This document shows positions 1 to 64,000 of a stretch of 64,000 nt of DNA, in pieces. The DNA is from Planobacterium oryzisoli. GTDB taxonomy: Bacteria; Bacteroidota; Bacteroidia; Flavobacteriales; Weeksellaceae. The position numbers and the translations under genes are program-made. Below the pieces are notes generated by a model that did no database searches, was not told where the DNA came from, and saw nothing but the letters and a program-made list of their open reading frames with translations. Location of the stretch: the NCBI RefSeq assembly GCF_015354315.1, contig NZ_JADKYY010000006.1:1-64000 (forward strand). Direction: 5' to 3'. Position 1 is the stretch's first letter; each line of letters begins with the position of its first letter.

Positions 1-251
1 AACTGTCCTTTAATTGGTAGCTTGTTTTTGGAAATCAGTAAAAATTAAAAATTAATAAACTGATATGCAATAAGATAAAAAATAAATAATCTATAACTTA
101 ATGTTTATCGGACGAGGATGATTTCTTTTATAAAAAATAATTTCTGTCATTAGTAGTGTTAGAGCTACGAGTAAGCAAAAGAATAATGCATTCTTTAAAT
201 TGCCATAAAAAATATTTTCAACCATCACTTGATATTTTATTAATTAGTTTT

Positions 252-1388
252 TTAGATAAGTTTCAATTCCGGTATCATTTCGGCCGCTTCTTTCATTTTT
301 GCATCTACAATTTTTGCATAAATAGCAGTGGTTCGTATCTCTCTGTGTCCAAGTCTTTTCGAAACTGTATAAATATCAGCTCCATTTTCTAATAATAAAA
401 CAGCATTGGTATGCCTTGCAGAGTGAAAAGTAATATGTTTAGGTACGCCAGCTCTATTACACCAGCGAACTAATTCGGTATTGTAAGTCATTCCGTATTT
501 CAAACCTCTAAAAACTCGATCTTGAGGACGTTGTCGTTCTCCAAGCAATTCCCTCGCTTGTTTTGAAATATATAAATACTCAACTCCATTAGTTTTTTCT
601 TGTCGAAAATTAACTTTGGTAAAATCTCCTTCATCTCGAACTTCACTCCATACCAATGTATTTATATCAGACCAACGAAGACCAGATAAACACGAAAAAA
701 TAAAAGCTGATTTTAGCATTGGATATTTACATTCCGCTTTTGCTAAAGATTGCAGTTCATCAAAAGTTAAATATTCTCTTTGACTTTCAGCTTGTTCAAA
801 AGATTTTACTTTAGAGGCATAATTAACCGTGAGATAACCATCTTCAAAAGCTTTTCGGATGGACGCTTTAAATTTATTGAAATATGAATATTTCGAATTT
901 TGTGATAATGGAAGATTGCTTTTAGTTAAGGCTTCACTTTCAAAATAATTTTTCACTCGCTTTATAAAATTTTCGTCAATTTCCTCAAAAGCAAAATTAG
1001 GTGAAACTATTTTTTTCAAATGTTGAAACGTAGAAAACCAGTTGCCGTAATTATTCGAAGACTCCTGCTTCATTTTTTCATCCGTTAATTCAGAAAAGAA
1101 AGCCAGAAAGGTTCGTTTAGATTTCGTTCTATTTTTTAAGTCAAACTTACCTTGTAAATATTCAGCTTTTCGTATTGCTAGCACACTTTCAGCAAAAGTA
1201 AATCCCTCTTTATTGTGCTTTTTCTCAGCTGGATTTTTGGGATCTGAAAAGAGATAGGTATCTAGGTTCTCAAAACTTCGTAAATGTCTTCTTTTACCTT
1301 CAGCATTAATTTCTGATCCACGATAGTATTCAATGGAAAGGCTTATTCTTCCATCTTTCAATTTTCTTTTATTAATTGAGATTTTCAT
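252..1388 (-). CDS. Tyrosine recombinase/integrase (Bacteroidota phage-integrase type)
   Basis: The 378-residue protein has an Arm-type N-terminal region (about 1-90), a SAM-like core-binding domain (about 90-195) and a catalytic domain (about 205-378). The catalytic set is visible: Arg238 in LSGLRWSD, His322 and Arg325 in HSARHT, His348 in LGHRE, and the nucleophile Tyr357 in TTAIYAKI. Such enzymes cut and rejoin DNA at attachment sites of integrative elements. The gene ends near the left window edge and its start faces the mnmE 3' end, which fits an element integrating there. Its AT-rich codon use differs from the housekeeping genes next door, suggesting transfer. A TACTTTTG box on the minus strand (1466-1459) upstream could be its -7 promoter element. 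Confidence 0.93.
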   Translation of the reverse strand: MKISINKRKLKDGRISLSIEYYRGSEINAEGKRRHLRSFENLDTYLFSDPKNPAEKKHNKEGFTFAESVLAIRKAEYLQGKFDLKNRTKSKRTFLAFFSELTDEKMKQESSNNYGNWFSTFQHLKKIVSPNFAFEEIDENFIKRVKNYFESEALTKSNLPLSQNSKYSYFNKFKASIRKAFEDGYLTVNYASKVKSFEQAESQREYLTFDELQSLAKAECKYPMLKSAFIFSCLSGLRWSDINTLVWSEVRDEGDFTKVNFRQEKTNGVEYLYISKQARELLGERQRPQDRVFRGLKYGMTYNTELVRWCNRAGVPKHITFHSARHTNAVLLLENGADIYTVSKRLGHREIRTTAIYAKIVDAKMKEAAEMIPELKLI

Positions 1389-1410
1389 AAGTTTGCATTT
1401 GTACTATTTT

Positions 1411-1447
1411 GTACTACTTTAACAGTATTTACAGTTTAAAGTAGTAC
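1411..1447. repeat. 12-bp perfect inverted repeat between integrase and mnmE
   Basis: The arms GTACTACTTTAA (1411-1422) and TTAAAGTAGTAC (1436-1447) are perfect reverse complements separated by 13 bp. A partial direct copy of the left arm, GTACTATTTT, lies immediately before it at 1401-1410. The spacer word ATTTACAGT recurs inverted near 1508-1516. The repeat lies just upstream of the integrase start and downstream of a possible -7 box. That is where integrase or excisionase arm sites, or an autoregulatory operator, would be expected. Confidence 0.6.
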
Positions 1448-1555
1448 ATATTTGGTAACAAAAGTACAAACAAAGTCTTATAAACGAAAATAAAGTTTAC
1501 ATAAAATACTGTAAATCAAACAACGGAATACAAAAGAAACTAAAGGAAAACAAAT

Positions 1556-1573
1556 TTATTTCCCGATACAAAA
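1556..1573 (-). other. Possible attachment-site core at the mnmE 3' end
   Basis: Read on the minus strand, this 18-bp segment encodes the last residues of MnmE (FCIGK and stop). In enterics the corresponding last 18 bp of trmE form the attB site of Salmonella genomic island 1. Here an integrase gene lies just beyond the stop. The call rests on position and analogy only, since the partner repeat is not inside the window. Confidence 0.3.
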
Positions 1574-2944
1574 CTTCGAAAATATATTTCCCAACACCTC
1601 ATCATTTGTAAACTCTCCAGAAATTTCCCCCAAAGACTCAAGTGCATTTCGAAGCTCATACGCTAGTAGTTCCGTCGTCTGAGTTTCCTCGATAGACTCT
1701 CGTACAGATTTTACAGATAATAATGATTTCTGCAGTGATTCGTGATGCCTTTGACTTGTGATAACTACATTATCTTCATCACTTTTCAAATTATTAACAT
1801 AAGCATCTAGGCTTCCTTTCAGAATATCTATTCCAGTCTTTTCTCTAGCAGATAATTTAATAATTTCAAAATCTGTTGAATCACCTATTAAATTCTTAAC
1901 TGAATTGTCAAATATATCAGAATCATCACCCGTCAAATCAATCTTATTATGAAGTAAAATTATCTTTAAATCCTCCCGATAAACTTCCTTGACAAACTGT
2001 GCTATTTCCTCTGGAGTATTTTCTAATTCATCGTAGAGATAAAGAAGGATTCGGGCAGAAGCTATCTTTTCCTTTGCTTTTTTTACTCCTATCGCTTCAA
2101 TAGTATCGGTAGTTTCTCTTAGGCCTGCAGTATCTATAAACCTAAATGCAGTGCCGTTTATATGAAGCACTTCCTCAATAGTATCTCTAGTAGTTCCAGC
2201 AATATCACTTACAATGGCGCGCTCTTCCTTTAAAAGTGCGTTTAGAAGCGTAGATTTACCCGCATTGGGTTTCCCGATAATTGCTACCTCTACTCCATTT
2301 TTAACTGCATTTCCGTAGGTGAAGCTCTCAATCAGATCCTTAAGTTTTGCTTCTATACGATCCAGTAGCATTAAGAGCGCTGTTCGGTCGGCAAACTCCA
2401 CGTCCTCCTCGGCGAAATCCAGTTCCAATTCTACTAAGGAGGTGAAATTCAAAAGATCTGCTCTTAGCGCCTTAATCTCCATAGAGATTCCGCCTTTTAG
2501 TTGATTAAGCGCAAGTTTTCTAGAAGCCTCGTTTTCACTGGCAATAATGTCGGCGATTGCTTCAGCTTGCGAGAGATCAATACGGCCGTTAAGGAACGCG
2601 CGCATAGTAAACTCTCCGGCTTTGGCCATTCGGGCGCCGTTTTTTATTAGGACCTCTAAAATTTTCTTTGCAATGTGCGGGGAACCATGAAAAGATATCT
2701 CCACGGAATTCTCCGTAGTAAAGGTTCTGGGCGAATGGAACACACTTACCATTACTTCATCGATGGTTTCTACTCCGTCCATGATAAATCCATAGTGCAC
2801 CGTATGGGAAGTGGCTTTCGAAAGGTTCGTCCCTTTAAATACCTTACCCACTACTTTGAAAGAGTTTTCTCCCGAAACACGTATAATTCCAATGGCACCG
2901 ACCCCATTAGCGGTGGCAAGTGCGCAGATTGTATCTTGATTCAT
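1556..2944 (-). CDS. mnmE: tRNA modification GTPase MnmE (TrmE)
   Basis: MnmE works with MnmG to install the carboxymethylaminomethyl group on wobble U34 of certain tRNAs. The N-terminal folate-binding domain begins with NQDTICALATANG. A helical domain follows, with the GTPase inserted in it: P-loop GKPNAGKS, the DTAG motif, and NKID. The protein ends with the conserved CIGK, whose cysteine is essential in the family. Length (about 462 residues) is normal. An upstream TTG at 2953 would add three residues, but the ATG at 2944 fits the family better. A TACTTTTG box lies directly upstream (2958-2951), leaving almost no leader if it is used. The gene is followed by the putative integrative element, and no terminator is seen after its stop. 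Confidence 0.97.
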   Translation of the reverse strand: MNQDTICALATANGVGAIGIIRVSGENSFKVVGKVFKGTNLSKATSHTVHYGFIMDGVETIDEVMVSVFHSPRTFTTENSVEISFHGSPHIAKKILEVLIKNGARMAKAGEFTMRAFLNGRIDLSQAEAIADIIASENEASRKLALNQLKGGISMEIKALRADLLNFTSLVELELDFAEEDVEFADRTALLMLLDRIEAKLKDLIESFTYGNAVKNGVEVAIIGKPNAGKSTLLNALLKEERAIVSDIAGTTRDTIEEVLHINGTAFRFIDTAGLRETTDTIEAIGVKKAKEKIASARILLYLYDELENTPEEIAQFVKEVYREDLKIILLHNKIDLTGDDSDIFDNSVKNLIGDSTDFEIIKLSAREKTGIDILKGSLDAYVNNLKSDEDNVVITSQRHHESLQKSLLSVKSVRESIEETQTTELLAYELRNALESLGEISGEFTNDEVLGNIFSKFCIGK

Positions 2945-2994
2945 AGAAAGCAAAAGTACAAAATCTCTCTCTGGCTTTACCTCCCGTAATAAAA

Positions 2995-3036
2995 AAGGCA
3001 GGAACCTTAAAAAAAGATTCCTGCCTTGAAAAAAAA
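2995..3036 (-). terminator. Rho-independent terminator of ndk
   Basis: A 10-bp perfect stem, AAGGCAGGAA (2995-3004) with TTCCTGCCTT (3018-3027), is followed on the minus strand by a T-rich run. It lies between the ndk stop and mnmE and separates the two transcripts. The A-run at 3028-3036 gives it some potential on the plus strand as well. Confidence 0.85.
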
Positions 3037-3048
3037 GTATTCTTCTAA

Positions 3049-3465
3049 CTAGAAGATCTCTCTACCAGAAAAATGGAAAGAAGCCTCGATTGCTGCATTC
3101 TCATCGGAATCGGATCCGTGAACTGCATTTTCTCCAACGCTTCTTGCAAATTCCTTACGGATAGTACCTTCTGCAGCTTCCGCTGGATTAGTAGCACCGA
3201 TGAGTTTTCTAAAGTCTTCCACTGCGTTCTCTTTCTCAAGCACAGCAGCTACGATTGGACCTGAAGACATGAACTCCACTAGTTCCCCGTAGAAAGGTCT
3301 CTCTGCATGTACTTCGTAGAATTTCTTAGCATCAGAAACCGTTAGCTGCGTAAGTTTCATAGCTTTGATTTTGAAACCTGCCCCAGAAATTTTTCCTATG
3401 ATGGCTCCTATGTGTCCGTCCGCTACTGCGTCAGGCTTAATCATTGTGAATGTGATATTTGACAT
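3049..3465 (-). CDS. ndk: Nucleoside diphosphate kinase
   Basis: Ndk balances nucleotide pools by transferring the gamma phosphate of an NTP to NDPs through a phosphohistidine. The 138-residue protein has the family's usual length, starts with a typical [10 protein letters not shown] strand, and carries the active-site His116 in NAVHGSDS. It is monocistronic: a TAACTTTG box (3493-3486, minus strand) lies about 20 bp upstream of the start, and a strong terminator follows the gene. Confidence 0.97.
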
Positions 3466-3547
3466 CTATTTAAATTTTAGAGCGGCAAAGTTACAAAAAT
3501 CTCCCTATATTTGCCCCGTAAATTCAATGCATTGAGAGCGTTTCTGT

Positions 3548-3566
3548 TTTGGCACAGATGTTGTTA
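3548..3566 (+). promoter_or_regulatory. Sigma-54-like promoter facing rsgA
   Basis: TTGGCAC (3549-3555), five bases, then TTGTT (3561-3565) match the sigma-54 -24/-12 pattern TGGCAC-N5-TTGC, except that the -12 C is T. Transcription would start near 3575 and run into the terminator at 3619-3647. A separate TATATTTG box (3506-3513) on the same strand is an alternative -7 element. Neither was tested and the -12 match is imperfect. Confidence 0.35.
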
Positions 3567-3574
3567 ATTTAGAT

Positions 3575-3647
3575 TCGATTCTCATGTTTAATTTGAGTTT
3601 TCATGGTTATTAGTTTTTACCCAGCTTCGGCTGGGTTTTTCTTTTTT
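3575..3647 (+). ncRNA. Candidate small RNA between ndk and rsgA
   Basis: Both flanking genes are on the minus strand, yet the gap holds plus-strand promoter-like boxes and a clear plus-strand terminator. The implied transcript is about 70 nt from the sigma-54-like start, or about 130 nt from the TATATTTG box. It contains a nine-codon frame (3584-3613, MFNLSFHGY) ending just before the terminator, so a tiny peptide is an alternative. No known RNA family is recognised. Confidence 0.35.
3619..3647 (+). terminator. Plus-strand terminator abutting the rsgA stop
   Basis: ACCCAGC (3619-3625), loop TTCG and GCTGGGT (3630-3636) are followed by a T-rich run to 3647. The run is on the plus strand only; the minus side lacks a T tract. 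So the terminator does not serve rsgA, whose stop overlaps the run. It implies a plus-strand transcript in this gap. Confidence 0.8.
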
Positions 3648-4578
3648 ACCATGCATTCTCCTCCTCGGCTTCTTCCATGAGCTTAAGGTAGGTAACGTAC
3701 CGTGATTCCTCGATTTCGCCCTCATCAATGGCACCTAGTACTGCGCATTTGGGCTCGTTGATATGCATGCAGTTGTGGAACTTGCATTCCCTTCCTTTCT
3801 TAAAGATCTCTGGAAAATAATGCTGTAGTTCTTCTTTCTCCACATCAATCATTGCAAACTCCCTAACTCCAGGCGTATCTATAACGCTTCCTCCGAATTC
3901 CCAAAAATGCATCTGGGCAAACGTGGTGGTATGCTTTCCTTTTAGATGCGTCTGGGATATTTCTGCAGTCTTTAAATCGAGCGATGGTTGCAGGGCATTA
4001 ACGAGCGTAGATTTTCCACTTCCGGAGTGTCCAAAGAATACGCTGGTCTTATCCTTAATCAGCAATTTAAGGGTCTCTAAATTAAGTCCGCTGTAGGAAG
4101 ATATCTCCAGGGACTCATAGCCGATTTCAGCATAAATGGCTTTAATCTCTTCAATGATATCTATCTCCTCAGTGCTAAGCACATCCATCTTACTGAAAAG
4201 AATCACAGGAGTAATCCCATAGGCCTCACAACACGCTAAAAACCTATCCAAAAAACCCAGGGAAGTTTCCGGATGCTTCAGCGTAAAGATAAAACAGGCC
4301 AAATCAATATTGGAAGCTATGATATGGGCCTCCTTCGAGAGGTTTACTGATTTTCGGATCAGATAGTTTCGCCTGGGCTCAATCTTGGTAATCCAGGCGA
4401 TATCGTCCTGCTCCAATTGAAACTCCACTCGGTCTCCCACGGCCAGAGGATTGGTGAGTCGGGTCTTTATAAGCTTAAATTTCCCTCGAATCCGCGCCTC
4501 GTACACCGTAAGAGACTCCTGCTCCTGCACCTGGTACCAGCTTCCCGTAGATTTTATTATAAGACCTTTGTTACTCAA
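3646..4578 (-). CDS. rsgA: Ribosome small subunit-dependent GTPase RsgA
   Basis: RsgA is a late 30S assembly factor whose GTPase is stimulated by the small subunit. The 310-residue protein shows the circular permutation typical of the family. An OB-fold (about 1-75) comes first, then SKMD (129-132), the P-loop GHSGSGKS (183-190) and DTPG (234-237). The C-terminal zinc-binding set is Cys265, Cys270, His272 and Cys278. Length and motif order are normal. It sits 16 bp downstream of the DAHP synthase gene on the same strand and is probably co-transcribed with it. Confidence 0.96.
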   Translation of the reverse strand: MSNKGLIIKSTGSWYQVQEQESLTVYEARIRGKFKLIKTRLTNPLAVGDRVEFQLEQDDIAWITKIEPRRNYLIRKSVNLSKEAHIIASNIDLACFIFTLKHPETSLGFLDRFLACCEAYGITPVILFSKMDVLSTEEIDIIEEIKAIYAEIGYESLEISSYSGLNLETLKLLIKDKTSVFFGHSGSGKSTLVNALQPSLDLKTAEISQTHLKGKHTTTFAQMHFWEFGGSVIDTPGVREFAMIDVEKEELQHYFPEIFKKGRECKFHNCMHINEPKCAVLGAIDEGEIEESRYVTYLKLMEEAEEENAW

Positions 4579-4594
4579 GTTAAGATAGTAGTAT

Positions 4595-5674
4595 TTACTT
4601 ATTGATCATTACTCCGTTTTGAATCTCAATAGACTCTTCGTGTATAGCTTTGAACAGCTTCTCTACGAAATCACGATTCATTCCGGTTTCTGAGGCCTTC
4701 TGCGTAGCGTATTCCGTGATGGTCTTCCAGCGCTCAGGCTGAAAAATAGCCAGGTTGTTCTCCTTTTTCACCGCACCGATCTTCTCTGAGAGCTTCATGC
4801 GCTGGGAAAGCAGTTCAATAAGCTGCATATCGATATCGGAGATGACCCTCCGGTGGCTCTCCATAACTCCTTCATAGCCTTCGATTCCCGTAGTTCGGGT
4901 CTCGAGCTTGGCAATCATCTCGGCCAGGGTCTCCGGTGTGATCTGTTGGGCCGCATCGCTCCAAGCTTCGTCCGGATTCTCGTGCGTTTCAATCATTGCC
5001 CCGTGGTACCCCACATTTAGTGCTTCCTGCGCTACGGAAAAAAGACCCGTGCGGTTCCCACAGATATGGGAAGGATCCACAATCATCGGGATACTCGGAT
5101 ACTCATTCTTAAAGTCCAGGGCTATCTGCCAGTTAGGCGTGTTTCGGTATTTAGTTTTTTGGTAAGTTGAGAAACCACGGTGAATAACCCCGAGGTTTTC
5201 TATTCCCTGTCCTAAGAGCCTCTCGAGCGCTCCAATCCAAAGGGCAAGATCTGGATTCACCGGATTCTTCACCAGAACTATTTTCTTTGTGCCTTTTAGG
5301 GCCTCGGCAATCTCCTGTACGGTAAAAGGATTTACTGTGGAGCGCGCTCCAATCCATAGGATATCCACATCCGCCTCTAGGGCCGCCTGTACATGCAGCG
5401 CGTTAGCCACTTCAGTGGCCGTAAGAAACCCGTAGTTTTCCTTTACTTTCTTAAGCCATCCAAGGCCAATCACTCCTACCCCTTCAAAGCCGTTGGGTTT
5501 TGTCCTAGGCTTCCATATTCCGGCTCTAAATACCGGCACCGTGGCACCGGAATTCTTAATGCGCTCTGCGGTCTGGAGCATTTGGGTCTCACTTTCCGCA
5601 GAACAGGGTCCTGCGATAATCAGTGGACTCTCAAACTGCTGGATCCACTCGTTTTTTAATTCTTTCAGATTCAT
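4595..5674 (-). CDS. Bifunctional DAHP synthase / chorismate mutase
   Basis: The N-terminal part (about 1-260) is a 3-deoxy-7-phosphoheptulonate synthase of the KDPG-like class, with IAGPCSAES near the start and PIMVDPSHICG later. The C-terminal 90 residues form an AroQ-type chorismate mutase (RRVISDIDMQLIELLSQRM, KIGAVKKENN). The two activities are the first step of the shikimate pathway and the branch toward Phe and Tyr. This fusion is common in Bacteroidota. An inverted repeat around a CCCTT/AAGGG pair lies in the short leader just before the ATG; no aromatic leader peptide was seen. Confidence 0.93.
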   Translation of the reverse strand: MNLKELKNEWIQQFESPLIIAGPCSAESETQMLQTAERIKNSGATVPVFRAGIWKPRTKPNGFEGVGVIGLGWLKKVKENYGFLTATEVANALHVQAALEADVDILWIGARSTVNPFTVQEIAEALKGTKKIVLVKNPVNPDLALWIGALERLLGQGIENLGVIHRGFSTYQKTKYRNTPNWQIALDFKNEYPSIPMIVDPSHICGNRTGLFSVAQEALNVGYHGAMIETHENPDEAWSDAAQQITPETLAEMIAKLETRTTGIEGYEGVMESHRRVISDIDMQLIELLSQRMKLSEKIGAVKKENNLAIFQPERWKTITEYATQKASETGMNRDFVEKLFKAIHEESIEIQNGVMINK

Positions 5675-5745
5675 TGTCGTTGGGCCCTTAAAAAAGGGTC
5701 GTTATTGGCGTAAAGGTAAAATTTAGCTACAAATAAAGTTAATAA

Positions 5746-6354
5746 TCACGAGAAATCAAACTTGAATGCCTCATGAAGCTTCAGAAGGGAAGGATTTATC
5801 TCAGCCATTTGCTCAAAGATTTTCCTGGAAGTAAGGATTTCCTGTTTAAGGGCAATATCCATACGGTACTCAATCTCTAGTTTAAAATGGTTCACTTTAT
5901 GTCTAAAATGATTAAAGAACGTACCCTGCACCTTTTCAAACTCACTGCGCGCCGTCTCGGAAGGATAATGGATAAGAATCTCGTTCTCACCTTGTTTGAC
6001 AAGTTTAAATCCGTTGATCGCATTATAGAGAAGTACGTTCTCCCCACGCTGCTGCTTTAAAAACAGTTCCCACTCGCGGTCCAGATCCGTCTGGGTAAAA
6101 TGGCTCTGAGGAAGGGCCGAAGTATCTTCTTCTATCACTACTTCTTCCTCCTTCTCCTTCTGCTGCAAGGCCTCTGTGATACTGAACCTGCTTTTTCTTA
6201 TGGGGGTACCAAGCGGCTTACTGGTGATGGGAAGTGGCGCTGGCTTTGGCTGATCAGGCTTTGCCGCGGTTTCCTTAGGTGCAGCAGGCGTAGCTTCAGT
6301 AATTGTAACGGAAGCAGCATTCTCATTAGTTGGCATGGAGGCCGGATCAGCCAC
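5746..6354 (-). CDS. dnaX: DnaX C-terminal (tau-specific) part in the shifted frame
   Basis: This frame carries a Pro/Ala/Thr-rich linker, then a conserved region with REWELFLKQQRG and YNAINGFKLV that resembles the C-terminal domain of flavobacterial DnaX (tau). The frame stays open upstream of the first ATG to the ten-A run at 6401-6410, encoding KKKKFLILPPSALKKG if the upstream dnaX frame shifts by -1. So it is almost certainly not an independent gene but the tail of DNA polymerase III tau. A shifted product would be about 576 residues, the normal DnaX size for this group. Independent initiation at this ATG cannot be excluded. Confidence 0.8.
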   Translation of the reverse strand: MADPASMPTNENAASVTITEATPAAPKETAAKPDQPKPAPLPITSKPLGTPIRKSRFSITEALQQKEKEEEVVIEEDTSALPQSHFTQTDLDREWELFLKQQRGENVLLYNAINGFKLVKQGENEILIHYPSETARSEFEKVQGTFFNHFRHKVNHFKLEIEYRMDIALKQEILTSRKIFEQMAEINPSLLKLHEAFKFDFS

Positions 6355-6392
6355 TTCGCCCGAGCCTTTTTTAAGTGCTGAGGGTGGGAGTA

Positions 6393-7475
6393 TTAAGAAC
6401 TTTTTTTTTTAAGGGATGCTGCAGCACCCAGCGAGCATAACTGCATCAGAGCTATTTCCACCGTAAGACGTGGATTCTTGGAATTCTTATAGTTGATATC
6501 CGCCTGGTTGCAGATTTCAATGGCATCAATAAGTTGTTGCGGGCTCCACTGCGTACTCTGGTTCTCAAATTTCCCGCGGGTATTTTCCCCTACTTCAATT
6601 AAAGAAAGCGTGGAAGGGCTTTGCGCCATCATAAGATCGCGGAAATGATTGCCAAGACCTGCAATGAACAGGTGCGCATCGAACCCACGCTTGATGATTT
6701 CATTAAAGCCACTTAAAACTTCGCTCATCTTTCCTTTCTTAGCCTGATCGGCTATCTGAAGGTAGTATTCGTAGTCCAGAACATTAAGCACCTCGGCTGC
6801 TTTGGAAAGGGTAATGTTTTTTTGGGTAAAGGTACTTAAGCGGTCAAATATTGAAAGGGCATCCCTCAGGGCACCGTCCGCTTTCTGAGCAATAAGATAC
6901 AGGGCATCGTCTTCGTAGGTGATTCCCTCCTTCTTAGCAATGCCGCGAAGATGGCTCTGGATGTCCTCAATGGAGATTCTCTTGAAATCGTAAATCTGGC
7001 ACCGGGAGAGAATCGTAGGAATGATCTTGTGTTTCTCGGTGGTAGCCAAGATGAAGATGGCATGGGCCGGGGGCTCCTCCAGAGTCTTTAAAAACGCGTT
7101 GAAGGCGCTCGAAGAGAGCATATGCACCTCATCGATAATATATACCTTATAGGTTCCGGTTTGGGGGGCAAAACGTACCTGATCTATAAGAGCGCGGATA
7201 TCGTCCACCGAATTGTTGGAAGCCGCATCGAGTTCATAGATATTATAGGAAAATCCGTCCTCTGAGGTAGATCCGTCCCGTTCGTTTATCTTTCGCGCCA
7301 GAATCCGTGCGCAGGTGGTTTTCCCTACGCCTCTGGGCCCGCAGAAAAGCAGCGCCTGGGCCAGTTGGTTATTGGAAATGGCATGTTCCAGCGTATCGGT
7401 TACATGGGCCTGTCCTACCACAGAGTCGAACTCCTGGGGGCGGTATTTCCTGGCCGATACAATGAAATTTTCCAT
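6393..7475 (-). CDS. dnaX: DNA polymerase III subunit gamma/tau (zero-frame product)
   Basis: DnaX is the clamp-loader ATPase of the replisome. The Walker A motif is GPRGVGKTT, Walker B is IIDEVHML, and the sensor/SRC motif is ILSRCQIYDF, all within a AAA+ fold (about 1-230). A clamp-loader oligomerisation domain follows. The cysteine zinc module found in E. coli DnaX is missing between Walker A and ELDAASNN, as I recall is usual in Flavobacteria. The frame ends after SLKKKSS at a ten-A run, giving a 360-residue gamma-like product. The rest of tau is in the -1 frame downstream. This is either programmed slippage or frameshifting, as known for E. coli and Thermus dnaX, or a one-base homopolymer error. 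Confidence 0.93.
   Translation of the reverse strand: MENFIVSARKYRPQEFDSVVGQAHVTDTLEHAISNNQLAQALLFCGPRGVGKTTCARILARKINERDGSTSEDGFSYNIYELDAASNNSVDDIRALIDQVRFAPQTGTYKVYIIDEVHMLSSSAFNAFLKTLEEPPAHAIFILATTEKHKIIPTILSRCQIYDFKRISIEDIQSHLRGIAKKEGITYEDDALYLIAQKADGALRDALSIFDRLSTFTQKNITLSKAAEVLNVLDYEYYLQIADQAKKGKMSEVLSGFNEIIKRGFDAHLFIAGLGNHFRDLMMAQSPSTLSLIEVGENTRGKFENQSTQWSPQQLIDAIEICNQADINYKNSKNPRLTVEIALMQLCSLGAAASLKKKSS
6401..6429 (-). other. dnaX slippery A10 run with upstream hairpin
   Basis: On the minus strand, CTT is followed by ten A's (6410-6401), then GTTCTTAA, which contains the zero-frame stop. Reading one base twice, or one extra A in the mRNA, opens the tau frame. Just upstream, 6429-6413 can fold into a short hairpin: GGGTGC, loop TGCA, then GCA and CCC with one bulged T. 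A nascent hairpin before an A-run is known to stimulate transcriptional slippage. Confidence 0.65.
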
Positions 7476-7499
7476 AGCCCAAAAATAGACTTTTTACGC

Positions 7500-7542
7500 C
7501 AAAAAAAAAACTTTGCCTAGGAAATCTCTTCCCGGGCAAAGT
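7500..7542 (-). terminator. Terminator of hppA
   Basis: ACTTTGCC (7510-7517) and GGCAAAGT (7535-7542) form an 8-bp stem, followed on the minus strand by at least ten T's (7510-7500). It separates hppA from dnaX. Confidence 0.87.
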
Positions 7543-7573
7543 CTTAATTATTTGAAAGAAGGTACGTCCTCTT

Positions 7574-10321
7574 TTAGAGCCTTAGCACGCGCACCTCAAT
7601 CCTGCGGTTCATCGCCTTACACTCCTCGGTATCGTTTGCCTCACAAAGCGGATACTGCGATCCGTAGCCTTCCACTTCAATGCGGTCGGCAGCGATTCCC
7701 ATTTCCAGAAGCTTAAGTTTTGCCATCTCGGCGCGAAGCTTGGAAAGATTCACGTTGTTCAGTTCGTTTCCGGTATTGTCCGTGTAGCCCCCTAGTTTAA
7801 CCCTAAGGTTTGGATACGCATTCATAATCTCAGCCAGATTCACTAGACTCTGCTCGGAGCCCGGCTGTATGTCCGCGCTGGAGCTTCCGTAAAATACGTT
7901 TTCAAGAGTATACCATCTGCTCTCATCAAGCAAGGACTTGTCCTGAATGCGAATCTTATCGTAGAATTCTCTAAGCTGTGAATTTGCTCCCAGTGCAATT
8001 ACTTTCTGGTTGGAAAGCTGAATTTCCTGTAGTTCTCCAGTCTCATAGACAAATTCTCCGTCTTCGTTAAGCGCTCCCACAACCTCTGTGGTATTGACCG
8101 GCATAGCGGCGTCATAAGATGGATTCAGTGGATCTACTACGATCGGAGTTCCCTGCATCTTTTCCGTTAAGGTTTGATAGTCCGCAGCGCGGTCCGCTGC
8201 AATCTTCTCGGCATGCATGGAAGCAAGGGTTGGTGCAATAACCAGTGATACGATACTCATAAGCTTAATGAGAATGTTCATGGATGGCCCCGAGGTATCC
8301 TTGAAAGGATCTCCCACAGTATCTCCCGTAACGGAGGCTTTGTGTGGCTCGGATCCTTTATAGAAAGTCTGCCCATTAATGTCCACTCCCTTTTCAAAGG
8401 ATTTCTTGGCGTTGTCCCAAGCTCCTCCGGCATTGTTCTGGAACATTCCCATAAGTACCCCCGATACGGTAGCTCCAGCAAGGAATCCACCCAATACTTC
8501 CGGTCCCCAGATAAATCCAACCAGTAGCGGAGAAATTAGGGCTACGGCGCCAGGAAGAAGCATCTTTCTAATGGAGGCGTCGGTAGAGATCTCTACGCAT
8601 TTTTCGTACTCCGGCTCAGCTTTTCCTTCCAGAATCCCTGGAATTTCACGGAACTGGCGGCGCACTTCCTCTACCATGGCCATCGCGGCCTCTCCTACCG
8701 CGCGAATGGCAAGAGAAGAAAAGATAAAAGGAATCATGGCTCCTACCAATAGACCTGCCAGTACATCGGCTTTATAGATATCAATACCGTCGATTCCTGC
8801 AATTCCTACAAAGGCCGCAAAAAGAGCTAGGGCTGTAAGGGCCGCCGAAGCGATGGCAAAACCTTTACCGGTTGCTGCCGTTGTGTTTCCAACCGCATCT
8901 AAAATGTCGGTACGTTCACGCACTTCCTTCGGAAGTTCACTCATCTCTGCGATCCCTCCCGCATTGTCTGCAATCGGACCAAAAGCGTCGATAGCGAGCT
9001 GCATGGCTGTGGTGGCCATCATACCGGCTGCTGCGATTGCTACACCATAGAGTCCTGCGCACAGGTACGATCCCCAGATACCTCCCGCCAAAACAAGGAT
9101 AGGAAGAAGTGTGGATTCCATACCCATGGAAAGTCCCCCGATGATATTGGTGGCGTGTCCCGTGCTGGATTGCTTTACGATGCTTTTTACTGGACGCTTA
9201 CCCATCGCGGTATAGTACTCGGTAATAATACTCATTAAAGTACCTACGACCAGTCCTACCATTACCGCCCCAAATACACCCATTTTGGTGAATTCAAATC
9301 CCCGGAGCACCATCGTGTCCGGTAGTAAGAAATTAGTTAAGAAATAAGTAACGATCGCGGTAAGTACTATACTTCCCCAATTACCGAAGTTCAGTGCATT
9401 CTGCACCTTATGGGTGGACTCTTCCCCGTCGTCGCTGATGCGCACAAAGAAGGTTCCTACAATGGAAAAAATGATTCCGATTCCGGCAATAAGCATTGGA
9501 AGAAGGATCGGTGCGTACCCACCGTACGCATCATTGGAAAGGGTTTCCCGTCCCAGGACCATCGTAGCAAGTACAGTAGCTACATAGGATCCGAAAAGGT
9601 CGGCGCCCATTCCGGCTACATCCCCCACGTTATCCCCCACGTTATCTGCAATGGTAGCAGGATTCCTTGGGTCGTCCTCAGGAATTCCGGCCTCGACCTT
9701 ACCTACCAGGTCGGCCCCGACGTCAGCGGCCTTGGTATAGATACCTCCACCCACGCGCGCAAAAAGCGCAATGGACTCTGCTCCGAGGGAGAATCCAGTA
9801 AGGATTTCGAGCGTACGCTCCATCTCTACCGAGTCGGTAGCTGCGCCAGGGGCAAAGATTTGCTTTATTATAAGATAGATGGCGCCAAGACCCAGTACCG
9901 CAAGACCTGCTACGCCCATACCCATCACCGAGCCTCCTGCAAAGGATACATGCAGCGCTTTGGAAAGAGAAGTACGGGCCGCCTCTGCGGTCCGAACGTT
10001 GGCCTTGGTGGCGATCTTCATACCGATATACCCGGCCGCCGCACTAAAGATGGCTCCCGCAATGAAGGAAATCCCGATGCTCCAGTGGGATTTTTCATGA
10101 CTGAAACCCATGATAGCCAAAAGGATGGCTACAATGACTACGAAGTACGCCAGAATACGGTATTCCGCCTTTAAGAAAGCCATAGCGCCGTCAGCGATGT
10201 GTCCGCTGATAGAGCGCATTTTTTCATTTCCTGCATCCTGCCTACTCACCCAGTTGCTCTGAACAAATGTGTAGACAAGTGCAATCACCCCAAAGAGGGG
10301 GACCAACATGAATAGATCCAT
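7574..10321 (-). CDS. hppA: Membrane-bound ion-translocating pyrophosphatase with C-terminal OmpA domain
   Basis: The first 700 or so residues form a multi-pass membrane pyrophosphatase that couples pyrophosphate hydrolysis to H+ or Na+ export. The signature is [20 protein letters not shown] (215-234). The later motif [10 protein letters not shown] has Ala where K+-independent enzymes have Lys, so a K+-dependent enzyme is expected. After the last membrane segment, about 200 extra residues follow. They end in an OmpA-like peptidoglycan-binding domain (about 790-915) with [15 protein letters not shown] and NRRIEVRV. At 915 residues it is well above the usual 650-750. The soluble pyrophosphatase lies next upstream on the same strand, but a terminator separates them. 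Start [11 protein letters not shown] fits the family. Confidence 0.94.
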
Positions 10322-10407
10322 AAAATCAAGTTTTTTTGTTAATTAAGTGTTAAATATAACAAAAAAGTCTTGGGATACAGGCTCTACTCTAAGAGTTTTT
10401 TTGACAA

Positions 10408-10435
10408 AAAAAAGACTTCCCTGAAAAGGAAGTCT
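10408..10435 (-). terminator. Terminator of ppa
   Basis: AGACTTCC (10413-10420) and GGAAGTCT (10428-10435) form a perfect 8-bp stem, followed on the minus strand by a T-run ending near 10406. It shows that ppa and hppA are separate transcription units. Confidence 0.87.
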
Positions 10436-10461
10436 AGTATACTATATAGCCGTGGGAGCGA

Positions 10462-11073
10462 TTATCCGCCAAATTTACTAGCGTAATCCCTCTTGGAGGC
10501 TTCAATTACTTCGCGGGCATGCGCAGCTCCGTATACATCGTCGATGCGGCATTTTGCAGGCTCGTCCGGAAGGTTTTTATACGTTAGGAAATAATGCTTC
10601 AGACGCTTTACCTCTGCGTCCGGAAGCTCCGAAATATCCCGTACGTGTCCAAAGGCGTGGTCTCCTACCATTACCGCTACGATCTTATCGTCGGCCTCTC
10701 CCTTGTCGATCATCTTGAATCCCCCGATAGGAATAGCCTCCATCACAAGACCTCCTCCATGGATATTATGGGAAGAGAGCACCAGGATATCCAGGGGATC
10801 CAAATCTCCGGTCTCCACATCGGTGGAACCGTTGTCAATGGCCAGCTGCATCACCTCGTCGTGGCAGTAGGTACGTGGGATAAATCCGTAAAGTGCGGGG
10901 ATGATATTGGAAAACTGCTGCGGACGGTCTACTTTCAGGTAGCCGCTCTTTTTGTCAATTTCGTATTTGATGGTATCGGAAGGTACTATTTCAATAAATA
11001 CATTCACGACTTGTGGAGAGTTCTCTCCGGCAGAAATACCGTGCCAAGGATGCGCTTTAAAATTTGGAATCAT
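10462..11073 (-). CDS. ppa: Inorganic pyrophosphatase, soluble family I
   Basis: This enzyme hydrolyses pyrophosphate in the cytoplasm and draws biosynthetic reactions forward. The 203-residue protein has the metal-binding signature DLDPLDILV (family DxDPxD) and a conserved substrate-binding region ending KGEADDKIVAV. It is longer at both ends than the E. coli enzyme, which I recall as typical of Bacteroidota. The gene has a long 5' region (about 290 bp to the next gene) and a strong terminator. Cells with both this and a membrane pyrophosphatase can choose between losing the energy as heat and storing it as an ion gradient. Confidence 0.95.
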   Translation of the reverse strand: MIPNFKAHPWHGISAGENSPQVVNVFIEIVPSDTIKYEIDKKSGYLKVDRPQQFSNIIPALYGFIPRTYCHDEVMQLAIDNGSTDVETGDLDPLDILVLSSHNIHGGGLVMEAIPIGGFKMIDKGEADDKIVAVMVGDHAFGHVRDISELPDAEVKRLKHYFLTYKNLPDEPAKCRIDDVYGAAHAREVIEASKRDYASKFGG

Positions 11074-11365
11074 TGCGTCTTTTATTTCGTTCTCTTGTTT
11101 AAGTTAGGTTCCTCTTTGTTAAAAACGAAACGAAAAAAGAAAATCCTTCCACCAGAGGAGAAAGACTTTTGAAGTGTCCCCTGCCAAAAAATAGCAAGGT
11201 GGTTGCTTTCGGTTTTAACCGTGCAAAATTACTAAATAATTGCAAGAAATCCCCTAAAAAGTTTTCTTTGAAATTTTGGGGGTTTTAGGACGGGTTCTGG
11301 GTTGGGATTTTTCGGGTATTCTCTTAATTCAATGGGCTCTTAAGCAAAAAGCTCCAAGCGCGGTA
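11074..11365 (-). other. Long upstream region of ppa
   Basis: No gene is seen here. On the minus strand a TAATTTTG box (11231-11224) could be a -7 element, giving a leader of about 145 nt. Shortly after, AGCAA/TTGCT (11207-11203 with 11197-11193) forms a 5-bp hairpin followed by ATTTTTT, a weak terminator-like structure. Its loop CCACC could instead pair with GGTGG at 11153-11149. This may be a leader with alternative folds, but support is weak. Confidence 0.25.
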
Positions 11366-12031
11366 TTAAAGAATAAGACCGTCTTTCATTACCAATTTGC
11401 GGTCGGTAATCTCTGCCAGCTTGGGGTTATGGGTCACGATCACAAAGGTCTGGTTGTACTTATCGCGCAAATCGAAAAACAGCTGGTGCAGATCGTCCGC
11501 ATTCTTAGAATCTAGGTTTCCCGTAGGCTCATCGGCGTAGATGATTTTAGGCGAGTTGATAAGGGCTCTTGCTACGGCAGCCCTCTGGGCTTCTCCACCG
11601 GACATCTCGCTTGGTTTATGATGTATTCTTTCGGCAATATTAAGATCTTCAAACAGACGGTAGGCCTTCTCAAGGCTTTCCTTTTCGCTTTTGCCGGCAA
11701 TCCGCGTAGGAAGAAGCACATTCTCCAGAGCCGTAAACTCGGGCAGTAGCTGGTGGTACTGGAACACAAATCCAATATTCTGGTTGCGGAACCTGGAAAG
11801 TTGCCTATCGTTCATGCTTAGAAACGACTGCCCGTCCAAAGCGATGGTGGTACCGTACTTACTGATTCCCGAAGGACGGTCCAGGGTACCTAAGATCTGA
11901 AGCAAAGTGGATTTACCGGCGCCGGATTCTCCGACAATCGATACTACTTCTCCTTCCTTAATATGTAGGTCTACCCCTTTGAGTACTTCCAAATCCCCAT
12001 AGGACTTGTGGATATTGCTCGCTCTAATCAT
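11366..12031 (-). CDS. lolD: ABC transporter ATP-binding protein, LolD/MacB type
   Basis: The 221-residue ATPase has Walker [10 protein letters not shown] (34-42), Q-loop Gln91, signature SGGEAQR (144-150), Walker [13 protein letters not shown] (163-174) and switch His201. The sequence most resembles LolD, which powers release of lipoproteins from the inner membrane to the LolA carrier. MacB-type ATPases are close relatives, so the assignment depends on the permease, which is not adjacent here. The gene stands alone, downstream of the E2 gene's terminator on the opposite side. Confidence 0.85.
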
Positions 12032-12068
12032 AGGTTCAAAAATATTAATATTTTTCTACATAGGAGAT

Positions 12069-12109
12069 AAAAAAAAGACCCTTCCGCACTTTGGTAGCTG
12101 GGAAGGGTC
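12069..12109 (-). terminator. Terminator of the pyruvate dehydrogenase E2 gene
   Basis: GACCCTTCC (12077-12085) and GGAAGGGTC (12101-12109) form a 9-bp perfect stem, followed on the minus strand by eight T's (12076-12069). Confidence 0.87.
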
Positions 12110-12134
12110 CTAAAATATAATCTAAAGCACCTGC

Positions 12135-13787
12135 TTAGAGAAGTAGCGTTAGAGGCTGCTCTAGATAGGTTCTTAAAGTTTGTAGGAATTCTGCTCCGGT
12201 GGCTCCGTCAATCACCCTATGGTCACAGGCCATGGAGAGCTTCATGGTATTTCCAACCACGATCTGTCCGTCTTTTACAACCGGTTTCTCTACGATGGCC
12301 CCTACGGAGAGGATCGCGGAGTTTGGCTGGTTGATGATGGAAGTAAACGTCTCAATTCCAAACATCCCCAGGTTGGATATGGAGAATGTAGATCCTTCCA
12401 TTTCGTTGGCTTTAAGACCTTTGGACTTGGCTCTAGAGGCCATATCCTTCACTGCTGCAGAAATCTGCGTGTATTTCATATAGTCCGTGTTCTTAAGTAC
12501 CGGTACTACCAGACCGTCCGGAATGGCTACCGCCACGCCCACGTTGATGTCTCCGTGGTGGATGATCTTATCCCCTGCCCAGGAAGAATTCACCTGAGGG
12601 TGTTTTCTAAGGGCCATGGCAGTGGCTTTAATGATCATATCATTGAAAGACACCTTGGTATCAGGAAGGGAGTTTATCTCCTTGCGCGCTGCGATGGCTT
12701 TGTCCATATTTACCTCTACAATAAGATAGTAATGCGGCGCAGAGAATTTACTCTCAGAAAGGCGCTTGGCAATGATGTTACGCACCTGCGAGTTCGGAGT
12801 CTCGGTGGTTTCTCCACTTACTACGGCCTGAGCGAACTGCGCCGCCGATGGCGCTGCAGTAGTTTTGGCTTCTGCTCCAGAAGGGGATTTTGCCGCCGAA
12901 GGAGTAAATCCTTCAATATCTTTTCTTACGATGCGTCCGTTCTCTCCCGAGCCTTTCACCTGCGTAATATCGATTCCTTTCTCCTTGGCCATTTTGCGTG
13001 CCAATGGGGAAATTGCAATCCTTGCCTCGTTGGAGCTTTCGCCTTTTGATTCTTCAGCGGTTGCTGTAGGAGCCTGCTGCGAAGTGGATTCAGTAGGAGC
13101 TGCTGCTGGCGCTTTATTTTCCTGTTTTTTAGGTGCTCCAGAAGTAAGGCCCGAAACATCGGTTCCTTCCGGACCAATGATGGCAAGGACGGAATCCACT
13201 GCGGACCCTTCGCCTTCTTTCACGCCTTGGTAGAGAAGCGTCCCGTTTACCTCGGCTTCAAAATCCTGAACCGCCTTATCGGTCTCGATCTCTGCAAGAA
13301 TGTCTCCTTCCTTTACGCTGTCGCCTACATTCTTATGCCATTTAGCTACCTTCCCCTCGGTCATTGTATCGGAAAGCCGCGGCATGGTAATTACCTCCAC
13401 TCCTTTAGGAACTTCTACGCTGGAGGATTCTTTTTCTACGGGCTCTGTGGTTTCTACAGGGGTTACATTCCCTTCTGTTTTGGTTTCTTCAGGAAGACCT
13501 TCTGCAGCGCCTGTGGTTCCACCCGAAGTAAGGGAAGAAATATCTTCGCCTTCTTTTCCAATGATTGCTAGAATGGAATCTACCGGTGCGCCCTCACCTT
13601 CCGCTACGCCTACATACAGTAAGGTACCCTTCACTTCGGATTCAAAATCCTGAACGGCTTTATCGGTTTCAATTTCAGCGAGCACGTCTCCTTCGTTGAC
13701 GGCATCCCCTACTTTCTTGTGCCATTTTGCCACTTTACCTTCCGTCATAGTATCGGACAGGCGGGGCATTGTAATTACTTCAGCCAT
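12135..13787 (-). CDS. aceF: Pyruvate dehydrogenase complex E2 (dihydrolipoamide acetyltransferase)
   Basis: This is the core acetyltransferase of the pyruvate dehydrogenase complex. Two near-identical lipoyl domains open the protein (about 2-77 and 131-206), each with a lipoylated Lys in EIETDKAVQDFE. Ala/Pro/Thr-rich linkers separate them from a peripheral subunit-binding domain (around ISPLARKMAKEKG). The catalytic domain carries the active-site motif DHRVIDGATG near the C-terminus. Total length is 550 residues. The E1-alpha gene lies 71 bp upstream on the same strand, so they are probably co-transcribed. Neither E1-beta nor E3 is in the window. The duplicated lipoyl domain is a real architecture seen in this family, not an assembly repeat. 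Confidence 0.96.
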   Translation of the reverse strand: MAEVITMPRLSDTMTEGKVAKWHKKVGDAVNEGDVLAEIETDKAVQDFESEVKGTLLYVGVAEGEGAPVDSILAIIGKEGEDISSLTSGGTTGAAEGLPEETKTEGNVTPVETTEPVEKESSSVEVPKGVEVITMPRLSDTMTEGKVAKWHKNVGDSVKEGDILAEIETDKAVQDFEAEVNGTLLYQGVKEGEGSAVDSVLAIIGPEGTDVSGLTSGAPKKQENKAPAAAPTESTSQQAPTATAEESKGESSNEARIAISPLARKMAKEKGIDITQVKGSGENGRIVRKDIEGFTPSAAKSPSGAEAKTTAAPSAAQFAQAVVSGETTETPNSQVRNIIAKRLSESKFSAPHYYLIVEVNMDKAIAARKEINSLPDTKVSFNDMIIKATAMALRKHPQVNSSWAGDKIIHHGDINVGVAVAIPDGLVVPVLKNTDYMKYTQISAAVKDMASRAKSKGLKANEMEGSTFSISNLGMFGIETFTSIINQPNSAILSVGAIVEKPVVKDGQIVVGNTMKLSMACDHRVIDGATGAEFLQTLRTYLEQPLTLLL

Positions 13788-13858
13788 ATGTTTATTGTAT
13801 TTGATTTAAAACAGGGTCCCTTATCCAAAGACCCCGAGATAAATGAAAGGTTTATCAA

Positions 13859-14863
13859 TTAGTTATTTTCAAGCTTGTCCAGGAATGGATAGTCCTCCTG
13901 TGCGTACACATATTCATAGATTTTCTCTGGATCCGGGTACGGAGACTGCTCCATGAATTCCACGCACTCCTCCACAAAGTCTCTGGAAGCCTGGTCTTTT
14001 TGCTCCAGTTCTTCTTCACTTGCCCATCCGTTGGAAAGGATACGTTCTTTAAGGAGTTGGATCGGATCGTCCTGCTTGCGCATTTCCACCTCTTCCTTGG
14101 TTCTGTACGGTTCTGCATCCGACATAGAGTGTCCTCTATAACGGTAGGTACGCGCTTCGATGAAGGTTGGACCGTCGCCTCTTCGGGCGCGTTCTATGGC
14201 CTCGTAGGCAGCCTCGGCTACTTTCTCTGGATCCATGGCATCCACTGCAAGACAAGGCATCTCATATCCTAGTCCTAGTTTATAGATGTCTTCGTGGTTA
14301 GCGGTACGTTTCACGGAAGTACCCATTGCGTATTGGTTGTTTTCAACTACGAATACTACCGGAAGTTTCCAGTTCATGGCCATATTGAAGGTCTCGTGCA
14401 AAGAGCCCTGACGGGCAGCCCCGTCGCCAAAGAAACAGATGTTCACCGCTTTGCGGTCAAAATACTTATCTGCAAAGGCTATACCCGCACCTAGTGGAAT
14501 CTGTCCACCGACAATACCGTGTCCACCGTAAAAACGGTGTTCCTTGGAGAATATGTGCATAGAGCCACCCATACCTCCGGAAGTTCCTGTGGCTTTACCG
14601 CAGAGTTCTGCCATGATACGTTTTGGGTCCACTCCCATAGCCATCGGATGGATATGGCAGCGGTACGCTGTAATCATGCTGTCCTTGGTCATGTCCATGG
14701 CATGCACAAAACCGGCGGGAATTGCTTCCTGCCCGTTGTATAAATGTAAAAAACCTCTGATCTTTTGTTTTAGGTAAAGGCTTCGGCACTTGTCCTCAAA
14801 CCTTCTCCACATGGTCATGTCCGAATACCACTGCAGGTATACCTCTTTAGAAAATTCCTTCAT
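13859..14863 (-). CDS. pdhA: Pyruvate dehydrogenase E1 component, alpha subunit
   Basis: E1 decarboxylates pyruvate on thiamine diphosphate and acetylates the lipoyl group of E2. The 334-residue protein carries the ThDP-binding motif FGDGAARQG through VENNQYAM and the phosphorylation-loop region YRYRGHSMSD. GQEAIPAG and GGMGGSMH are also typical of E1-alpha. Length is normal for the bacterial two-subunit type. E1-beta must be encoded elsewhere. It is the first gene of a two-gene unit with E2. Confidence 0.96.
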   Translation of the reverse strand: MKEFSKEVYLQWYSDMTMWRRFEDKCRSLYLKQKIRGFLHLYNGQEAIPAGFVHAMDMTKDSMITAYRCHIHPMAMGVDPKRIMAELCGKATGTSGGMGGSMHIFSKEHRFYGGHGIVGGQIPLGAGIAFADKYFDRKAVNICFFGDGAARQGSLHETFNMAMNWKLPVVFVVENNQYAMGTSVKRTANHEDIYKLGLGYEMPCLAVDAMDPEKVAEAAYEAIERARRGDGPTFIEARTYRYRGHSMSDAEPYRTKEEVEMRKQDDPIQLLKERILSNGWASEEELEQKDQASRDFVEECVEFMEQSPYPDPEKIYEYVYAQEDYPFLDKLENN

Positions 14864-14982
14864 TGTCGTTGAAATTATTAGGCAAAAATAGGAAAAATTC
14901 TTGGTGTAGGGAAAGATGAAGCGCCAATTTAAGGAACTAAAAGTCTAATAAAAATCATATTTTTGCTACCATACCTACTCCT

Positions 14983-15594
14983 ATGGCCCAGAGCGTTCCA
15001 AGTGCCGATACTCTACTGATCCGGATATCGAAATTCATCTCGAATTTCTTTAATCCCTTTACCTCTCTGTTAGTTTATCTGCTTTATTACAACCTTACTA
15101 CTTTTCCCTTTAAGGATGCCCTCTGGGAATTTGTACCCAAGATCCTGATTTTGGTGGTCCCCATTACGCTCTGGATCTACTGGAACGTACGCAAAGGGAA
15201 TTACTCCAATATGGATGTCTCGAACCGGCAGGAGCGCAAGAGCCTTTATGTGTTCATCCTGGTATGCATGCTCGTGTACCTGCTCTTTAGCTACATGTTC
15301 CAGGAGTCCTTTGATCTGGTCATGCTCTTCCTTTTGGTGCTTATTATCCTTATGCAGGTGAGTAATTACTTTATAAAGAGCTCCATGCATACGGCCCTGA
15401 ATGTGTATACGGCTGCCCTTTTCGCCGCTGTAAGTCCTCCTATAGGGATCCTGTGGATCCTTATTGCTGCCCTTGTGGGCGCCACGCGCGTTATACTAAA
15501 GCGCCACACCACCCGCGAGGTAGTAATGGGCGCACTCATTGCAGCAAGTATTTCTTTTATATACCTTTATATAGTAATCCAACACAACCAATAA
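14983..15594 (+). CDS. PAP2-like membrane protein
   Basis: The 203-residue protein has about five to six hydrophobic segments. The second half carries motifs resembling the phosphatidic acid phosphatase type 2 family: SSMHTA in place of PSGH, and ATRVILKRHTTREVVMGAL in place of SRxxxxxHxxxD. The last acidic residue is Glu, and the first PAP2 motif (KxxxxxxRP) is weak. It is thus a PAP2-superfamily member of uncertain catalytic ability, acting at the inner membrane. A TATTTTTG box at 14958-14965 is a plausible -7 element. The stop codon directly abuts the ATG of the BlaI-type gene, so the two are probably translationally coupled. Confidence 0.75.
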   Translation: MAQSVPSADTLLIRISKFISNFFNPFTSLLVYLLYYNLTTFPFKDALWEFVPKILILVVPITLWIYWNVRKGNYSNMDVSNRQERKSLYVFILVCMLVYLLFSYMFQESFDLVMLFLLVLIILMQVSNYFIKSSMHTALNVYTAALFAAVSPPIGILWILIAALVGATRVILKRHTTREVVMGALIAASISFIYLYIVIQHNQ

Positions 15595-16143
15595 ATGAAG
15601 ATAAGCCCCCTGACTTCCTCAGAGAAAGAGTTGATGCTGCTGCTCTGGAAACTGGAATCCGCATTCATGCGCGAGATCATGCAGGCGCACCAGGAGCCCC
15701 GGCCGCACCAAAACACCATATCCACGTATTTGAAGATTCTTGTCGACAAAGGCTTCTTACGGACCGAGAAACACGGACGCATCTTCCGCTATTCCCCAGC
15801 AATTGGAAAGCAGGACTATCTGCGCTATGAGCTGGAGCAGCTTCTAGGGGAATATTTCTCAGGCGATGGAAATGCCTTGGTTGCCTTTCTTCTGCAGCAG
15901 CGCATGATAGAGCCCATTGAAGAGACTTCTCCTACAGAGATTATTGAGATTGCAGAAAAACAAGTTCCCTCCCTGGAGGAAGAAAAAGGCGAAGCGCTTA
16001 AGGAAGAAATCGCGCAGTTTGTTCGCGAACTTGTAGAGAATACAAAACCTAATAAAAAGAAAAATTCCAAGAAAAAGAAGGCTGCCAAGTCTTCCAAAAA
16101 GCCTAAAGACTCTTCTAAAAATAAAAACAAAAAGAAAGGCTAG
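15595..16143 (+). CDS. BlaI/MecI/CopY-family regulator with a lysine-rich tail
   Basis: The first 80 or so residues form a winged helix of the BlaI/MecI type (LTSSEKELMLLLWKL, NTISTYLKILVDKGFLR, YSPAIGKQDYL). Such proteins repress genes in response to proteolysis by BlaR1-like M56 peptidases, but no M56 peptidase lies next to it. The last 35 residues are almost entirely Lys, Ser, Asn and Ala (KKKNSKKKKAAKSSKK and onward), an unusual basic, histone-like tail that could bind DNA non-specifically. The gene starts right after the PAP2-like stop and is followed 38 bp later by the DUF4153 gene, suggesting a three-gene unit. Confidence 0.82.
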   Translation: MKISPLTSSEKELMLLLWKLESAFMREIMQAHQEPRPHQNTISTYLKILVDKGFLRTEKHGRIFRYSPAIGKQDYLRYELEQLLGEYFSGDGNALVAFLLQQRMIEPIEETSPTEIIEIAEKQVPSLEEEKGEALKEEIAQFVRELVENTKPNKKKNSKKKKAAKSSKKPKDSSKNKNKKKG

Positions 16144-16181
16144 TCCTTTTACTCAGTTAGTTTAATCTTAACGCCCCTGCC

Positions 16182-17921
16182 ATGAACGAAAAAGTACGCC
16201 CCGCCTTTGAAAAGACCATCGAGGTGGCTATGCGCTATCCAATGGTGCTCACCTCTGCCCTTATTGCTGCCCTTAGTCTGGTAACGGTTCTGGAACTGGA
16301 AAATTCCGACCGGTGGTTTACGGTCCTTAAACTTTTTTTTACCTCGGCCCTGGGCATCTCCCTATTCTTTGCGATTCATACCGCAACCGACCACCTTAGA
16401 ACGCGCATGCTCTACCAACTGGTGGGCCTGGGCCTTTTAGGCACATTTTACCTCTCACTGCCCCGGGAGGAAAAATCCTTTACCGAGATGTACGCTTTTA
16501 TTATCCTTCCCAGCTTTGTGCTCTCGCATCTTCTGGTCTCCTTTTTGGCGTTTGTTTCTGAGAAAAAAGAGCAGGGATTCTGGAATTTTAATAAGAATCT
16601 ATTTATTAATGTGTTTCTTACGGGCGTTTTCACCGGTGTGCTGACCCTGGGAACCGTCCTTGCCATCTTGGCTGTAGATAAACTTTTTGACCTGGACCTA
16701 AGGGAAGAGATTTACCCGAAGACGGCCGCCTTCTTAGGAATCTTTGCCAGTACCTTTATATTTCTGTTCTTTTCTGGAAAGGGTCGAAAGGAGCTGGAAA
16801 AACCATCGGAATACCCCCAGATACTTAAATTTTTCACCCAGTTTGTGCTGATTCCACTGCTGCTTATCTACGTAGTGATTCTATACCTCTACGGACTTAA
16901 GATACTTATTAATTTTGAGCTTCCAAGAGGCTGGGTAAGTTACCTGGTTTTAGGATACGGACTGGTGGGCACCTTAGCGCTGCTACTGGTGCATCCCTTG
17001 CGCCACGAAAGCAAAGGATGGGTACGACTTTTCCGCCGTATTTTCTATCTGCTACTAATGCCGCTGCTGGTCCTTTTGTTTGTAGCCATCTTCTTTAGGA
17101 TTCTTCAATATGGATTTACCGAAGCAAGGTATATAGTGCTTCTTCTCTCCGTATGGCTTACTACTATGGCACTTTATTTTTCCTTTTTCCGCGCGCCTAC
17201 CATACGGATGGTTCCCATATCGCTGTTCCTTTTGGGCCTTGCAGGCCTTTGCCTTCCTTTTGTTAATATGTTTGATGTCTCTGCCTCGAGCCAGAAAAAG
17301 GAGCTTTTAAAGACGCTAAATAAAAACAGCATGCTTTCCGGAAGCACGGTGGATTTCAGCCGGAAGGTTTCGGATTCCACGGCAAGGGAAATAGCCGACA
17401 AGATGAACTACCTCTACGAGCGTAAACAGGCCGATTTTGTCCTCTCGCTGCTGGAGGAAAAAAAGCAGATCAGTCTTTCTAAGGTTCTCTCAAAGGAAAC
17501 TTCGCCAAGTAATATATACCCTACCGTCATGAGCTGGTTCTCTACCCTTCCCACCCCTGCCAAAGCACCGGTGGTACTTCAGGACGCTAGTAAACTCATT
17601 GCCCTTTCAGGATACGACTACCTGGTGCATATCCCACTGCATGGAAGCAGCAGTTTCTCCATCGGAGAAGATACTTTTACTGTGCACAGCGCAGTGCAAG
17701 AGCAAACCCAAAGTCTTAGCCTAACGCTAAACGGTAAAGAAAAAGTGGAACTTCTACCGCTTCTTAAAACTATGTGGGACAAAGAAACAGGACAGGAACT
17801 TTCCGGGTCTTCCCGGATCGGTCCATACAGCATAAAGATCCAATTTCAAAGCATGGAGCGTTATGGAGAGGCTGGAAGAATAGGTTTTACCTCTGGAATT
17901 CTTTTATTAAAAAGAGACTGA
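16182..17921 (+). CDS. DUF4153-family multi-pass membrane protein
   Basis: The 579-residue protein has roughly ten hydrophobic segments in its first 380 residues, then a soluble C-terminal region of about 190 residues. The overall pattern and N-terminal repeats of paired helices match the DUF4153 family, whose function is not established. It lies 38 bp after the BlaI-type regulator on the same strand and may be its target or partner. No terminator was seen before thrS. I see no catalytic motif. Confidence 0.75.
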   Translation: MNEKVRPAFEKTIEVAMRYPMVLTSALIAALSLVTVLELENSDRWFTVLKLFFTSALGISLFFAIHTATDHLRTRMLYQLVGLGLLGTFYLSLPREEKSFTEMYAFIILPSFVLSHLLVSFLAFVSEKKEQGFWNFNKNLFINVFLTGVFTGVLTLGTVLAILAVDKLFDLDLREEIYPKTAAFLGIFASTFIFLFFSGKGRKELEKPSEYPQILKFFTQFVLIPLLLIYVVILYLYGLKILINFELPRGWVSYLVLGYGLVGTLALLLVHPLRHESKGWVRLFRRIFYLLLMPLLVLLFVAIFFRILQYGFTEARYIVLLLSVWLTTMALYFSFFRAPTIRMVPISLFLLGLAGLCLPFVNMFDVSASSQKKELLKTLNKNSMLSGSTVDFSRKVSDSTAREIADKMNYLYERKQADFVLSLLEEKKQISLSKVLSKETSPSNIYPTVMSWFSTLPTPAKAPVVLQDASKLIALSGYDYLVHIPLHGSSSFSIGEDTFTVHSAVQEQTQSLSLTLNGKEKVELLPLLKTMWDKETGQELSGSSRIGPYSIKIQFQSMERYGEAGRIGFTSGILLLKRD

Positions 17922-17963
17922 AGTTGTACTTTATAGTAAAAGTACTGGAATTCGCCAAAGGGT

Positions 17964-17991
17964 TTGACTCCACAAGTTCTCGTGCTATAAT
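17964..17991 (+). promoter_or_regulatory. E. coli-like sigma-70 consensus upstream of thrS
   Basis: TTGACT (17964-17969), 16 bp, then TATAAT (17986-17991) resembles an enteric housekeeping promoter. The flavobacterial primary sigma factor prefers TTG and TAnnTTTG instead. A TAATTTTG box at 18020-18027 is nearer the gene but has no well-spaced upstream TTG. Which one drives thrS is unclear. Confidence 0.3.
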
Positions 17992-18053
17992 AATGGTGAA
18001 AGTATTGAGAGAAAATACGTAATTTTGCCACTGCATAAAAAACACTATTTCTT

Positions 18054-19991
18054 ATGATCCAAATTACTCTTCCAGACGGAAGCATTAAAGAATTCGAATC
18101 GGCTGTAACGCCTCTGGATGTTGCTAAAAGCATCTCCGAAGGCCTGGCACGTAATACCATCTCCGCGGTGGTGAACGGCTTGCAAGTGGAAACCACCACG
18201 CCTATAACAGAGAATTCCACGGTGCAACTTCTTACCTGGAACGACGATTTGGGAAAGAAAGCGTTCTGGCACTCCTCTGCCCACCTTTTAGCCCAGGCCA
18301 TCATGGAATTTTATCCCGAGGCTAAACTCACCATTGGTCCAGCCATTGAGCAGGGCTTCTACTACGACGTGGATTTCGGAGAGGAGTCCTTAAGTGAAAA
18401 AGATTTTGAACGCATCGAAAAGAAGATGCTGGAGAACGCCAAGAAAAACTCCACCTTCTCGCTCTATGCCGTATCCAAGGAAAAAGCCCTGGAAACCTAT
18501 AAAGACAACCCGTACAAGACCGAACTTATCTCGAATTTAAACGACGGGGAAATCACGTTTTGTACCCACGAGGATTTTACGGATCTGTGCCGTGGCGGAC
18601 ACATCCCTTCCACCGGGATTGTCAAAGCCGTAAAAGTGCTAAACGCCGCAGGGGCCTACTGGAGAGGAAACGAGAACAACCCACAGCTAACGCGCGTGTA
18701 CGGTATTTCCTTCCCTAAACAAAAAGACCTTACCGAATATCTGGAAAGACTCGAAGAGGCCAAGCGCCGCGACCATCGTAAACTCGGTAAAGAACTCGGC
18801 ATCTTTGCTTTTTCTGAGAAAGTAGGTGCGGGACTTCCCCTTTGGCTGCCTAAAGGTGCTGCACTAAGAAAGAAGCTCGAAAATTTCCTTTCGGATGCAC
18901 AAAAAAAGGCAGGGTACGAGTTTGTAATGACCCCCCACATAGGTAATGTAGATCTTTATAAAACTTCCGGACACTTTCAAAAATACGGAGCCGACAGCTT
19001 CCAGACCATAAAGACACCGAACGAAGGCGAAGAGTTCATGCTTAAGCCTATGAACTGCCCGCACCACTGTGAGATCTACAAGGTAGGTCAGTGGTCGTAC
19101 CGGGACCTTCCCAAGCGTTTTGCAGAATTTGGTACCGTATACCGCTACGAGCAATCGGGCGAGCTTCACGGCCTTACCCGAGTAAGAGGATTCACCCAGG
19201 ACGATGCCCACCTGTTCTGTACGCCGGACCAGTTACTGAGCGAATTTGAAGGGGTGATCGATTTGGTATTATACGTATTTAGAAACCTGGGATTTGAAGA
19301 CTTCATCACTCAGGTATCGCTTCGCGATCCTGAAAACAAGGAAAAATACATCGGTTCGGACGAGAACTGGAAAAAAGCCGAAGAGGCTATCATTACAGCT
19401 GCTGCCAACAAAAACCTAAAGACAGTGGTGGAATACGGAGAGGCGGCCTTCTACGGACCGAAGCTGGATTTCATGGTAAAAGACGCCCTGGGCCGGAGCT
19501 GGCAGCTGGGAACCATCCAGGTGGACTACAACCTTCCGGAGCGCTTCGACCTTACCTACATAGGTAACGACGGGGAGAAACACCGCCCGGTAATGATCCA
19601 CCGCGCACCGTTTGGATCCATGGAACGCTTTATAGCCATCCTTTTGGAAAACACGGCGGGGGATTTTCCGCTTTGGCTTGCGCCAGAGCAGTTTATCGTG
19701 CTTCCTATTTCTGAAAAATACGTGGATTATGCAAAAAAAGTTTCACAATTCTTAGAAAATCACGATATTAGCGGCCTGATTGACGAAAGGAACGAAAAGA
19801 CAGGTAAAAAAATCCGCGATGCGGAAATCAGTAAGTATCCTTTCATGCTCATCGTGGGTGAAAACGAAGCCCAAGAAGAGACAGTGTCGGTTAGAAAGCG
19901 TGGCGAGGGAGATCTGGGCACTATGAAACTCTCGGATTTTGCCCTTTATTTCAAGGATGCCGCAGCGCTGCACAGTGAATTTGGAGCGTAA
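18054..19991 (+). CDS. thrS: Threonyl-tRNA synthetase
   Basis: ThrRS charges tRNA-Thr. The 645-residue protein has an N-terminal TGS domain ([14 protein letters not shown] to about residue 60), an editing domain with [10 protein letters not shown] and the C/H cluster [12 protein letters not shown], and a class II catalytic core. In the core, MNCPHHC supplies the zinc cysteine, motif 2 is [20 protein letters not shown] and motif 3 is [13 protein letters not shown]-terminal anticodon-binding domain follows. Length and architecture are normal for the full bacterial form. It is followed by infC, rpmI and rplT, the common thrS-infC-rpmI-rplT order. Confidence 0.97.
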
Positions 19992-20039
19992 GGCAACTAG
20001 AGAGCCATAAAATAAACAGTTAACTTAAAATTTAATACA

Positions 20040-20606
20040 ATAGCACAGAAATTTCATTACAGAGGCAGAGGCCCACAGAGACGTCCCCAACAGGAGGACG
20101 CTCATCAGATTAACGAGAAGATCCGCGCAAGGGAAGTTCGTTTAGTGGGTGAAAACGTAGAACCGGGAGTCTATCCCCTACCCAAGGCACAACAGCTCGC
20201 CAAAGAGCTAGAGCTGGACTTGGTAGTTATTTCTGACAAGCAGGAGCCTTTTATTGCAAGGATACTGGACTATAAGAAATTCCTCTACGAGCAAAAGAAA
20301 AAACAGAAAGAACTCAAAGCCAAGCAGGTAAAAGTGGTGGTAAAAGAAGTTCGTTTCGGACCTCAAACCGACGACCACGACTACGAGTTCAAGAAAAAGC
20401 ATGCGGAGAAATTCCTTGAAGAAGGATCCAAACTTAAGACGTATGTGTTTTTCAAAGGTCGTTCCATCATCTTCAAGGACCAAGGAGAAATCCTTCTTCT
20501 GCGTTTGGCGCAGGACCTGGAGCATGTAGGAAAAGTGGACCAACTTCCTAAGCTGGAAGGAAAAAGGATGATCATGATGATGAGTCCAAAGAAACCTGCC
20601 AAATAG
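20040..20606 (+). CDS. infC: Translation initiation factor IF-3, non-AUG (AUA) start
   Basis: IF-3 proofreads start codons and keeps 30S subunits free. The N-domain ([20 protein letters not shown]) and C-domain ([17 protein letters not shown]) are complete. The conserved N-domain starts well before the only conventional start (GTG at 20145), and no ATG, GTG or TTG occurs in frame between the upstream stop at 20013 and that GTG. An ATA at 20040, just before [10 protein letters not shown], gives a 188-residue protein of normal size; an ATT at 20109 would be too far in. E. coli infC uses AUU so that IF-3 can repress itself, and the same logic is inferred here. Confidence 0.9.
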
Positions 20607-20632
20607 ATTGCATCTAAATCAAAATACAATGT

Positions 20633-20660
20633 GACCTGCCCTTAGGCAGGTCCTTTTTTT
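20633..20660 (+). terminator. Terminator after infC
   Basis: GACCTGCC (20633-20640) and GGCAGGTC (20645-20652) form an 8-bp stem with a short loop, followed by CTTTTTTTT. It ends the thrS/infC transcript before rpmI. Confidence 0.87.
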
Positions 20661-21241
20661 TATTCCAGAACGAAGAAGTCCTCCTCTAGAGTATAAACCA
20701 GATAGTACCCAGCGCCTTCTGGATAAAGTACCGCATCGCCATGCCAGGGTTCCAATAGGTCCTCGGTAGGAATCTGTCTCAAGTCTTTCCCTTGAAATTC
20801 CACCAGGACCGGATACCGGAAATAATAGAGATACATCCGATCTTCTAAGGAAGTTGCACTTTTCTTTACTTCTGATAAGAATTCTCCTATTGTAGAGGGT
20901 GGGTGTTGTAGCGGGGATCCGGCAGGAAGGTAGCGGAACGGAGTCTGGCTGGGATACTTTTCAAGTAAGCGGTTTATGGCTTCAATCTGCTGCGTACTAG
21001 TAAGAGCACTTAGACCATCGTCGTGGTATGGTGCGTTCTTTAAAGCAGCCTGGACTATTTCTATAGAAAACTCCCCTTGTAGCACCATTTCTTTAGGCGT
21101 AAAGGTAATTCCTTTTTTCTTCCACTCGGAAAAGAGCTCTATTTGCGGCTTAAAATCCGATTCAAGCAGCTCCTCAAGCTTTATTTTCTCTTGCAGTCGG
21201 GCCCTTTTTTCCTGCAGCAGTTCTTTTTTTTCCCTATCCAT
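20660..21241 (-). CDS. Uncharacterised protein between infC and rpmI
   Basis: This 193-residue protein matches no family I recognise. The first 35 residues are highly charged and helical (repeated Glu/Lys/Leu), suggesting a coiled coil. The rest is mixed, rich in aromatic residues, with no signal peptide and no membrane segment. It lies on the opposite strand inside the usually contiguous infC-rpmI-rplT cluster. A possible promoter lies in the roughly 200-bp gap toward rpmI. Codon use resembles its neighbours. Confidence 0.7.
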   Translation of the reverse strand: MDREKKELLQEKRARLQEKIKLEELLESDFKPQIELFSEWKKKGITFTPKEMVLQGEFSIEIVQAALKNAPYHDDGLSALTSTQQIEAINRLLEKYPSQTPFRYLPAGSPLQHPPSTIGEFLSEVKKSATSLEDRMYLYYFRYPVLVEFQGKDLRQIPTEDLLEPWHGDAVLYPEGAGYYLVYTLEEDFFVLE

Positions 21242-21396
21242 ACCCTTGGAGTTTGGCTTAAAATTAATGCATTTAAATGATTCATACTAAAGCGTAAATG
21301 AATTCTTTTGGCGCACTCCATATAAAGTTAATGCCTGCCCAGTACTTTGAACCAAGTTTTAAGGCTACGCCTATACTCTTTTAAAAGAATTTTTTG

Positions 21397-21404
21397 TACT
21401 TTTG
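21397..21404 (+). promoter_or_regulatory. -7 box of the rpmI promoter
   Basis: TACTTTTG matches the Bacteroidota -7 consensus TAnnTTTG and lies 37 bp before the rpmI ATG. A good TTG at -33 is not obvious. Because a terminator and an opposite-strand gene separate infC from rpmI, a dedicated promoter is needed here. Confidence 0.5.
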
Positions 21405-21440
21405 CAGACTTAATATTGATAACAACAAAAAAGCAAAACA

Positions 21441-21638
21441 ATGCCAAAATTAAAAACGAAATCAGGTGCTAAGAAACGTTTTGCTCTGACCGGAACAGGA
21501 AAGATCAAAAGAAAAAACGCTTACAAAAGCCACATCTTGACTAAGAAAGAAACCAAGCAGAAGAGAAATCTAACGCAGACTTCTTACGTAGCTACTGTGG
21601 ATGAGAAAAGCGTGAAACGTCAATTAGCCATCAAGTAG
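21441..21638 (+). CDS. rpmI: Ribosomal protein bL35
   Basis: The 65-residue basic protein begins [14 protein letters not shown], has the conserved [14 protein letters not shown] core and the usual length for large-subunit protein L35. It is followed by rplT after 124 bp. In that gap a short stem (ATTCAG with CTGAAT) can form, but no L20-type pseudoknot was demonstrated. Confidence 0.97.
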
Positions 21639-21762
21639 TTTTTATAAATCCCTACACCGGTTTATAAGAATTATCAAAATTCAGAATTTTTAACCCTGAA
21701 TTCGAGCCCATAAGAATGCTGAAACAATGCATCGCTCAATTCAAAAAAACAACTTTTAAATT

Positions 21763-22107
21763 ATGCCAAGATCAGTAAACGCGGTTGCTTCCAGAGCACG
21801 CAGAAAAAAAGTAATGAAGCTGGCTAAAGGTTTTTTCGGTAGAAGAAAGAACGTTTGGACAGTGGCTAAAAATGCCGTAGAGAAAGCAATGCAATATGCT
21901 TACCGCGGTAGAAAAGAGAAGAAAAGAAACTTCAGAGCACTTTGGATTACCAGAATTAACGCTGGAGCCAGAGAGCACGGAATGTCTTACTCTCAGTTTA
22001 TGGGAGCTCTTAAGAAAAACAACATCGAACTAAACAGAAAGGTACTTGCAGATCTTGCAATGAACCATCCTGAAGCGTTCAAAGCTGTTGTGGACCAAGT
22101 AAAATAA
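21763..22107 (+). CDS. rplT: Ribosomal protein bL20
   Basis: L20 is an early assembly protein of the 50S subunit and a translational repressor of its own operon in several bacteria. The 114-residue protein shows [16 protein letters not shown], the long N-terminal basic helix ([27 protein letters not shown]) and the globular [17 protein letters not shown] segment. Length is normal. A strong terminator follows. Confidence 0.97.
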
Positions 22108-22131
22108 TGTAGAATTTTTGTTATCAATAGA

Positions 22132-22159
22132 AAAACCAGACCCTAGGGTCTGGTTTTTT
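22132..22159 (+). terminator. Terminator of rplT, probably bidirectional
   Basis: AAAACCAGACCC (22132-22143) and GGGTCTGGTTTT (22146-22157) are perfect reverse complements and are followed by further T's. The minus strand also has a T-run after the stem, so it can also stop transcripts of the converging glycosyltransferase gene. Confidence 0.87.
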
Positions 22160-22164
22160 GTTTT

Positions 22165-23265
22165 TTACTCCGATAGGGTTTCTAGGTACAATGCGTTCAT
22201 CTCCCTAGCAATCACCTCGTCCTGGAAGCGCTCCACATATTCTCGCCCCATACGCTCGAGCCGAGCTCTCTGTTCAGGATGATCAAAAAGGAAACGTATC
22301 TTAGAGCGTACATCACTGAGGTTCTCAGGATCCACATACAAAGCGCCCGGACCAGCTGCCTCGGGAAGAGAGCTGCGGTTGGAAGTAATTACTGCAGTAC
22401 CAGAAAAAAGCGCCTCGATCAGCGGAATCCCAAAGCCTTCGTAGCGGCTTATATAGATAAATACTGTACTTAAGGTATAAAGTACAGCAAGCTCCTCCAT
22501 TCCTACGTCCTGAAGAAAGTGTACCTGCTCCTGCATCTTGTGCTTGGAAATAAACTGCTCTATTTTTCTTTTGTACTTGGTCTCTTTACCCACCACCACG
22601 AGGGGGATTCCGGTTCCCTCAAGCGCTTTTACTACAGTAAGGAGGTTCTTGCGCTCTTCAATGGTACCTACAGAGAGAATGAACTGCTTGGGGAGATTGT
22701 ATTTTTCTCGTACGGCCTGTAGCTGCGCACTACTCCACTCCTTTTTAAAAACTTCATGACACCCTTGGTAGATAACCTTTATCTTCTGCTCCTCCACACC
22801 CAAGTATTTTATAATGTCGTCTTTAGTAGCCTTTGATATCGCTACAATCCTGTCGGCAGAATGAGCCGCAGCCTTAAACTTATAATAGTGTATCCACCGG
22901 TCAAAAAAGGAATAGTACTTGGGATAGCGCATGAAGATAAGGTCGTGTATAGTCACTAACTTCTTTATAGCGGTCTTATCCCATCGAAGCGGCAGCTCTC
23001 CGGAAAGTCCATGAAAGAGATCCGCTCCAAGCCTTTGGGCCTGCTTTCCCATTTGCAGCTGTCGGGCCAATGTACCCTTAAGAGGATGGTACGACACTCC
23101 TGGCAGTTTTAATAGAGATTTGCCCCGCTCGGAGGGCCGCTCTGCCAGAAGCAAAAAAGCGCTACCTTCCGTATATTGAGAAAGAATTCGTACCAAGTCA
23201 CGGGAATAGTTTCCCAAACCCGACGCATTGTGAAAAAATCGTTTAGAATCAAAAGCTATTTTCAT
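22165..23265 (-). CDS. Glycosyltransferase family 4 protein
   Basis: The protein (about 366 residues) has a GT-B fold. The N-terminal half holds the GLGNYSRDL acceptor-side glycine motif, and the C-terminal half holds the donor-binding region ILSVGTIEERKNL and EGFGIPLIEALFSGT (the EX7E motif). Such retaining enzymes add sugars from NDP-sugars during envelope polysaccharide or glycolipid synthesis. The start is taken at MKIAFDSKRF; an in-frame ATG four codons upstream (23277) is possible. No other sugar genes are adjacent, so the product is unknown. Confidence 0.88.
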   Translation of the reverse strand: MKIAFDSKRFFHNASGLGNYSRDLVRILSQYTEGSAFLLLAERPSERGKSLLKLPGVSYHPLKGTLARQLQMGKQAQRLGADLFHGLSGELPLRWDKTAIKKLVTIHDLIFMRYPKYYSFFDRWIHYYKFKAAAHSADRIVAISKATKDDIIKYLGVEEQKIKVIYQGCHEVFKKEWSSAQLQAVREKYNLPKQFILSVGTIEERKNLLTVVKALEGTGIPLVVVGKETKYKRKIEQFISKHKMQEQVHFLQDVGMEELAVLYTLSTVFIYISRYEGFGIPLIEALFSGTAVITSNRSSLPEAAGPGALYVDPENLSDVRSKIRFLFDHPEQRARLERMGREYVERFQDEVIAREMNALYLETLSE

Positions 23266-23326
23266 AGGCAAAGGCATGGTTTACTCTACAAAGAACGTAA
23301 AATCTTTCGCGTTTCTAAAGAGTTAT

Positions 23327-23563
23327 TTACCTTCTGGAACTTAAGCCACGCACAACCCCTGAAATAAGCACGTAGAGAATTGTAGAGTAAAATACAAGTA
23401 AAACAATGGAAAGGGGACTAAATAACTGCTGCACCAAACTGAGCTCTTTGTAGTCGGAAGTAGGAAAACATACTGTTGGAGCGCTTACGATACCGTATAG
23501 GAGCATTCCCGCAGCAAGCGAAAGCGAAATTATAAGGGACAAATATCTGGATTTATTATTCAT
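23327..23563 (-). CDS. Small two-helix membrane protein
   Basis: Starting from MNNKSRYLSLI, this is a protein of about 78 residues with two hydrophobic segments (about 7-28 and 48-70) and a short basic C-terminus (RGLSSRR). An upstream in-frame start would run through the dapD terminator hairpin, so the ATG at 23563 is preferred. I do not recognise a family. It lies 12 bp after that terminator's T-run and is probably transcribed separately or by read-through. Confidence 0.5.
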   Translation of the reverse strand: MNNKSRYLSLIISLSLAAGMLLYGIVSAPTVCFPTSDYKELSLVQQLFSPLSIVLLVFYSTILYVLISGVVRGLSSRR

Positions 23564-23572
23564 AGCACAAAG

Positions 23573-23595
23573 AAAAACCCGGCACTGGGCCGGGC
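23573..23595 (-). terminator. Terminator of dapD
   Basis: CCCGGC (23578-23583) and GCCGGG (23589-23594) form a GC-rich stem. It is followed on the minus strand by TTTTTCTTT (23577 downward). Confidence 0.85.
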
Positions 23596-23622
23596 TATAT
23601 AGTGTCAAATTACAGACCGAAA

Positions 23623-24435
23623 CTAGACTGCCACATTATTTTCCCTTAACGCATCGTTCAGGGATGTTTTCTTATCGGTCGATTCCTTTCTCTGTCCAAT
23701 GATAAGGGCGCAAGGCACTTGGTACTCTCCTGCCGGATAGTGCTTGGTGTAGCTTCCTGGAATAACCACCGAGCGGGCCGGTACCCTACCTTTTATTTCA
23801 ATAGGCTCATCGCCTGTCACGTCAATGATCTTGGTAGATCCGGTTAGCACTACATTGGCACCCAGTACGGCCTCCTTCTCCACATGTACCCCCTCTACCA
23901 CAATACAGCGGGAACCTATGAAACAGTCGTCTTCAATAATTACAGGTGCAGCCTGCAGTGGCTCCAGTACGCCTCCAATGCCTACACCACCACTAAGGTG
24001 CACATTCTTTCCTATCTGCGCGCAGGAACCTACCGTAGCCCATGTATCGACCATAGTTCCTGAGTCCACATAGGCTCCGATATTTACATACGAAGGCATC
24101 ATAATAACACCTGGCGCCACATAGGACCCCTCACGCGCTATGGCATGAGGTACCACGCGTACCCCTTTCTCGGCATATCCTCTCTTTAATGGAATCTTGT
24201 CATGGAATTCAAACGGTCCGACCTCAATGGTTTCCATGGTCTGTATCGGAAAATACATCACCACTGCTTTTTTCACCCATTCATTTACTTGCCATCCATT
24301 CCCAGTAGGTTCCGCTACGCGGAGCTCCCCTTTATCCAAAAGCGATATAACCTCGCGGATTGCACTTTTACTTTCCTCATTCTGCAGCAGGTCTTTGTTG
24401 TCCCAAAGATGCTCAATGGTCTGTTGTAGATTCAT
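23623..24435 (-). CDS. dapD: Tetrahydrodipicolinate N-succinyltransferase
   Basis: DapD transfers succinyl from succinyl-CoA to tetrahydrodipicolinate in the succinylase branch of diaminopimelate and lysine synthesis. The 270-residue protein has the left-handed beta-helix hexapeptide repeats (VMMPSYVNIGAYVDSGTMV, GSCAQIGKNVHLSGGVGIGG) and the conserved IEDDCFIGSRCIVVEG. Length is normal. It is monocistronic with a clear terminator. Confidence 0.96.
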   Translation of the reverse strand: MNLQQTIEHLWDNKDLLQNEESKSAIREVISLLDKGELRVAEPTGNGWQVNEWVKKAVVMYFPIQTMETIEVGPFEFHDKIPLKRGYAEKGVRVVPHAIAREGSYVAPGVIMMPSYVNIGAYVDSGTMVDTWATVGSCAQIGKNVHLSGGVGIGGVLEPLQAAPVIIEDDCFIGSRCIVVEGVHVEKEAVLGANVVLTGSTKIIDVTGDEPIEIKGRVPARSVVIPGSYTKHYPAGEYQVPCALIIGQRKESTDKKTSLNDALRENNVAV

Positions 24436-24555
24436 TACGACTTGTTTCTTTAAGAATTAATACCGCAAAAATACGTAAAGATGCCCAAATAAGCACCCCC
24501 TGCGCTCTCGATTGCGCTAATAGAGACAAACTTGTAGAGAAAGTTTATCCTTTTG

Positions 24556-25146
24556 CTAGAGAACACGCTGGGCGTGAAGAAATGCGCGGTTCCAATAGCG
24601 TTCATTAAGGGAGGAAATTATAACGCCTTTAGAGGTGGAGGCATGAATAAATTTGATTTCCCCGTCCCTTCCAATATCGTGTACGATGCCTACATGGGAC
24701 ACTCTGGAACCCCCGGCGGTAGCAAAGAAAAGAAGATCTCCAGGCTTTACCTCCTTAACATCAACAGGGTCTCCGGTCTGGGCCTGCTCCTCCGAGCGCC
24801 GAGGAAGTCGGTAGGTATTTTGTTCAAACACCGTAAGGGTAAATCCCGAGCAATCAAACCCTTCGGAACTGGCCCCTCCGTAGCGGTAGGGAGCACCTAG
24901 ATACTTCTGGGCGTCTTTTAAGAGTTCTTCCGTATCCGAATCAATTGTACCGGAAAAGCGCGACTCCAGAGCTCTAAGACCACTTTCCCTCTCTACACTC
25001 TTTGTAGGCACCTCCCTCTCTATAGGCTTTAATGTGGAATTCTTAGTTCCCCGCGCAGCGCCGCAGGAAACGACTAGTGATAAAATAAGAACACCGAACA
25101 AAGAACCTCTTAATAGAGCGGTAAGGGAATATAGGGAGACTTTCAT
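24556..25146 (-). CDS. NlpC/P60 (C40) cell-wall peptidase lipoprotein
   Basis: Starting from MKVSLYSLT, a signal peptide ends in the lipobox LVVSC, so the mature protein is lipid-anchored. The C-terminal NlpC/P60 domain has the catalytic Cys in GFDCSGF, His in SHVGIV and a polar third residue at FIHAST. These enzymes cut peptide stems of peptidoglycan, usually D-Glu to meso-DAP bonds. The protein has about 196 residues; an ATG nine codons earlier (25173) is less likely. No other murein genes are adjacent. Confidence 0.92.
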   Translation of the reverse strand: MKVSLYSLTALLRGSLFGVLILSLVVSCGAARGTKNSTLKPIEREVPTKSVERESGLRALESRFSGTIDSDTEELLKDAQKYLGAPYRYGGASSEGFDCSGFTLTVFEQNTYRLPRRSEEQAQTGDPVDVKEVKPGDLLFFATAGGSRVSHVGIVHDIGRDGEIKFIHASTSKGVIISSLNERYWNRAFLHAQRVL

Positions 25147-25262
25147 AGGCTTTGTTTTTGGAATGCAGTTCAAAAATAGAAAAAATTCTAGCTCTATACT
25201 AGAACTTTACTTTCATTATACTACAACATTTTTTCCTACCTTTACCTTCTTTAGCAAAAACA

Positions 25263-25901
25263 ATGGCGAAAGTATCCTCCTTAGAAACCCTTCACGGAAC
25301 CGTGGGCGATCTGGTCTACTACACTCTTAATGGCGTACAGGTAGTTCGGCGCAAAAGTGGATTCAATAAGAAAAGCTACGAAAACTCCGAATCGTATAAA
25401 GCCGTACGGGACAACTCCAGTGAATTTGGTCATTGCAGCAAACTGGGAAAAAACATCCGCTTGGCATTAGCGCCTTATACGCAAGTAGCACAGGACAAAT
25501 ACCTATACCAAAAGTTTGCGAAGATAATGACGCAGATAAAAGATCTAGATACTGAAAATACCAAGGGAAAAAGAACCGTACTAGAGGGATTGCAGACAGA
25601 GAAAGGAAAACAAGTGCTGCGCAGTTTTATTTTTGGTGAGATTCCACCCCTAAACGGATCTGTGGAGCTTCAAAACGATCTTTTTGGAATGCAGATAGCG
25701 ACTCATAAGACGCCTGCCAAAACTCTCGAGTTATATGCCTTAACTCTTACAAAAGACTCTATGGAGATAAAGTGCCAAACTAGTTCCCATACGCTACCTA
25801 CCTCTGCTATTCCGGTCGAGCAAGGAAATTCGCAGAATTTGACGATCTATTTTGCAGGACTTAAGAAGGGCGAAAAAATTCTAGCCGCAGGTTTTCTCTG
25901 A
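25263..25901 (+). CDS. Conserved flavobacterial hypothetical protein
   Basis: The 212-residue protein starts MAKVSSLETLHGTVGDLVYY, then VVRRKSGFNKKS and NSSEFGHCSKLGKNIR. This layout (a short beta region, a basic stretch, then a predicted helix with EFG) resembles a widespread, unnamed Bacteroidota family. It has no signal peptide and no membrane segment. Function is unknown, and the gene stands alone on the plus strand between two minus-strand secreted-protein genes. Confidence 0.75.
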   Translation: MAKVSSLETLHGTVGDLVYYTLNGVQVVRRKSGFNKKSYENSESYKAVRDNSSEFGHCSKLGKNIRLALAPYTQVAQDKYLYQKFAKIMTQIKDLDTENTKGKRTVLEGLQTEKGKQVLRSFIFGEIPPLNGSVELQNDLFGMQIATHKTPAKTLELYALTLTKDSMEIKCQTSSHTLPTSAIPVEQGNSQNLTIYFAGLKKGEKILAAGFL

Positions 25902-25909
25902 TTCCTTAT

Positions 25910-25942
25910 AAAAAACCACAACACCCCTACAGGGCATTGTGG
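25910..25942 (-). terminator. Terminator of the secreted-protein operon
   Basis: CCACAA (25916-25921) and TTGTGG (25937-25942) pair, with further partial pairing inside. Six T's (25915-25910) follow on the minus strand. It lies downstream of the gene at 25968-26561. Confidence 0.7.
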
Positions 25943-25967
25943 CCAAAAAAAATGATTGAAAAAACGG

Positions 25968-26561
25968 TTAATTCATCTCACTTAGGGCTTTATTCCATAG
26001 TTCCTGCGGAATGGCGTCGCTGCAAGGATTGTTCCTGGCACTAACCATAATAGGAAGCAGCGCACGGGCAGACTGATAGGCATATTCGCGGTACTCCTCC
26101 TCGGTTTTCATGGCTCCGGCGTGGGCTGCCGCAGCGCAGAACGTCCAGGCCTGAACCTCGGGACTATCGTCCTGTGCAAGAGCCTTATACTTTTCTGCAA
26201 TCTTGCTAAACTGCGCGTGGCGCTCTCCGGCTGCCGCTATGGCTTGGGCATTGGCACGCTTCATCACCGTGGTAGTGGAAGTATTCGAAGAAGTGAAATG
26301 CAATGTATTGGGATCAACAATATCTACATAATAGGTTTTATTAAATCCTTCGTGGTAGTACTTATAGCGGTTGGGTTTCTCCATTGTATAGGGCGTGGTT
26401 CGGTTGGGCTCAACCACCACAAGATTTCCTCCCTCCATCTTTACCTCAATGGTGTAGTTTCCACCTTCCATTTCAAACTGTCCCTTCGCTAAAGCTCCTT
26501 GCGAGAAACTCCAGCAAAAGCAGCTAAGAAATAGAAGTGTCATCAGCGGCCTCATGGGCAC
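25968..26561 (-). CDS. Secreted hypothetical protein
   Basis: A signal peptide (LMTLLFLSCFCWSFSQGALA) is followed by a beta-rich stretch (residues 30-100) and an Ala-rich helical region (100-197). Two cysteines remain after the signal peptide. No family was recognised. The start overlaps the end of the upstream gene by 10 bp, so the two are probably translated together and act outside the inner membrane. Confidence 0.75.
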   Translation of the reverse strand: MPMRPLMTLLFLSCFCWSFSQGALAKGQFEMEGGNYTIEVKMEGGNLVVVEPNRTTPYTMEKPNRYKYYHEGFNKTYYVDIVDPNTLHFTSSNTSTTTVMKRANAQAIAAAGERHAQFSKIAEKYKALAQDDSPEVQAWTFCAAAAHAGAMKTEEEYREYAYQSARALLPIMVSARNNPCSDAIPQELWNKALSEMN

Positions 26562-26851
26562 TGACTTTTAAGCTGGTTGGCCCGTGCAAAGTTATCTGCA
26601 TCGTTACAGCCGTACGTTCGTGCGTAGTATTCCCAGTTTGCCTTACAACTTGCAGAGAGTCGGTTGGGAATAGGAACTGTGTAGGTTCTTCCCACGGCGC
26701 AAGTGAAGGAATAGTTGTAGGTGGAAGTATCTACTTCCTCTTCTTCCTCGTATCCGTTACCGGTAGTTCCGAAGATATCTTCCCAGCTGCAGCGCTCGGC
26801 AGTAGTTAGTAGCGCTGCGGCAAAAATCACGTTAAAAAGTAGCTTAATCAT
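26552..26851 (-). CDS. Small secreted cysteine-containing protein
   Basis: The 99-residue protein has an N-terminal hydrophobic segment (MIKLLFNVIFAAALLTTA) typical of a signal peptide. An acidic Glu run and a C-terminal part with several cysteines follow, possibly disulfide-bonded. The family is unknown. It is the first gene of a two-gene unit with the secreted protein at 25968. Its leader holds a 9-bp perfect inverted repeat just after a TAGCTTTG -7 box. Confidence 0.7.
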   Translation of the reverse strand: MIKLLFNVIFAAALLTTAERCSWEDIFGTTGNGYEEEEEVDTSTYNYSFTCAVGRTYTVPIPNRLSASCKANWEYYARTYGCNDADNFARANQLKSQCP

Positions 26852-26893
26852 AGGGCAAAGAGTTTAGGTTGTTATGCGGTAAATAAGGCTTGT

Positions 26894-26935
26894 AGACGCA
26901 TTTGTACGTATTTGAATGCGTCTTTCACAAAGCTA
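26894..26935 (-). promoter_or_regulatory. Promoter and inverted repeat in the leader of the secreted operon
   Basis: The minus-strand box TAGCTTTG (26935-26928) fits the Bacteroidota -7 consensus. Directly downstream, AGACGCATT (26894-26902) and AATGCGTCT (26915-26923) are perfect inverted arms with a 12-bp spacer. They would fall at the transcript start, either as an operator or as a 5' hairpin on the mRNA. Confidence 0.45.
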
Positions 26936-26955
26936 CCTAAATTCACTAATGATAT

Positions 26956-26985
26956 AAAATACCCATTTTTGGGTATTTTTTAATA
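26956..26985 (+). repeat. 10-bp perfect inverted repeat upstream of the luxR-type gene
   Basis: AAAATACCCA (26956-26965) and TGGGTATTTT (26970-26979) flank a TTTT loop and are followed by more T's. It lies about 40 bp before the regulator gene and between two divergent promoters. It could be a regulator-binding site or a plus-strand terminator. Confidence 0.55.
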
Positions 26986-27018
26986 CAATTTTTGCTATTT
27001 TTATGAAAAATTAATACT

Positions 27019-27804
27019 ATGGACTTTCAAAACCCAGAAAAGCCGCAAGGTCATGCCTTGAGTGAAGTTTGGGTGAATATGCCCGATTTCTTTGACCCGC
27101 GACCTGCAGAGCTCTCCGCTCCCTCCGTAGAAAAGCTCTTTGGCGATTTTTTCTCTATGGGCGAATACTACTACTACGTGCTGGAAGTCGCCACTGGAAA
27201 ATTAAGCTCTATCCATCCCTCCATCCTACCCATGCACGGTCTCTCTAACTATCCCACCCATTTAGCAGAAATCATAGAACTGGTGCATCCTGAAGATCTG
27301 CCTTTCGTAATAGCCGCCGAGAAAATGTGCTATGATAAGATATCTGCTATTGGACGCGAGCACGTTATGAGTCTAAAATCCTCCTATTGCTTCCGGATGA
27401 AGACGGCACCGGGCAACTACGAGCTCTTCCATCATCAGGCCATCCACACGGCCTCCTCCCCAGAGGGCAAAATCCTGCAGGCGGTAAATATCCATACCAA
27501 TATCCATCATATTACTACGCACAATAAGTACGTAGCTACGGTTTCGGGCTTTGGAGAGCGGAGCGATTTCTGTCAGATGAAATTCCAGCACGAACGGGTA
27601 CTGCCTATCGAGAGATGCCTTACCAAGAGAGAGATTGAGCTTATCCATCTTTTGGCCAAAGGCCACAGCACGCAGGAGATTGCCTCCGCGCTAAATATCT
27701 CACGATTCACGGTAGATACGCACCGCAAGAACATACTCTCCAAAGCAGGCTGCAAGAATGCAACTGAGCTTATTAAGCGTGCATTTGAGGAAGGACTGCT
27801 ATAG
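27019..27804 (+). CDS. LuxR-type transcriptional regulator with PAS-like sensor
   Basis: Residues about 30-175 resemble a PAS-like sensor (EYYYYVLEVATGKLSSI, HPEDLPFVIAAE). The C-terminal 60 residues are a LuxR helix-turn-helix (LTKREIELIHLLAKGHSTQE, ISRFTVDTHRKNILSKAG). There is no phosphoacceptor receiver domain, so the signal is probably a small molecule or a partner protein. It diverges from the secreted-protein operon, which it may control. Its stop lies one base from the stop of the DUF389 gene on the other strand. Confidence 0.88.
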   Translation: MDFQNPEKPQGHALSEVWVNMPDFFDPRPAELSAPSVEKLFGDFFSMGEYYYYVLEVATGKLSSIHPSILPMHGLSNYPTHLAEIIELVHPEDLPFVIAAEKMCYDKISAIGREHVMSLKSSYCFRMKTAPGNYELFHHQAIHTASSPEGKILQAVNIHTNIHHITTHNKYVATVSGFGERSDFCQMKFQHERVLPIERCLTKREIELIHLLAKGHSTQEIASALNISRFTVDTHRKNILSKAGCKNATELIKRAFEEGLL

Positions 27805-27805
27805 A

Positions 27806-29086
27806 TTAGCGCCGGTAGACCTCTACGGAATCTACCTTTAATTTGGCTTTAAGCCACTTGCGAAGAAGCTCCTGCTGTGGGTTTTGTAAGGGCTCTGGGG
27901 ATTCGTAAAGCGCTACTGGCACCACGTACGTACTGTCGCTGCCTGCCTGCAGAATGGGCCGGGAAAGTGCAAGGGACGAAATGCTCGGAACAATTGCCTT
28001 GGCCTCAGTATACACATTGGAAACATCAAACGTATGCGACTTTAATTGGGTGGAAAGTTCCGTAATTAAAGGCGAGGTGATGTCTTTCTCGTTCATAGGA
28101 AGTTTTTGGGAAGAAGCCTCGGCCAGAAATGCACTGTCCTGACGTATGACAAGCTCGGTGTTAGTTATGCCAAGCTGCGCCATTTTCTTATTCTCTGCTT
28201 CAATCTCTTTTTGCGTATAGCGCCGGTTTAGAAATGCCAGCTCCAGAGTCCGTTTACCGGTCGAGGAATACGATGTCTTTTGGTATACTATGGTAGCACC
28301 CTTTTTCTCAAAGTGTTCCGTCACATAGCGCGAAATTTTTTCCTGGAATCGCTGCTGCTGAATAAAACGGTAGGCAAAGAAGATACTGGGAAGGATCATC
28401 AGTAGTGTAATGACTGAAATCCAGTTACGTACCCTACGCTCTTTCCTAGCATCCACAAACCCTACCGGCGGATACTTCAAGACTTTGACAATGATGTAGG
28501 TGGCAATACAGATAAAAACGCAGTTGATGGTGTAAAGAAACAGAGCACCACCAAAAAAAGAAAGGTTTCCTGTGGCCAGTCCGTACCCTGCGGTACATAG
28601 TGGTGGCATTAGCGCTGTGGCAATAGCCACGCCGGGAATCGGATTGCCTTTCTCTACCCTGGTAATGGCAATAACACCCACCAACCCACCGGCAAAGGCA
28701 ATGAGCACATCGTAGATATTTGGAGCGGTACGGGCTAGAATCTCTGATTGCGCTTCCTTATAGGGACTGAGCAGAAAATACAGAAACGAAAAACCAAGCC
28801 CAATGAGCGTGGAGATAAGCAGGTTTTTTAGGGATTTGCGCAGGAGCGCAAAATCGAACATGGCCAGGGCAAAACCCGCTCCCACTATAGGTGCCATGAG
28901 CGGAGAGATAAGCATGGCGCCAATGACCACAGCCGTGGAATTCACGTTCAGCCCTACCGAGGCAATAATGATAGCGCAGGCCAGAATCCAGATATTGGGC
29001 CCGGAGAACACAATGCTGGTGCGTACATTTTCAAGAACTTTGTCTTTTTGTTCCTCACCGGTATGTAAATTGAAATAGCTGTTCAT
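27806..29086 (-). CDS. DUF389-family membrane protein
   Basis: The 426-residue protein has about six membrane segments in its first 250 residues. The conserved core STAVVIGAMLISPLMAPIVG and GVAIATALMPPLCTAGYGLA is diagnostic of DUF389 (TIGR00341 family), whose biochemical role is unknown. A periplasmic or cytoplasmic C-terminal region of about 170 residues follows. It converges with the LuxR-type gene with almost no spacer, so the transcripts probably overlap. Confidence 0.88.
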   Translation of the reverse strand: MNSYFNLHTGEEQKDKVLENVRTSIVFSGPNIWILACAIIIASVGLNVNSTAVVIGAMLISPLMAPIVGAGFALAMFDFALLRKSLKNLLISTLIGLGFSFLYFLLSPYKEAQSEILARTAPNIYDVLIAFAGGLVGVIAITRVEKGNPIPGVAIATALMPPLCTAGYGLATGNLSFFGGALFLYTINCVFICIATYIIVKVLKYPPVGFVDARKERRVRNWISVITLLMILPSIFFAYRFIQQQRFQEKISRYVTEHFEKKGATIVYQKTSYSSTGKRTLELAFLNRRYTQKEIEAENKKMAQLGITNTELVIRQDSAFLAEASSQKLPMNEKDITSPLITELSTQLKSHTFDVSNVYTEAKAIVPSISSLALSRPILQAGSDSTYVVPVALYESPEPLQNPQQELLRKWLKAKLKVDSVEVYRR

Positions 29087-29174
29087 GGTATCCTTGTACT
29101 TTCAATAGACAAAAATAAACTTTTCAGCCAACCGGCCAAGACAATGAGGGGATTGCTATAGTATATCTTATAGT

Positions 29175-29333
29175 TTAGCGCATCTTAAAGGTAGAAAATT
29201 TTGCTTTTTCGGAAATCATCTGATGGATGCTCAGGATTCCGAACCCCGGAATGCTACGGTCAACTAACGCCGTAATACCGGTATGAAATTTTCTGGTTTT
29301 CTTGTTTTTTAGTTGTTTGGTTTCTTTGTTCAT
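29175..29333 (-). CDS. Small basic open reading frame, 52 residues
   Basis: An ATG at 29333 opens a frame beginning MNKETKQLKNKKTRKFHTG and ending KFSTFKMR before TAA at 29175. The first 17 residues are strongly basic and the middle (GITALVDRSIPGFGILSI) is hydrophobic. It lies 31 bp after the AraC-type gene on the same strand and could be its co-transcribed small partner. No family was recognised. Composition is peptide-like, but coding is unproven. Confidence 0.4.
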   Translation of the reverse strand: MNKETKQLKNKKTRKFHTGITALVDRSIPGFGILSIHQMISEKAKFSTFKMR

Positions 29334-29364
29334 ATTCTTCTTTTTATTGTGTTCTGAGACGTTT

Positions 29365-30228
29365 TTAGTGTCCCCGTAATCTAAATTGGTTGGGGGTAGT
29401 ACCCCGCACTTTCTTGAAATATTTTCCGAAATGGGATTTATCAGTGAATCCCAACTCGTAGGCTATCTCACTCACCGAAAGATCTGTATTTAGCAGAAGT
29501 CTTTCTGCTTCCAGTACCACCCTTCTCTGGATGTAACTCTCGGCGCTCGAACCTAAACGTTCTTTTATTACTGCATTAAGGTAGTTGGGTGAGAGTCCCA
29601 TAAATTGCGCGTAGTCGGAGGTTCGCTTCCATTCCTTAAAACCCCTTCCCACACGGGTCTTAAATTCTTCCACATAACCCGCCTTTCTGCTGGTCTTAAG
29701 TGCCACGGCGCTCAAATCGCCGGATTTTCGCACCAGATTTAAAACCAGTGTCTTTAAATGCAGACAAAGAATTTCGCGCGAGAGCGTGGCCTCTCTATAG
29801 GCTTCTTTTTTTAAAAGCTCCAGATAACTGAAAAGCTCTGCACTCTCATTCTTTTTAAAATCCACCCTGGAGGGTATCATACCAAAGGCAGTGTCGCTCT
29901 GTATGCGGCTATTGGCTGTATATACCAAATTGTAGAACGCACGGGTAAAAAGTACCACCTCGCCTTCAATGGCCTGCTGCTCGGTGGAGAGTACCTGATG
30001 GTATTTAATAAACACTCCGGTGCCAGGTCTGAGTTCCAGCGGATGTCCGTCAATGCTTAGTGTGCTTTTACCCTTTCTAATTAAGATAATTCCAAAGAAT
30101 AGACAGCGGACGGCTCCCTTCTGATGGATCATTTCAAGGAATGTGGAGAGTTCCTGCGTACTGAACTCACCTTGGTAAAAATCCCCCTGTTGTAGTTCTG
30201 CTATAGAAAGCGATCCAATGCTATGCAT
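29365..30228 (-). CDS. AraC-family transcriptional regulator
   Basis: The N-terminal 150 residues look like a cupin-type ligand-binding domain. The C-terminal 100 residues carry the double helix-turn-helix of AraC proteins (YAQFMGLSPNYLNAVIKERLG, DLSVSEIAYELGFTDKSHFG, KYFKKVRGTTPNQFR). It would bind DNA in response to an unknown effector. It follows the racemase gene by 55 bp on the same strand, and a small frame lies just downstream. Confidence 0.93.
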   Translation of the reverse strand: MHSIGSLSIAELQQGDFYQGEFSTQELSTFLEMIHQKGAVRCLFFGIILIRKGKSTLSIDGHPLELRPGTGVFIKYHQVLSTEQQAIEGEVVLFTRAFYNLVYTANSRIQSDTAFGMIPSRVDFKKNESAELFSYLELLKKEAYREATLSREILCLHLKTLVLNLVRKSGDLSAVALKTSRKAGYVEEFKTRVGRGFKEWKRTSDYAQFMGLSPNYLNAVIKERLGSSAESYIQRRVVLEAERLLLNTDLSVSEIAYELGFTDKSHFGKYFKKVRGTTPNQFRLRGH

Positions 30229-30283
30229 GTGGTCTGATTTACCACAATATACAAAAAATAAATTAAACCACTAACTTCTCTGC

Positions 30284-31357
30284 TTATCTCTGTATTTTCT
30301 TGTCGATATACTCGGAGTTCATTGCCCGAAGTGTGGAGAGATAATTAAGGGAAAATTCCATGGTATCCCCCACCTTCCATTCTTTTCCGTTGTCTCCTAA
30401 ATCCAGAATGAGCATATCGGAGCTTCCTCCTAGAATCTCAATGCCCTTTTCTCGAGGCCTAATGGCTGCAAAATCTATATCCAAAAGTCCTATGTCCAGG
30501 ATCGCGCGTGTGGAGGTACGGCCCTTAAGACTCTGATCGTATTCTACGGTATCCCCCACTAGATTTACACCGGCGGTTCCCGTCGGCACCATGGGTTTTT
30601 CATTAAGTTCAATGATCTCACCGGTGAGGACAAAAACATCGCTTACCATACCCTCGAGCATGGTCTGATGGTAGACATCGGTTCCAAAGAAAAGAGTCTC
30701 CCCCACCCTAAAATGGTTGATGGCTGGAGGCATAGCACCGGTAAAAAGCAGGGGTATGGTCACGGATGATCCTCCGGAAATGTAGGGAAGATCCACTGCA
30801 AACTGTTTCCTTATCGCTTCGCGGTAGGCCATAAGCTGGCGCATCTTATCCTGATCGGGAAGAATCCCGTTGAAACAGTTTAAATTCGCTCCAATACCTA
30901 TGATGGAAATATGCTTTAAGTTGCGTACATTTTGAAAGAAGTCCATGAATTCCGCGCCCATAATTCCTTCCCGAAGTTCTCCTAGTTCGAGCATAAGGAT
31001 AACTTTGTGTACTTTGTTTTGTCTGCCGGCTTCCAGGGAAAGAAGCTTAAGGGTTTCAATCTCTGTATTAAAGCTCACATCGGCGAAGGACACAATGCTC
31101 TTTGCAAGTCGCTTGGCAGGAGGCTTAATGTAGACCGTCTGGCGAGAAGGATCAATTTTCTTGATTTTCTTTAAGTTGCTGAGCCTGGAATCGCACACAT
31201 CATTGGGTCCAAGTGAAAGCACTTCCTTTAAGAACTCGGTATGGCCACAAAGCATTTTCACCACCATGGCCCATTCTATTGCATGCCTGGAGAAAAGCCC
31301 GGAAAGAAACCGGTAGTTGTGCTCCAGTCTTGAGGTATGAAGGGTTATATGGGCCAT
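30284..31357 (-). CDS. Alanine racemase-fold (PLP) amino-acid racemase
   Basis: The 357-residue protein has a fold-type III PLP barrel like the alanine racemase N-terminal domain. The likely Schiff-base Lys34 is in AMVVKMLCGH, and later glycines (YISGGSSVTIP, RVGETLFFG) match phosphate binding. It resembles the ornithine racemase or YhfX subgroup rather than Alr, whose C-terminal domain it lacks. The substrate is unknown. It lies two bases after the GNAT gene, in a run of same-strand genes from the universal stress protein. Confidence 0.82.
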   Translation of the reverse strand: MAHITLHTSRLEHNYRFLSGLFSRHAIEWAMVVKMLCGHTEFLKEVLSLGPNDVCDSRLSNLKKIKKIDPSRQTVYIKPPAKRLAKSIVSFADVSFNTEIETLKLLSLEAGRQNKVHKVILMLELGELREGIMGAEFMDFFQNVRNLKHISIIGIGANLNCFNGILPDQDKMRQLMAYREAIRKQFAVDLPYISGGSSVTIPLLFTGAMPPAINHFRVGETLFFGTDVYHQTMLEGMVSDVFVLTGEIIELNEKPMVPTGTAGVNLVGDTVEYDQSLKGRTSTRAILDIGLLDIDFAAIRPREKGIEILGGSSDMLILDLGDNGKEWKVGDTMEFSLNYLSTLRAMNSEYIDKKIQR

Positions 31358-31359
31358 GG

Positions 31360-31803
31360 TTATTTGCTTAGACGCATTTCCAGATACTTAGAAGTAAATC
31401 CTAGTTTCTCATAGAGTTTTCGGGCCGGATTATCCGGCTCACAGTGCAGCGCCATGGAACCTTTACTGGAAGCTATGGCCTCCTGCATGAGTTTTTTGCC
31501 AAGTCCCTGCCCCCGGTAATTATTGTGTGTTGCAATATAAACAAGAATATTTTCCGGTATGTACCCCTCCATTCCCGTCGCATTTACCACTACGGCGCCA
31601 ATGATCTCACCTGTTTCTGAGTCTTTCCCTACAATAAGCCCCCCTCCGGGTTTGTTATTTTCCCCTAGGGCGTAGCTGATCGCAAGGGAAATCTGCTGTA
31701 GCGGATCTCCATACTGTTCCAAGTGCTTCTCGAGGAACTTGCCTACCTTCTCTCGGGTTAAGTCGTCGATTGGGTTCTGTTTTGTATAGGTATTTAGTTG
31801 CAT
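31360..31803 (-). CDS. GNAT-family N-acetyltransferase
   Basis: Starting from MQLNTYTKQNP (ATG at 31803, about 147 residues), the protein has the acetyl-CoA site NNYRGQGLGKKLM and the C-terminal NPARKLYEKLGF typical of GNAT enzymes. An upstream in-frame start (31854) would overlap the stress-protein gene and is less likely. It lies between the universal stress gene (13 bp) and the racemase gene (2 bp), so these form a probable operon. The substrate is unknown. Confidence 0.87.
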   Translation of the reverse strand: MQLNTYTKQNPIDDLTREKVGKFLEKHLEQYGDPLQQISLAISYALGENNKPGGGLIVGKDSETGEIIGAVVVNATGMEGYIPENILVYIATHNNYRGQGLGKKLMQEAIASSKGSMALHCEPDNPARKLYEKLGFTSKYLEMRLSK

Positions 31804-31816
31804 TAATTTGTGTTTA

Positions 31817-32680
31817 TTAAAGGTACGTATTAGGGTCCTGGCTGGGACGTGCAAAGAGCAGAGGTACCAGGGTGGCGTTTATCACTTTTTTAAAGAAATT
31901 CTCAGCCATGAAGGATTTCCAGGTGTCCTGGTCACTGGCGCTTAAAAGCACAAGATCGCTTTGATTCTCTTGGGCACTGCGGGCAATCACCTCAGCGGAA
32001 TCCTGTGTGATGGAAATCTCCACTTCAAGCCGCTCACTATACTCCAGAAGAGGTTTAAGGGCCTGCTTGGCCGCTACGCGCAGCTCCGAGGCCGACCCCA
32101 AGTCGGATATTCCCAGTACATTGATAAAACTCCCATTCTTTTCCACTAGGCTTTTGGCAAGCAGCATCTTGTGCGTAAGGTGCTCTACATTACGGATAGG
32201 TAGTAAGATGCGCCCAAAACTGTACTTAGCGTGGAGTTCTGGTACCAGCAGCACCGAACAAAGTGCTGAAGAGATGGCATCGTAGGAGAAGGACCCGAGC
32301 AGAAATTTTTGGAAATTTTGCCGTCCATTACTGCCTACAACTATAAGATCTACGGCGTGGTCCTGAACGTACTGGTTGATTTCTTCCATAAAACCACCGG
32401 AGCGCAGCTCCGTTTTTACCTCTACCCCCGAGTGCCGCTCCTGCGCACTACTTTTGGCACTTTCTAAAAGCCGCTGGTAGTTGGCTTCATGCTCCGATAC
32501 ATCAACAGGTACTATAGCTTGTCCTCCACCTCCTGTAATGATGGCAGGTTGGTGGTATATATGCATTAGGGTGACTTTAGCCTCATGGCGTTGTGCCATT
32601 GCCATAGCCATCGCTGCCGCATTCTCACTTAATGGTGTGAAATCTACAGGTACTAGTATGTGTTTAAAGCTTAGGGACAT
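31817..32680 (-). CDS. Universal stress protein with two UspA domains
   Basis: The 287-residue protein holds two tandem UspA folds. The first begins FKHILVPVDFTPLSENA and has the nucleotide-binding motif VGSNGRQNFQKFLLGSFS. The second begins RILLPIRNVEHL and has a degenerate motif (LLSASDQDTWKSFM). Such proteins help survival of stress or metabolic arrest. A TAATTTTG box (32708-32701) lies upstream. It is the first gene of the Usp-GNAT-racemase run. Confidence 0.9.
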   Translation of the reverse strand: MSLSFKHILVPVDFTPLSENAAAMAMAMAQRHEAKVTLMHIYHQPAIITGGGGQAIVPVDVSEHEANYQRLLESAKSSAQERHSGVEVKTELRSGGFMEEINQYVQDHAVDLIVVGSNGRQNFQKFLLGSFSYDAISSALCSVLLVPELHAKYSFGRILLPIRNVEHLTHKMLLAKSLVEKNGSFINVLGISDLGSASELRVAAKQALKPLLEYSERLEVEISITQDSAEVIARSAQENQSDLVLLSASDQDTWKSFMAENFFKKVINATLVPLLFARPSQDPNTYL

Positions 32681-32851
32681 AATTAACGTTTAATCGGTTG
32701 CAAAATTACGAATAAGAGCTGCAAACTTGTGGCAATCATTCACTGCATTGTGGTATCAATTACTACAATTAGACCTATTAAATAACACTTCAATAGCTGA
32801 ATTAAAAATCCACTTTACAAATCGTAACTTTGCAGACCGCAATTTTATCCT

Positions 32852-34387
32852 ATGCAGAGTGTACTTAATTATTTTGACCTCCACAGAAACACTAATTTCA
32901 AGACGGAAGTTCTGGCGGGACTCACCGTGGCCATGACCATGATTCCCGAATCCCTATCGTTTGCAATACTCGCGGGTCTTTCGCCTTTAGCGGGATTATA
33001 CGCAGCTTTTCTGATGGGAATAGTTACCTCTCTCTTAGGGGGAAGGCCAGGAATGGTTTCGGGCGGTGCAGGAGCAACGGTAGTAGTGCTCATTGCTTTA
33101 GCGGCAGGCCATGGCACAGAGTACCTCTTTGCCGCTGTGGTGCTTGCAGGCCTTTTGCAGGTGCTTGTGGGGGTCTTTAAGCTGGGCAAGTTAGTGCGTC
33201 TCATTCCCCAGCCGGTCATGTACGGATTCTTAAATGGGTTGGCCATTATTATATTTATGTCCCAAGTCACGCAGTTCAGAATCTCTGCAGTAACAGACGC
33301 TCCATGGCTTTCCGGTACGCCACTTTATATTATGGCCGCTCTTACAGCCCTTACAATTGCCATTGTGGTAGGCCTTCCTAAACTAACGAAAGCCGTACCT
33401 TCTTCCCTGGTTGCCATTGCGGTGGTGTTCCTGTTGGTACAACTCCTTGGAATTCCTACCAAGCAGGTACAGGATATAGCATCGGTAAGCGGCTCTTTAC
33501 CTTCTTTTCATATACCCTCCGTGCCTTTATCCTGGCAGACCCTTGAAATCATCTTTCCCTACGCTCTTGTAATGGCAGGTGTAGGACTTATAGAATCTCT
33601 TTTGACCCTCAATATGGTAGATGAGATCACCCAGTCCAAGGGGAGTTCCAACCGCGAAGCAGCCGCACAGGGCCTTGCAAATATCACCAATGGCTTCTTT
33701 GGGGGCATGGGAGGATGCGCCATGGTAGCGCAGACTTTAGTGAATATTGGTGCCGGTGCCCGCACCCGAATATCGTCTTTCGTGGGGGCACTTGCTGTAT
33801 TAGCTGTCATTCTTTTTGCGGGACCCCTCATTGAAAAAATCCCAATGGCCGCGCTCGTGGGTGTCATGATGATGGTTGCCATCGGAACCTTCGAATGGGC
33901 ATCCTTTAAGATGGCTCGTAGGATGCCTAAGAGCGACATCTTGGTGCTGGTTCTTGTCGCAGTCATCACTGTGGTTCTCCACAACTTAGCGCTTGCCGTG
34001 CTAATCGGCGTGGTTATTTCTGCGCTGGTTTTTGCCTGGGAAAGCGCCAAGCGCATCCGTGCCCGCAAATACACCGATGAGCAAGGCATAAAGCACTACG
34101 AAATCTACGGGCCGCTGTTCTTTGGTTCGGTGAGTAACTTTACTGAAAAATTTGATGTGCTCGGCGACCCTGAAGAGATTATAATAGATTTCAGGGAAAG
34201 CCGTGTGGCCGATATGTCTGCCATCGAAGCGCTTCACAAACTTACCCAGCGCTATAGCGCAGAAGGTAAGACAGTGCATCTTCGTCATTTAAGCCCGGAC
34301 TGTAGGAGACTTCTTTCCAATGCCGCTTCCGTAATTGATGTCAATATCCTGGAAGATCCTTTCTACCTGGTGATGCCCGAAGACTAA
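32852..34387 (+). CDS. SulP-family (SLC26) anion transporter with STAS domain
   Basis: The 511-residue protein has some ten to twelve membrane helices (residues 20-410), with the family regions AMTMIPESLSFAILAGLSPL and GMVSGGAGATVV. A C-terminal STAS domain (about 420-511) follows, with VADMSAIEALHKL. SulP proteins carry sulfate, bicarbonate or other anions, and the substrate cannot be read here. A TAACTTTG box (32825-32832) lies 20 bp before the ATG. The gene ends 14 bp from the opposite-strand HTH gene. Confidence 0.92.
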   Translation: MQSVLNYFDLHRNTNFKTEVLAGLTVAMTMIPESLSFAILAGLSPLAGLYAAFLMGIVTSLLGGRPGMVSGGAGATVVVLIALAAGHGTEYLFAAVVLAGLLQVLVGVFKLGKLVRLIPQPVMYGFLNGLAIIIFMSQVTQFRISAVTDAPWLSGTPLYIMAALTALTIAIVVGLPKLTKAVPSSLVAIAVVFLLVQLLGIPTKQVQDIASVSGSLPSFHIPSVPLSWQTLEIIFPYALVMAGVGLIESLLTLNMVDEITQSKGSSNREAAAQGLANITNGFFGGMGGCAMVAQTLVNIGAGARTRISSFVGALAVLAVILFAGPLIEKIPMAALVGVMMMVAIGTFEWASFKMARRMPKSDILVLVLVAVITVVLHNLALAVLIGVVISALVFAWESAKRIRARKYTDEQGIKHYEIYGPLFFGSVSNFTEKFDVLGDPEEIIIDFRESRVADMSAIEALHKLTQRYSAEGKTVHLRHLSPDCRRLLSNAASVIDVNILEDPFYLVMPED

Positions 34388-34401
34388 ATACCTACTTTTC
34401 T

Positions 34402-34608
34402 TTAATCGGGTACATACTCCAAAAGTTCTCCAGGCTGACAGTCCAGCGCCTTACAAAGTGACTCTAAAGTCGAGAAGCGCACGGCCTTAGCTTTTCCGGT
34501 TTTTAGGATGGAGAGATTGGCTAGTGTTAGGTCTACTTTCTGAGAGAGTTCTGTGAGAGATATTTTTCGCTTTGCCATCACCACATCTAAATTTACAACT
34601 ATTGCCAT
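34402..34608 (-). CDS. Small HTH regulator (Cro/CI, YozG type)
   Basis: The 68-residue protein is essentially one helix-turn-helix (ISLTELSQKVDLTLANLSIL, then STLESLCKALDCQPGELL). This type usually partners a DUF2975 membrane protein, and that gene lies just 3 bp upstream. The pair is read as one operon whose promoter carries a perfect 10-bp inverted repeat, the likely binding site of this protein. Confidence 0.9.
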   Translation of the reverse strand: MAIVVNLDVVMAKRKISLTELSQKVDLTLANLSILKTGKAKAVRFSTLESLCKALDCQPGELLEYVPD

Positions 34609-34611
34609 ACC

Positions 34612-35151
34612 TTACACCGTTAAATCGTTTTCATTCTGAAGCTCTACCCCTCTTCGGAAAATGATGCTAATGATGGTAAGCATTGCGCCCATCACAAGAA
34701 AGGCTGCCGGATCAATAAGATAGGTACCGACTTGGGGTGGTAGTACTGTCCACTTTTCAATTTGCCTAAGGTAATCTTTGGCTACATAACCTACGAGCGC
34801 AAGGCTCACTACGGAGGAGGTGATTTGTTGGAGCGTGCGTACTACCTTTTCAGAAAAAGGATGGGTTAGGTTGATGTGGTGCGTTAGCTGGGTTAACCGA
34901 TAGAAAAGATAACTTTTACCTACTGCGAGGAAAAGCAGCAGGGAATACACTGCATAATAGTGAAAAGCACTGCCCTGCTTTAAATGCTGAAGGTCCATTT
35001 TCTCGTAAAGTAATCGAACATTTTCCGGCCCAAATACACTGAATACGAAATTAACTAATAGTCCCCCTGCTTCAATCGTAAGGCCAACAAAGAGAATCCA
35101 GGCAAGAATACGAAGTGCAATAAAGATGAATTGCTCCATTGAATTTTTCAT
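34612..35151 (-). CDS. DUF2975-family membrane protein
   Basis: The 179-residue protein has four hydrophobic segments and the family's pattern FYRLTQLTHHINLTHPFSEK and GAMLTIISIIFRRGVELQNE. Function is unknown, but members almost always precede a small YozG-like HTH gene, as here. A strong promoter (35198-35169) lies 18 bp upstream of the ATG. Confidence 0.88.
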   Translation of the reverse strand: MKNSMEQFIFIALRILAWILFVGLTIEAGGLLVNFVFSVFGPENVRLLYEKMDLQHLKQGSAFHYYAVYSLLLFLAVGKSYLFYRLTQLTHHINLTHPFSEKVVRTLQQITSSVVSLALVGYVAKDYLRQIEKWTVLPPQVGTYLIDPAAFLVMGAMLTIISIIFRRGVELQNENDLTV

Positions 35152-35168
35152 GACGTTAATTATTTATC

Positions 35169-35204
35169 CAAATATAATAAATATTTATTGATATTCAATA
35201 AATA
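35169..35204 (-). promoter_or_regulatory. DUF2975-HTH promoter with operator over the -33 element
   Basis: Minus-strand TTG (35198-35196), 19 bp, then TATATTTG (35176-35169) fits the flavobacterial promoter consensus closely. Perfect 10-bp arms TATTTATTGA (35182-35191) and TCAATAAATA (35195-35204) with a 3-bp spacer cover the -33 element. Binding there would block the promoter, consistent with autoregulation by the operon's own HTH protein. Confidence 0.6.
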
Positions 35205-35305
35205 AAATTTTTTTTGCTACCGGCCATAAAAATATTGTGGTAAATCATGTAAGAGCACTTTTTCTGGCCTGTCTTACTTTTATACCAACCAAAAAACAAA
35301 ACAGT

Positions 35306-35827
35306 ATGGCAGATATGGATAACCAACCAAAAGAAAATTTAATGGCAGCGGATGCCGTAAAGAAAATCAAGGAAATGGCAGAAGGGGTGAACGCGTGTCT
35401 TTTACAGACTGGACTTAAAGAAATTTCAGTTAACATCATACCAATGTCTATTCAAGAGGTGGATCAGGACGGAGTGCTCTGGTTTATCTCTTCCTCGGAG
35501 AGTGAGCACAACCACAACATCGAAAAGGACCAGCACGTGATTGTAACAATCCAAAACGACAGTAAATTCCAATACCTCTCCCTAAACGGATACGCGCAGA
35601 TTCATTCCGACAAGTCACTTATAGAGAAGTACTGGACCGACCTGGCTAATGCGTGGTTTGAAGGCAAGGACGACCCCCGCGTACGAGTGATCTCGGTACG
35701 TCCCAACTCTGGGCACTATTGGGATACAAAAAACGGAAAAATAGTCTCCGGCATCAAGATGCTCTTTTCAGCCATTACAGGCGCCGATGTAGACGACGGC
35801 GGCGTAGACGGGCAAATTATTCTTTAG
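35306..35827 (+). CDS. Pyridoxamine 5'-phosphate oxidase-fold general stress protein
   Basis: Starting from MADMDNQPKENL, the protein (about 173 residues) has the split-barrel flavin-binding fold of general stress protein 26 types. Recognisable are LWFISSSESEHNHNIEKD, KFQYLSLNGYAQIHSD and PRVRVISVRPNSGHYWD. Such proteins bind FMN, FAD or F420-like cofactors, and the actual reaction is unknown. An upstream GTG-type start at 35237 adds 23 residues but is unlikely. A terminator follows. Confidence 0.9.
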   Translation: MADMDNQPKENLMAADAVKKIKEMAEGVNACLLQTGLKEISVNIIPMSIQEVDQDGVLWFISSSESEHNHNIEKDQHVIVTIQNDSKFQYLSLNGYAQIHSDKSLIEKYWTDLANAWFEGKDDPRVRVISVRPNSGHYWDTKNGKIVSGIKMLFSAITGADVDDGGVDGQIIL

Positions 35828-35856
35828 AAAGAACCAAATCAATCATTATAGTTATG

Positions 35857-35887
35857 GCCATCTCTCCCTCATGGAGAGGTGGCTTTT
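35857..35887 (+). terminator. Terminator of the PPOX-fold gene
   Basis: GCCATCTCTCC (35857-35867) pairs with GGAGAGGTGGC (35873-35883) through one G-T wobble, followed by TTTT. The remainder of the gap to 36040 shows nothing else recognisable. Confidence 0.75.
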
Positions 35888-36040
35888 GCATTTGGAAGCA
35901 CCTGACGTTTTGTTAGAATCTCTAACAGAAACCCTTGTGCGATATTCGCCCATCCACAGTACATTTACCCCAATAAATAGAATCCCCAAAAACATAGAGC
36001 ACAACCTCATACGAAGTTATAAACTCTAACATCCTACAGA

Positions 36041-37300
36041 ATGAATTTTGAGAGAATCTCTGAAAAGCTGAATATCCTTGCCGACGCGGCCAAATACGAT
36101 GTATCCTGTTCTTCTAGTGGAGGCAACCGAAAAAACACGCCCGGTGGACTGGGCAACTCCTCAGCCTCCGGCATCTGCCATACCTATACCGAGGACGGCA
36201 GGTGCGTCTCTCTTCTGAAGATCCTTCTAACCAACTACTGCATCTACGACTGCATCTACTGCGTATCGAGAAAAAGCAACGACATTAAACGCGCTGCCTT
36301 CACGGTAGAGGAAGTTGTAGACTTAACTATGAATTTCTACAAAAGAAACTATATTGAAGGACTGTTCTTAAGTTCCGGAATTTTCAAGGATGCGGATTTC
36401 ACTATGGAGCGATTGGTCCGTATTGCCAAAGAGCTGCGTACCGTCCACCGGTTTAATGGCTACATCCATCTAAAAACCATTCCTGGAGCTTCCAGTGAAC
36501 TGTTGCGTGAGGCAGGCCTCTACGCAGACCGTCTCAGTATCAACCTGGAAATCCCTACCGCCTCGGGACTAAAGCTTCTTGCTCCGGACAAAGACCACGA
36601 AGACATGAAAAAGCCAATGGACTACCTAAAAAAGGAAATCCAGCTCTATAAGGACGAGCGCAAAGTACTTAGGTCCACGCCCAAATTTGCGCCCGCCGGA
36701 CAAAGTAGCCAGTTCATCGTAGGTGCAGCTGGAGAAAACGACATCCAGATCATCCGTTCGGCTGATTTTTTCTACAAGAACTATAACCTCAAACGAGTGT
36801 ACTACTCAGGCTACGTACCCGTGACACAGGATGCGCGGCTGCCCTCACTGCAAACACCGGTGCCTCTGGTGCGCGAAAACCGTCTCTACCAGGCAGACTG
36901 GCTCATGCGTTTTTACGGTTTCGACGCCAGGGAAATACTTGATCCCCGGGCGCCGTACCTGGATCTGGAAATTGATCCCAAGCTGGCCTGGGCCCTTCGG
37001 AATCCTCAGGTATTTCCGGTGCCTGTCCAATCGGCCAGTCTGGAGATGCTTCTGCGTATTCCAGGGATTGGCAGAAAGACAGCTCGGAAAATCCTCTCCA
37101 CAAGAAGGTTTGAAAAACTCACAATGGAGCATTTAAGGAAAATGGGAGCGGCTGTGAACCGGGCCAAATTCTTCGTAGATTTTTCCACGACCAATCCGTT
37201 TCTAAAGCATCTGGATTCACTCCAGCTGCGGCAGGTGGTTCTAAGCGGTACCACCTCTAAATACCAAGACCACTTCTCCCAGCAGCTTACCCTTTTCTGA
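36041..37300 (+). CDS. Radical-SAM protein of the UDG-linked DNA repair pair
   Basis: The 419-residue protein has a radical-SAM cluster motif, Cys-X3-Cys-X2-Cys in CIYDCIYC, and a C-terminal helix-hairpin-helix (LEMLLRIPGIGRKTARKIL) that binds DNA. This matches the TIGR03916 radical-SAM family, always next to a uracil-glycosylase-like partner. The role is inferred to be DNA modification or repair; as far as I recall the reaction is not established. The stop overlaps the partner's ATG by one base. Confidence 0.93.
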   Translation: MNFERISEKLNILADAAKYDVSCSSSGGNRKNTPGGLGNSSASGICHTYTEDGRCVSLLKILLTNYCIYDCIYCVSRKSNDIKRAAFTVEEVVDLTMNFYKRNYIEGLFLSSGIFKDADFTMERLVRIAKELRTVHRFNGYIHLKTIPGASSELLREAGLYADRLSINLEIPTASGLKLLAPDKDHEDMKKPMDYLKKEIQLYKDERKVLRSTPKFAPAGQSSQFIVGAAGENDIQIIRSADFFYKNYNLKRVYYSGYVPVTQDARLPSLQTPVPLVRENRLYQADWLMRFYGFDAREILDPRAPYLDLEIDPKLAWALRNPQVFPVPVQSASLEMLLRIPGIGRKTARKILSTRRFEKLTMEHLRKMGAAVNRAKFFVDFSTTNPFLKHLDSLQLRQVVLSGTTSKYQDHFSQQLTLF

Positions 37301-38067
37301 TGGTCTCTACCCTTCAATACGACGGAAGTTTTGATGGACTGCTTAGCGCCGTCTTTCACGCATACGAATACAAACTACCAGAGGTAGTTTTTTTAAGCAA
37401 CGCTCAAGAGGTTCCCAGCCTGTTTGGCGCAGTCGAACAGGTACATACCTCACCAAAGAATGCCCTACGGATACTCTCTGCCGTAGAGAGACTGTGCGGA
37501 AAGAAAGGCGTATCGGTGCTACTTCGCACCTTCCTCTCCGAAGACTCCCGGCGTGAAGACCTTATTTACCGTTTCTTGAAATACTTGTTTCAGGAAAAGC
37601 GAAATATCCTTGGCAACTATGCGCATCCCGTGGTTTTGGACCTATCCAAACTCGTTAAATCCGTAGGGCGGGAAAAACACCGGATGGAAGCCTTCGTTCG
37701 TTTCCGAAAGTTAAAGGACGAGAGTTTTTATGCCCATATTGCTCCGGATTATGACGTTCTCCCTTTGATTGCTCCTCATTTTAAGAAACGCTATAGCGCG
37801 CAAAAATGGATTCTTTATGATCTAAAAAGGAGCTATGGATTATTTTATGATTTAAAAAAAGTCGAGCACTTCAATCCACCGGAGGAGATGCTGCCCGAAC
37901 TTCGCCGTCCCACAGTACTATTGCACAGCGAAGAAAGTGCGTACGAATCTTTGTGGAGAGACTATTTTGCCAGTACCACTATATTGGAACGAAAGAACAC
38001 CAAATTGCATGTGCAGCACGTGCCCAAAAGATATTGGAAGTACCTAACGGAAAAACAAAACTTATAG
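37300..38067 (+). CDS. TIGR03915-family DNA metabolism protein, partner of the radical-SAM gene
   Basis: The 255-residue protein begins with YDGSFDGLLSAVFHAYEYK. It contains FVRFRKLKDESFYAHIAPDYDVLPLI, a region resembling the TIGR03915 family linked to uracil-DNA-glycosylase-like proteins. Start and stop overlap (ATGA-type) with the radical-SAM gene implies co-translation. It is expected to act on nucleic acid, with no catalytic residues I can assign. Confidence 0.9.
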   Translation: MVSTLQYDGSFDGLLSAVFHAYEYKLPEVVFLSNAQEVPSLFGAVEQVHTSPKNALRILSAVERLCGKKGVSVLLRTFLSEDSRREDLIYRFLKYLFQEKRNILGNYAHPVVLDLSKLVKSVGREKHRMEAFVRFRKLKDESFYAHIAPDYDVLPLIAPHFKKRYSAQKWILYDLKRSYGLFYDLKKVEHFNPPEEMLPELRRPTVLLHSEESAYESLWRDYFASTTILERKNTKLHVQHVPKRYWKYLTEKQNL

Positions 38068-38073
38068 GCTGGG

Positions 38074-38454
38074 TTACTTTCGAACAAAGGTCCGGTTTCC
38101 TTCGGTGAAGGACTTTTTATCACTGCTCATGGTTAGAGTGGTTTCCCCTTCATTCACCCATCGTCCATTGTTAGGGTTTCCATCAGTGAATTTCCACTGA
38201 AAGCGATTTGCAGTCCATTTGTTGCCGCCTAGGTGGTTAATGGTGTTGTAAAACACATTGTGGCGAAGCTTTTGAGGATAGTTCTTGCTGATAAGTTCGT
38301 TGAGCGTGGCAGTATGTTCTTCTATCTTTAGAACATACAAACCTTTGTTCTCCCAGAATCCGTGAATATCCCCTTGAGAGAAGGAAGTTTGGGACTGTGC
38401 AGAGGCAAAGAGGGTTCCTAATAAAAAAGTAAAGGAAAAGAGAAATGCTTTCAT
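38074..38454 (-). CDS. Secreted small protein, lipocalin-like
   Basis: The 126-residue protein has a signal peptide (MKAFLFSFTFLLGTLFASAQ), then a beta-rich region (HGFWENKGLYVLKI, NKWTANRFQWKF) and a C-terminal TLTMSSDKKSFTEGNRTFVR. The pattern is like small lipocalin or DUF-type secreted proteins, with no clear family. Function is unknown. It converges with the DNA-repair pair, 6 bp apart. Confidence 0.7.
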   Translation of the reverse strand: MKAFLFSFTFLLGTLFASAQSQTSFSQGDIHGFWENKGLYVLKIEEHTATLNELISKNYPQKLRHNVFYNTINHLGGNKWTANRFQWKFTDGNPNNGRWVNEGETTLTMSSDKKSFTEGNRTFVRK

Positions 38455-38602
38455 GGGAATAAGTTTTCGTAAATATATCCAAAATTCAATGTACTTTGAA
38501 AACTAAATTTCGCATTTCGACATCGCAACGCATTGAGTAGTGTAGGGTTAGTATAGCCACTCGAAATCTATAGATATTAAATTCATTCCCTGATTATATT
38601 TT

Positions 38603-38935
38603 TCAATTGTCTTCCCATTCATCACTCTGCTCTAGAAGCAAATTTTCTTCATTAAGCTCAATTAATATTCGGTTTTGCTTGAATTTTATCATCAGTTTAT
38701 ACGCTACATCCTTAACGGCTTCATTGAAACTAAAGCCATCATCTACATTAACCGGCAAATTGACTATTCGGATTGCGATATGTTCCTCAGTATGTTCAAA
38801 TAAGGTTAAGTCGTAATTGCTAACAGCTGCGAACAAACGTTTTCCGGTGTCGTTATATAGTTTTATTTGCCATTTCTGAAGAAAGTCAATTACAGTTTCT
38901 TTAGTATAATATTGACCACTGTAATATATTTGCAA
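38603..38935 (-). CDS. Uncharacterised AT-rich accessory protein
   Basis: The 110-residue protein (MQIYYSGQYYTKETVIDFLQ start) has no signal peptide, no membrane segment and no motif I recognise. It is AT-rich compared with the housekeeping genes. It lies in a patch with a decayed nuclease gene and small unknown genes next to a tRNA, so it may have arrived by transfer. Confidence 0.6.
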   Translation of the reverse strand: MQIYYSGQYYTKETVIDFLQKWQIKLYNDTGKRLFAAVSNYDLTLFEHTEEHIAIRIVNLPVNVDDGFSFNEAVKDVAYKLMIKFKQNRILIELNEENLLLEQSDEWEDN

Positions 38936-38998
38936 TCCCAGATGGATAGTGCAAAAATCTTTTTTAAATGTTATCTCTCTCGTATTTTAATTCATTTG

Positions 38999-39187
38999 CT
39001 ACACTCCCTTATTAATAAGCTCCTTCAGATAGGCCACCTTTTCTCATTCAGGCTTTTCCTTAAGGTGGTCAAAGACTCTATTCCCCTTACCTTTACCTAC
39101 ATAAAAAACTTCATTTGTGCGTGGATCCGAATAGATATAAACGTAATTTTTTAATTTTTCGGTAATGTGCTGAGGAAATTTTTTCAT
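38999..39187 (-). pseudogene. Decayed GIY-YIG nuclease gene
   Basis: From ATG at 39187 the frame reads KLKNYVYIYSDPRTNEVFYV and GKGKGNRVFDHL, a GIY-YIG endonuclease N-terminus like the LEM-3 group, then stops at TGA (39046-39044). The frame beyond the stop continues the family pattern (EKVAYLKELINKG), then meets TAG (39001-38999). The rest of the domain is missing. So the gene has at least one nonsense change and a C-terminal loss. Confidence 0.75.
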
Positions 39188-39260
39188 TCTTTCTATGGTG
39201 TAAAATTAATTAAGGTCTAGTGCAGTATTTAGTTAGTTAGGAATCTCCACATAAAAATTT

Positions 39261-39560
39261 CTATTTCACTGCGTTTAACACCTGAATTTCTTTGCCTTTT
39301 TCAGGCGCTCCGTCTAGCAGTGGCATTGCACGCATAATAAGTTCTTTTACACCTGGGTATTGTAATGAATTGTCATGATCTTCTTTCGAGTGCCACAGTT
39401 CTGTCACGTATACCCCGTTGGCATCTTCTAGGGCCTTCCCTACCAGATAAAATTCGTTGCCCTCTACGTTTTCCATTAGTTTTGAGGCTTCTATTAGTAT
39501 AGAGGCAAGCTCCTCCTGAGCCCCATCAACAGCAGTAAGTTTTCCTTGTAGTAAATACAT
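39261..39560 (-). CDS. Antibiotic biosynthesis monooxygenase (ABM) domain protein
   Basis: The 99-residue protein has the ferredoxin-like ABM fold (GKLTAVDGAQEELASILIEA, FYLVGKALEDANGVYVTELW, HDNSLQYPGVKELI). Small proteins of this family are often quinol monooxygenases or heme-degrading enzymes. The substrate cannot be assigned, and the gene stands alone in the accessory patch. Confidence 0.87.
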   Translation of the reverse strand: MYLLQGKLTAVDGAQEELASILIEASKLMENVEGNEFYLVGKALEDANGVYVTELWHSKEDHDNSLQYPGVKELIMRAMPLLDGAPEKGKEIQVLNAVK

Positions 39561-39646
39561 ATTTTATAATATTAGATTTGAATTTTAAGAAGATTTCAAT
39601 AACGAAAGTATAACTTCTACACTCATCGTTGTGCTTAGACTGTACC

Positions 39647-40165
39647 TTACCGATCCCCACGGCCAATCTGCGAGCGTCGCCCTGCTATTTTTAACTTTAT
39701 GTTTTGTCGTGATTTTAAAGATTTGATTTGGGGACCATCTTCCTTCAACGCCTTAACCCGGAATTCACCTTCCCTGGACATATCCAAGTTTTCATAGACA
39801 ATGGAACCAAGTATCAGATTCACATCGCGCGAGTCTATAGGGTGCCCAAACGTGTCCAGTGATTTTGGATGATTTTCTCCTTTATAGCTCCAGCCCTTTA
39901 ATTCAATTAGCATCCTTGGGCTATCAGAATTGTATCCGGCCTGGAAAAGTATGTACGCTAACTGTTTTGGCTTATTAAATTGGTACTGATTAAAATCCTT
40001 ATATAGTTTGGTAAAAATAGAATCTGAAGGAGCACGGTACTCCACATTTTTCTCTCCCGATTTCATCTGATACAGATATACTGTCTTAATGGTAAGAAAC
40101 AAATAATCCTCTTTCGAAATACCTAACTCGCTGAGAACAGATTGAAGTTCTGTGGGATTTGCCAT
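39647..40165 (-). CDS. Uncharacterised protein
   Basis: This 172-residue, mostly hydrophilic protein has several predicted helices (SVLSELGISKEDYLFLTI, SIFTKLYKDFNQYQF) and a very basic C-terminal tail (IKLKIAGRRSQIGRGDR). There is no signal peptide, no membrane segment and no family I recognise. It lies next to the tRNA-Ala gene in the AT-richer patch. Confidence 0.65.
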   Translation of the reverse strand: MANPTELQSVLSELGISKEDYLFLTIKTVYLYQMKSGEKNVEYRAPSDSIFTKLYKDFNQYQFNKPKQLAYILFQAGYNSDSPRMLIELKGWSYKGENHPKSLDTFGHPIDSRDVNLILGSIVYENLDMSREGEFRVKALKEDGPQIKSLKSRQNIKLKIAGRRSQIGRGDR

Positions 40166-40287
40166 TCTAATGCATTTTTATAATAATCTTTTAAATATAC
40201 AGACTTTCGGATTAAACTAATGAGGGATCATTAATAAGAAGGAAAGAAAGAACCCTCCTTTCTATAAAAAGCATCTTTAATAGCTAA

Positions 40288-40320
40288 TAAAAAAGCTCCG
40301 AACACGATAGTTCAGAGCTT
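40288..40320 (-). terminator. Terminator of tRNA-Ala
   Basis: AAGCTCCGAAC (40293-40303) and GTTCAGAGCTT (40310-40320) pair with one mismatch, followed by a T-run on the minus strand. It is placed directly after the tRNA 3' end. Confidence 0.82.
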
Positions 40321-40325
40321 CTAGG

Positions 40326-40399
40326 TGGAGAATACGGGATTCGAACCCGTGACCTTTTGACTGCCAGTCAAACGCGCTAGCCAACTGCGCCAATCCCCC
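40326..40399 (-). tRNA. tRNA-Ala (anticodon GGC)
   Basis: The minus strand folds as a normal tRNA. The acceptor GGGGGAT pairs with ATTCTCC (G3-U70, the alanine identity pair, is present). The anticodon stem TTTGA/TCAAA encloses CTGGCAG with anticodon GGC, and the T arm GGTTCGAATCC is standard. The discriminator is A and the genomic CCA is incomplete (CCT). A short palindrome CTGTTAT-A-ATAACAG (40404-40418) lies five bases upstream. It reads GCC and GCU codons. Confidence 0.97.
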
Positions 40400-40445
40400 G
40401 TATCTGTTATAATAACAGAGTGCAATGATAAGAAATTTCTTAAAT

Positions 40446-40484
40446 AAAGCAAAGCAGAAATCCAATTTATTTCTGCTTTGCTTT
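40446..40484 (-). terminator. Strong terminator of the RND efflux operon
   Basis: Arms AAAGCAAAGCAGAAAT (40446-40461) and ATTTCTGCTTTGCTTT (40469-40484) are 16-bp perfect reverse complements. Since T-rich tracts follow on both strands it may stop transcription in both directions. It lies just after the outer-membrane efflux gene. Confidence 0.87.
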
Positions 40485-40488
40485 TTCT

Positions 40489-41901
40489 TTATTTCCAACC
40501 CCCACCCAGAGCCCTGTAGAGCTCTACGCCGGACTGCATCTTTGCGTACTGTGCATTGGATATGGCAAGCTCGGTATTTAGCTGGTTTACCGAAGCGTTG
40601 AGCACTTCCAGATAATTGGCCATCCCGTAGTTGACCAGTTCCTGAGAAAAACCAACACTTTTTTCATACGATTCGAGTTCCTTGCGCTTTACCTGAATGA
40701 ACGCATCCTGAGAGGTATACATCTTTACTGCATCGGAGACTTCCTTGCCGGCTGTAAGAACGGCCTTCTTAAAATTCAGAAGGGCGCGCTCCTGGTTGTA
40801 GAGACTCACCTCATACTGCGTACGGATCTGACGCTTATTCAGTACCGGTTGAAGAAGTCCTGCTGCTACGTTAGCAAAGATGGAATTAGCCGAGAACAGC
40901 TCATCGATATCCACCGACTGCAATCCGGAGCTTCCCGTGATTCGGAGCTGAGGATAGAACTGCGCTTTGGCAGCACGGGAAAGCTCAAAGGCATTTCTTA
41001 GATCGTACTCGGCCATCCGAACATCTGGCCTATTGGCAAGAAGCGCAGAAGGATAACCAAGGTCTACCTCAATTGGTAGATTCTGATTAAAAAGCGAGCC
41101 CCTTGCAATCGCACCCGAAGGCTCACCCTTCAAAAGGCTGATTGTATTTTCTAAAAGCTCAATCTGCACGTCCATACTTACTAGTAGGGCCTGGGCATTA
41201 TATACCAACGCCTGACTTTGCTGTACAGCAACCTCGGTAAGTGTTCCGGCTTCTTTAAGCGCTTTAGTGGTCTCTAGGTTTTTGTTTCGAAGCTCTATGG
41301 TCTGTGTTATGATGCGTTTCTGCTCATCAAAGGTCAGTAGCTGATAGTAGGCACTGGCAATGGCTGCCACAAGATCGCTCTTGATGGCCTGGTGTCCTGA
41401 GACGGTTGAGAGGTAGGAGGCCAGCTGCGCGCGCTCCTGCGCAGCCATCTTGCCCCAAATATCCAGCTCCCAGTTGATGCTGCCCGTAGCGTCGTACTGG
41501 TTGATCTTTCGGCGCTCGCCAATGATTGCCCCAAACTGCGTGTTAAGACTCTGTGTACTAAAGGTATATCCCGGCCCTACATTAATTGTAGGCAGGTACG
41601 CATTTTTACTCTGCTTTAGGTAGGACTCTGCAGAGCCAATATTCTGCAGGGCCATGCGCACATCCAGGTTATTCTCAAGAGCCGTACTTATATGCTGTTG
41701 CAAAAGAGGGTCCGTAAAGAGCGATTTCCAAGGCATCATTCCTATCGAGACGCTGTCCTTAGGAAGCAGATCGGTGCGAAAAAGCGACTGGTCCACCACA
41801 TCTTCCGGTGTCTCGTATTTACTCTGTGCTACGCACGATCCTAGAACCAAAAGAAGCAGGCCTGCAAGTACGAAGGATTTAATTGTATGTAATTGTGTCA
41901 T
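40489..41901 (-). CDS. RND efflux outer membrane factor (NodT/OprM type)
   Basis: The lipoprotein channel connects the inner-membrane pump to the outside. From the start at 41901 a signal peptide leads to a lipobox (LLLLVLGSC), then the TolC-like coiled-coil repeats, e.g. NVGPGYTFSTQSLNTQ and the C-terminal AGKEVSDAVKMY. An upstream ATG (41940) that would overlap the permease is possible. It is the last gene of the adaptor-permease-channel operon. Length (about 470) is normal. Confidence 0.94.
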   Translation of the reverse strand: MTQLHTIKSFVLAGLLLLVLGSCVAQSKYETPEDVVDQSLFRTDLLPKDSVSIGMMPWKSLFTDPLLQQHISTALENNLDVRMALQNIGSAESYLKQSKNAYLPTINVGPGYTFSTQSLNTQFGAIIGERRKINQYDATGSINWELDIWGKMAAQERAQLASYLSTVSGHQAIKSDLVAAIASAYYQLLTFDEQKRIITQTIELRNKNLETTKALKEAGTLTEVAVQQSQALVYNAQALLVSMDVQIELLENTISLLKGEPSGAIARGSLFNQNLPIEVDLGYPSALLANRPDVRMAEYDLRNAFELSRAAKAQFYPQLRITGSSGLQSVDIDELFSANSIFANVAAGLLQPVLNKRQIRTQYEVSLYNQERALLNFKKAVLTAGKEVSDAVKMYTSQDAFIQVKRKELESYEKSVGFSQELVNYGMANYLEVLNASVNQLNTELAISNAQYAKMQSGVELYRALGGGWK

Positions 41902-41932
41902 TGCTGTGTGTTTAATACTATGGGAATCCGTC

Positions 41933-44900
41933 TTACTCATTGAGATGGATTTCCTTGGTTTTTAAAGGACTGATCTTTTCCTGCAGCCACTGGAAGATGG
42001 CAAAAAGCACTGGGATGGCCAAAAGACCAAAGAGTGTTCCTATAAGTAGTCCTGCTGCTGCGCCCGTACCAATGGAGCGGTTCCCAACCATTCCAATCCC
42101 ACTGGCAAACACCAAAGGAAGCATTCCGAAAATAAAGGCAAAGGAGGTCATAAGAATAGGTCGTAGACGTGCCTTTGCTGCATTGATTGCAGACATGGCA
42201 ATACTCTCCCCTCTTCTTCTTCTCTGCAAGGCAAATTCCACGATAAGGATTGCATTCTTGGCCAAAAGTCCAATGAGCATGATAATGGCAATCTGAAAGT
42301 AGATATTGTTTTCCAGCCCCATGATTCTCTGTCCGAAGAAGGCTCCTACTACACCAAGAGGTAGGGAAACGATCACCGCAAGAGGAAGTACATAACTCTC
42401 GTACTGCGCCGCAAGAATAAAATACACAAAAAGGAAACTCAGTAAAAAGACGAGATACGTCTGGGATCCTGCGGTCATTTCCTCTTTGGTAAGCCCTGTG
42501 AACTCCACTTCGTAGTCTACCGGAAGGGAGGAGGATGCCACCTCCTGGATGGCCTGGATCGCATCCCCGGTGGAATATCCCGGGTTGTTGGATCCACTCA
42601 CCCCTACCGAGGTAAAGAGGTTGTATCTAGAGATGGACTGCGGCCCAAAGGTGCGTTCCAGAGTAACAAACTGGGAGAGTGGCGTCATTACTCCACTCTC
42701 GGTACGTACATAGAGTTTTCCAAGGTCTGCGGCCGAGGCGCGGTCCTGAGGCAATGCCTGGATCATCACACGGAACTGCTTGCCGTACTTAGTAAAGTCG
42801 GTCGAATAAATTCCCCCGATATACCCCTGCATGGCACTTAAAATACTGTTTACCGAAACGCCCACATCCTTTGCGCGCGGTACATTAATCACCATTTCGT
42901 ACTGCGGATAATTCGTATTGAAGGAGGTAGAGGCAAACTGTATCTCCGGACGCTTCATAAGCTCTGCAGTAAAGGCCTGTGCAGTAGTATTGAGCTGGTT
43001 TAAGTCGCCACCCGACTTATCCAAAAGTTCGAAGTTAAACCCTTCGCTCTGTCCAAATCCTGGAACACTAGGCGGAGAGAAAAAAATGATTTTGGCATCG
43101 GGATATTTTGAGGCTAGTCCAAAGAGCTTACCGGTGATCACCTCTACGGTTTGCTCATCCCCGCGCTCATCAAACGGTTTAAGCTTGATGAAGGCCTGCC
43201 CTACGTTGGATCCGGAGCCAGACATAAATCCACGGCTTGCCGTAAAGGTGACGTTTAGTACCCCGTCGATGCCACGCGCCTCTTTTTGAAGGTCCTTCAA
43301 TATCGCGTAGGTACGCTCCATGGAAGCTCCCGGAGGAAGCTGCACATCGGTAAATATGATTCCTCGGTCTTCCTTAGGAATGAAACCGGTAGGCATCGTT
43401 GCACTTGCCCACCAGAAGGTAAGGGCCCCGGCGGCAAAAATCACTAAAGTCACCCACTTATGGCGAAGAAGATATACAAAAGAGCGTCCGTAACGGTTGG
43501 TTGCCGTATGAAAGCCCGCGTTGAATTTGTAAAAGAATTTATCCTTAAAGTTCATCTCGCTGTACTGCTTTTGTGCATGGTGCGTTGGCTTTAAAAGCAG
43601 TGCGCAAAGCACCGGCGAGAGCGTAAGGGCATTAACGGCCGAGATAAGGATGGCTATAATCAGGGTGATACCGAACTGCTGATAGAATACCCCAGTAGGA
43701 CCCTGCAGGAACGTAACGGGAATAAACACCGCAGCCATTACAAGCGTAATAGAGATAATTGCTCCTGTGATCTCATCCATAGCCTGAACGGTGGCTCTCT
43801 TGGCATCGTCAATACCGTGCTCTAATTTGGCATGGACCGCTTCGACCACCACGATGGCATCGTCCACCACAATCCCGATGGCAAGCACCAAAGCAAAGAG
43901 CGTGAGAAGGTTTAGGGAGTAGCCTAGAAGATTTAAAAAGAAAAAGGTCCCAATGATCGATACCGGAACGGCAATGGCAGGGATAAGGGTAGAGCGAAGG
44001 TCTTGGAGGAAAATAAAAACCACCAGAAACACCAGTATGAAGGCCTCGATAAGTGTAGTGATTACCTTACCTATGGAGGCAGTTAAGAATTCGTTGGTAT
44101 CAAAGTTAATCGTATAGCCAATGCCTTCCGGGAAAGTACCTTGCGCCTCCTGGAGGTAGGTATTAATCTCTCCGATGATTTCCTGGGCGTTGGATCCCGG
44201 AGTCTGGAAGATACCCATGGAAATGGAGCGCCTTCCGTTGTTCTCTCCTATACCGGTATAGGAAAGCGCATCGAGATCCACCTTAGCAACGTCCTTGAGT
44301 CGCAGGTACTGACCCCCTCCAAGGCTACGGACAATGATGTTCTCGTACTCCTCTACCTCCTGGAATTTTCCTTTATAGGTGATTACATACTGAAAGGAAG
44401 TTCCGTCGTTCTGGCCCAGCTGCCCTGCAGCGGCCTCGCGGCTCTGCTCATTGATGGCTGCCGAGACCTCTGAAGGTTCCACCCCGTAGGAGGCCATCTT
44501 CTGAGGATCAAGCCATATACGCATCGCATAGGTCTTTCCTCCAAATGCCATGGCATCACCAACCCCATTGACCCTCTTAAGGGCAGGGATGACGTTGATA
44601 TTGATATAGTTCTGAAGCCATACCTCATCCAAAGCGGGATTGTCGGTATAGAACGAGAGAAACATCAGGGCACTGGTTTGTTGTTTTTGCGTAACTACCC
44701 CCGCTCTGGTCACATCGGAAGGAAGCAGCGGCAGTGCCCGCTGTACCTTATTCTGAACGTTCACTGCGGCAATATCGGGATCGATGCCCTGCTTGAAGAA
44801 GATCTGTATGGAGGCCGATCCGTCGTTGCCGGCGGAGGAGCTGATGTAGTCCATGCCTTCCACCCCATTGACCTGTTCTTCAATTGGGATTACCACGGAG

Positions 44901-45076
44901 TTCATCACAGTCTGCGCATTGGCTCCGGTGTAATTGGCGGAAATCCGTACCGTTGGAGGCGCAATGTCGGGATATTGGGTTACCGGCAGAGCGAGAAGTC
45001 CCAGGATCCCCAAAATGACAATCATAATGGAAATCACGGTAGAGAGCACCGGCCGGTCAATAAATTTTTTAATCAT
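41933..45076 (-). CDS. RND multidrug efflux permease (AcrB/HAE1 family)
   Basis: The 1047-residue protein has twelve membrane helices in two halves with large periplasmic loops. The proton-relay motif GIVVDDAIVVVE is intact in the fourth helix, and the early region MIKKFIDRPVLSTVISIMIV is typical. It expels drugs, bile acids or dyes in trimeric form, powered by proton influx. It lies between the adaptor gene (upstream, 62 bp) and the channel gene (overlapping or 31 bp). The specificity is unknown. Confidence 0.96.
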   Translation of the reverse strand: MIKKFIDRPVLSTVISIMIVILGILGLLALPVTQYPDIAPPTVRISANYTGANAQTVMNSVVIPIEEQVNGVEGMDYISSSAGNDGSASIQIFFKQGIDPDIAAVNVQNKVQRALPLLPSDVTRAGVVTQKQQTSALMFLSFYTDNPALDEVWLQNYININVIPALKRVNGVGDAMAFGGKTYAMRIWLDPQKMASYGVEPSEVSAAINEQSREAAAGQLGQNDGTSFQYVITYKGKFQEVEEYENIIVRSLGGGQYLRLKDVAKVDLDALSYTGIGENNGRRSISMGIFQTPGSNAQEIIGEINTYLQEAQGTFPEGIGYTINFDTNEFLTASIGKVITTLIEAFILVFLVVFIFLQDLRSTLIPAIAVPVSIIGTFFFLNLLGYSLNLLTLFALVLAIGIVVDDAIVVVEAVHAKLEHGIDDAKRATVQAMDEITGAIISITLVMAAVFIPVTFLQGPTGVFYQQFGITLIIAILISAVNALTLSPVLCALLLKPTHHAQKQYSEMNFKDKFFYKFNAGFHTATNRYGRSFVYLLRHKWVTLVIFAAGALTFWWASATMPTGFIPKEDRGIIFTDVQLPPGASMERTYAILKDLQKEARGIDGVLNVTFTASRGFMSGSGSNVGQAFIKLKPFDERGDEQTVEVITGKLFGLASKYPDAKIIFFSPPSVPGFGQSEGFNFELLDKSGGDLNQLNTTAQAFTAELMKRPEIQFASTSFNTNYPQYEMVINVPRAKDVGVSVNSILSAMQGYIGGIYSTDFTKYGKQFRVMIQALPQDRASAADLGKLYVRTESGVMTPLSQFVTLERTFGPQSISRYNLFTSVGVSGSNNPGYSTGDAIQAIQEVASSSLPVDYEVEFTGLTKEEMTAGSQTYLVFLLSFLFVYFILAAQYESYVLPLAVIVSLPLGVVGAFFGQRIMGLENNIYFQIAIIMLIGLLAKNAILIVEFALQRRRRGESIAMSAINAAKARLRPILMTSFAFIFGMLPLVFASGIGMVGNRSIGTGAAAGLLIGTLFGLLAIPVLFAIFQWLQEKISPLKTKEIHLNE

Positions 45077-45138
45077 AGTACACGGTTATTATCTGTAGAT
45101 CCAGGACTTATGCAGCAGTCCTTTAAGGAGAAAAAAGC

Positions 45139-46374
45139 TTAGTTGTCAAACATCGGGGTGATTCCTTTCAAAATATCGTCAAAGCGTTTAGGCTGCGGTT
45201 TGACTGGGGTATTGGGTCTTAGTGTACCTACACCTTCGGCTACCACCGTCTCTCCTTTTTTTACTCCGCTTTCAATCACTGCCATGTTGGATACCCGGTC
45301 AATTATTTTCACTGCGGTATTGCGCGCCGTATCTTTCTCCACTTTATATACATAGGTCAGGCCCTGCTGCTCGTACGTAGCGGTCTCAGGTACTACCAGT
45401 ACGCCACTGTAGAGCTTGGGAACGCGAATGGTTCCGGTATTTCCGTTCGAAAGCAGTTTTTGCGGATTAGGAAGCGATACGCGGAACTGAATGGTTCCCG
45501 TCGTTGCATCGATCTGACCCGTTACGGCCTTGATGGTTCCTTTCTCCCGGTAGACCTCCCCATTGGCAAGTACCAGTTCTACTGCAGGCATGTTCTTTAG
45601 CTTCTCGGCCAAAGTGGCTCCGTAGGAATTCTTAAGAAAGTCCAGGTACTCACTCTCGTTCATGGAAAAATAGGCATAGAGTTCCGAGGTGTCCGATACG
45701 GTGGTAATAGCCGTAGGATCGGAAGGTCCTACAAGGCTTCCCGTGCGCATGTTGATTTTTCCGACCACTCCGGAAATAGGAGCCCGAATGATTGAATAGT
45801 TGATATTTTCCTGTGCCCCCTGGTAATTTGCCTGGGCCTGGGAAACCCCTGCCTGGGCTTGGGCACGTGCGGCAACGGCCTGAGAAAGTTGCGCCTGAGC
45901 GCGCGATAGGTTGGCCTGAGCAGTTTGTAGCTGTACGGAGGAAATGATATTCTTCTCAACGAGCGGACGGAGTTTATCTACTTCTACCTGCGCAGCTGCA
46001 ACGGCCGCTTGAGCGGCTTTCACATTGGCTTCTGCAGCGGAAACATTGGAACGGGCCGCTCCCACTCCTGCCCTTGCGGCAGAGGCCGACTGGCTCAGTG
46101 TATTGGTTTCCAGACGAAAAAGCGGTTGGCCGCGCTGTACATACTGTCCTTCATCTACAAGGACTTGGGTAATGTATCCCTGGATCTTGGCGCGGATATC
46201 GTTGTTTATTCTCCCCTCGATGGAGGCAGGAAATGAGGTATAACCTGTCACATTGCGGGTCTCTACCTTTACGGTCGACACGGTTTTGGGACCTTGAGGT
46301 GCTTCCTGCTGCTTTTTGCCACAGGAAAGTACCGTAAGGGAGGTCAGTGCTAAAATAAAAATCGGTTTACTCAT
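45139..46374 (-). CDS. RND efflux periplasmic adaptor (membrane fusion protein)
   Basis: The 411-residue protein begins with a lipoprotein signal (LALTSLTVLSC). Barrel-sandwich halves flank a long coiled coil that is very Ala/Gln-rich (residues 75-190, KAAQAAVAAAQVEVDKL and AVAARAQAQAGVSQ), then come beta-barrel domains. It links permease and channel. It overlaps the regulator gene by 8 bp and precedes the permease, so all four genes are one operon. Confidence 0.95.
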   Translation of the reverse strand: MSKPIFILALTSLTVLSCGKKQQEAPQGPKTVSTVKVETRNVTGYTSFPASIEGRINNDIRAKIQGYITQVLVDEGQYVQRGQPLFRLETNTLSQSASAARAGVGAARSNVSAAEANVKAAQAAVAAAQVEVDKLRPLVEKNIISSVQLQTAQANLSRAQAQLSQAVAARAQAQAGVSQAQANYQGAQENINYSIIRAPISGVVGKINMRTGSLVGPSDPTAITTVSDTSELYAYFSMNESEYLDFLKNSYGATLAEKLKNMPAVELVLANGEVYREKGTIKAVTGQIDATTGTIQFRVSLPNPQKLLSNGNTGTIRVPKLYSGVLVVPETATYEQQGLTYVYKVEKDTARNTAVKIIDRVSNMAVIESGVKKGETVVAEGVGTLRPNTPVKPQPKRFDDILKGITPMFDN

Positions 46375-46831
46375 CGTATAGCTGTCTTAGTGAATTTTCT
46401 ATATTATTTAGGTTATTAGTCAATAGTTCTCGGTAGATCAGAAATTTTTGCTGACTGGCCCCGTCCTGCTCTCCGCGGAAGTCCGATAGGCGGTCTATCA
46501 GCGTTAGTTCTATCTGCAGGCGCCGGACAATCTCCTCAAAACGGATACGTATAAAACGGTCATTCGTGACAAAGTAGCGTTTACGCGAGGCACTGTCTTT
46601 TTCTGCTATGAGCCGGTGCTCGAGTAACAGTTGGAGGCTCGTGGATACGCTAGACTTGGAAGCCTTATAATAGTCCACCAGCTCCTCAAAGCTGATTCCC
46701 TTCCTTTCAAAATCAAAAATAAGCAGTGAATTAATCTTGGCGGCTAGTGGCGGAAGATGAAACACCTCTCCGTAGAAAGAGACCAGGTCCTGGTAGATGG
46801 AGGGCTCCACGGAAAAGGTAAGGTTATTCAT
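46367..46831 (-). CDS. GbsR/MarR-type regulator of the efflux operon
   Basis: The 154-residue protein has a winged helix (ISFEELVDYYKASKSSVSTS, then LQLLLEHRLIAEKD and SRKRYFVT) and a C-terminal helical dimer region. It fits the GbsR-like MarR group. It is the first gene of the operon and overlaps the adaptor by 8 bp. A perfect inverted repeat lies in its promoter, so autorepression of the pump operon is inferred, with relief by an effector. Confidence 0.9.
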   Translation of the reverse strand: MNNLTFSVEPSIYQDLVSFYGEVFHLPPLAAKINSLLIFDFERKGISFEELVDYYKASKSSVSTSLQLLLEHRLIAEKDSASRKRYFVTNDRFIRIRFEEIVRRLQIELTLIDRLSDFRGEQDGASQQKFLIYRELLTNNLNNIENSLRQLYDE

Positions 46832-46855
46832 TGCATACTATTTTTTTGAGAGTGT

Positions 46856-46894
46856 CAAAGATACAAAAATTGGTTCGGTAAATTCCGAACCAAT
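46856..46894 (-). promoter_or_regulatory. Efflux operon promoter and operator
   Basis: Perfect arms ATTGGTTCGG (46869-46878) and CCGAACCAAT (46885-46894) with a 6-bp spacer lie just upstream of the minus-strand -7 box TATCTTTG (46863-46856). A dimeric MarR/GbsR protein is expected to bind such a site and exclude RNA polymerase. The first codon of the regulator lies 25 bp downstream. Confidence 0.65.
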
Positions 46895-46955
46895 CAATAC
46901 GATAGATAAAAAAAATGACCTATTCTGGCAATCTATCCGTGTATAGTTCCTATGG

Positions 46956-47531
46956 TTAACCATGTCGTGGCTCATTTGAAGGTACACTACCTATGACCCG
47001 GCAAGGGTTTCCAACCGCGATGCTGTACGGAGCAATATCTTTAGTAACGACACTTCCAGCCCCGATAACGCTTCCCTTTCCAATCCGTACTCCGGGCACC
47101 ACGTGCACCCCCCCACCTATCCATACATTATCTTCCACCACTATGGGAAGGGCATATTCCAAGCCCCTGGCTCGCTGCTCGTACTCCAGAGGATGGCCCG
47201 AGGTATAGAAGCCACACGAAGGGCCCACAAAGACGTTGTCTCCAAAATAGACCGGCGCGGCATCAAGAATAACCAAGTGGTGGTTGGAATAGAAATTTTT
47301 ACCCAGATGGATGTTGTAGCCGTAATCGCAGTAAAAAGGCTGCTCGATGGTGGCTTCGCCCTTGCACGTTCCCACAATAAGTTCAAGTAGCCTGGAGCGC
47401 TCCCAAAGCCGGGAAGGAGAAAGCTGGTTGTATGCATGGCAATGCTCCTTGCACTGCTGTCTTTGCTCAAGAAGCATTCTATCCATGGGATCGTAAAGCA
47501 AGCCCTCAGTCAATTTTTCTTTCTCGGTCAC
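46956..47531 (-). CDS. Sugar O-acetyltransferase (maltose/galactoside acetyltransferase type)
   Basis: The 191-residue protein has the Maa-type N-terminus (MTEKEKLTEGLLYDPMDRML) and left-handed beta-helix hexapeptide repeats (VFVGPSCGFYTSGHPLEYEQ and VEDNVWIGGGVHVVPGVRIG). His in TSGHPL is the expected catalytic base. It acetylates sugars from acetyl-CoA. Its start overlaps the end of the GNAT gene by 4 bp, suggesting co-translation. Confidence 0.93.
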   Translation of the reverse strand: MTEKEKLTEGLLYDPMDRMLLEQRQQCKEHCHAYNQLSPSRLWERSRLLELIVGTCKGEATIEQPFYCDYGYNIHLGKNFYSNHHLVILDAAPVYFGDNVFVGPSCGFYTSGHPLEYEQRARGLEYALPIVVEDNVWIGGGVHVVPGVRIGKGSVIGAGSVVTKDIAPYSIAVGNPCRVIGSVPSNEPRHG

Positions 47532-48061
47532 AGCAGTGGTGTTTTAGTGAATACCTTTTCAAAGGCTCGGCGGGGCGAGCCCCGAAATTCTACCTCCCCG
47601 CAGTACCGGTAGCCTAAACTATCGAAGAGATGGAGCATAGGCAGGTTATCAAAATTAGTGTCTACCCGAATCGATACCGCGTCGTGCTGCTGAGAAATGC
47701 GCTCAGCTTCCTGAAGCATTCTTCGCGCATACCCTCTACCCAGATGCGCAGTTGCTACCGCCACGCGGTGTACCACGTAGAAGGGACCCGAGGTAAGCCA
47801 TTTGCCTTCAATTAATTCGTAGGCGGGTTCGTAGTTGTAAATCAGAGCAAAGTACCCCACCGTTTCCTCCTCGGTGCAAAGTACAATGCCTTCCCTTTTG
47901 GCGATGTCCTCTTCTATGGATTCCTTTTTGGGGTATCCGTCTTGCCACTGCAAGGATCCCTCCGCCTTTCGGCGCTCCTTGGCCGCGCGAATAAGTTCCC
48001 AGATTGTTGGGGAATCGGAAGGTTCTGCCAAGCGGAAATAAAGAGAGGAGGAAGTATTCAT
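47528..48061 (-). CDS. GNAT-family N-acetyltransferase
   Basis: Starting from MNTSSSLYFRLAEPSD (ATG at 48061), the protein has the GNAT core VATAHLGRGYARRMLQEAE and the C-terminal LHLFDSLGYRYCGEVEF. An in-frame start at 48100 is less likely. It ends in a 4-bp overlap with the sugar O-acetyltransferase gene. The substrate is unknown. Confidence 0.88.
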   Translation of the reverse strand: MNTSSSLYFRLAEPSDSPTIWELIRAAKERRKAEGSLQWQDGYPKKESIEEDIAKREGIVLCTEEETVGYFALIYNYEPAYELIEGKWLTSGPFYVVHRVAVATAHLGRGYARRMLQEAERISQQHDAVSIRVDTNFDNLPMLHLFDSLGYRYCGEVEFRGSPRRAFEKVFTKTPLL

Positions 48062-48119
48062 GGTAGTAAAGTTACTAAGCCTTAGCACAATAATAAGCAC
48101 TAGGCCCTAAATTTTAACA

Positions 48120-48149
48120 CAAAAAAAAACGGAGCGCCCAAACGCTCCG
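48120..48149 (-). terminator. Terminator of the DUF2007 gene
   Basis: CGGAGCG (48130-48136) and CGCTCCG (48143-48149) form a GC-rich stem, followed on the minus strand by nine or more T's (48129-48120). Confidence 0.87.
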
Positions 48150-48190
48150 GAGAAAAAAGTAGTAAAATTTAAAATTATGAAATATTTGGG

Positions 48191-48427
48191 TTAATGCTGT
48201 GTAGACCGGACCTCGGCGATCCAGGGGTCTATGATATCAAAGGCCTTCTGTTCCTCGCTAAGGGGTACCATAATCTTAAGCGTGGTAGCCGTAGGCGTAG
48301 TGGTAAAGGTCATGTACTTGTTCTCCACCGTATTATGTATACCTACCTCATCAAGTTTGGATTTCACTAGTTGAATTTCTTGGGGTATCTCACTTTCAAA
48401 AACGGATACTCTGGTTTTTCTGTCCAT
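48191..48427 (-). CDS. DUF2007-family small protein
   Basis: The 78-residue protein (RVSVFESEIPQEIQLVKSKL, then VGIHNTVENKY and LKIMVPLSEEQKAFDII) fits the DUF2007 family, which has a PII-like fold and is thought to bind a ligand or take part in signalling. No partner gene identifies its role. It has its own terminator. Confidence 0.85.
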   Translation of the reverse strand: MDRKTRVSVFESEIPQEIQLVKSKLDEVGIHNTVENKYMTFTTTPTATTLKIMVPLSEEQKAFDIIDPWIAEVRSTQH

Positions 48428-48511
48428 ACTATTCCTGTTTTATTAGATACCAATATACAAAAAATATGTTAAATTTTGCCAATAACCCCAACCAAATGTT
48501 TGCTTTTTTTT

Positions 48512-49807
48512 CTAGTTTTCAGCTGCTTGCCTTTCGTATTTTTCCTTATACCGCTCGTAGAGCTCCTTCTGCTGGTTGTGCAGAATAATTTCTCTACCGT
48601 CAATGAAGGCATGGGTAAGCTGGTTGGTAAGCTGGTCGAGTGCATCCCCTTCCGAGAGAAATAACGTCGCGCTTTTACCCACTTCTATTGAGCCGTATTT
48701 TTTTTCTATGCCCAGCATTCGGGCCAGGTTGATAGTGATACTCTCCAAAGCCTTTTCCTTGTCGAGTCCGTAGGCCGCAGTAGTTCCTGCAAGGAAAGGA
48801 AGGTTCCTGGAATCCGAGAAGTCCTTCCGTGCGCTGTAGTCCAGTCCATGAAGAATCCCCTTGGAGGCTACCAGGGCAGCAAACTCGTAAGGAAGTCTTG
48901 GGGAATCGCTCTCTGAGGAAGGAAGTGAATGGGGATTAGTCACAATAAGGGGCAGTCCGCTCTTTTTGATCTCGTCCAGTACGGGCACTAGCCTTGAACC
49001 TCCAAGCAGAACCGTGTGCCTAATACCGTTTTGTTTGGCAAACTGGATGGCTTCCAGGGCTTCGTTCGGACCGGCTACATCAATAAAAAGCCGCTTTTCT
49101 CCAGAGAATACTGGTAGGATGGCTTCCAGCTTATAGTCCTTGATACCACTGCCCGGGCGGTACACCTTAGCGCGGGTAAAAAGGCTCTGGAGCTCTAAGA
49201 GATTGTCCCGACGCCTGTCGGAGAGTTCCTTACTTCGCTTTTCGTCGGCAAGGGTTCTTTGCTCCGGCCAGTTTAGATGCAAAACATTGTCCTTCGCCAC
49301 GGCCGCATCCTCCCAATTCCAGCCGTCCAGATGCAGTACGGAGGAGGTGCCCTTCAAAAGACCACGCTCCATTACCGGTTGGGCCAGAAGCACGCCGTTG
49401 GTACGCACGGTAGGAATCACGTGGGAATCGGTATTAAAAGCAATGAGTGTCCGTACTTCGGGCATGAATTCATTGGTTTCCACAAAGTCCACGGTGGCTT
49501 TGGTGGAACTCACCTCCACCAGTCCCAGAGAATTATTAACCAGGATCAGTCCTGGATAGAGGTGCTTTCCTTTGGCCTCGATCACCCGAGCTCCTTTAGG
49601 AATACCCTGGTTGATGCCGGTAATAATGCCCTTGTCAAACACCAGAGTGGCGTTGGGAAGCACGCTTCCTGCAGCCGTATGGATGGTAGCACCCGTAATA
49701 GCGATCGCACCACTTTGCACAGGTGCGGGTTTGGGCCGCTGGGCCTGCAGAAAAGCCGCACTGAGCGATGTCAGTAGTAAAGTTAAAATAGTGTTATAGT
49801 GTTTCAT
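48512..49807 (-). CDS. Secreted amidohydrolase-like protein lacking the HxH metal motif
   Basis: The 431-residue protein has a signal peptide (TILTLLLTSLSAAFLQAQ) and an amidohydrolase barrel (GKHLYPGLILVNNSLGLVEV and GHEVG-like turns). The place of the metal-binding HxH is filled by VNNSLG, and no clear metal site is seen. It may be a non-catalytic homologue or a subunit of the larger amidohydrolase gene 22 bp upstream. It resembles the N-terminal half of that protein. Confidence 0.82.
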   Translation of the reverse strand: MKHYNTILTLLLTSLSAAFLQAQRPKPAPVQSGAIAITGATIHTAAGSVLPNATLVFDKGIITGINQGIPKGARVIEAKGKHLYPGLILVNNSLGLVEVSSTKATVDFVETNEFMPEVRTLIAFNTDSHVIPTVRTNGVLLAQPVMERGLLKGTSSVLHLDGWNWEDAAVAKDNVLHLNWPEQRTLADEKRSKELSDRRRDNLLELQSLFTRAKVYRPGSGIKDYKLEAILPVFSGEKRLFIDVAGPNEALEAIQFAKQNGIRHTVLLGGSRLVPVLDEIKKSGLPLIVTNPHSLPSSESDSPRLPYEFAALVASKGILHGLDYSARKDFSDSRNLPFLAGTTAAYGLDKEKALESITINLARMLGIEKKYGSIEVGKSATLFLSEGDALDQLTNQLTHAFIDGREIILHNQQKELYERYKEKYERQAAEN

Positions 49808-49829
49808 CTTGCTTTTTTAGATTAATGGA

Positions 49830-52808
49830 TTAATGGGAATGGCCCGCATGCGATTCACCTTCCAGGGTATCGCAGTGGTAGAGCACAGCAGTCTTTGGAG
49901 TAATGGCCTGGGTTTCTCCTTTCTTCTGGTCACTGGAAAAGAGCATCTTTTGAATAAGCCGGTTTTTCTCATCGCGCACTTTTTTGTCCTTTGCCTCTTG
50001 CTCCTTAGCATCAAAATACAGTGTGCCCTCTACCCAGGTTTTCTCTACCTTGGCATAGACGCTTAAAGGATTGTCGGTCCATAAAACCAGGTCCGCATCT
50101 TTGCCCGGTGCAATGGATCCTACCTTATGGTCTATCTGAAGCATTTTTGCGGGATTAAGCGTTACCATCTTCCATGCCTCTTCCATTGGCACCCCACCGT
50201 ACTTGACCGTCTTTCCCGCTTCCTGATTGAGCCTTCGTGCCATTTCTGCATCGTCGGAGTTGATGGCGGTATTGACTCCCGCCTGCAGAAGAAGGGCTGC
50301 ATTGTACGGTATGGCTTCGCGCACTTCTTCCTTATAGGCCCACCAGTCCGAAAAAGTGGAGGCATTGGCGCCATGGGCTTTCATCTTGTCGGCCACCTTA
50401 TAGCCTTCGAGTATATGGGTGAACGTGTGCACGGTAAAGTCGAAGCGGTCGGCAACGTCCATCAGCATATTGATCTCACTCTGCACGTAGGAATGGCACG
50501 TGATGAAGCGCTGCGCATCAAGGATCTCCTGCATGGCCTCCAGCCGCAAATCTTTGCGGAAATTCTTATTGGTTTTTTTCTCCAGCTCGTACTCCTTGGC
50601 GCGGGTGAACCAAAAATCAAACGCCTGCTCCACGCCCGGCCTACTCTGTGGGAACCGGTTGGGATTGCCTCCCCAGTTGCTTTGTTTCACATTCTCTCCC
50701 AGCGCAAATTTGATATACCCCTTTGCACCTGGGAATTTCATTCCCTCTGCCGTCTCACCCCATTTGAATTTCACCATGGAACTCTGTCCTCCCACCGGGT
50801 TGGCCGAGCCGTGCAGTTGCTGCGCAGCGGTTACCCCACCGGCAAGTTGGCGGTAGAAATTCACATCGTCCGGATTGATGGCATCGGCCATTCGTACTTC
50901 AGCGGAATTGTTGGATCCGGCCTCATTCACTCCCCTGCTCAGTCCAATATGGGTATGTTCGTCAATGATCCCAGAGGTCAGGTGCATTCCTGTACCATCC
51001 ACCAATTCGGCGCCCTGCGCAGAAAGATTCTCTCCTACTGCCACAATCTTACTACCTGCTACACGCACGTCCAGAGTACTGGAAATACCTTTCGAGGTAT
51101 TGGTCCATACCGTAGCGCCGCGGATCAAATAGTCCTTCAGCTCCGGCCGGCTCTCACTTCCAAAGGCCGAAAATGGATACCAGATCGCACCCACCTGCTC
51201 CTTTTTACTCTCTTTTGATTCCATAGCAGCAGCGGTAAATTCCGCTGTACGTACCAGGGAAAAAGGTACGCTTACGCCCTGTTTGTTAAGGGCCTGTCCC
51301 TGATGGTTCCTGTGCTCTGATAAAGGAAGCATCAGACGGTAGTTCTGAAGAGAATCAGAGGGAAGGGTAAGTTCCATGGCCATCTTATAGTCTGAGGAAA
51401 GGAGCTTTACCTTGCCTTTCTTGTCTTGTTTTTTTATCTCTGCCTCGGGCTTGGAAGCCTTGCCTTTTACCTGGAGCTCGTAGGAATTCCCCGCGATATT
51501 CAGCGTATAGGTTCCCCGCACGTCGGTCTCCACCCTAGGCTCTATGATGTTGCGCTCTCCAAGGACCCAGTTCTCGTGCAGCACCGATTCCTTTTCAAAC
51601 ATATCGCCTGAGACTACCAGAAAATTCGCCAGCGCCCCAGAACGAAGATGTCCTAGTTGATCCACACCCAGCATTTGGGAAGGGACTGCCGTAAGGGACT
51701 CCAGGACCAGTTCCTTGGAAATGCCCTTGCGGTGCAGATCGCGCACCTTCTCTAGGAAAGTGTTTTTGTCCTTAAGCTTACTCATGGTAAGAGCAAAAGG
51801 CACCTTGGCATCGGAAAGGTACTTGGCATTATAAGGAGCCAATTCCCAATGCTTTAAATCTGCTACATCAAGAGCCTCTCCGTCTAAAGCGTCTTCCATC
51901 TTGTAGGCTTTGGGGTATTCCAAAGGGAGAATCACGGTTCCTCCCGTACTTTTTATCTCCTGTGCACGCTGGTATTCATTCCCCGAGCCCAAGAATACAA
52001 ATTGAGTACCTGCCTCATCGCCAATGGCGTCGGCGCGAAGGATATCCCATTTTTCCGAAGTCTCTATGATGGTAGGTAGTTTCTTGAAACGGTTGAATGC
52101 CTCCAGGTTGGTGCTTTTAATCTCTTTTTGGCCTGGGGACTCGTACCATTTGGCGTCCAGATAGAGCTGGCGCAGAAGAGCGATGGATCCTACCAGGGAC
52201 GAGGGATATGCCTGGCGGGAAGAACCCTTGTTAAACGAAAGCATTAGTGCTGCATCTTCCTTTAAGACACGCTCTCGGGCCGGTCCTTCACCCAGGGCAA
52301 TAAGTACGGCAGAGCCCCGCACGATCCCGTCTTCATTGAAACTAACGGCCGCACCAAAACCTTGTTTGAGGTATGCCTCATAGTCCTTACTTTGATTTGT
52401 AAAATGACTTACGGCTCTAACGTCGGCTTTTACTGCATCGTTGTACGCCGCCGATGTGGCCTCTGAGGGAACATACATATTTCCGGGACTGTATTGCAGT
52501 CGCGGGGATTTTTCCACTCCCACCGAAGCGTACGGGTCTATGAAGGACGGATAGACAAATGCGCCTTTCCCATCGAGGACTACCGCATTTTTTGGTACGG
52601 ATACTTTTCCAGAGGAAAGGATCTTGCCCTTAGAGAATACCACCACGGCGTTCTCCACTTTGGTTTTGTGGTCCTGGTAGAGCGTCACATTGGTTAAGGC
52701 GTAGACGCTTTGGTTCTTACCTTTGGTGTCGTTGGGCCAGTACCCTACCTGGGCACTAAGCAAAACGCCCGCCCCTAAGGACAGGACCGAGAAGATTCTC
52801 TTAATCAT
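49830..52808 (-). CDS. Large secreted amidohydrolase, degenerate plus active domains
   Basis: The 992-residue protein starts with a signal peptide (MIKRIFSVLSLGAGVLLSAQ). The N-terminal half (to about 480) is an amidohydrolase fold without HxH (YPSFIDPYASVG). The C-terminal half carries a proper metal site: SGIIDEHTHIG, HSYVQSEINM, FTHILEG and NSDDAE. This half resembles imidazolonepropionase or related hydrolases, and the physiological substrate is unknown. A His-rich C-terminus (CDTLEGESHAGHSH) is notable. It forms an operon with the smaller homologue downstream. Confidence 0.88.
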   Translation of the reverse strand: MIKRIFSVLSLGAGVLLSAQVGYWPNDTKGKNQSVYALTNVTLYQDHKTKVENAVVVFSKGKILSSGKVSVPKNAVVLDGKGAFVYPSFIDPYASVGVEKSPRLQYSPGNMYVPSEATSAAYNDAVKADVRAVSHFTNQSKDYEAYLKQGFGAAVSFNEDGIVRGSAVLIALGEGPARERVLKEDAALMLSFNKGSSRQAYPSSLVGSIALLRQLYLDAKWYESPGQKEIKSTNLEAFNRFKKLPTIIETSEKWDILRADAIGDEAGTQFVFLGSGNEYQRAQEIKSTGGTVILPLEYPKAYKMEDALDGEALDVADLKHWELAPYNAKYLSDAKVPFALTMSKLKDKNTFLEKVRDLHRKGISKELVLESLTAVPSQMLGVDQLGHLRSGALANFLVVSGDMFEKESVLHENWVLGERNIIEPRVETDVRGTYTLNIAGNSYELQVKGKASKPEAEIKKQDKKGKVKLLSSDYKMAMELTLPSDSLQNYRLMLPLSEHRNHQGQALNKQGVSVPFSLVRTAEFTAAAMESKESKKEQVGAIWYPFSAFGSESRPELKDYLIRGATVWTNTSKGISSTLDVRVAGSKIVAVGENLSAQGAELVDGTGMHLTSGIIDEHTHIGLSRGVNEAGSNNSAEVRMADAINPDDVNFYRQLAGGVTAAQQLHGSANPVGGQSSMVKFKWGETAEGMKFPGAKGYIKFALGENVKQSNWGGNPNRFPQSRPGVEQAFDFWFTRAKEYELEKKTNKNFRKDLRLEAMQEILDAQRFITCHSYVQSEINMLMDVADRFDFTVHTFTHILEGYKVADKMKAHGANASTFSDWWAYKEEVREAIPYNAALLLQAGVNTAINSDDAEMARRLNQEAGKTVKYGGVPMEEAWKMVTLNPAKMLQIDHKVGSIAPGKDADLVLWTDNPLSVYAKVEKTWVEGTLYFDAKEQEAKDKKVRDEKNRLIQKMLFSSDQKKGETQAITPKTAVLYHCDTLEGESHAGHSH

Positions 52809-52891
52809 ATTGGAATTAGTTTTTGATTATTTCTGATAGAAACTCCTCAAATTTATAAATAATTCCTAAAGTTCTGCCCCCAGAACATTAA

Positions 52892-52915
52892 AAAACCGCC
52901 CCGATGGGCGGTTTT
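52892..52915 (-). terminator. Terminator of the lysine catabolic pair
   Basis: AAAACCGCCC (52892-52901) and GGGCGGTTTT (52906-52915) form a 10-bp perfect stem with a 4-bp loop. T's follow on the minus strand. Confidence 0.87.
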
Positions 52916-52939
52916 GTGCAAAATACGGCAAAATGGCTT

Positions 52940-54280
52940 TTAAATCTGGCCAGCGCTTAAGACCTCGTCCATGAGATGAAGTACTCTTTCCAGCTCCTCA
53001 CGCCGTACGTTCAGGTGCGGTCGGAAACGTATAGCCTGCTCCCCACAGCCCAAAATAATAACCTTCTTTTCAAAGAGCGCATCGCGCAGGGCATCCCTTT
53101 GCGCAGGGGAAGGCAAATTCACCGCGCACATCAGACCTTTACCCCGCGCCTGAGAGAGCAGTGTAGGGTATTTTTCCTGCAGGGACTGCAGTCCTTCCAA
53201 AAGCACTTTTCCCATCACGCGCGCATGCTGCACCAAGTTTTCCTCTTCAATGACTTCCAGAATCAGCTTCAGGCGCATCATGTCGATGAAATTTCCTCCG
53301 AAGGTGGAGTTAATTCGGGAGCTTTCTTTAAAGACATTATCGGGTACTAAATCGAACTTCTCTTTACTTGCCAGCACACCACAAACCTGGGTTTTCTTTC
53401 CGAACGAAATAATGTCGGGGGCTACCGAGAAATGCTCGTAGGCCCACATCTTACCGGTGAGACCAATACCGGTCTGTACCTCATCGAAGATAAGCAGTAC
53501 CTCATTCTGGTCGCAAAGAGCCCGAAGTCCCTGGAAGAATTCGTCGCGGAAATGATGGTCGCCGCCTTCGGCCTGGATTGGTTCAATGATGATGGCCGCC
53601 ACACGGTTAGGATTGGAAAGTATGGCTTCCTCGATGTTTAAAAGTGCAAGGTTTTCTTCCCGCTGTGTTTTCTCCAGCGACTCAGGCGTTAGAGGAAAGA
53701 CCAGGTGGGGATTTAGGATCCGTGGCCAGTCGAATTTCGGGAAATACTGGTGCTTTCGTGGATCGGCAGTATTGGTAAGACTTAGCGTGTAGCCACTCCT
53801 TCCGTGGAAGGCCTGCTTGAAATGGATACAGATGTCTGCCTCGGTGTCGATACCCGCCTGGAAATTCCGTTTGGTCTTCCAGTCAAAACAAGCCTTCATG
53901 GCATTTTCAACCGCCAGGGTTCCCCCGGAAATAAAGAAAGCATACTGTAGTTCCTTGGGAATGGCTACGCGCTCGAAAACTTCCATGAACTCAGCGTATT
54001 CTTTAGGGTAGACGTCGGCCAAGGTGGGTTTATTGATCGCCATTTTACCCAGCCACTCAGTGTTCTTTACCAAATGAGGATGGTTGTATCCAATAGATGC
54101 GGAGGCAAACATAGAAAACATATCCAGGTACTCTGCACCGGTGAGCCGGTCGTAGATCCACGAGCCGTGGGATTTTTCAATATCCATCACAAAATCGAAG
54201 CCGTCGGCTAGGATATGACGCGAAAGGGTCTCTTTTACGGGATTTGTAGAAGTGCTGGAAGGTGCTATTGAATCGTTCAT
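52940..54280 (-). CDS. lat: L-lysine 6-transaminase
   Basis: The enzyme moves the epsilon amino group of lysine to 2-oxoglutarate, giving allysine (piperideine-6-carboxylate). The 446-residue class III PLP aminotransferase has the PLP-binding Lys in IISFGKKTQV, DEVQTGIG before it, and FFISGGTLAVENAMKAC at the substrate side. The sequence resembles Lat rather than ornithine aminotransferases. The aldehyde dehydrogenase 34 bp upstream oxidises the product, so the pair makes 2-aminoadipate from lysine. Confidence 0.93.
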   Translation of the reverse strand: MNDSIAPSSTSTNPVKETLSRHILADGFDFVMDIEKSHGSWIYDRLTGAEYLDMFSMFASASIGYNHPHLVKNTEWLGKMAINKPTLADVYPKEYAEFMEVFERVAIPKELQYAFFISGGTLAVENAMKACFDWKTKRNFQAGIDTEADICIHFKQAFHGRSGYTLSLTNTADPRKHQYFPKFDWPRILNPHLVFPLTPESLEKTQREENLALLNIEEAILSNPNRVAAIIIEPIQAEGGDHHFRDEFFQGLRALCDQNEVLLIFDEVQTGIGLTGKMWAYEHFSVAPDIISFGKKTQVCGVLASKEKFDLVPDNVFKESSRINSTFGGNFIDMMRLKLILEVIEEENLVQHARVMGKVLLEGLQSLQEKYPTLLSQARGKGLMCAVNLPSPAQRDALRDALFEKKVIILGCGEQAIRFRPHLNVRREELERVLHLMDEVLSAGQI

Positions 54281-54314
54281 ACTAACTTGTGTTAAAAATT
54301 ATGGTGTTTAGGTT

Positions 54315-55865
54315 TTATAGATCGAACTTAATGCCCTGGGCCAGTGGGAGCTCAGGCGAATAATTAATAGTATTGGTCTGACGGCGCATATAGTATTTCC
54401 AAACATCGGAGCCGCTCTCGCGTCCTCCGCCCGTTTCCTTCTCGCCGCCAAAAGCACCGCCTATCTCTGCACCTGAGGTGCCTATATTCACGTTGGCAAT
54501 ACCGCAGTCTGAACCTTTATGCGAAAGAAACAGTTCGGCCTCCCTTAAGTTCTGCGTCATGATAGCAGAGGAAAGTCCCTGAGGAACATCGTTATGCATG
54601 GCGATCGCCTCAGAGAGTTCGCTGTATTTCATTACATAGAGAATCGGAGCAAACGTCTCGTGCTGGACGATCTCCATGTGGTTCTCCACCTTGGCAATGC
54701 AGGGCTTAACGTAGCATCCTGAACTGTATTTCTCCCCGGAAAGCACACCTCCTTCTACAATAAATTCTCCTCCCTGTGCTTTGCAGGCCTCAATGGCCTT
54801 GGTGTACTGCGCTACGGCATCAGTATCGATAAGTGGCCCTACATGGTTGCTTTCGTCCAGTGGATCTCCGATCTTAAGCTGTCCGTACGCCTTTACAAGC
54901 CGCTCTATCACCTGATCGTACACGTCCTGATGAATAATAAGCCTACGGGTCGAGGTGCAGCGCTGACCGCAGGTACCTACCGCTCCAAAGACCGCTCCAA
55001 TAATGGCCATATCGATATCGGCCTGATTAGAAATAATGATGGCATTGTTTCCGCCTAATTCCAGAATGGATTTGCCAAAGCGACCTGCTACTTTCATGCC
55101 CACTTCCCTTCCCACGCGCGTAGACCCTGTAAAGGAAAGTAGTGCGCAGCGGGGATCTTCCACTAGTGCGGCCCCTACCTCATGACCCGCCACCAGTACG
55201 CTGGAAATCCCTTCGGGCATATTATTTTCTGAAAGGACCTCCTGGATTATTCTCTGGCACGCCAAGGCGCAAAGACCCACCTTTTCCGATGGTTTCCAGA
55301 CGGTGACGTTTCCACAGATCCAGGCCAGGGCGGTATTCCAACTCCATACGGCCACCGGGAAATTGAATGCCGATATAATCCCCACCACTCCTAAAGGATG
55401 GTACTGCTCGTACATGCGGTGCAAAGGCCTTTCGGAATGCATGGTAAAACCGTGAAGCTGCCTGGAGAGCCCCACAGCAAAATCACAGATATCGATCATC
55501 TCCTGCACTTCTCCCAGCCCCTCCTGAAGACTCTTTCCCATCTCGTAGGAAACCAGCGTGCCCAGGTCCTGCTTTTTCTGGCGAAGTTTCAAACCAAACT
55601 GACGTACCAGCTCCCCACGCTTTGGGGCGGGCATCATCCGGAATTCCAGGAATGCCTCACGGGCCTTTTCCATGACCTCTTGGTAGTTTTCCATACTTGC
55701 GGTGCGTATACGCGCAATTGCAACGCCATCGACCGGGGAGTAGCTGGTTATTTCCTCTCCTGAGGCAAAGAAATCACCTCCGGTGCTCACACCCAAATTT
55801 TCAGGCTCAATCCCTAAGTTTTTAAGTACGTTTTTAATCGTTTCGCTTGGTTGTTTTTCACTCAT
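54315..55865 (-). CDS. amaB: Aldehyde dehydrogenase, probable piperideine-6-carboxylate dehydrogenase
   Basis: The 516-residue ALDH7-type enzyme has the active-site Cys in GTCGQRCTSTRR, the general base Glu in LELGGNNAI and the NAD motif FTGSTRVGREVG. Position next to lat and ALDH7 similarity point to oxidation of the lysine-derived aldehyde to 2-aminoadipate. Betaine-aldehyde or other ALDH roles are alternatives. It is the first gene of the pair; no clear promoter was found in the gap to the his operon. Confidence 0.9.
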   Translation of the reverse strand: MSEKQPSETIKNVLKNLGIEPENLGVSTGGDFFASGEEITSYSPVDGVAIARIRTASMENYQEVMEKAREAFLEFRMMPAPKRGELVRQFGLKLRQKKQDLGTLVSYEMGKSLQEGLGEVQEMIDICDFAVGLSRQLHGFTMHSERPLHRMYEQYHPLGVVGIISAFNFPVAVWSWNTALAWICGNVTVWKPSEKVGLCALACQRIIQEVLSENNMPEGISSVLVAGHEVGAALVEDPRCALLSFTGSTRVGREVGMKVAGRFGKSILELGGNNAIIISNQADIDMAIIGAVFGAVGTCGQRCTSTRRLIIHQDVYDQVIERLVKAYGQLKIGDPLDESNHVGPLIDTDAVAQYTKAIEACKAQGGEFIVEGGVLSGEKYSSGCYVKPCIAKVENHMEIVQHETFAPILYVMKYSELSEAIAMHNDVPQGLSSAIMTQNLREAELFLSHKGSDCGIANVNIGTSGAEIGGAFGGEKETGGGRESGSDVWKYYMRRQTNTINYSPELPLAQGIKFDL

Positions 55866-56088
55866 CTTTAAGACTTTTCAATTGTTCTTAAATATAGAAA
55901 GTATCCTCTGATCTGCCAAAAAAAACGGTCCTATAAAGTATTTATCCTCTTTGCATCCACTTTTTGGAGAACCCGAAAGAGTATTTTCTCGCCCTTTGTA
56001 TTATTCTAATTTTAAAATACTTACCCTTGTTTTCCTGTATACCTCTTAAAAATATTTACTATAGTAACAGACATTTTTTCTTTAGTAT

Positions 56089-56121
56089 TTGCATAGTATT
56101 ATAAAACTTTTTATACATTTG
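56089..56121 (+). promoter_or_regulatory. his operon promoter
   Basis: TTG (56089-56091), 22 bp, then TACATTTG (56114-56121) fits the Bacteroidota -33/-7 consensus. The leader ATG lies 21 bp further on. No other start signal is seen between the divergent ALDH gene and the leader. Confidence 0.6.
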
Positions 56122-56142
56122 TGTTCTGAAACAAAACAGAAC

Positions 56143-56199
56143 ATGAATAATCTTACTGCATTACATCATCACCATCATCTCACCCCTAAGGCGAGTTGA
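56143..56199 (+). CDS. His operon leader peptide
   Basis: This 18-codon frame encodes MNNLTALHHHHHLTPKAS, with five consecutive histidine codons (CAT CAT CAC CAT CAT, 56164-56178), then TGA. Histidine-rich leaders let ribosomes stall when charged tRNA-His is scarce. The frame lies between a promoter and a terminator just before hisG. The coding role is supported by position, though the peptide itself has no other function. Confidence 0.92.
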   Translation: MNNLTALHHHHHLTPKAS

Positions 56200-56232
56200 T
56201 AGGACTGTGCAGTTAAGTACAAACACTATAAT

Positions 56233-56263
56233 AAACCGTCTTAGAGTCTAAGGCGGTTTTTTT
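56233..56263 (+). terminator. Intrinsic terminator of the his attenuator
   Basis: AAACCGTCTTAG (56233-56244) and CTAAGGCGGTTT (56248-56259) form a 12-bp stem with one wobble and a 3-nt loop, followed by T's. It lies 70 bp before hisG. Confidence 0.9.
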
Positions 56264-56333
56264 GTGCCCATTCCAACATCAGTCCCCTATACTCTTAAGA
56301 CGGTAGCAATTAAAAAAAATTAAAACACTACCC

Positions 56334-57191
56334 ATGAGTAATTTAAAACTGGCCATTCAGAAAAAAGGCCGCCTGAACGAAAAATCCATAAGCCTCTTAA
56401 AGGAATGCGGCATTTCCTTTACAGACCTTTCCACGAGTCTAAAGACCACGGCACGCAATTTCCCATTAGAAGTGCTTTTACTTCGAGACGACGACATCCC
56501 ACAGTATATCGAACAGGGTATAGCCGATATCGGTATCCTGGGCCTGAATGAAGTACTGGAAAAAAACCGCAACGTCACCATTGCAAAGAAACTCGGATTC
56601 GGACAGTGCCGACTTTCCCTGGCCCTTCCCAAAGAGGCCAGCTATGATGGACCCCAGGACCTTGCCGGAAAGCGTATTGCTACCAGCTATCCCCTCATCT
56701 TAGAAAAATTCCTTGAAGAAAAAGGAATCCAAGCACAGATCGAACAGATTGGAGGAAGCGTGGAAATTGCACCGAGCATAGGCCTCTCCGAAGCTGTATT
56801 CGATATCGTCTCGACGGGTTCCACACTTCTTACCAACGGTCTTAAGGAAGTAGAAAAGGTATTGGAAAGCGAGGCGGTACTCATCTCCTCGCCGGCCCTT
56901 AGCAGCGAAAAAGAGGCACTACTTAACAAACTGCTCTTTAGAATTGATGCGGTCCTTGGAGCGCGCGAGCACAAGTACATCCTATTGAATGCACCTAATG
57001 CGGCCCTGGACCAGATCATCGAGCTGCTTCCAGGAATGAAAAGCCCTACGGTACTTCCCCTGGCCACCAGTGGATGGTCTTCGCTACACACCGTCATCCG
57101 TGAAGACAGCTTCTGGGAAATTATCGACGAGCTCCAACTTCTGGGTGCCGAGGGAATACTTGTCGTACCGATCGAAAAAATGATACGCTAA
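56334..57191 (+). CDS. hisG: ATP phosphoribosyltransferase (long form HisG)
   Basis: HisG makes phosphoribosyl-ATP, the first committed step of histidine synthesis, and is feedback-inhibited by histidine. The 285-residue length is the long form with a C-terminal ACT-like regulatory domain, so no HisZ is needed. Typical segments are LKLAIQKKGRLNEKSI, QGIADIGILGLNEV, and VSTGSTLLTNGLKEV at the PRPP site. It begins 70 bp after the attenuator. Confidence 0.97.
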   Translation: MSNLKLAIQKKGRLNEKSISLLKECGISFTDLSTSLKTTARNFPLEVLLLRDDDIPQYIEQGIADIGILGLNEVLEKNRNVTIAKKLGFGQCRLSLALPKEASYDGPQDLAGKRIATSYPLILEKFLEEKGIQAQIEQIGGSVEIAPSIGLSEAVFDIVSTGSTLLTNGLKEVEKVLESEAVLISSPALSSEKEALLNKLLFRIDAVLGAREHKYILLNAPNAALDQIIELLPGMKSPTVLPLATSGWSSLHTVIREDSFWEIIDELQLLGAEGILVVPIEKMIR

Positions 57192-57202
57192 TACCCTCTA
57201 CT

Positions 57203-58501
57203 ATGAACATTATAGAATATCCGGAAAAAAAATCCTGGAACAGTCTTACCGAAAGACCCTCCCTCCCACAGCAGGATCTCTCCCTACTTATCGAGAACAT
57301 CTTTTCTAGAGTGGAGAAAGAAAAAGACCAGGCAGTCCTTGACCTGACCAAAGAATTCGATGGTACTACCCTGGCCTCCCTGCGCTATCCATTAGAAGAG
57401 GTTTCTTTGCAGGACCTTGCTCTAAGCGTCTCGCTAAAAAAGGCCATACAAGTAGCCAAATCCAATATTGAGTCTTTTCACAAAGAACAAAAACTTCCCC
57501 TGGAGAAAATAGAGACCGCTCCGGGAGTGTTCTGCTGGAGGGAAGAGCGCCCTATCGAGCGCGTTGGACTGTATATTCCTGGAGGCTCTGCCCCTTTATT
57601 TTCTACGGTGCTGATGCTTGCCATCCCTGCAAAGGCGGCAGGATGCCAAAATATAGTGCTGTGCAGCCCACCGGACAAAAACGGAGAAATACACCCCGCC
57701 ATCCTCTATGCGGCCAAGCTTTGTGGCATTGATGCGCTGTACTCAGTGGGTGGTGCCCAGGCCATAGCAGCCCTTACCCTGGGCACAGAGACCATCCCAA
57801 AAGTAGATAAGATATTTGGGCCGGGGAACCAGTACGTGACCCGCGCCAAACAGTACGCGCAGCAACTAGGTACAGCCATTGATATGCCGGCAGGTCCCAG
57901 TGAAGTGCTGGTGGTTGCCGCAAGCGATGCCGATCCCGCATTCTGCGCCATGGACCTTCTTTCCCAGGCAGAACACGGAGAGGACAGCCAGGTGGTCCTG
58001 CTCTCGGACTCTCGGCAGATACTGGAAAATACCATTGGCTATATCGAGAAATTCTTGCCTGAGCTGCCACGAAGTGCAACGGCTAAAAAAGCGCTCACCT
58101 GCAGTCGGTTTATCCTTTTAAATTCCTTGGAAGAGTGCGTGGAATTTTCCAACCGCTACGCTCCGGAACACCTTATCCTAAACACCTCTGAGGCAGAACG
58201 CCTCAGCTCCAGGATAACGAGCGCAGGCTCGGTTTTCCTTGGCGCCTACAGCCCGGAGAGTGCAGGAGATTATGCCAGCGGCACCAACCACACCCTTCCA
58301 ACTTCCGGATTTGCACGCGCCTACAGCGGCATATCGGTAGAGAGCTTTACCAAGTATATCACTTTCCAGTCTCTTACCTTCGAGGGATTGAGCGGCCTGG
58401 GACCCTCGGTCATGCGCATGGCAGAGGCCGAAGGCCTGGAGGCCCACAAAAGAGCCGTGGAAATCCGTCTTACCCCAAATACTTCTTCCAATGGCATATA
58501 A
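57203..58501 (+). CDS. hisD: Histidinol dehydrogenase
   Basis: HisD oxidises histidinol to histidine in two NAD-dependent steps, using one Zn2+ ion. The 432-residue protein has GLYIPGGSAPLFSTV, then FGPGNQYVTRAKQYAQ, MPAGPSEVLVVA and a typical Zn-ligand region with QAEHGEDSQVVL. It ends with an 11-bp overlap of the hisC start, and starts 11 bp after hisG. Confidence 0.97.
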   Translation: MNIIEYPEKKSWNSLTERPSLPQQDLSLLIENIFSRVEKEKDQAVLDLTKEFDGTTLASLRYPLEEVSLQDLALSVSLKKAIQVAKSNIESFHKEQKLPLEKIETAPGVFCWREERPIERVGLYIPGGSAPLFSTVLMLAIPAKAAGCQNIVLCSPPDKNGEIHPAILYAAKLCGIDALYSVGGAQAIAALTLGTETIPKVDKIFGPGNQYVTRAKQYAQQLGTAIDMPAGPSEVLVVAASDADPAFCAMDLLSQAEHGEDSQVVLLSDSRQILENTIGYIEKFLPELPRSATAKKALTCSRFILLNSLEECVEFSNRYAPEHLILNTSEAERLSSRITSAGSVFLGAYSPESAGDYASGTNHTLPTSGFARAYSGISVESFTKYITFQSLTFEGLSGLGPSVMRMAEAEGLEAHKRAVEIRLTPNTSSNGI

Positions 58502-59525
58502 CCTATCGAATTTGGTCCTGGACCACCTCAAAGGACTCTCTCCCTACAGCAGTGCGCGCGACGAGTTCTCCGAGCGTGCGGAGATCTATCTAGACGCCAA
58601 CGAAAATCCCTTTAGCCCCTACGGGCGCTATCCCGATCCGAGCCACCTGGAGCTCCGCAAAAGCCTCTCTGCCCTTAGGAAGGTATCTACTGAAAATATC
58701 CTGATAGGTAATGGGAGCGACGAGCTTATAGACCTGCTGCTGCGTCTGGTAGTTCGTCCCGGCAGGGACAAGGTACTGTACTTTACCCCTACCTATGGAA
58801 TGTACCGCGTCAGCGCAGAGATTGCTGGGGCAAAGACCCTGGAGATGCCACTTAGCGTAGACTTTAATCTTCCCCTTGGCCCCACCCTGGAGCGCATCTT
58901 GAAAGACCCGGATCTAAAGGTGGTATTTCTGTGTTCTCCGAACAATCCTACGGGAAATACGCTGCCAAAGGAGGAGGTTCGCCAGATACTAAGCTCTACC
59001 TCTGCCCTGGTGGTAGTGGATGAGGCCTACGCGGATTTTGCCAAAGAGTCTTCTTTAGACCTGCTGGAAACGTATGAGAACCTGGTGGTGCTGCAGACCT
59101 TTTCCAAAGCGTTCGGACTGGCAGCCGCGCGGCTCGGTATGGCCTACGCGAGTAAGGAACTCATCGCCTACCTAAGACGCATCAAACCGCCCTATAACGT
59201 AAGTACCTTCAGTCAGTCTCTGGCCCTGGAGCGGCTGAAAAGCTATGAGACGGTAACTGAGCAGATCCAGAAAATTATTAAAGAGCGGCAGCGTCTTGAA
59301 AAAGCGCTAGCCAAACTACCCAGCGTACTGCATGTCTATCCTTCGGAGGCGAATTTCCTCCTAGTGGAATTTAGCGAGTCCAAGGAAGTTTTTCAGTATC
59401 TTCTCTCCCGCTCCATTGTAGTTCGCGACCGCTCCAAGGAAGTGCCCAGAGCCCTTCGCATTACGGTAGGCACCCCTAAAGAAAACAACCAATTACTCAG
59501 CGCATTAAAAAAGTATAACGCATGA
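58491..59525 (+). CDS. hisC: Histidinol-phosphate aminotransferase
   Basis: HisC is a fold-type I PLP enzyme that converts imidazole acetol phosphate to histidinol phosphate. The 344-residue protein has [30 protein letters not shown] and the PLP Lys in [16 protein letters not shown]. Length and motif positions are normal. It overlaps hisD by 11 bp and hisB by 4 bp (ATGA), which points to translational coupling. Confidence 0.97.
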
Positions 59526-60613
59526 AAAAAGTACTATTTATAGATCGTGACGGCACATTAATCAAAGAACCGCCCGTGGATTTTCAGGTGGACAGTCTCG
59601 AGAAACTCGAGTATCTACCGGGCGTGTTTCGCTATCTTTCCCGCATTGCAGAGGAACTCGAATACGAGCTGGTACTTGTTACCAACCAGGACGGACTGGG
59701 AACCGAGAGTTTTCCCATGGAGGATTTCTTGCCGGCCCAAAACAAGATGCTTCAGGCCCTGGAAGGCGAAGGAATCCGGTTTGCAGATATATTTATCGAC
59801 AGGAGTTTTCCTCATGAAAAATTACCTACCCGCAAGCCCGGTACGGCGCTTCTATCCAAATACATCTACGGGGCGTATGACCTTAAGGAAAGTTACGTGA
59901 TCGGGGACAGAAAGACCGATGTGGAGCTGGCCGAAAATCTAGGATCCAAAAGCATTTTTCTGGGAGAAGAAAATCCAGGAGCTACCTTCTGTGCCCAAAG
60001 TTGGAAAGAAATCTACCAGTACCTGAAAGGGGTTCCCCGAACGGCAGAAATCCGGCGCACCACCCTGGAGACCGACATCCACGTGGCACTCAACCTCGAT
60101 GGAGAAGGAAAAAGCAGTATCTGCACAGGACTGGGGTTCTTCGACCATATGCTTGAGCAGATCTCCCGCCACTCGGGAATCGATCTTAAAATTGAGGTAC
60201 GGGGCGATTTGCACATTGATGAACACCACACCGTAGAAGATACTGCACTGGCCCTGGGCCAAGCCTTTGAGCGCGCCCTTGGAGCGAAAAAAGGCATTGG
60301 TAGGTACGGCTTTTTACTTCCCATGGACGAGAGTCTGGCCCAGGTGGCCATTGATTTTTCCGGTAGACCTTGGCTTGTCTTTGACGCTACGTTTTCGCGT
60401 GAGAAAATTGGGGATGTACCGACCGAGATGTTCTTTCACTTCTTCAAGTCTTTCTGTGATGCTTCGAGGAGCAATCTGAACATCAAAGTAGAAGGTAGTA
60501 ACGAACACCATATGATTGAGTCGGTGTTCAAGGCCTTCGCAAGGGCACTTCGCATGGCGGTGCAGCGCTCCTCGAGTGATTTTAACATACCAAGCACCAA
60601 AGGAAGCCTATGA
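59522..60613 (+). CDS. hisB: Bifunctional histidinol-phosphatase / imidazoleglycerol-phosphate dehydratase
   Basis: The N-terminal HAD-type phosphatase ([20 protein letters not shown] with the DxD nucleophile, and [18 protein letters not shown]) is fused to the IGP dehydratase ([36 protein letters not shown] and [15 protein letters not shown]). This HisB arrangement gives the seventh and ninth steps. The length (363) is that of the two-domain enzyme, as in E. coli and many Bacteroidota. It overlaps hisC and hisH by ATGA junctions. Confidence 0.97.
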
Positions 60614-61188
60614 TAGCTATTGTCGATTACGGCGCAGGGAATGTATTTTCCGTACAATGCGCATTAGAGCGTCTAGGCGCAAATTCCGTGCTCACCAAAG
60701 ACCCCGAAGTGCTCTTAAAAGCTGAAAAAGTACTTTTTCCCGGTGTAGGCCACGCTAAAGCGGCGATGGAAGCACTAAAAGAAAATGGCTTGGACCAGGT
60801 GCTAAAAGAGCTCTCGGTTCCCATACTTGGTATCTGTCTGGGGATGCAGCTGATGTGTCTACGCACCGAAGAAGGAGATACCCAAGGTCTAGGAATTTTT
60901 CCCGTTGAGGTCCGGAATTTTCCGTCAGGACTTCCCGTACCCCACATGGGTTGGAATAGCCTGGAAGCGCTCAGTGGCCCACTCTTTAAAGGTATTGCTA
61001 AAGAAACGGACTTTTATTTTGTGCACAGTTTCTACGCAGAGCCTAGCCCCTACACTACTGCCACCACAGAGTACAACGAACTATTTAGCGCTGCTCTGGA
61101 AAAAGACAATTACTTCGCCGTGCAGTTCCACCCAGAAAAATCAGGGGCCGAAGGGGAAAAACTACTTCAAAACTTTTTAAAACTTTAA
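60610..61188 (+). CDS. hisH: Imidazole glycerol phosphate synthase, glutaminase subunit
   Basis: HisH splits glutamine and passes ammonia through HisF. The 192-residue class I amidotransferase has [10 protein letters not shown], the nucleophile Cys in GICLGMQLM, and the His/Glu of VQFHPEKSG. It starts inside the hisB stop by a 4-bp overlap. It pairs with HisF, encoded two genes on. Confidence 0.97.
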
Positions 61189-61195
61189 GAATCTC

Positions 61196-61930
61196 ATGAA
61201 AATAATACCTGCCATTGATATCCTTTCCGGGCGCTGTGTGCGCCTCTCCCAAGGAGACTATTCCAAGCAGAAAATATACAGTGACAACCCGCTCGATGTG
61301 GCACTTTCCTTCCAGGACCAGGGCTTTAATTATCTGCACTTAGTGGATCTGGACGGAGCCCGCTCCCAAGGCATCGTGAACTATTCCATACTGGAACAGC
61401 TCTCCACAAAGACGGACCTTGTCATCGACTTTGGAGGAGGAATCAAGTCCCGTAGGGACCTTGAAGTGGCCTTTAACGCTGGAGCCAGCAAAGTCACGGT
61501 AGGAAGTCTTGCAGTGAAGGACCCTCAGCTTTTTTCCCAGTGGATAGAAGAATTCGGTCCCGAGCGCCTGATTCTTGGGGCCGACTGTAAAGACGGGCTC
61601 ATCAGGACTTCCGGGTGGCTCGAGGAAAGTACGCTCGAGGTAGTGGACTTTATTTCCGGGTTTGCATCGGGCGGGCTACTGGAAGTAGTGTGCACGGATA
61701 TATCCAAAGACGGAATGCTTCAGGGCCCTTCGTTTGCACTCTACGAGGAGATCCTCTCTCGCCTTACAATTCCCTTAATCGCCAGTGGGGGGATTAGTTC
61801 TTTGATGGATTTGGACCGTTTAAAAGCACTGGGACTTTCCGGAGCGATACTGGGAAAAGCAATCTACGAAGGTAAAATCCCTTTAAATGAACTTAGTGCA
61901 TGGAATCAAAAAAATAGTACCAATGCTTAA
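61196..61930 (+). CDS. hisA: ProFAR isomerase (HisA)
   Basis: HisA isomerises the aminoaldose ProFAR to PRFAR by an Amadori rearrangement in a (beta/alpha)8 barrel. The 244-residue protein starts MKIIPAIDILSGRCVRLSQG, has the catalytic Asp in the first strand and the other in TDISKDGMLQGPSF. The barrel's two-fold repeat matches HisF. It starts 7 bp after hisH and overlaps hisF by 8 bp. Confidence 0.97.
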   Translation: MKIIPAIDILSGRCVRLSQGDYSKQKIYSDNPLDVALSFQDQGFNYLHLVDLDGARSQGIVNYSILEQLSTKTDLVIDFGGGIKSRRDLEVAFNAGASKVTVGSLAVKDPQLFSQWIEEFGPERLILGADCKDGLIRTSGWLEESTLEVVDFISGFASGGLLEVVCTDISKDGMLQGPSFALYEEILSRLTIPLIASGGISSLMDLDRLKALGLSGAILGKAIYEGKIPLNELSAWNQKNSTNA

Positions 61931-62675
61931 AAAAAGAATCATACCCTGCCTGGACCTTAAAGACGGTACCACCGTAAAGGGAGTCAATTTCCTGAACCTC
62001 ACCAGTGCCGGGGATCCCATAGAACTTGCCAAAAGGTATGCCCGGCAGGGGGCGGACGAATTAGTCCTTCTCGATATAACGGCCACGGTGGAGAACCGCT
62101 CTACCCTGCTTTCTTTAATCGAGAACATTTCTAGGGAAGTCTATATTCCCATTACGGTGGGAGGTGGCATCAGCTCGCTCTCCCACGTACGGGCCCTACT
62201 AAAAGCCGGAGCCGACAAAATATCGGTGAATTCCTCTGCCGTTAAGCGGCCAGAGCTGGTCAGGGAACTCAGCGAAGAATTCGGATCGCAGTGCATCGTC
62301 GTGGCGGTGGATACTAAAAGCAGCGAAGGCACGCATTATGTGCACGTGAAAGGCGGCAGAGAGGCCACAACGATCCAGACCCTGGACTGGGTTAAGACCG
62401 TAGAGGCCCTGGGCGCAGGAGAGATTCTTCTTACCTCCATGGACGCGGACGGAACAAAGGCAGGATTTGACCTACATATTACGCGCGAGGTAGCCCTTCA
62501 GGTAAACCTTCCGGTAATAGCCTCCGGAGGCGCAGGGGAGATAGCACATTTTTCGGAGCTTTTCACCACTACGCGCGCTACAGGGGCACTGGCAGCCTCT
62601 GTATTTCATTTCGACCAAATTCCTTTGCCAACCCTCAAACAAAGTCTTAAACAACAAAATCTACCCATACGATGA
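61923..62675 (+). CDS. hisF: Imidazole glycerol phosphate synthase, cyclase subunit
   Basis: HisF makes imidazole glycerol phosphate and AICAR, using ammonia from HisH. Starting from MLKKRIIPCLDLKDGTTVKG (about 250 residues), the barrel has the catalytic Asp in IPCLDL and TSMDADGTKAGFD. An in-frame GTG-like start at 61887 lies inside hisA and is rejected. It overlaps hisA by 8 bp and hisIE by 4 bp. Confidence 0.97.
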   Translation: MLKKRIIPCLDLKDGTTVKGVNFLNLTSAGDPIELAKRYARQGADELVLLDITATVENRSTLLSLIENISREVYIPITVGGGISSLSHVRALLKAGADKISVNSSAVKRPELVRELSEEFGSQCIVVAVDTKSSEGTHYVHVKGGREATTIQTLDWVKTVEALGAGEILLTSMDADGTKAGFDLHITREVALQVNLPVIASGGAGEIAHFSELFTTTRATGALAASVFHFDQIPLPTLKQSLKQQNLPIR

Positions 62676-63262
62676 ATATAGCTTTTGATAAAACTACCGG
62701 TCTGGTACCGGCCATCATCCAGGATGCCACCACCCTACAGGTGCTGATGCTTGGATACATGAACCAAGAGGCCCTTGATAGCACCCTCAAGGAAAAAAAA
62801 GTGTACTTCTATTCCCGCAGCAGGCAAAAACTCTGGCTAAAGGGCGAGACTTCAGGGGCTTTCCTTCATCTAGAGTCGGTGGAGATGGATTGCGATCAGG
62901 ATGCTCTACTGGTAAGGGTACGGCCCGAATCGGTGGTATGCCACACGGGAAGCTTTAGCTGCTTTGGAGAAAAAAGTCCTAAAGGGTTTCTTTACGGACT
63001 GGAAGCTACCATCCGGCAGCGGCTTGAAAACGGTAGCGACTCGAGTTATACCCGCTCCCTGGTGGAAAAAGGCATCAACAAGGTAGCCCAAAAGGTGGGT
63101 GAAGAAGCCGTTGAACTCGTCATTGAGGCCAAGGACAATAATAGGGAGCTGTTCTTAGGAGAAGCTGCAGACCTTCTCTACCACACCCTTATTCTTCTTG
63201 CAGCCAAAGGCGAAGAGCTACAAAGTGTAGAGAAAGTACTTCTTGAGCGTTCCAAAGGTTAA
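62672..63262 (+). CDS. hisIE: Bifunctional PRA-CH / PRA-PH enzyme (HisIE)
   Basis: The N-terminal HisI domain (DATTLQVLMLGYMNQEALD, the zinc site EMDCDQDALLV and CHTGSFSCF) opens phosphoribosyl-AMP. The C-terminal HisE domain (SLVEKGINKVAQKVGEEAVE and EAADLLYHTLILLA) removes pyrophosphate from phosphoribosyl-ATP. They are the second and third steps. It is the last gene of the operon, and its 3' end overlaps the 3' end of the converging GNAT gene by four bases. Confidence 0.97.
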   Translation: MNIAFDKTTGLVPAIIQDATTLQVLMLGYMNQEALDSTLKEKKVYFYSRSRQKLWLKGETSGAFLHLESVEMDCDQDALLVRVRPESVVCHTGSFSCFGEKSPKGFLYGLEATIRQRLENGSDSSYTRSLVEKGINKVAQKVGEEAVELVIEAKDNNRELFLGEAADLLYHTLILLAAKGEELQSVEKVLLERSKG

Positions 63263-63858
63263 GAAGGTTTTTCAATTAAGTATTCCACATTTTCTCTTGG
63301 AGGCTCCCCGTGGTAGGCAACTAAGACCTCCCCTTGGTAGTGGGCACCTAGTTTTTCCATCGCACGGCGGCTGCGGTAGTTTTCTTTTCCGACATGGAAA
63401 CGTACCTTCACGTATGGGGTGTGGGTAAAAAGATAGTCCAGCATCAGGCGCTTTATCTGGGCGTTGAGTCCCGTACCCCAGTATTTTCGGGCATAAAAGG
63501 TATATCCAATGAAAATTTCCTTTTTCTTAGGGTCCCAGTCGTAAAATCGTGTCGATCCGCATAGCATTCCCGTGCGCTCGTCGCGTACTACCATTGCTCC
63601 ACCGCTCTTTATGGCGCCCTGGAAGAAATTCCGAAAATCCTCCAAGCGGTAGCGAAAAGGATTGGGATGCATCGCCCAGATAAGCGGATCGCTGGCGGCC
63701 GCATAGAGTGCGTCGAAATCGTGGGGCTCTACAGGAATAAGGCCAAAGTCCCCAATAAAGAGACTTGGTTGAAAGAGACTGGTATGTTCCACGGTCCAAG
63801 AATTTAATTTTATAAAAGTATGGCTTTTTCTAGTTCCAGGAGTTTTTGTTTTCTCCAT
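63259..63858 (-). CDS. GNAT-family N-acetyltransferase
   Basis: The 199-residue frame carries a GNAT core: [35 protein letters not shown] and [19 protein letters not shown]. The first 22 residues overlap the 3' end of the ogt gene by 49 bp, and a GTG at 63792, just after the ogt stop, is an equally plausible start (domain starts about PSLFIGDF). It converges with hisIE. The substrate is unknown. Confidence 0.82.
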
Positions 63859-64000
63859 ATCCCCCCTCCGTAGCCTGTCAAATGGCCGTTTAGGCCAATA
63901 ACCCGGTGGCAGGGGATGAGAATGGATATCTTGTTTTTACCGTTGGCAAGGGCCACGGCGCGCACCGCCTTGGGACTGCCCAGGATCTGCGCCTGCTTCT
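63810..64000 (-). CDS. ogt: Methylated-DNA-protein-cysteine methyltransferase (Ogt-like), partial
   Basis: Only the C-terminal 63 codons are inside the window. The active-site Cys is in [10 protein letters not shown], preceded by [16 protein letters not shown] and followed by [18 protein letters not shown]. These proteins remove O6-alkyl groups from guanine by self-alkylation. The start lies beyond the right edge. The stop (63812-63810) lies inside the start of the overlapping GNAT frame, suggesting co-transcription. Confidence 0.92.

Follow-up and report, generated by a model that had tools for sequence, protein, structure and literature searches.

A histidine attenuator before the his operon of Planobacterium oryzisoli and, in many relatives, a downstream strand that may relay its terminator to the hisG start codon

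The DNA analyzed here (the window, 64,000 nt, positions 1 to 64,000 of contig NZ_JADKYY010000006.1) carries a his operon, in which hisB is bifunctional according to NCBIfam. The features in and before the operon are listed in Table 1, where the numbered regions can pair with each other (pairings are written as 2:3, 3:4, and so on). The divergent neighbor on the minus strand (54315–55865) matches L-piperidine-6-carboxylate dehydrogenase (NF050084). At Rfam gathering scores, a tRNA is the sole match within the window.

Table 1. Positions of the features in and before the his operon of the window
Feature	Start	End	Strand	Basis or remark
Candidate −33 element, TTTG	56088	56091	+	Sequence; consensus from general background
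Candidate −7 element, TACATTTG (TAnnTTTG)	56114	56121	+	21 nt upstream of the leader ATG
Leader peptide ORF, MNNLTALHHHHHLTPKAS and stop	56143	56199	+	Sequence; 18 codons, five of them His
Sensor, five His codons	56164	56178	+	Sequence
Region 1, partner of region 2 without a ribosome on the leader	56172	56184	+	Minimum free energy (MFE) structure
Region 2, antiterminator strand, CCTAAGGCG (copy 1)	56185	56193	+	2:3 duplex, −10.5 kcal/mol
Region 3, terminator left arm and loop	56234	56247	+	Partner of region 2, 4, or 5
Region 4, terminator right arm (copy 2) and U-run	56248	56263	+	Sequence, folding
Region 5, ACTCTTAAGACGGT	56291	56304	+	13 pairs with region 3, one bulge
Region 6, hisG start, ATGAGTA	56334	56340	+	GAGTA with TACTC (56290–56294), 5 bp
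his operon, hisG-hisD-hisC-hisB-hisH-hisA-hisF-hisIE	56334	63262	+	NCBIfam matches above the curated cut-off

The leader ORF has 18 residues with five consecutive His codons, and the initial annotation of this leader is correct to the base. The motif CTAAGGCG was re-extracted at both positions given there, 56186–56193 and 56248–56255, the latter within the right arm of the terminator. The left arm CGTCTTAG (56237–56244) fits either copy, as had been claimed, with one G-U pair in each case. The intrinsic terminator is located between the leader and the his genes at about 56232–56263 and consists of a hairpin with a 12 bp stem and a U-run. In the predicted MFE structure, the His-codon strand forms the 1:2 hairpin with copy 1 at 56172–56203. 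The 141-nt RNA from 56130 to 56270, whose folding had been suggested as a check, gives −35.7 kcal/mol with a z score of −4.20, and none of 200 shuffles is equally good. An exact 8-mer common to the leader and the remainder occurs in ~12% of composition shuffles, so the comparison with relatives is the evidence that counts. The 8-nt repeat by itself is unremarkable, and the conserved layout is what exceeds chance.

We collected 191 hisG loci from relatives and named genomes, of which 190 were placed. L121, whose hisG start was not found, was dropped. The features that assign the window's element to the ribosome-mediated attenuators recur in this set. A leader rich in codons of the end product, that is, a short His-rich ORF upstream of hisG, is found in 173 of the 190 loci, some of which are near-identical. 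An intrinsic terminator before the biosynthetic operon, with the his genes next to it, is detected by the filter in 162 of these 173 loci. Leaving out near-identical loci and the 11 leader-bearing loci without a terminator by the filter gives 155 distinct loci. An antiterminator using the left arm of the terminator is also found: in 110 of the 155 loci (7.75 expected), the 2:3 pairing is better than in dinucleotide shuffles at p ≤ 0.05, and in 56 it is so at p ≤ 0.01. The counterevidence named in the initial annotation, a lack of conservation of the His run or of the repeat among relatives, did not appear. The window and its relatives support an ordinary leader-peptide attenuator, classical by its layout. 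By this comparison of sequences, a histidine-sensing RNA switch before the his operon is evidently real and widespread among the relatives.

The 17 hisG loci without a His-rich ORF include L025 and L074, of which one is cut, with just 104 nt of upstream sequence, and the other begins at the end of a contig. In another of the 17, L169, the His run is shorter, and three more come from genomes of 0.6 Mb that are taken for reduced endosymbionts from their size alone. Five loci in genomes of ~0.6 Mb (L186, L187, L188, L325, and L326) have a terminator-like hairpin before hisG and no His-rich leader by the filter; these hairpins are possible relics of attenuation. In two loci of Bacteroidales MAGs (L081 and L091), hisG is preceded by a tandem pair of short His-rich ORFs, possibly double attenuators.

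The promoter consensus of Bacteroidota is TTTG/TAnnTTTG. In 107 of 154 loci, a TAnnTTTG box lies no more than 45 nt before the leader ATG, while shuffles give an expectation of 5.1, and its distance to the leader start is about 17 nt at the median in the relatives (56114–56142 in the window). The 5′ UTR of the leader is thus likely to be short, judging from the box position. A Shine-Dalgarno (SD)-like motif precedes the leader in just 7 of 154 loci.

The effect of the ribosome position on the choice of fold was modeled with an assumed 30-nt footprint and an assumed transcript start, the RNA being cut just before the right arm. In the window, the left arm is paired upstream with a mean probability of 0.98 when the ribosome sits on the first or the middle His codon; the value is 0.73 for the last His codon, 0.21 for the stop codon, and 0.67 when no ribosome is present. 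The corresponding medians over the 155 loci are 0.87 (first), 0.87 (middle), 0.78 (last), 0.10 (stop), and 0.19 (none). In 148 of the 155 loci, with these assumed footprints, the antiterminator probability for a ribosome on the middle His codon exceeds that for one at the stop codon by over 0.05. The proposal that a ribosome stalled on the His codons leads to the antiterminator and a ribosome at the stop to the terminator therefore holds computationally. The probability of 0.67 without a ribosome in the window, against the median of 0.19, indicates that its 1:2 hairpin would be a weak guard.

The region downstream of the U-run should be noted. The initial annotation described a complete element ending at 56263 and a simple two-way switch. 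The switch parts and, computationally, the attenuation logic stand, whereas the boundary does not, since the element extends to the hisG start at 56334, and the description is incomplete, since the 1:2 hairpin and a fifth strand downstream are also present. This fifth strand, region 5, is absent from the initial annotation and was noticed from the raw leader sequences. It ends 29 nt before the hisG ATG in the window. The 3:5 duplex there is calculated at −17.9 kcal/mol, with a z score of −6.8 against shuffles. Region 5 finds its partners in the inner part of the left arm and in the loop and thereby uses letters left unpaired by the terminator.

Compared with dinucleotide shuffles, 78 of the 155 loci reach p ≤ 0.05 for the 3:5 pairing (7.75 expected); a stricter count (p ≤ 0.02 and at most −8 kcal/mol) gives 73 loci, and in 77 of the 155 region 5 is not detected by the shuffle test. 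The distance from its last paired base to the hisG ATG is 14–21 nt in 72 of the 78 loci, with a median of 17. Named hisG loci with region 5 are those of Epilithonimonas, three Myroides, Cryomorpha, and Paenimyroides, and five MAGs (L036, L068, L078, L087, and L098) also have it; the Chitinophaga hisG loci tested are without it. In one leader-bearing locus without a terminator by the filter (L022), region 5 is visible by eye. Among 13 loci fetched after the criteria were fixed, mostly from already sampled genera, 10 have a leader and a terminator, 8 pass the 3:5 test (spacing 14–18 nt), and a 5:6 helix of at least 7 pairs is present in 7 of those 8.

An alignment of regions 3 and 5 was made from 61 of the 78 loci (those that have the usual arm motif and are not identical in letters; the window is not among them). 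In these rows, 96.3% of cells pair, and sliding by 1–3 columns lowers the value to 24–44%. The rows were picked for passing the 3:5 test, which inflates the percentage paired, but not the coincidence of changes on the hisG tree. On that tree (56 rows), changes in 3:5 partner columns coincide at 0.72, compared with 0.25 for other column pairs (permutation p = 0.0003). Two loci that look like chance matches (L163 and L168) are within the 78 and the alignment and were omitted from the tree test. Doubly changed cells number 56 against 15.9 in shuffles (0/500), and pair types are exchanged across rows, for example, CG/UA and UA/CG/AU. Pairs with a change on both sides are a weak measure, as 67 of 500 shuffles reach the observed value. 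Like the leader, the terminator, and the 2:3 pairing, the predicted 3:5 pairing is demonstrated by comparison across loci.

We applied the same test to 82 trpE, thrA, and ilvD loci of the relatives. Only 1 of the 46 testable loci (L209) passes p ≤ 0.05 where 2.3 are expected; the other loci of the 82 have no terminator by the filter or too short a stretch. Region 5 as a general feature of Bacteroidota attenuators was rejected from this chance-level result. Leaders of other kinds were seen at these loci. Trp-run leader ORFs with terminators are located upstream of trpE in most relatives (L244–L273); the WWW leaders occur in most of the 30 trpE loci, including that of the window's own genome (L271), and two loci (L246 and L248) have two such leaders in tandem. 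Thr-rich short ORFs precede thrA in five loci (L215, L217, L218, L219, and L223), and Ile/Val/Leu-rich short ORFs precede ilvD in another five (L192–L195 and L210); the thrA and ilvD ORFs likely belong to further attenuators in Flavobacteriales. The loci suggest a wide native set of attenuators in Bacteroidota, for his and trp, and less often for thr and ilv.

In most of its loci, region 5 is also complementary to the hisG start codon and codons 2–3. The starts in the 78 region-5 loci read ATGAGTA in 54 (ATGAGTAAA in 42), ATGAACA in 8, and ATGAGCA in 2, and TGAGTAA is found in the arm and loop of the terminator in 37 of the 78. The hisG start thus shares letters with the end of the arm and loop, typically TGAGTAA, which makes region 5 complementary to both. 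A candidate for the start-covering structure expected of a dual-control system is a predicted 5:6 helix including the start codon. It reaches at least 6 pairs in 66 of the 78 loci and 7 or more in 50, whereas the window's own helix is weak compared with relatives (−5.4 kcal/mol). The mean 5:6 energy is −8.1 kcal/mol, compared with −6.0 kcal/mol after permuting region 5 among the loci (0/200 permutations as low), −3.3 with hisG starts taken from loci that lack 3:5, and −3.0 with the following stretch of its own hisG. In the alignment, 88.2% of 5:6 cells are paired, and 39 cells are doubly changed against 15.3 in shuffles (0/500). Two of the five measures, changes on both sides (327/500) and pair types (116/500), are not above shuffles, and the hisG tree test gives 0.47 against 0.28 (p = 0.02), a modest support.

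Nine loci have region 5 of the TGTTC type, and their hisG starts are ATGAACA in eight and ATGAGCA in the ninth, while ATGAACA is found in none of the 78 region-5 loci beyond this type. This concerted change is the most telling observation for 5:6; all nine loci are in the window's family, so it may represent one or two events. Region 5 and the start motif also occur together: the motif is present in 63 of 73 loci with region 5 and in 2 of 18 without, where three loci (L140, L166, and L172) were scored positive for region 5 by eye, though below threshold. On the tree, this co-occurrence comes down to only 3 independent pairs (p = 1). A looser count of 85/98 is not used for any claim, since 7 contiguous pairs including G-U are reached by chance. 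In four loci (L138, L166, L315, and L316), region 5 fits the hisG start (9–12 bp) better than the mismatched terminator arm, and in L316 the pairing spans the whole ATG; this hints that 5:6 is maintained on its own. Conversely, six loci (L146, L165, L170, L173, L180, and L182) keep 3:5 at −10.4 to −12.7 with 5:6 of only −2.1 to −4.1, in a subclade with GACAA loops. The persistence of 3:5 where 5:6 hardly exists suggests that 3:5 may have another role. Taken together, these comparisons lend moderate support to the pairing of region 5 with the start codon.

A relay can be drawn from these pairings. Charged His-tRNA would be sensed by the ribosome-mediated attenuator to control hisGDCBHAFIE. A ribosome at the leader stop would cover region 2, so that the 3:4 terminator forms and RNA polymerase halts, and a ribosome stalled on the His codons would leave region 2 free for 2:3 and allow the polymerase to read through. 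With 3:4 formed, region 5 would not be used by region 3, and 5:6 would mask the hisG start codon, keeping a leaky transcript silent. On the antiterminated path, region 5 would take region 3 from region 2, with the loop as a foothold, giving 3:5 and an open start codon. One terminator arm would then set both transcription, by read-through, and translation, by exposure of the start codon. In this scheme, the sequence of steps and both the existence and the direction of an effect on translation are inferred.

The folding models agree in part with such a relay. In the 78 loci, the median pairing of hisG positions +1 to +9 with region 5 is 0.83 when 3:4 is formed and a ribosome is at the leader stop, against 0.00 when 3:5 is formed, and this pairing is at least 0.4 in 62 of the 78 loci in the model states. 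When the states are imposed on the full-length RNA with no ribosome bound, 3:5 lies below 2:3 in energy in 76 of 78 loci, and 3:4 lies below 3:5 in 71 of 78. Since 3:4 is the more stable, the open (ON) state must be reached and held kinetically. In the window, the pairing of positions +1 to +9 is 0.53 with 3:4 formed and 0.51 with 3:5 formed, so that start-codon pairing would change little there; a wider stretch around the hisG start opens from 0.41 to 0.63. On these models, the window, with 5 bp and a 29-nt spacing, is a poor example of the start-codon part.

An attenuator with a relay through region 5 is the best explanation, to which we assign a probability of roughly 0.58. A plain attenuator of the E. 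coli his/trp type, in which region 5 serves mRNA stability or opening of the terminator and exerts no control over the start codon, is a possible though doubtful alternative. Every part of such an attenuator is present, 3:5 is retained in loci with a weak 5:6, the window itself has a weak 5:6, and about half of the loci (77/155) are without region 5 by the shuffle test; however, this reading gives no reason for the covariation of region 5 with hisG codons 2–3 or for the narrow 14–21-nt spacing to the ATG. The bare two-way switch of the first reading was demoted to this rival, as it leaves region 5 unexplained.

Pairing in trans, by which the loop of a released, terminated leader RNA would bind region 5 of other hisG mRNAs, would leave the same sequence pattern as pairing in cis, and a trans-acting attenuator RNA and peptide, rnTrpL/peTrpL of Sinorhizobium, set a precedent (PMC7298713). 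Such action is improbable here, because each read-through mRNA has its own region 3 nearby and the arm is buried in the stable stem of the terminated RNA. Still less probable is a DNA inverted repeat, made of regions 3 and 5, that is bound by a protein. The arms are indeed inverted repeats with a partly conserved core in the alignment, but this core varies with compensation (GTA, ACA, GCA, GTAC, and GTAT types), which a protein site would not need and which disfavors this candidate, and the repeat extends into the terminator loop. 

In many relatives, the terminator appears, from the comparison of loci, to decide through the extra strand also whether the hisG start codon is covered or free. 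A narrower proposal for Flavobacteriia has about an even chance of being right. In it, the arm and loop of the terminator mimic the hisG start codon, and region 5, which must choose between the two, would close the start when the terminator hairpin forms and open it upon antitermination. If true, a terminator hairpin doubles as a translation signal by start-codon mimicry where SD masking is unavailable, and an amino-acid attenuator has a built-in translational relay in bacteria with almost no SD-like motif at their leaders. The element would also be a compact and mutable system in which to test how RNA decisions are made kinetically.

Attenuation by leader peptides is a textbook case studied mainly in Proteobacteria. 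In enterobacterial his and trp leaders, alternative 1:2, 2:3, and 3:4 pairings choose between termination and read-through. The element described here shares with them (RF00514 His_leader) the ORF with regulatory codons, the 1:2/2:3/3:4 alternatives, and the terminator before hisG, and differs in its one-antiterminator layout, the absence of an SD sequence before the leader, and the added region 5. The RF00514 model gives 34 bits on the window, under its gathering score of 49, and one match (36.5 bits) among 20 relatives. In the trp operon of Bacillus subtilis, the RNA-binding protein TRAP acts on one leader for both termination and the start of trpE translation. One leader would likewise serve both levels here, with a leader peptide as the sensor in place of a protein.

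According to the available part of one paper, no leader-peptide system had been shown by 2010 outside Proteobacteria and Actinobacteria, the ermC case aside (PMC2965389). His attenuators of Firmicutes are known, and attenuators exist with a structure covering the ribosome-binding site in place of a terminator (PMC9413887). For Bacteroidota, leader-peptide-like ORFs have been noted in Bacteroides thetaiotaomicron (PMC7366714), and the available text of a paper on their his genes mentions attenuation once, for enterobacteria, and no leader (PMC8305728). We found no Bacteroidota his attenuator and no relay of this kind in the open-access literature; subscription papers may list such leaders. The Bacteroid-trp motif (RF01692) is a candidate cis-regulatory RNA of Bacteroidetes (PMC2864571), which we infer from its name to be linked to trp genes. 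As far as that description goes, it differs from the element here, which is a his element, and the WWW leaders before trpE in the relatives are without the 3:5 strand by the test. The nearest dual system is the yxjB leader of B. subtilis, where stalling on a leader peptide prevents both an intrinsic terminator and a start-covering structure; tylosin is sensed, an SD-sequestering hairpin and NusG-dependent pausing take part, and the authors report finding no overlapping antiterminator (PMC6851288). The relay proposed here would likewise couple the terminator with masking of the start. Unlike the yxjB leader, as described there, the arm and loop here resemble the start codon and would compete with it for one strand.
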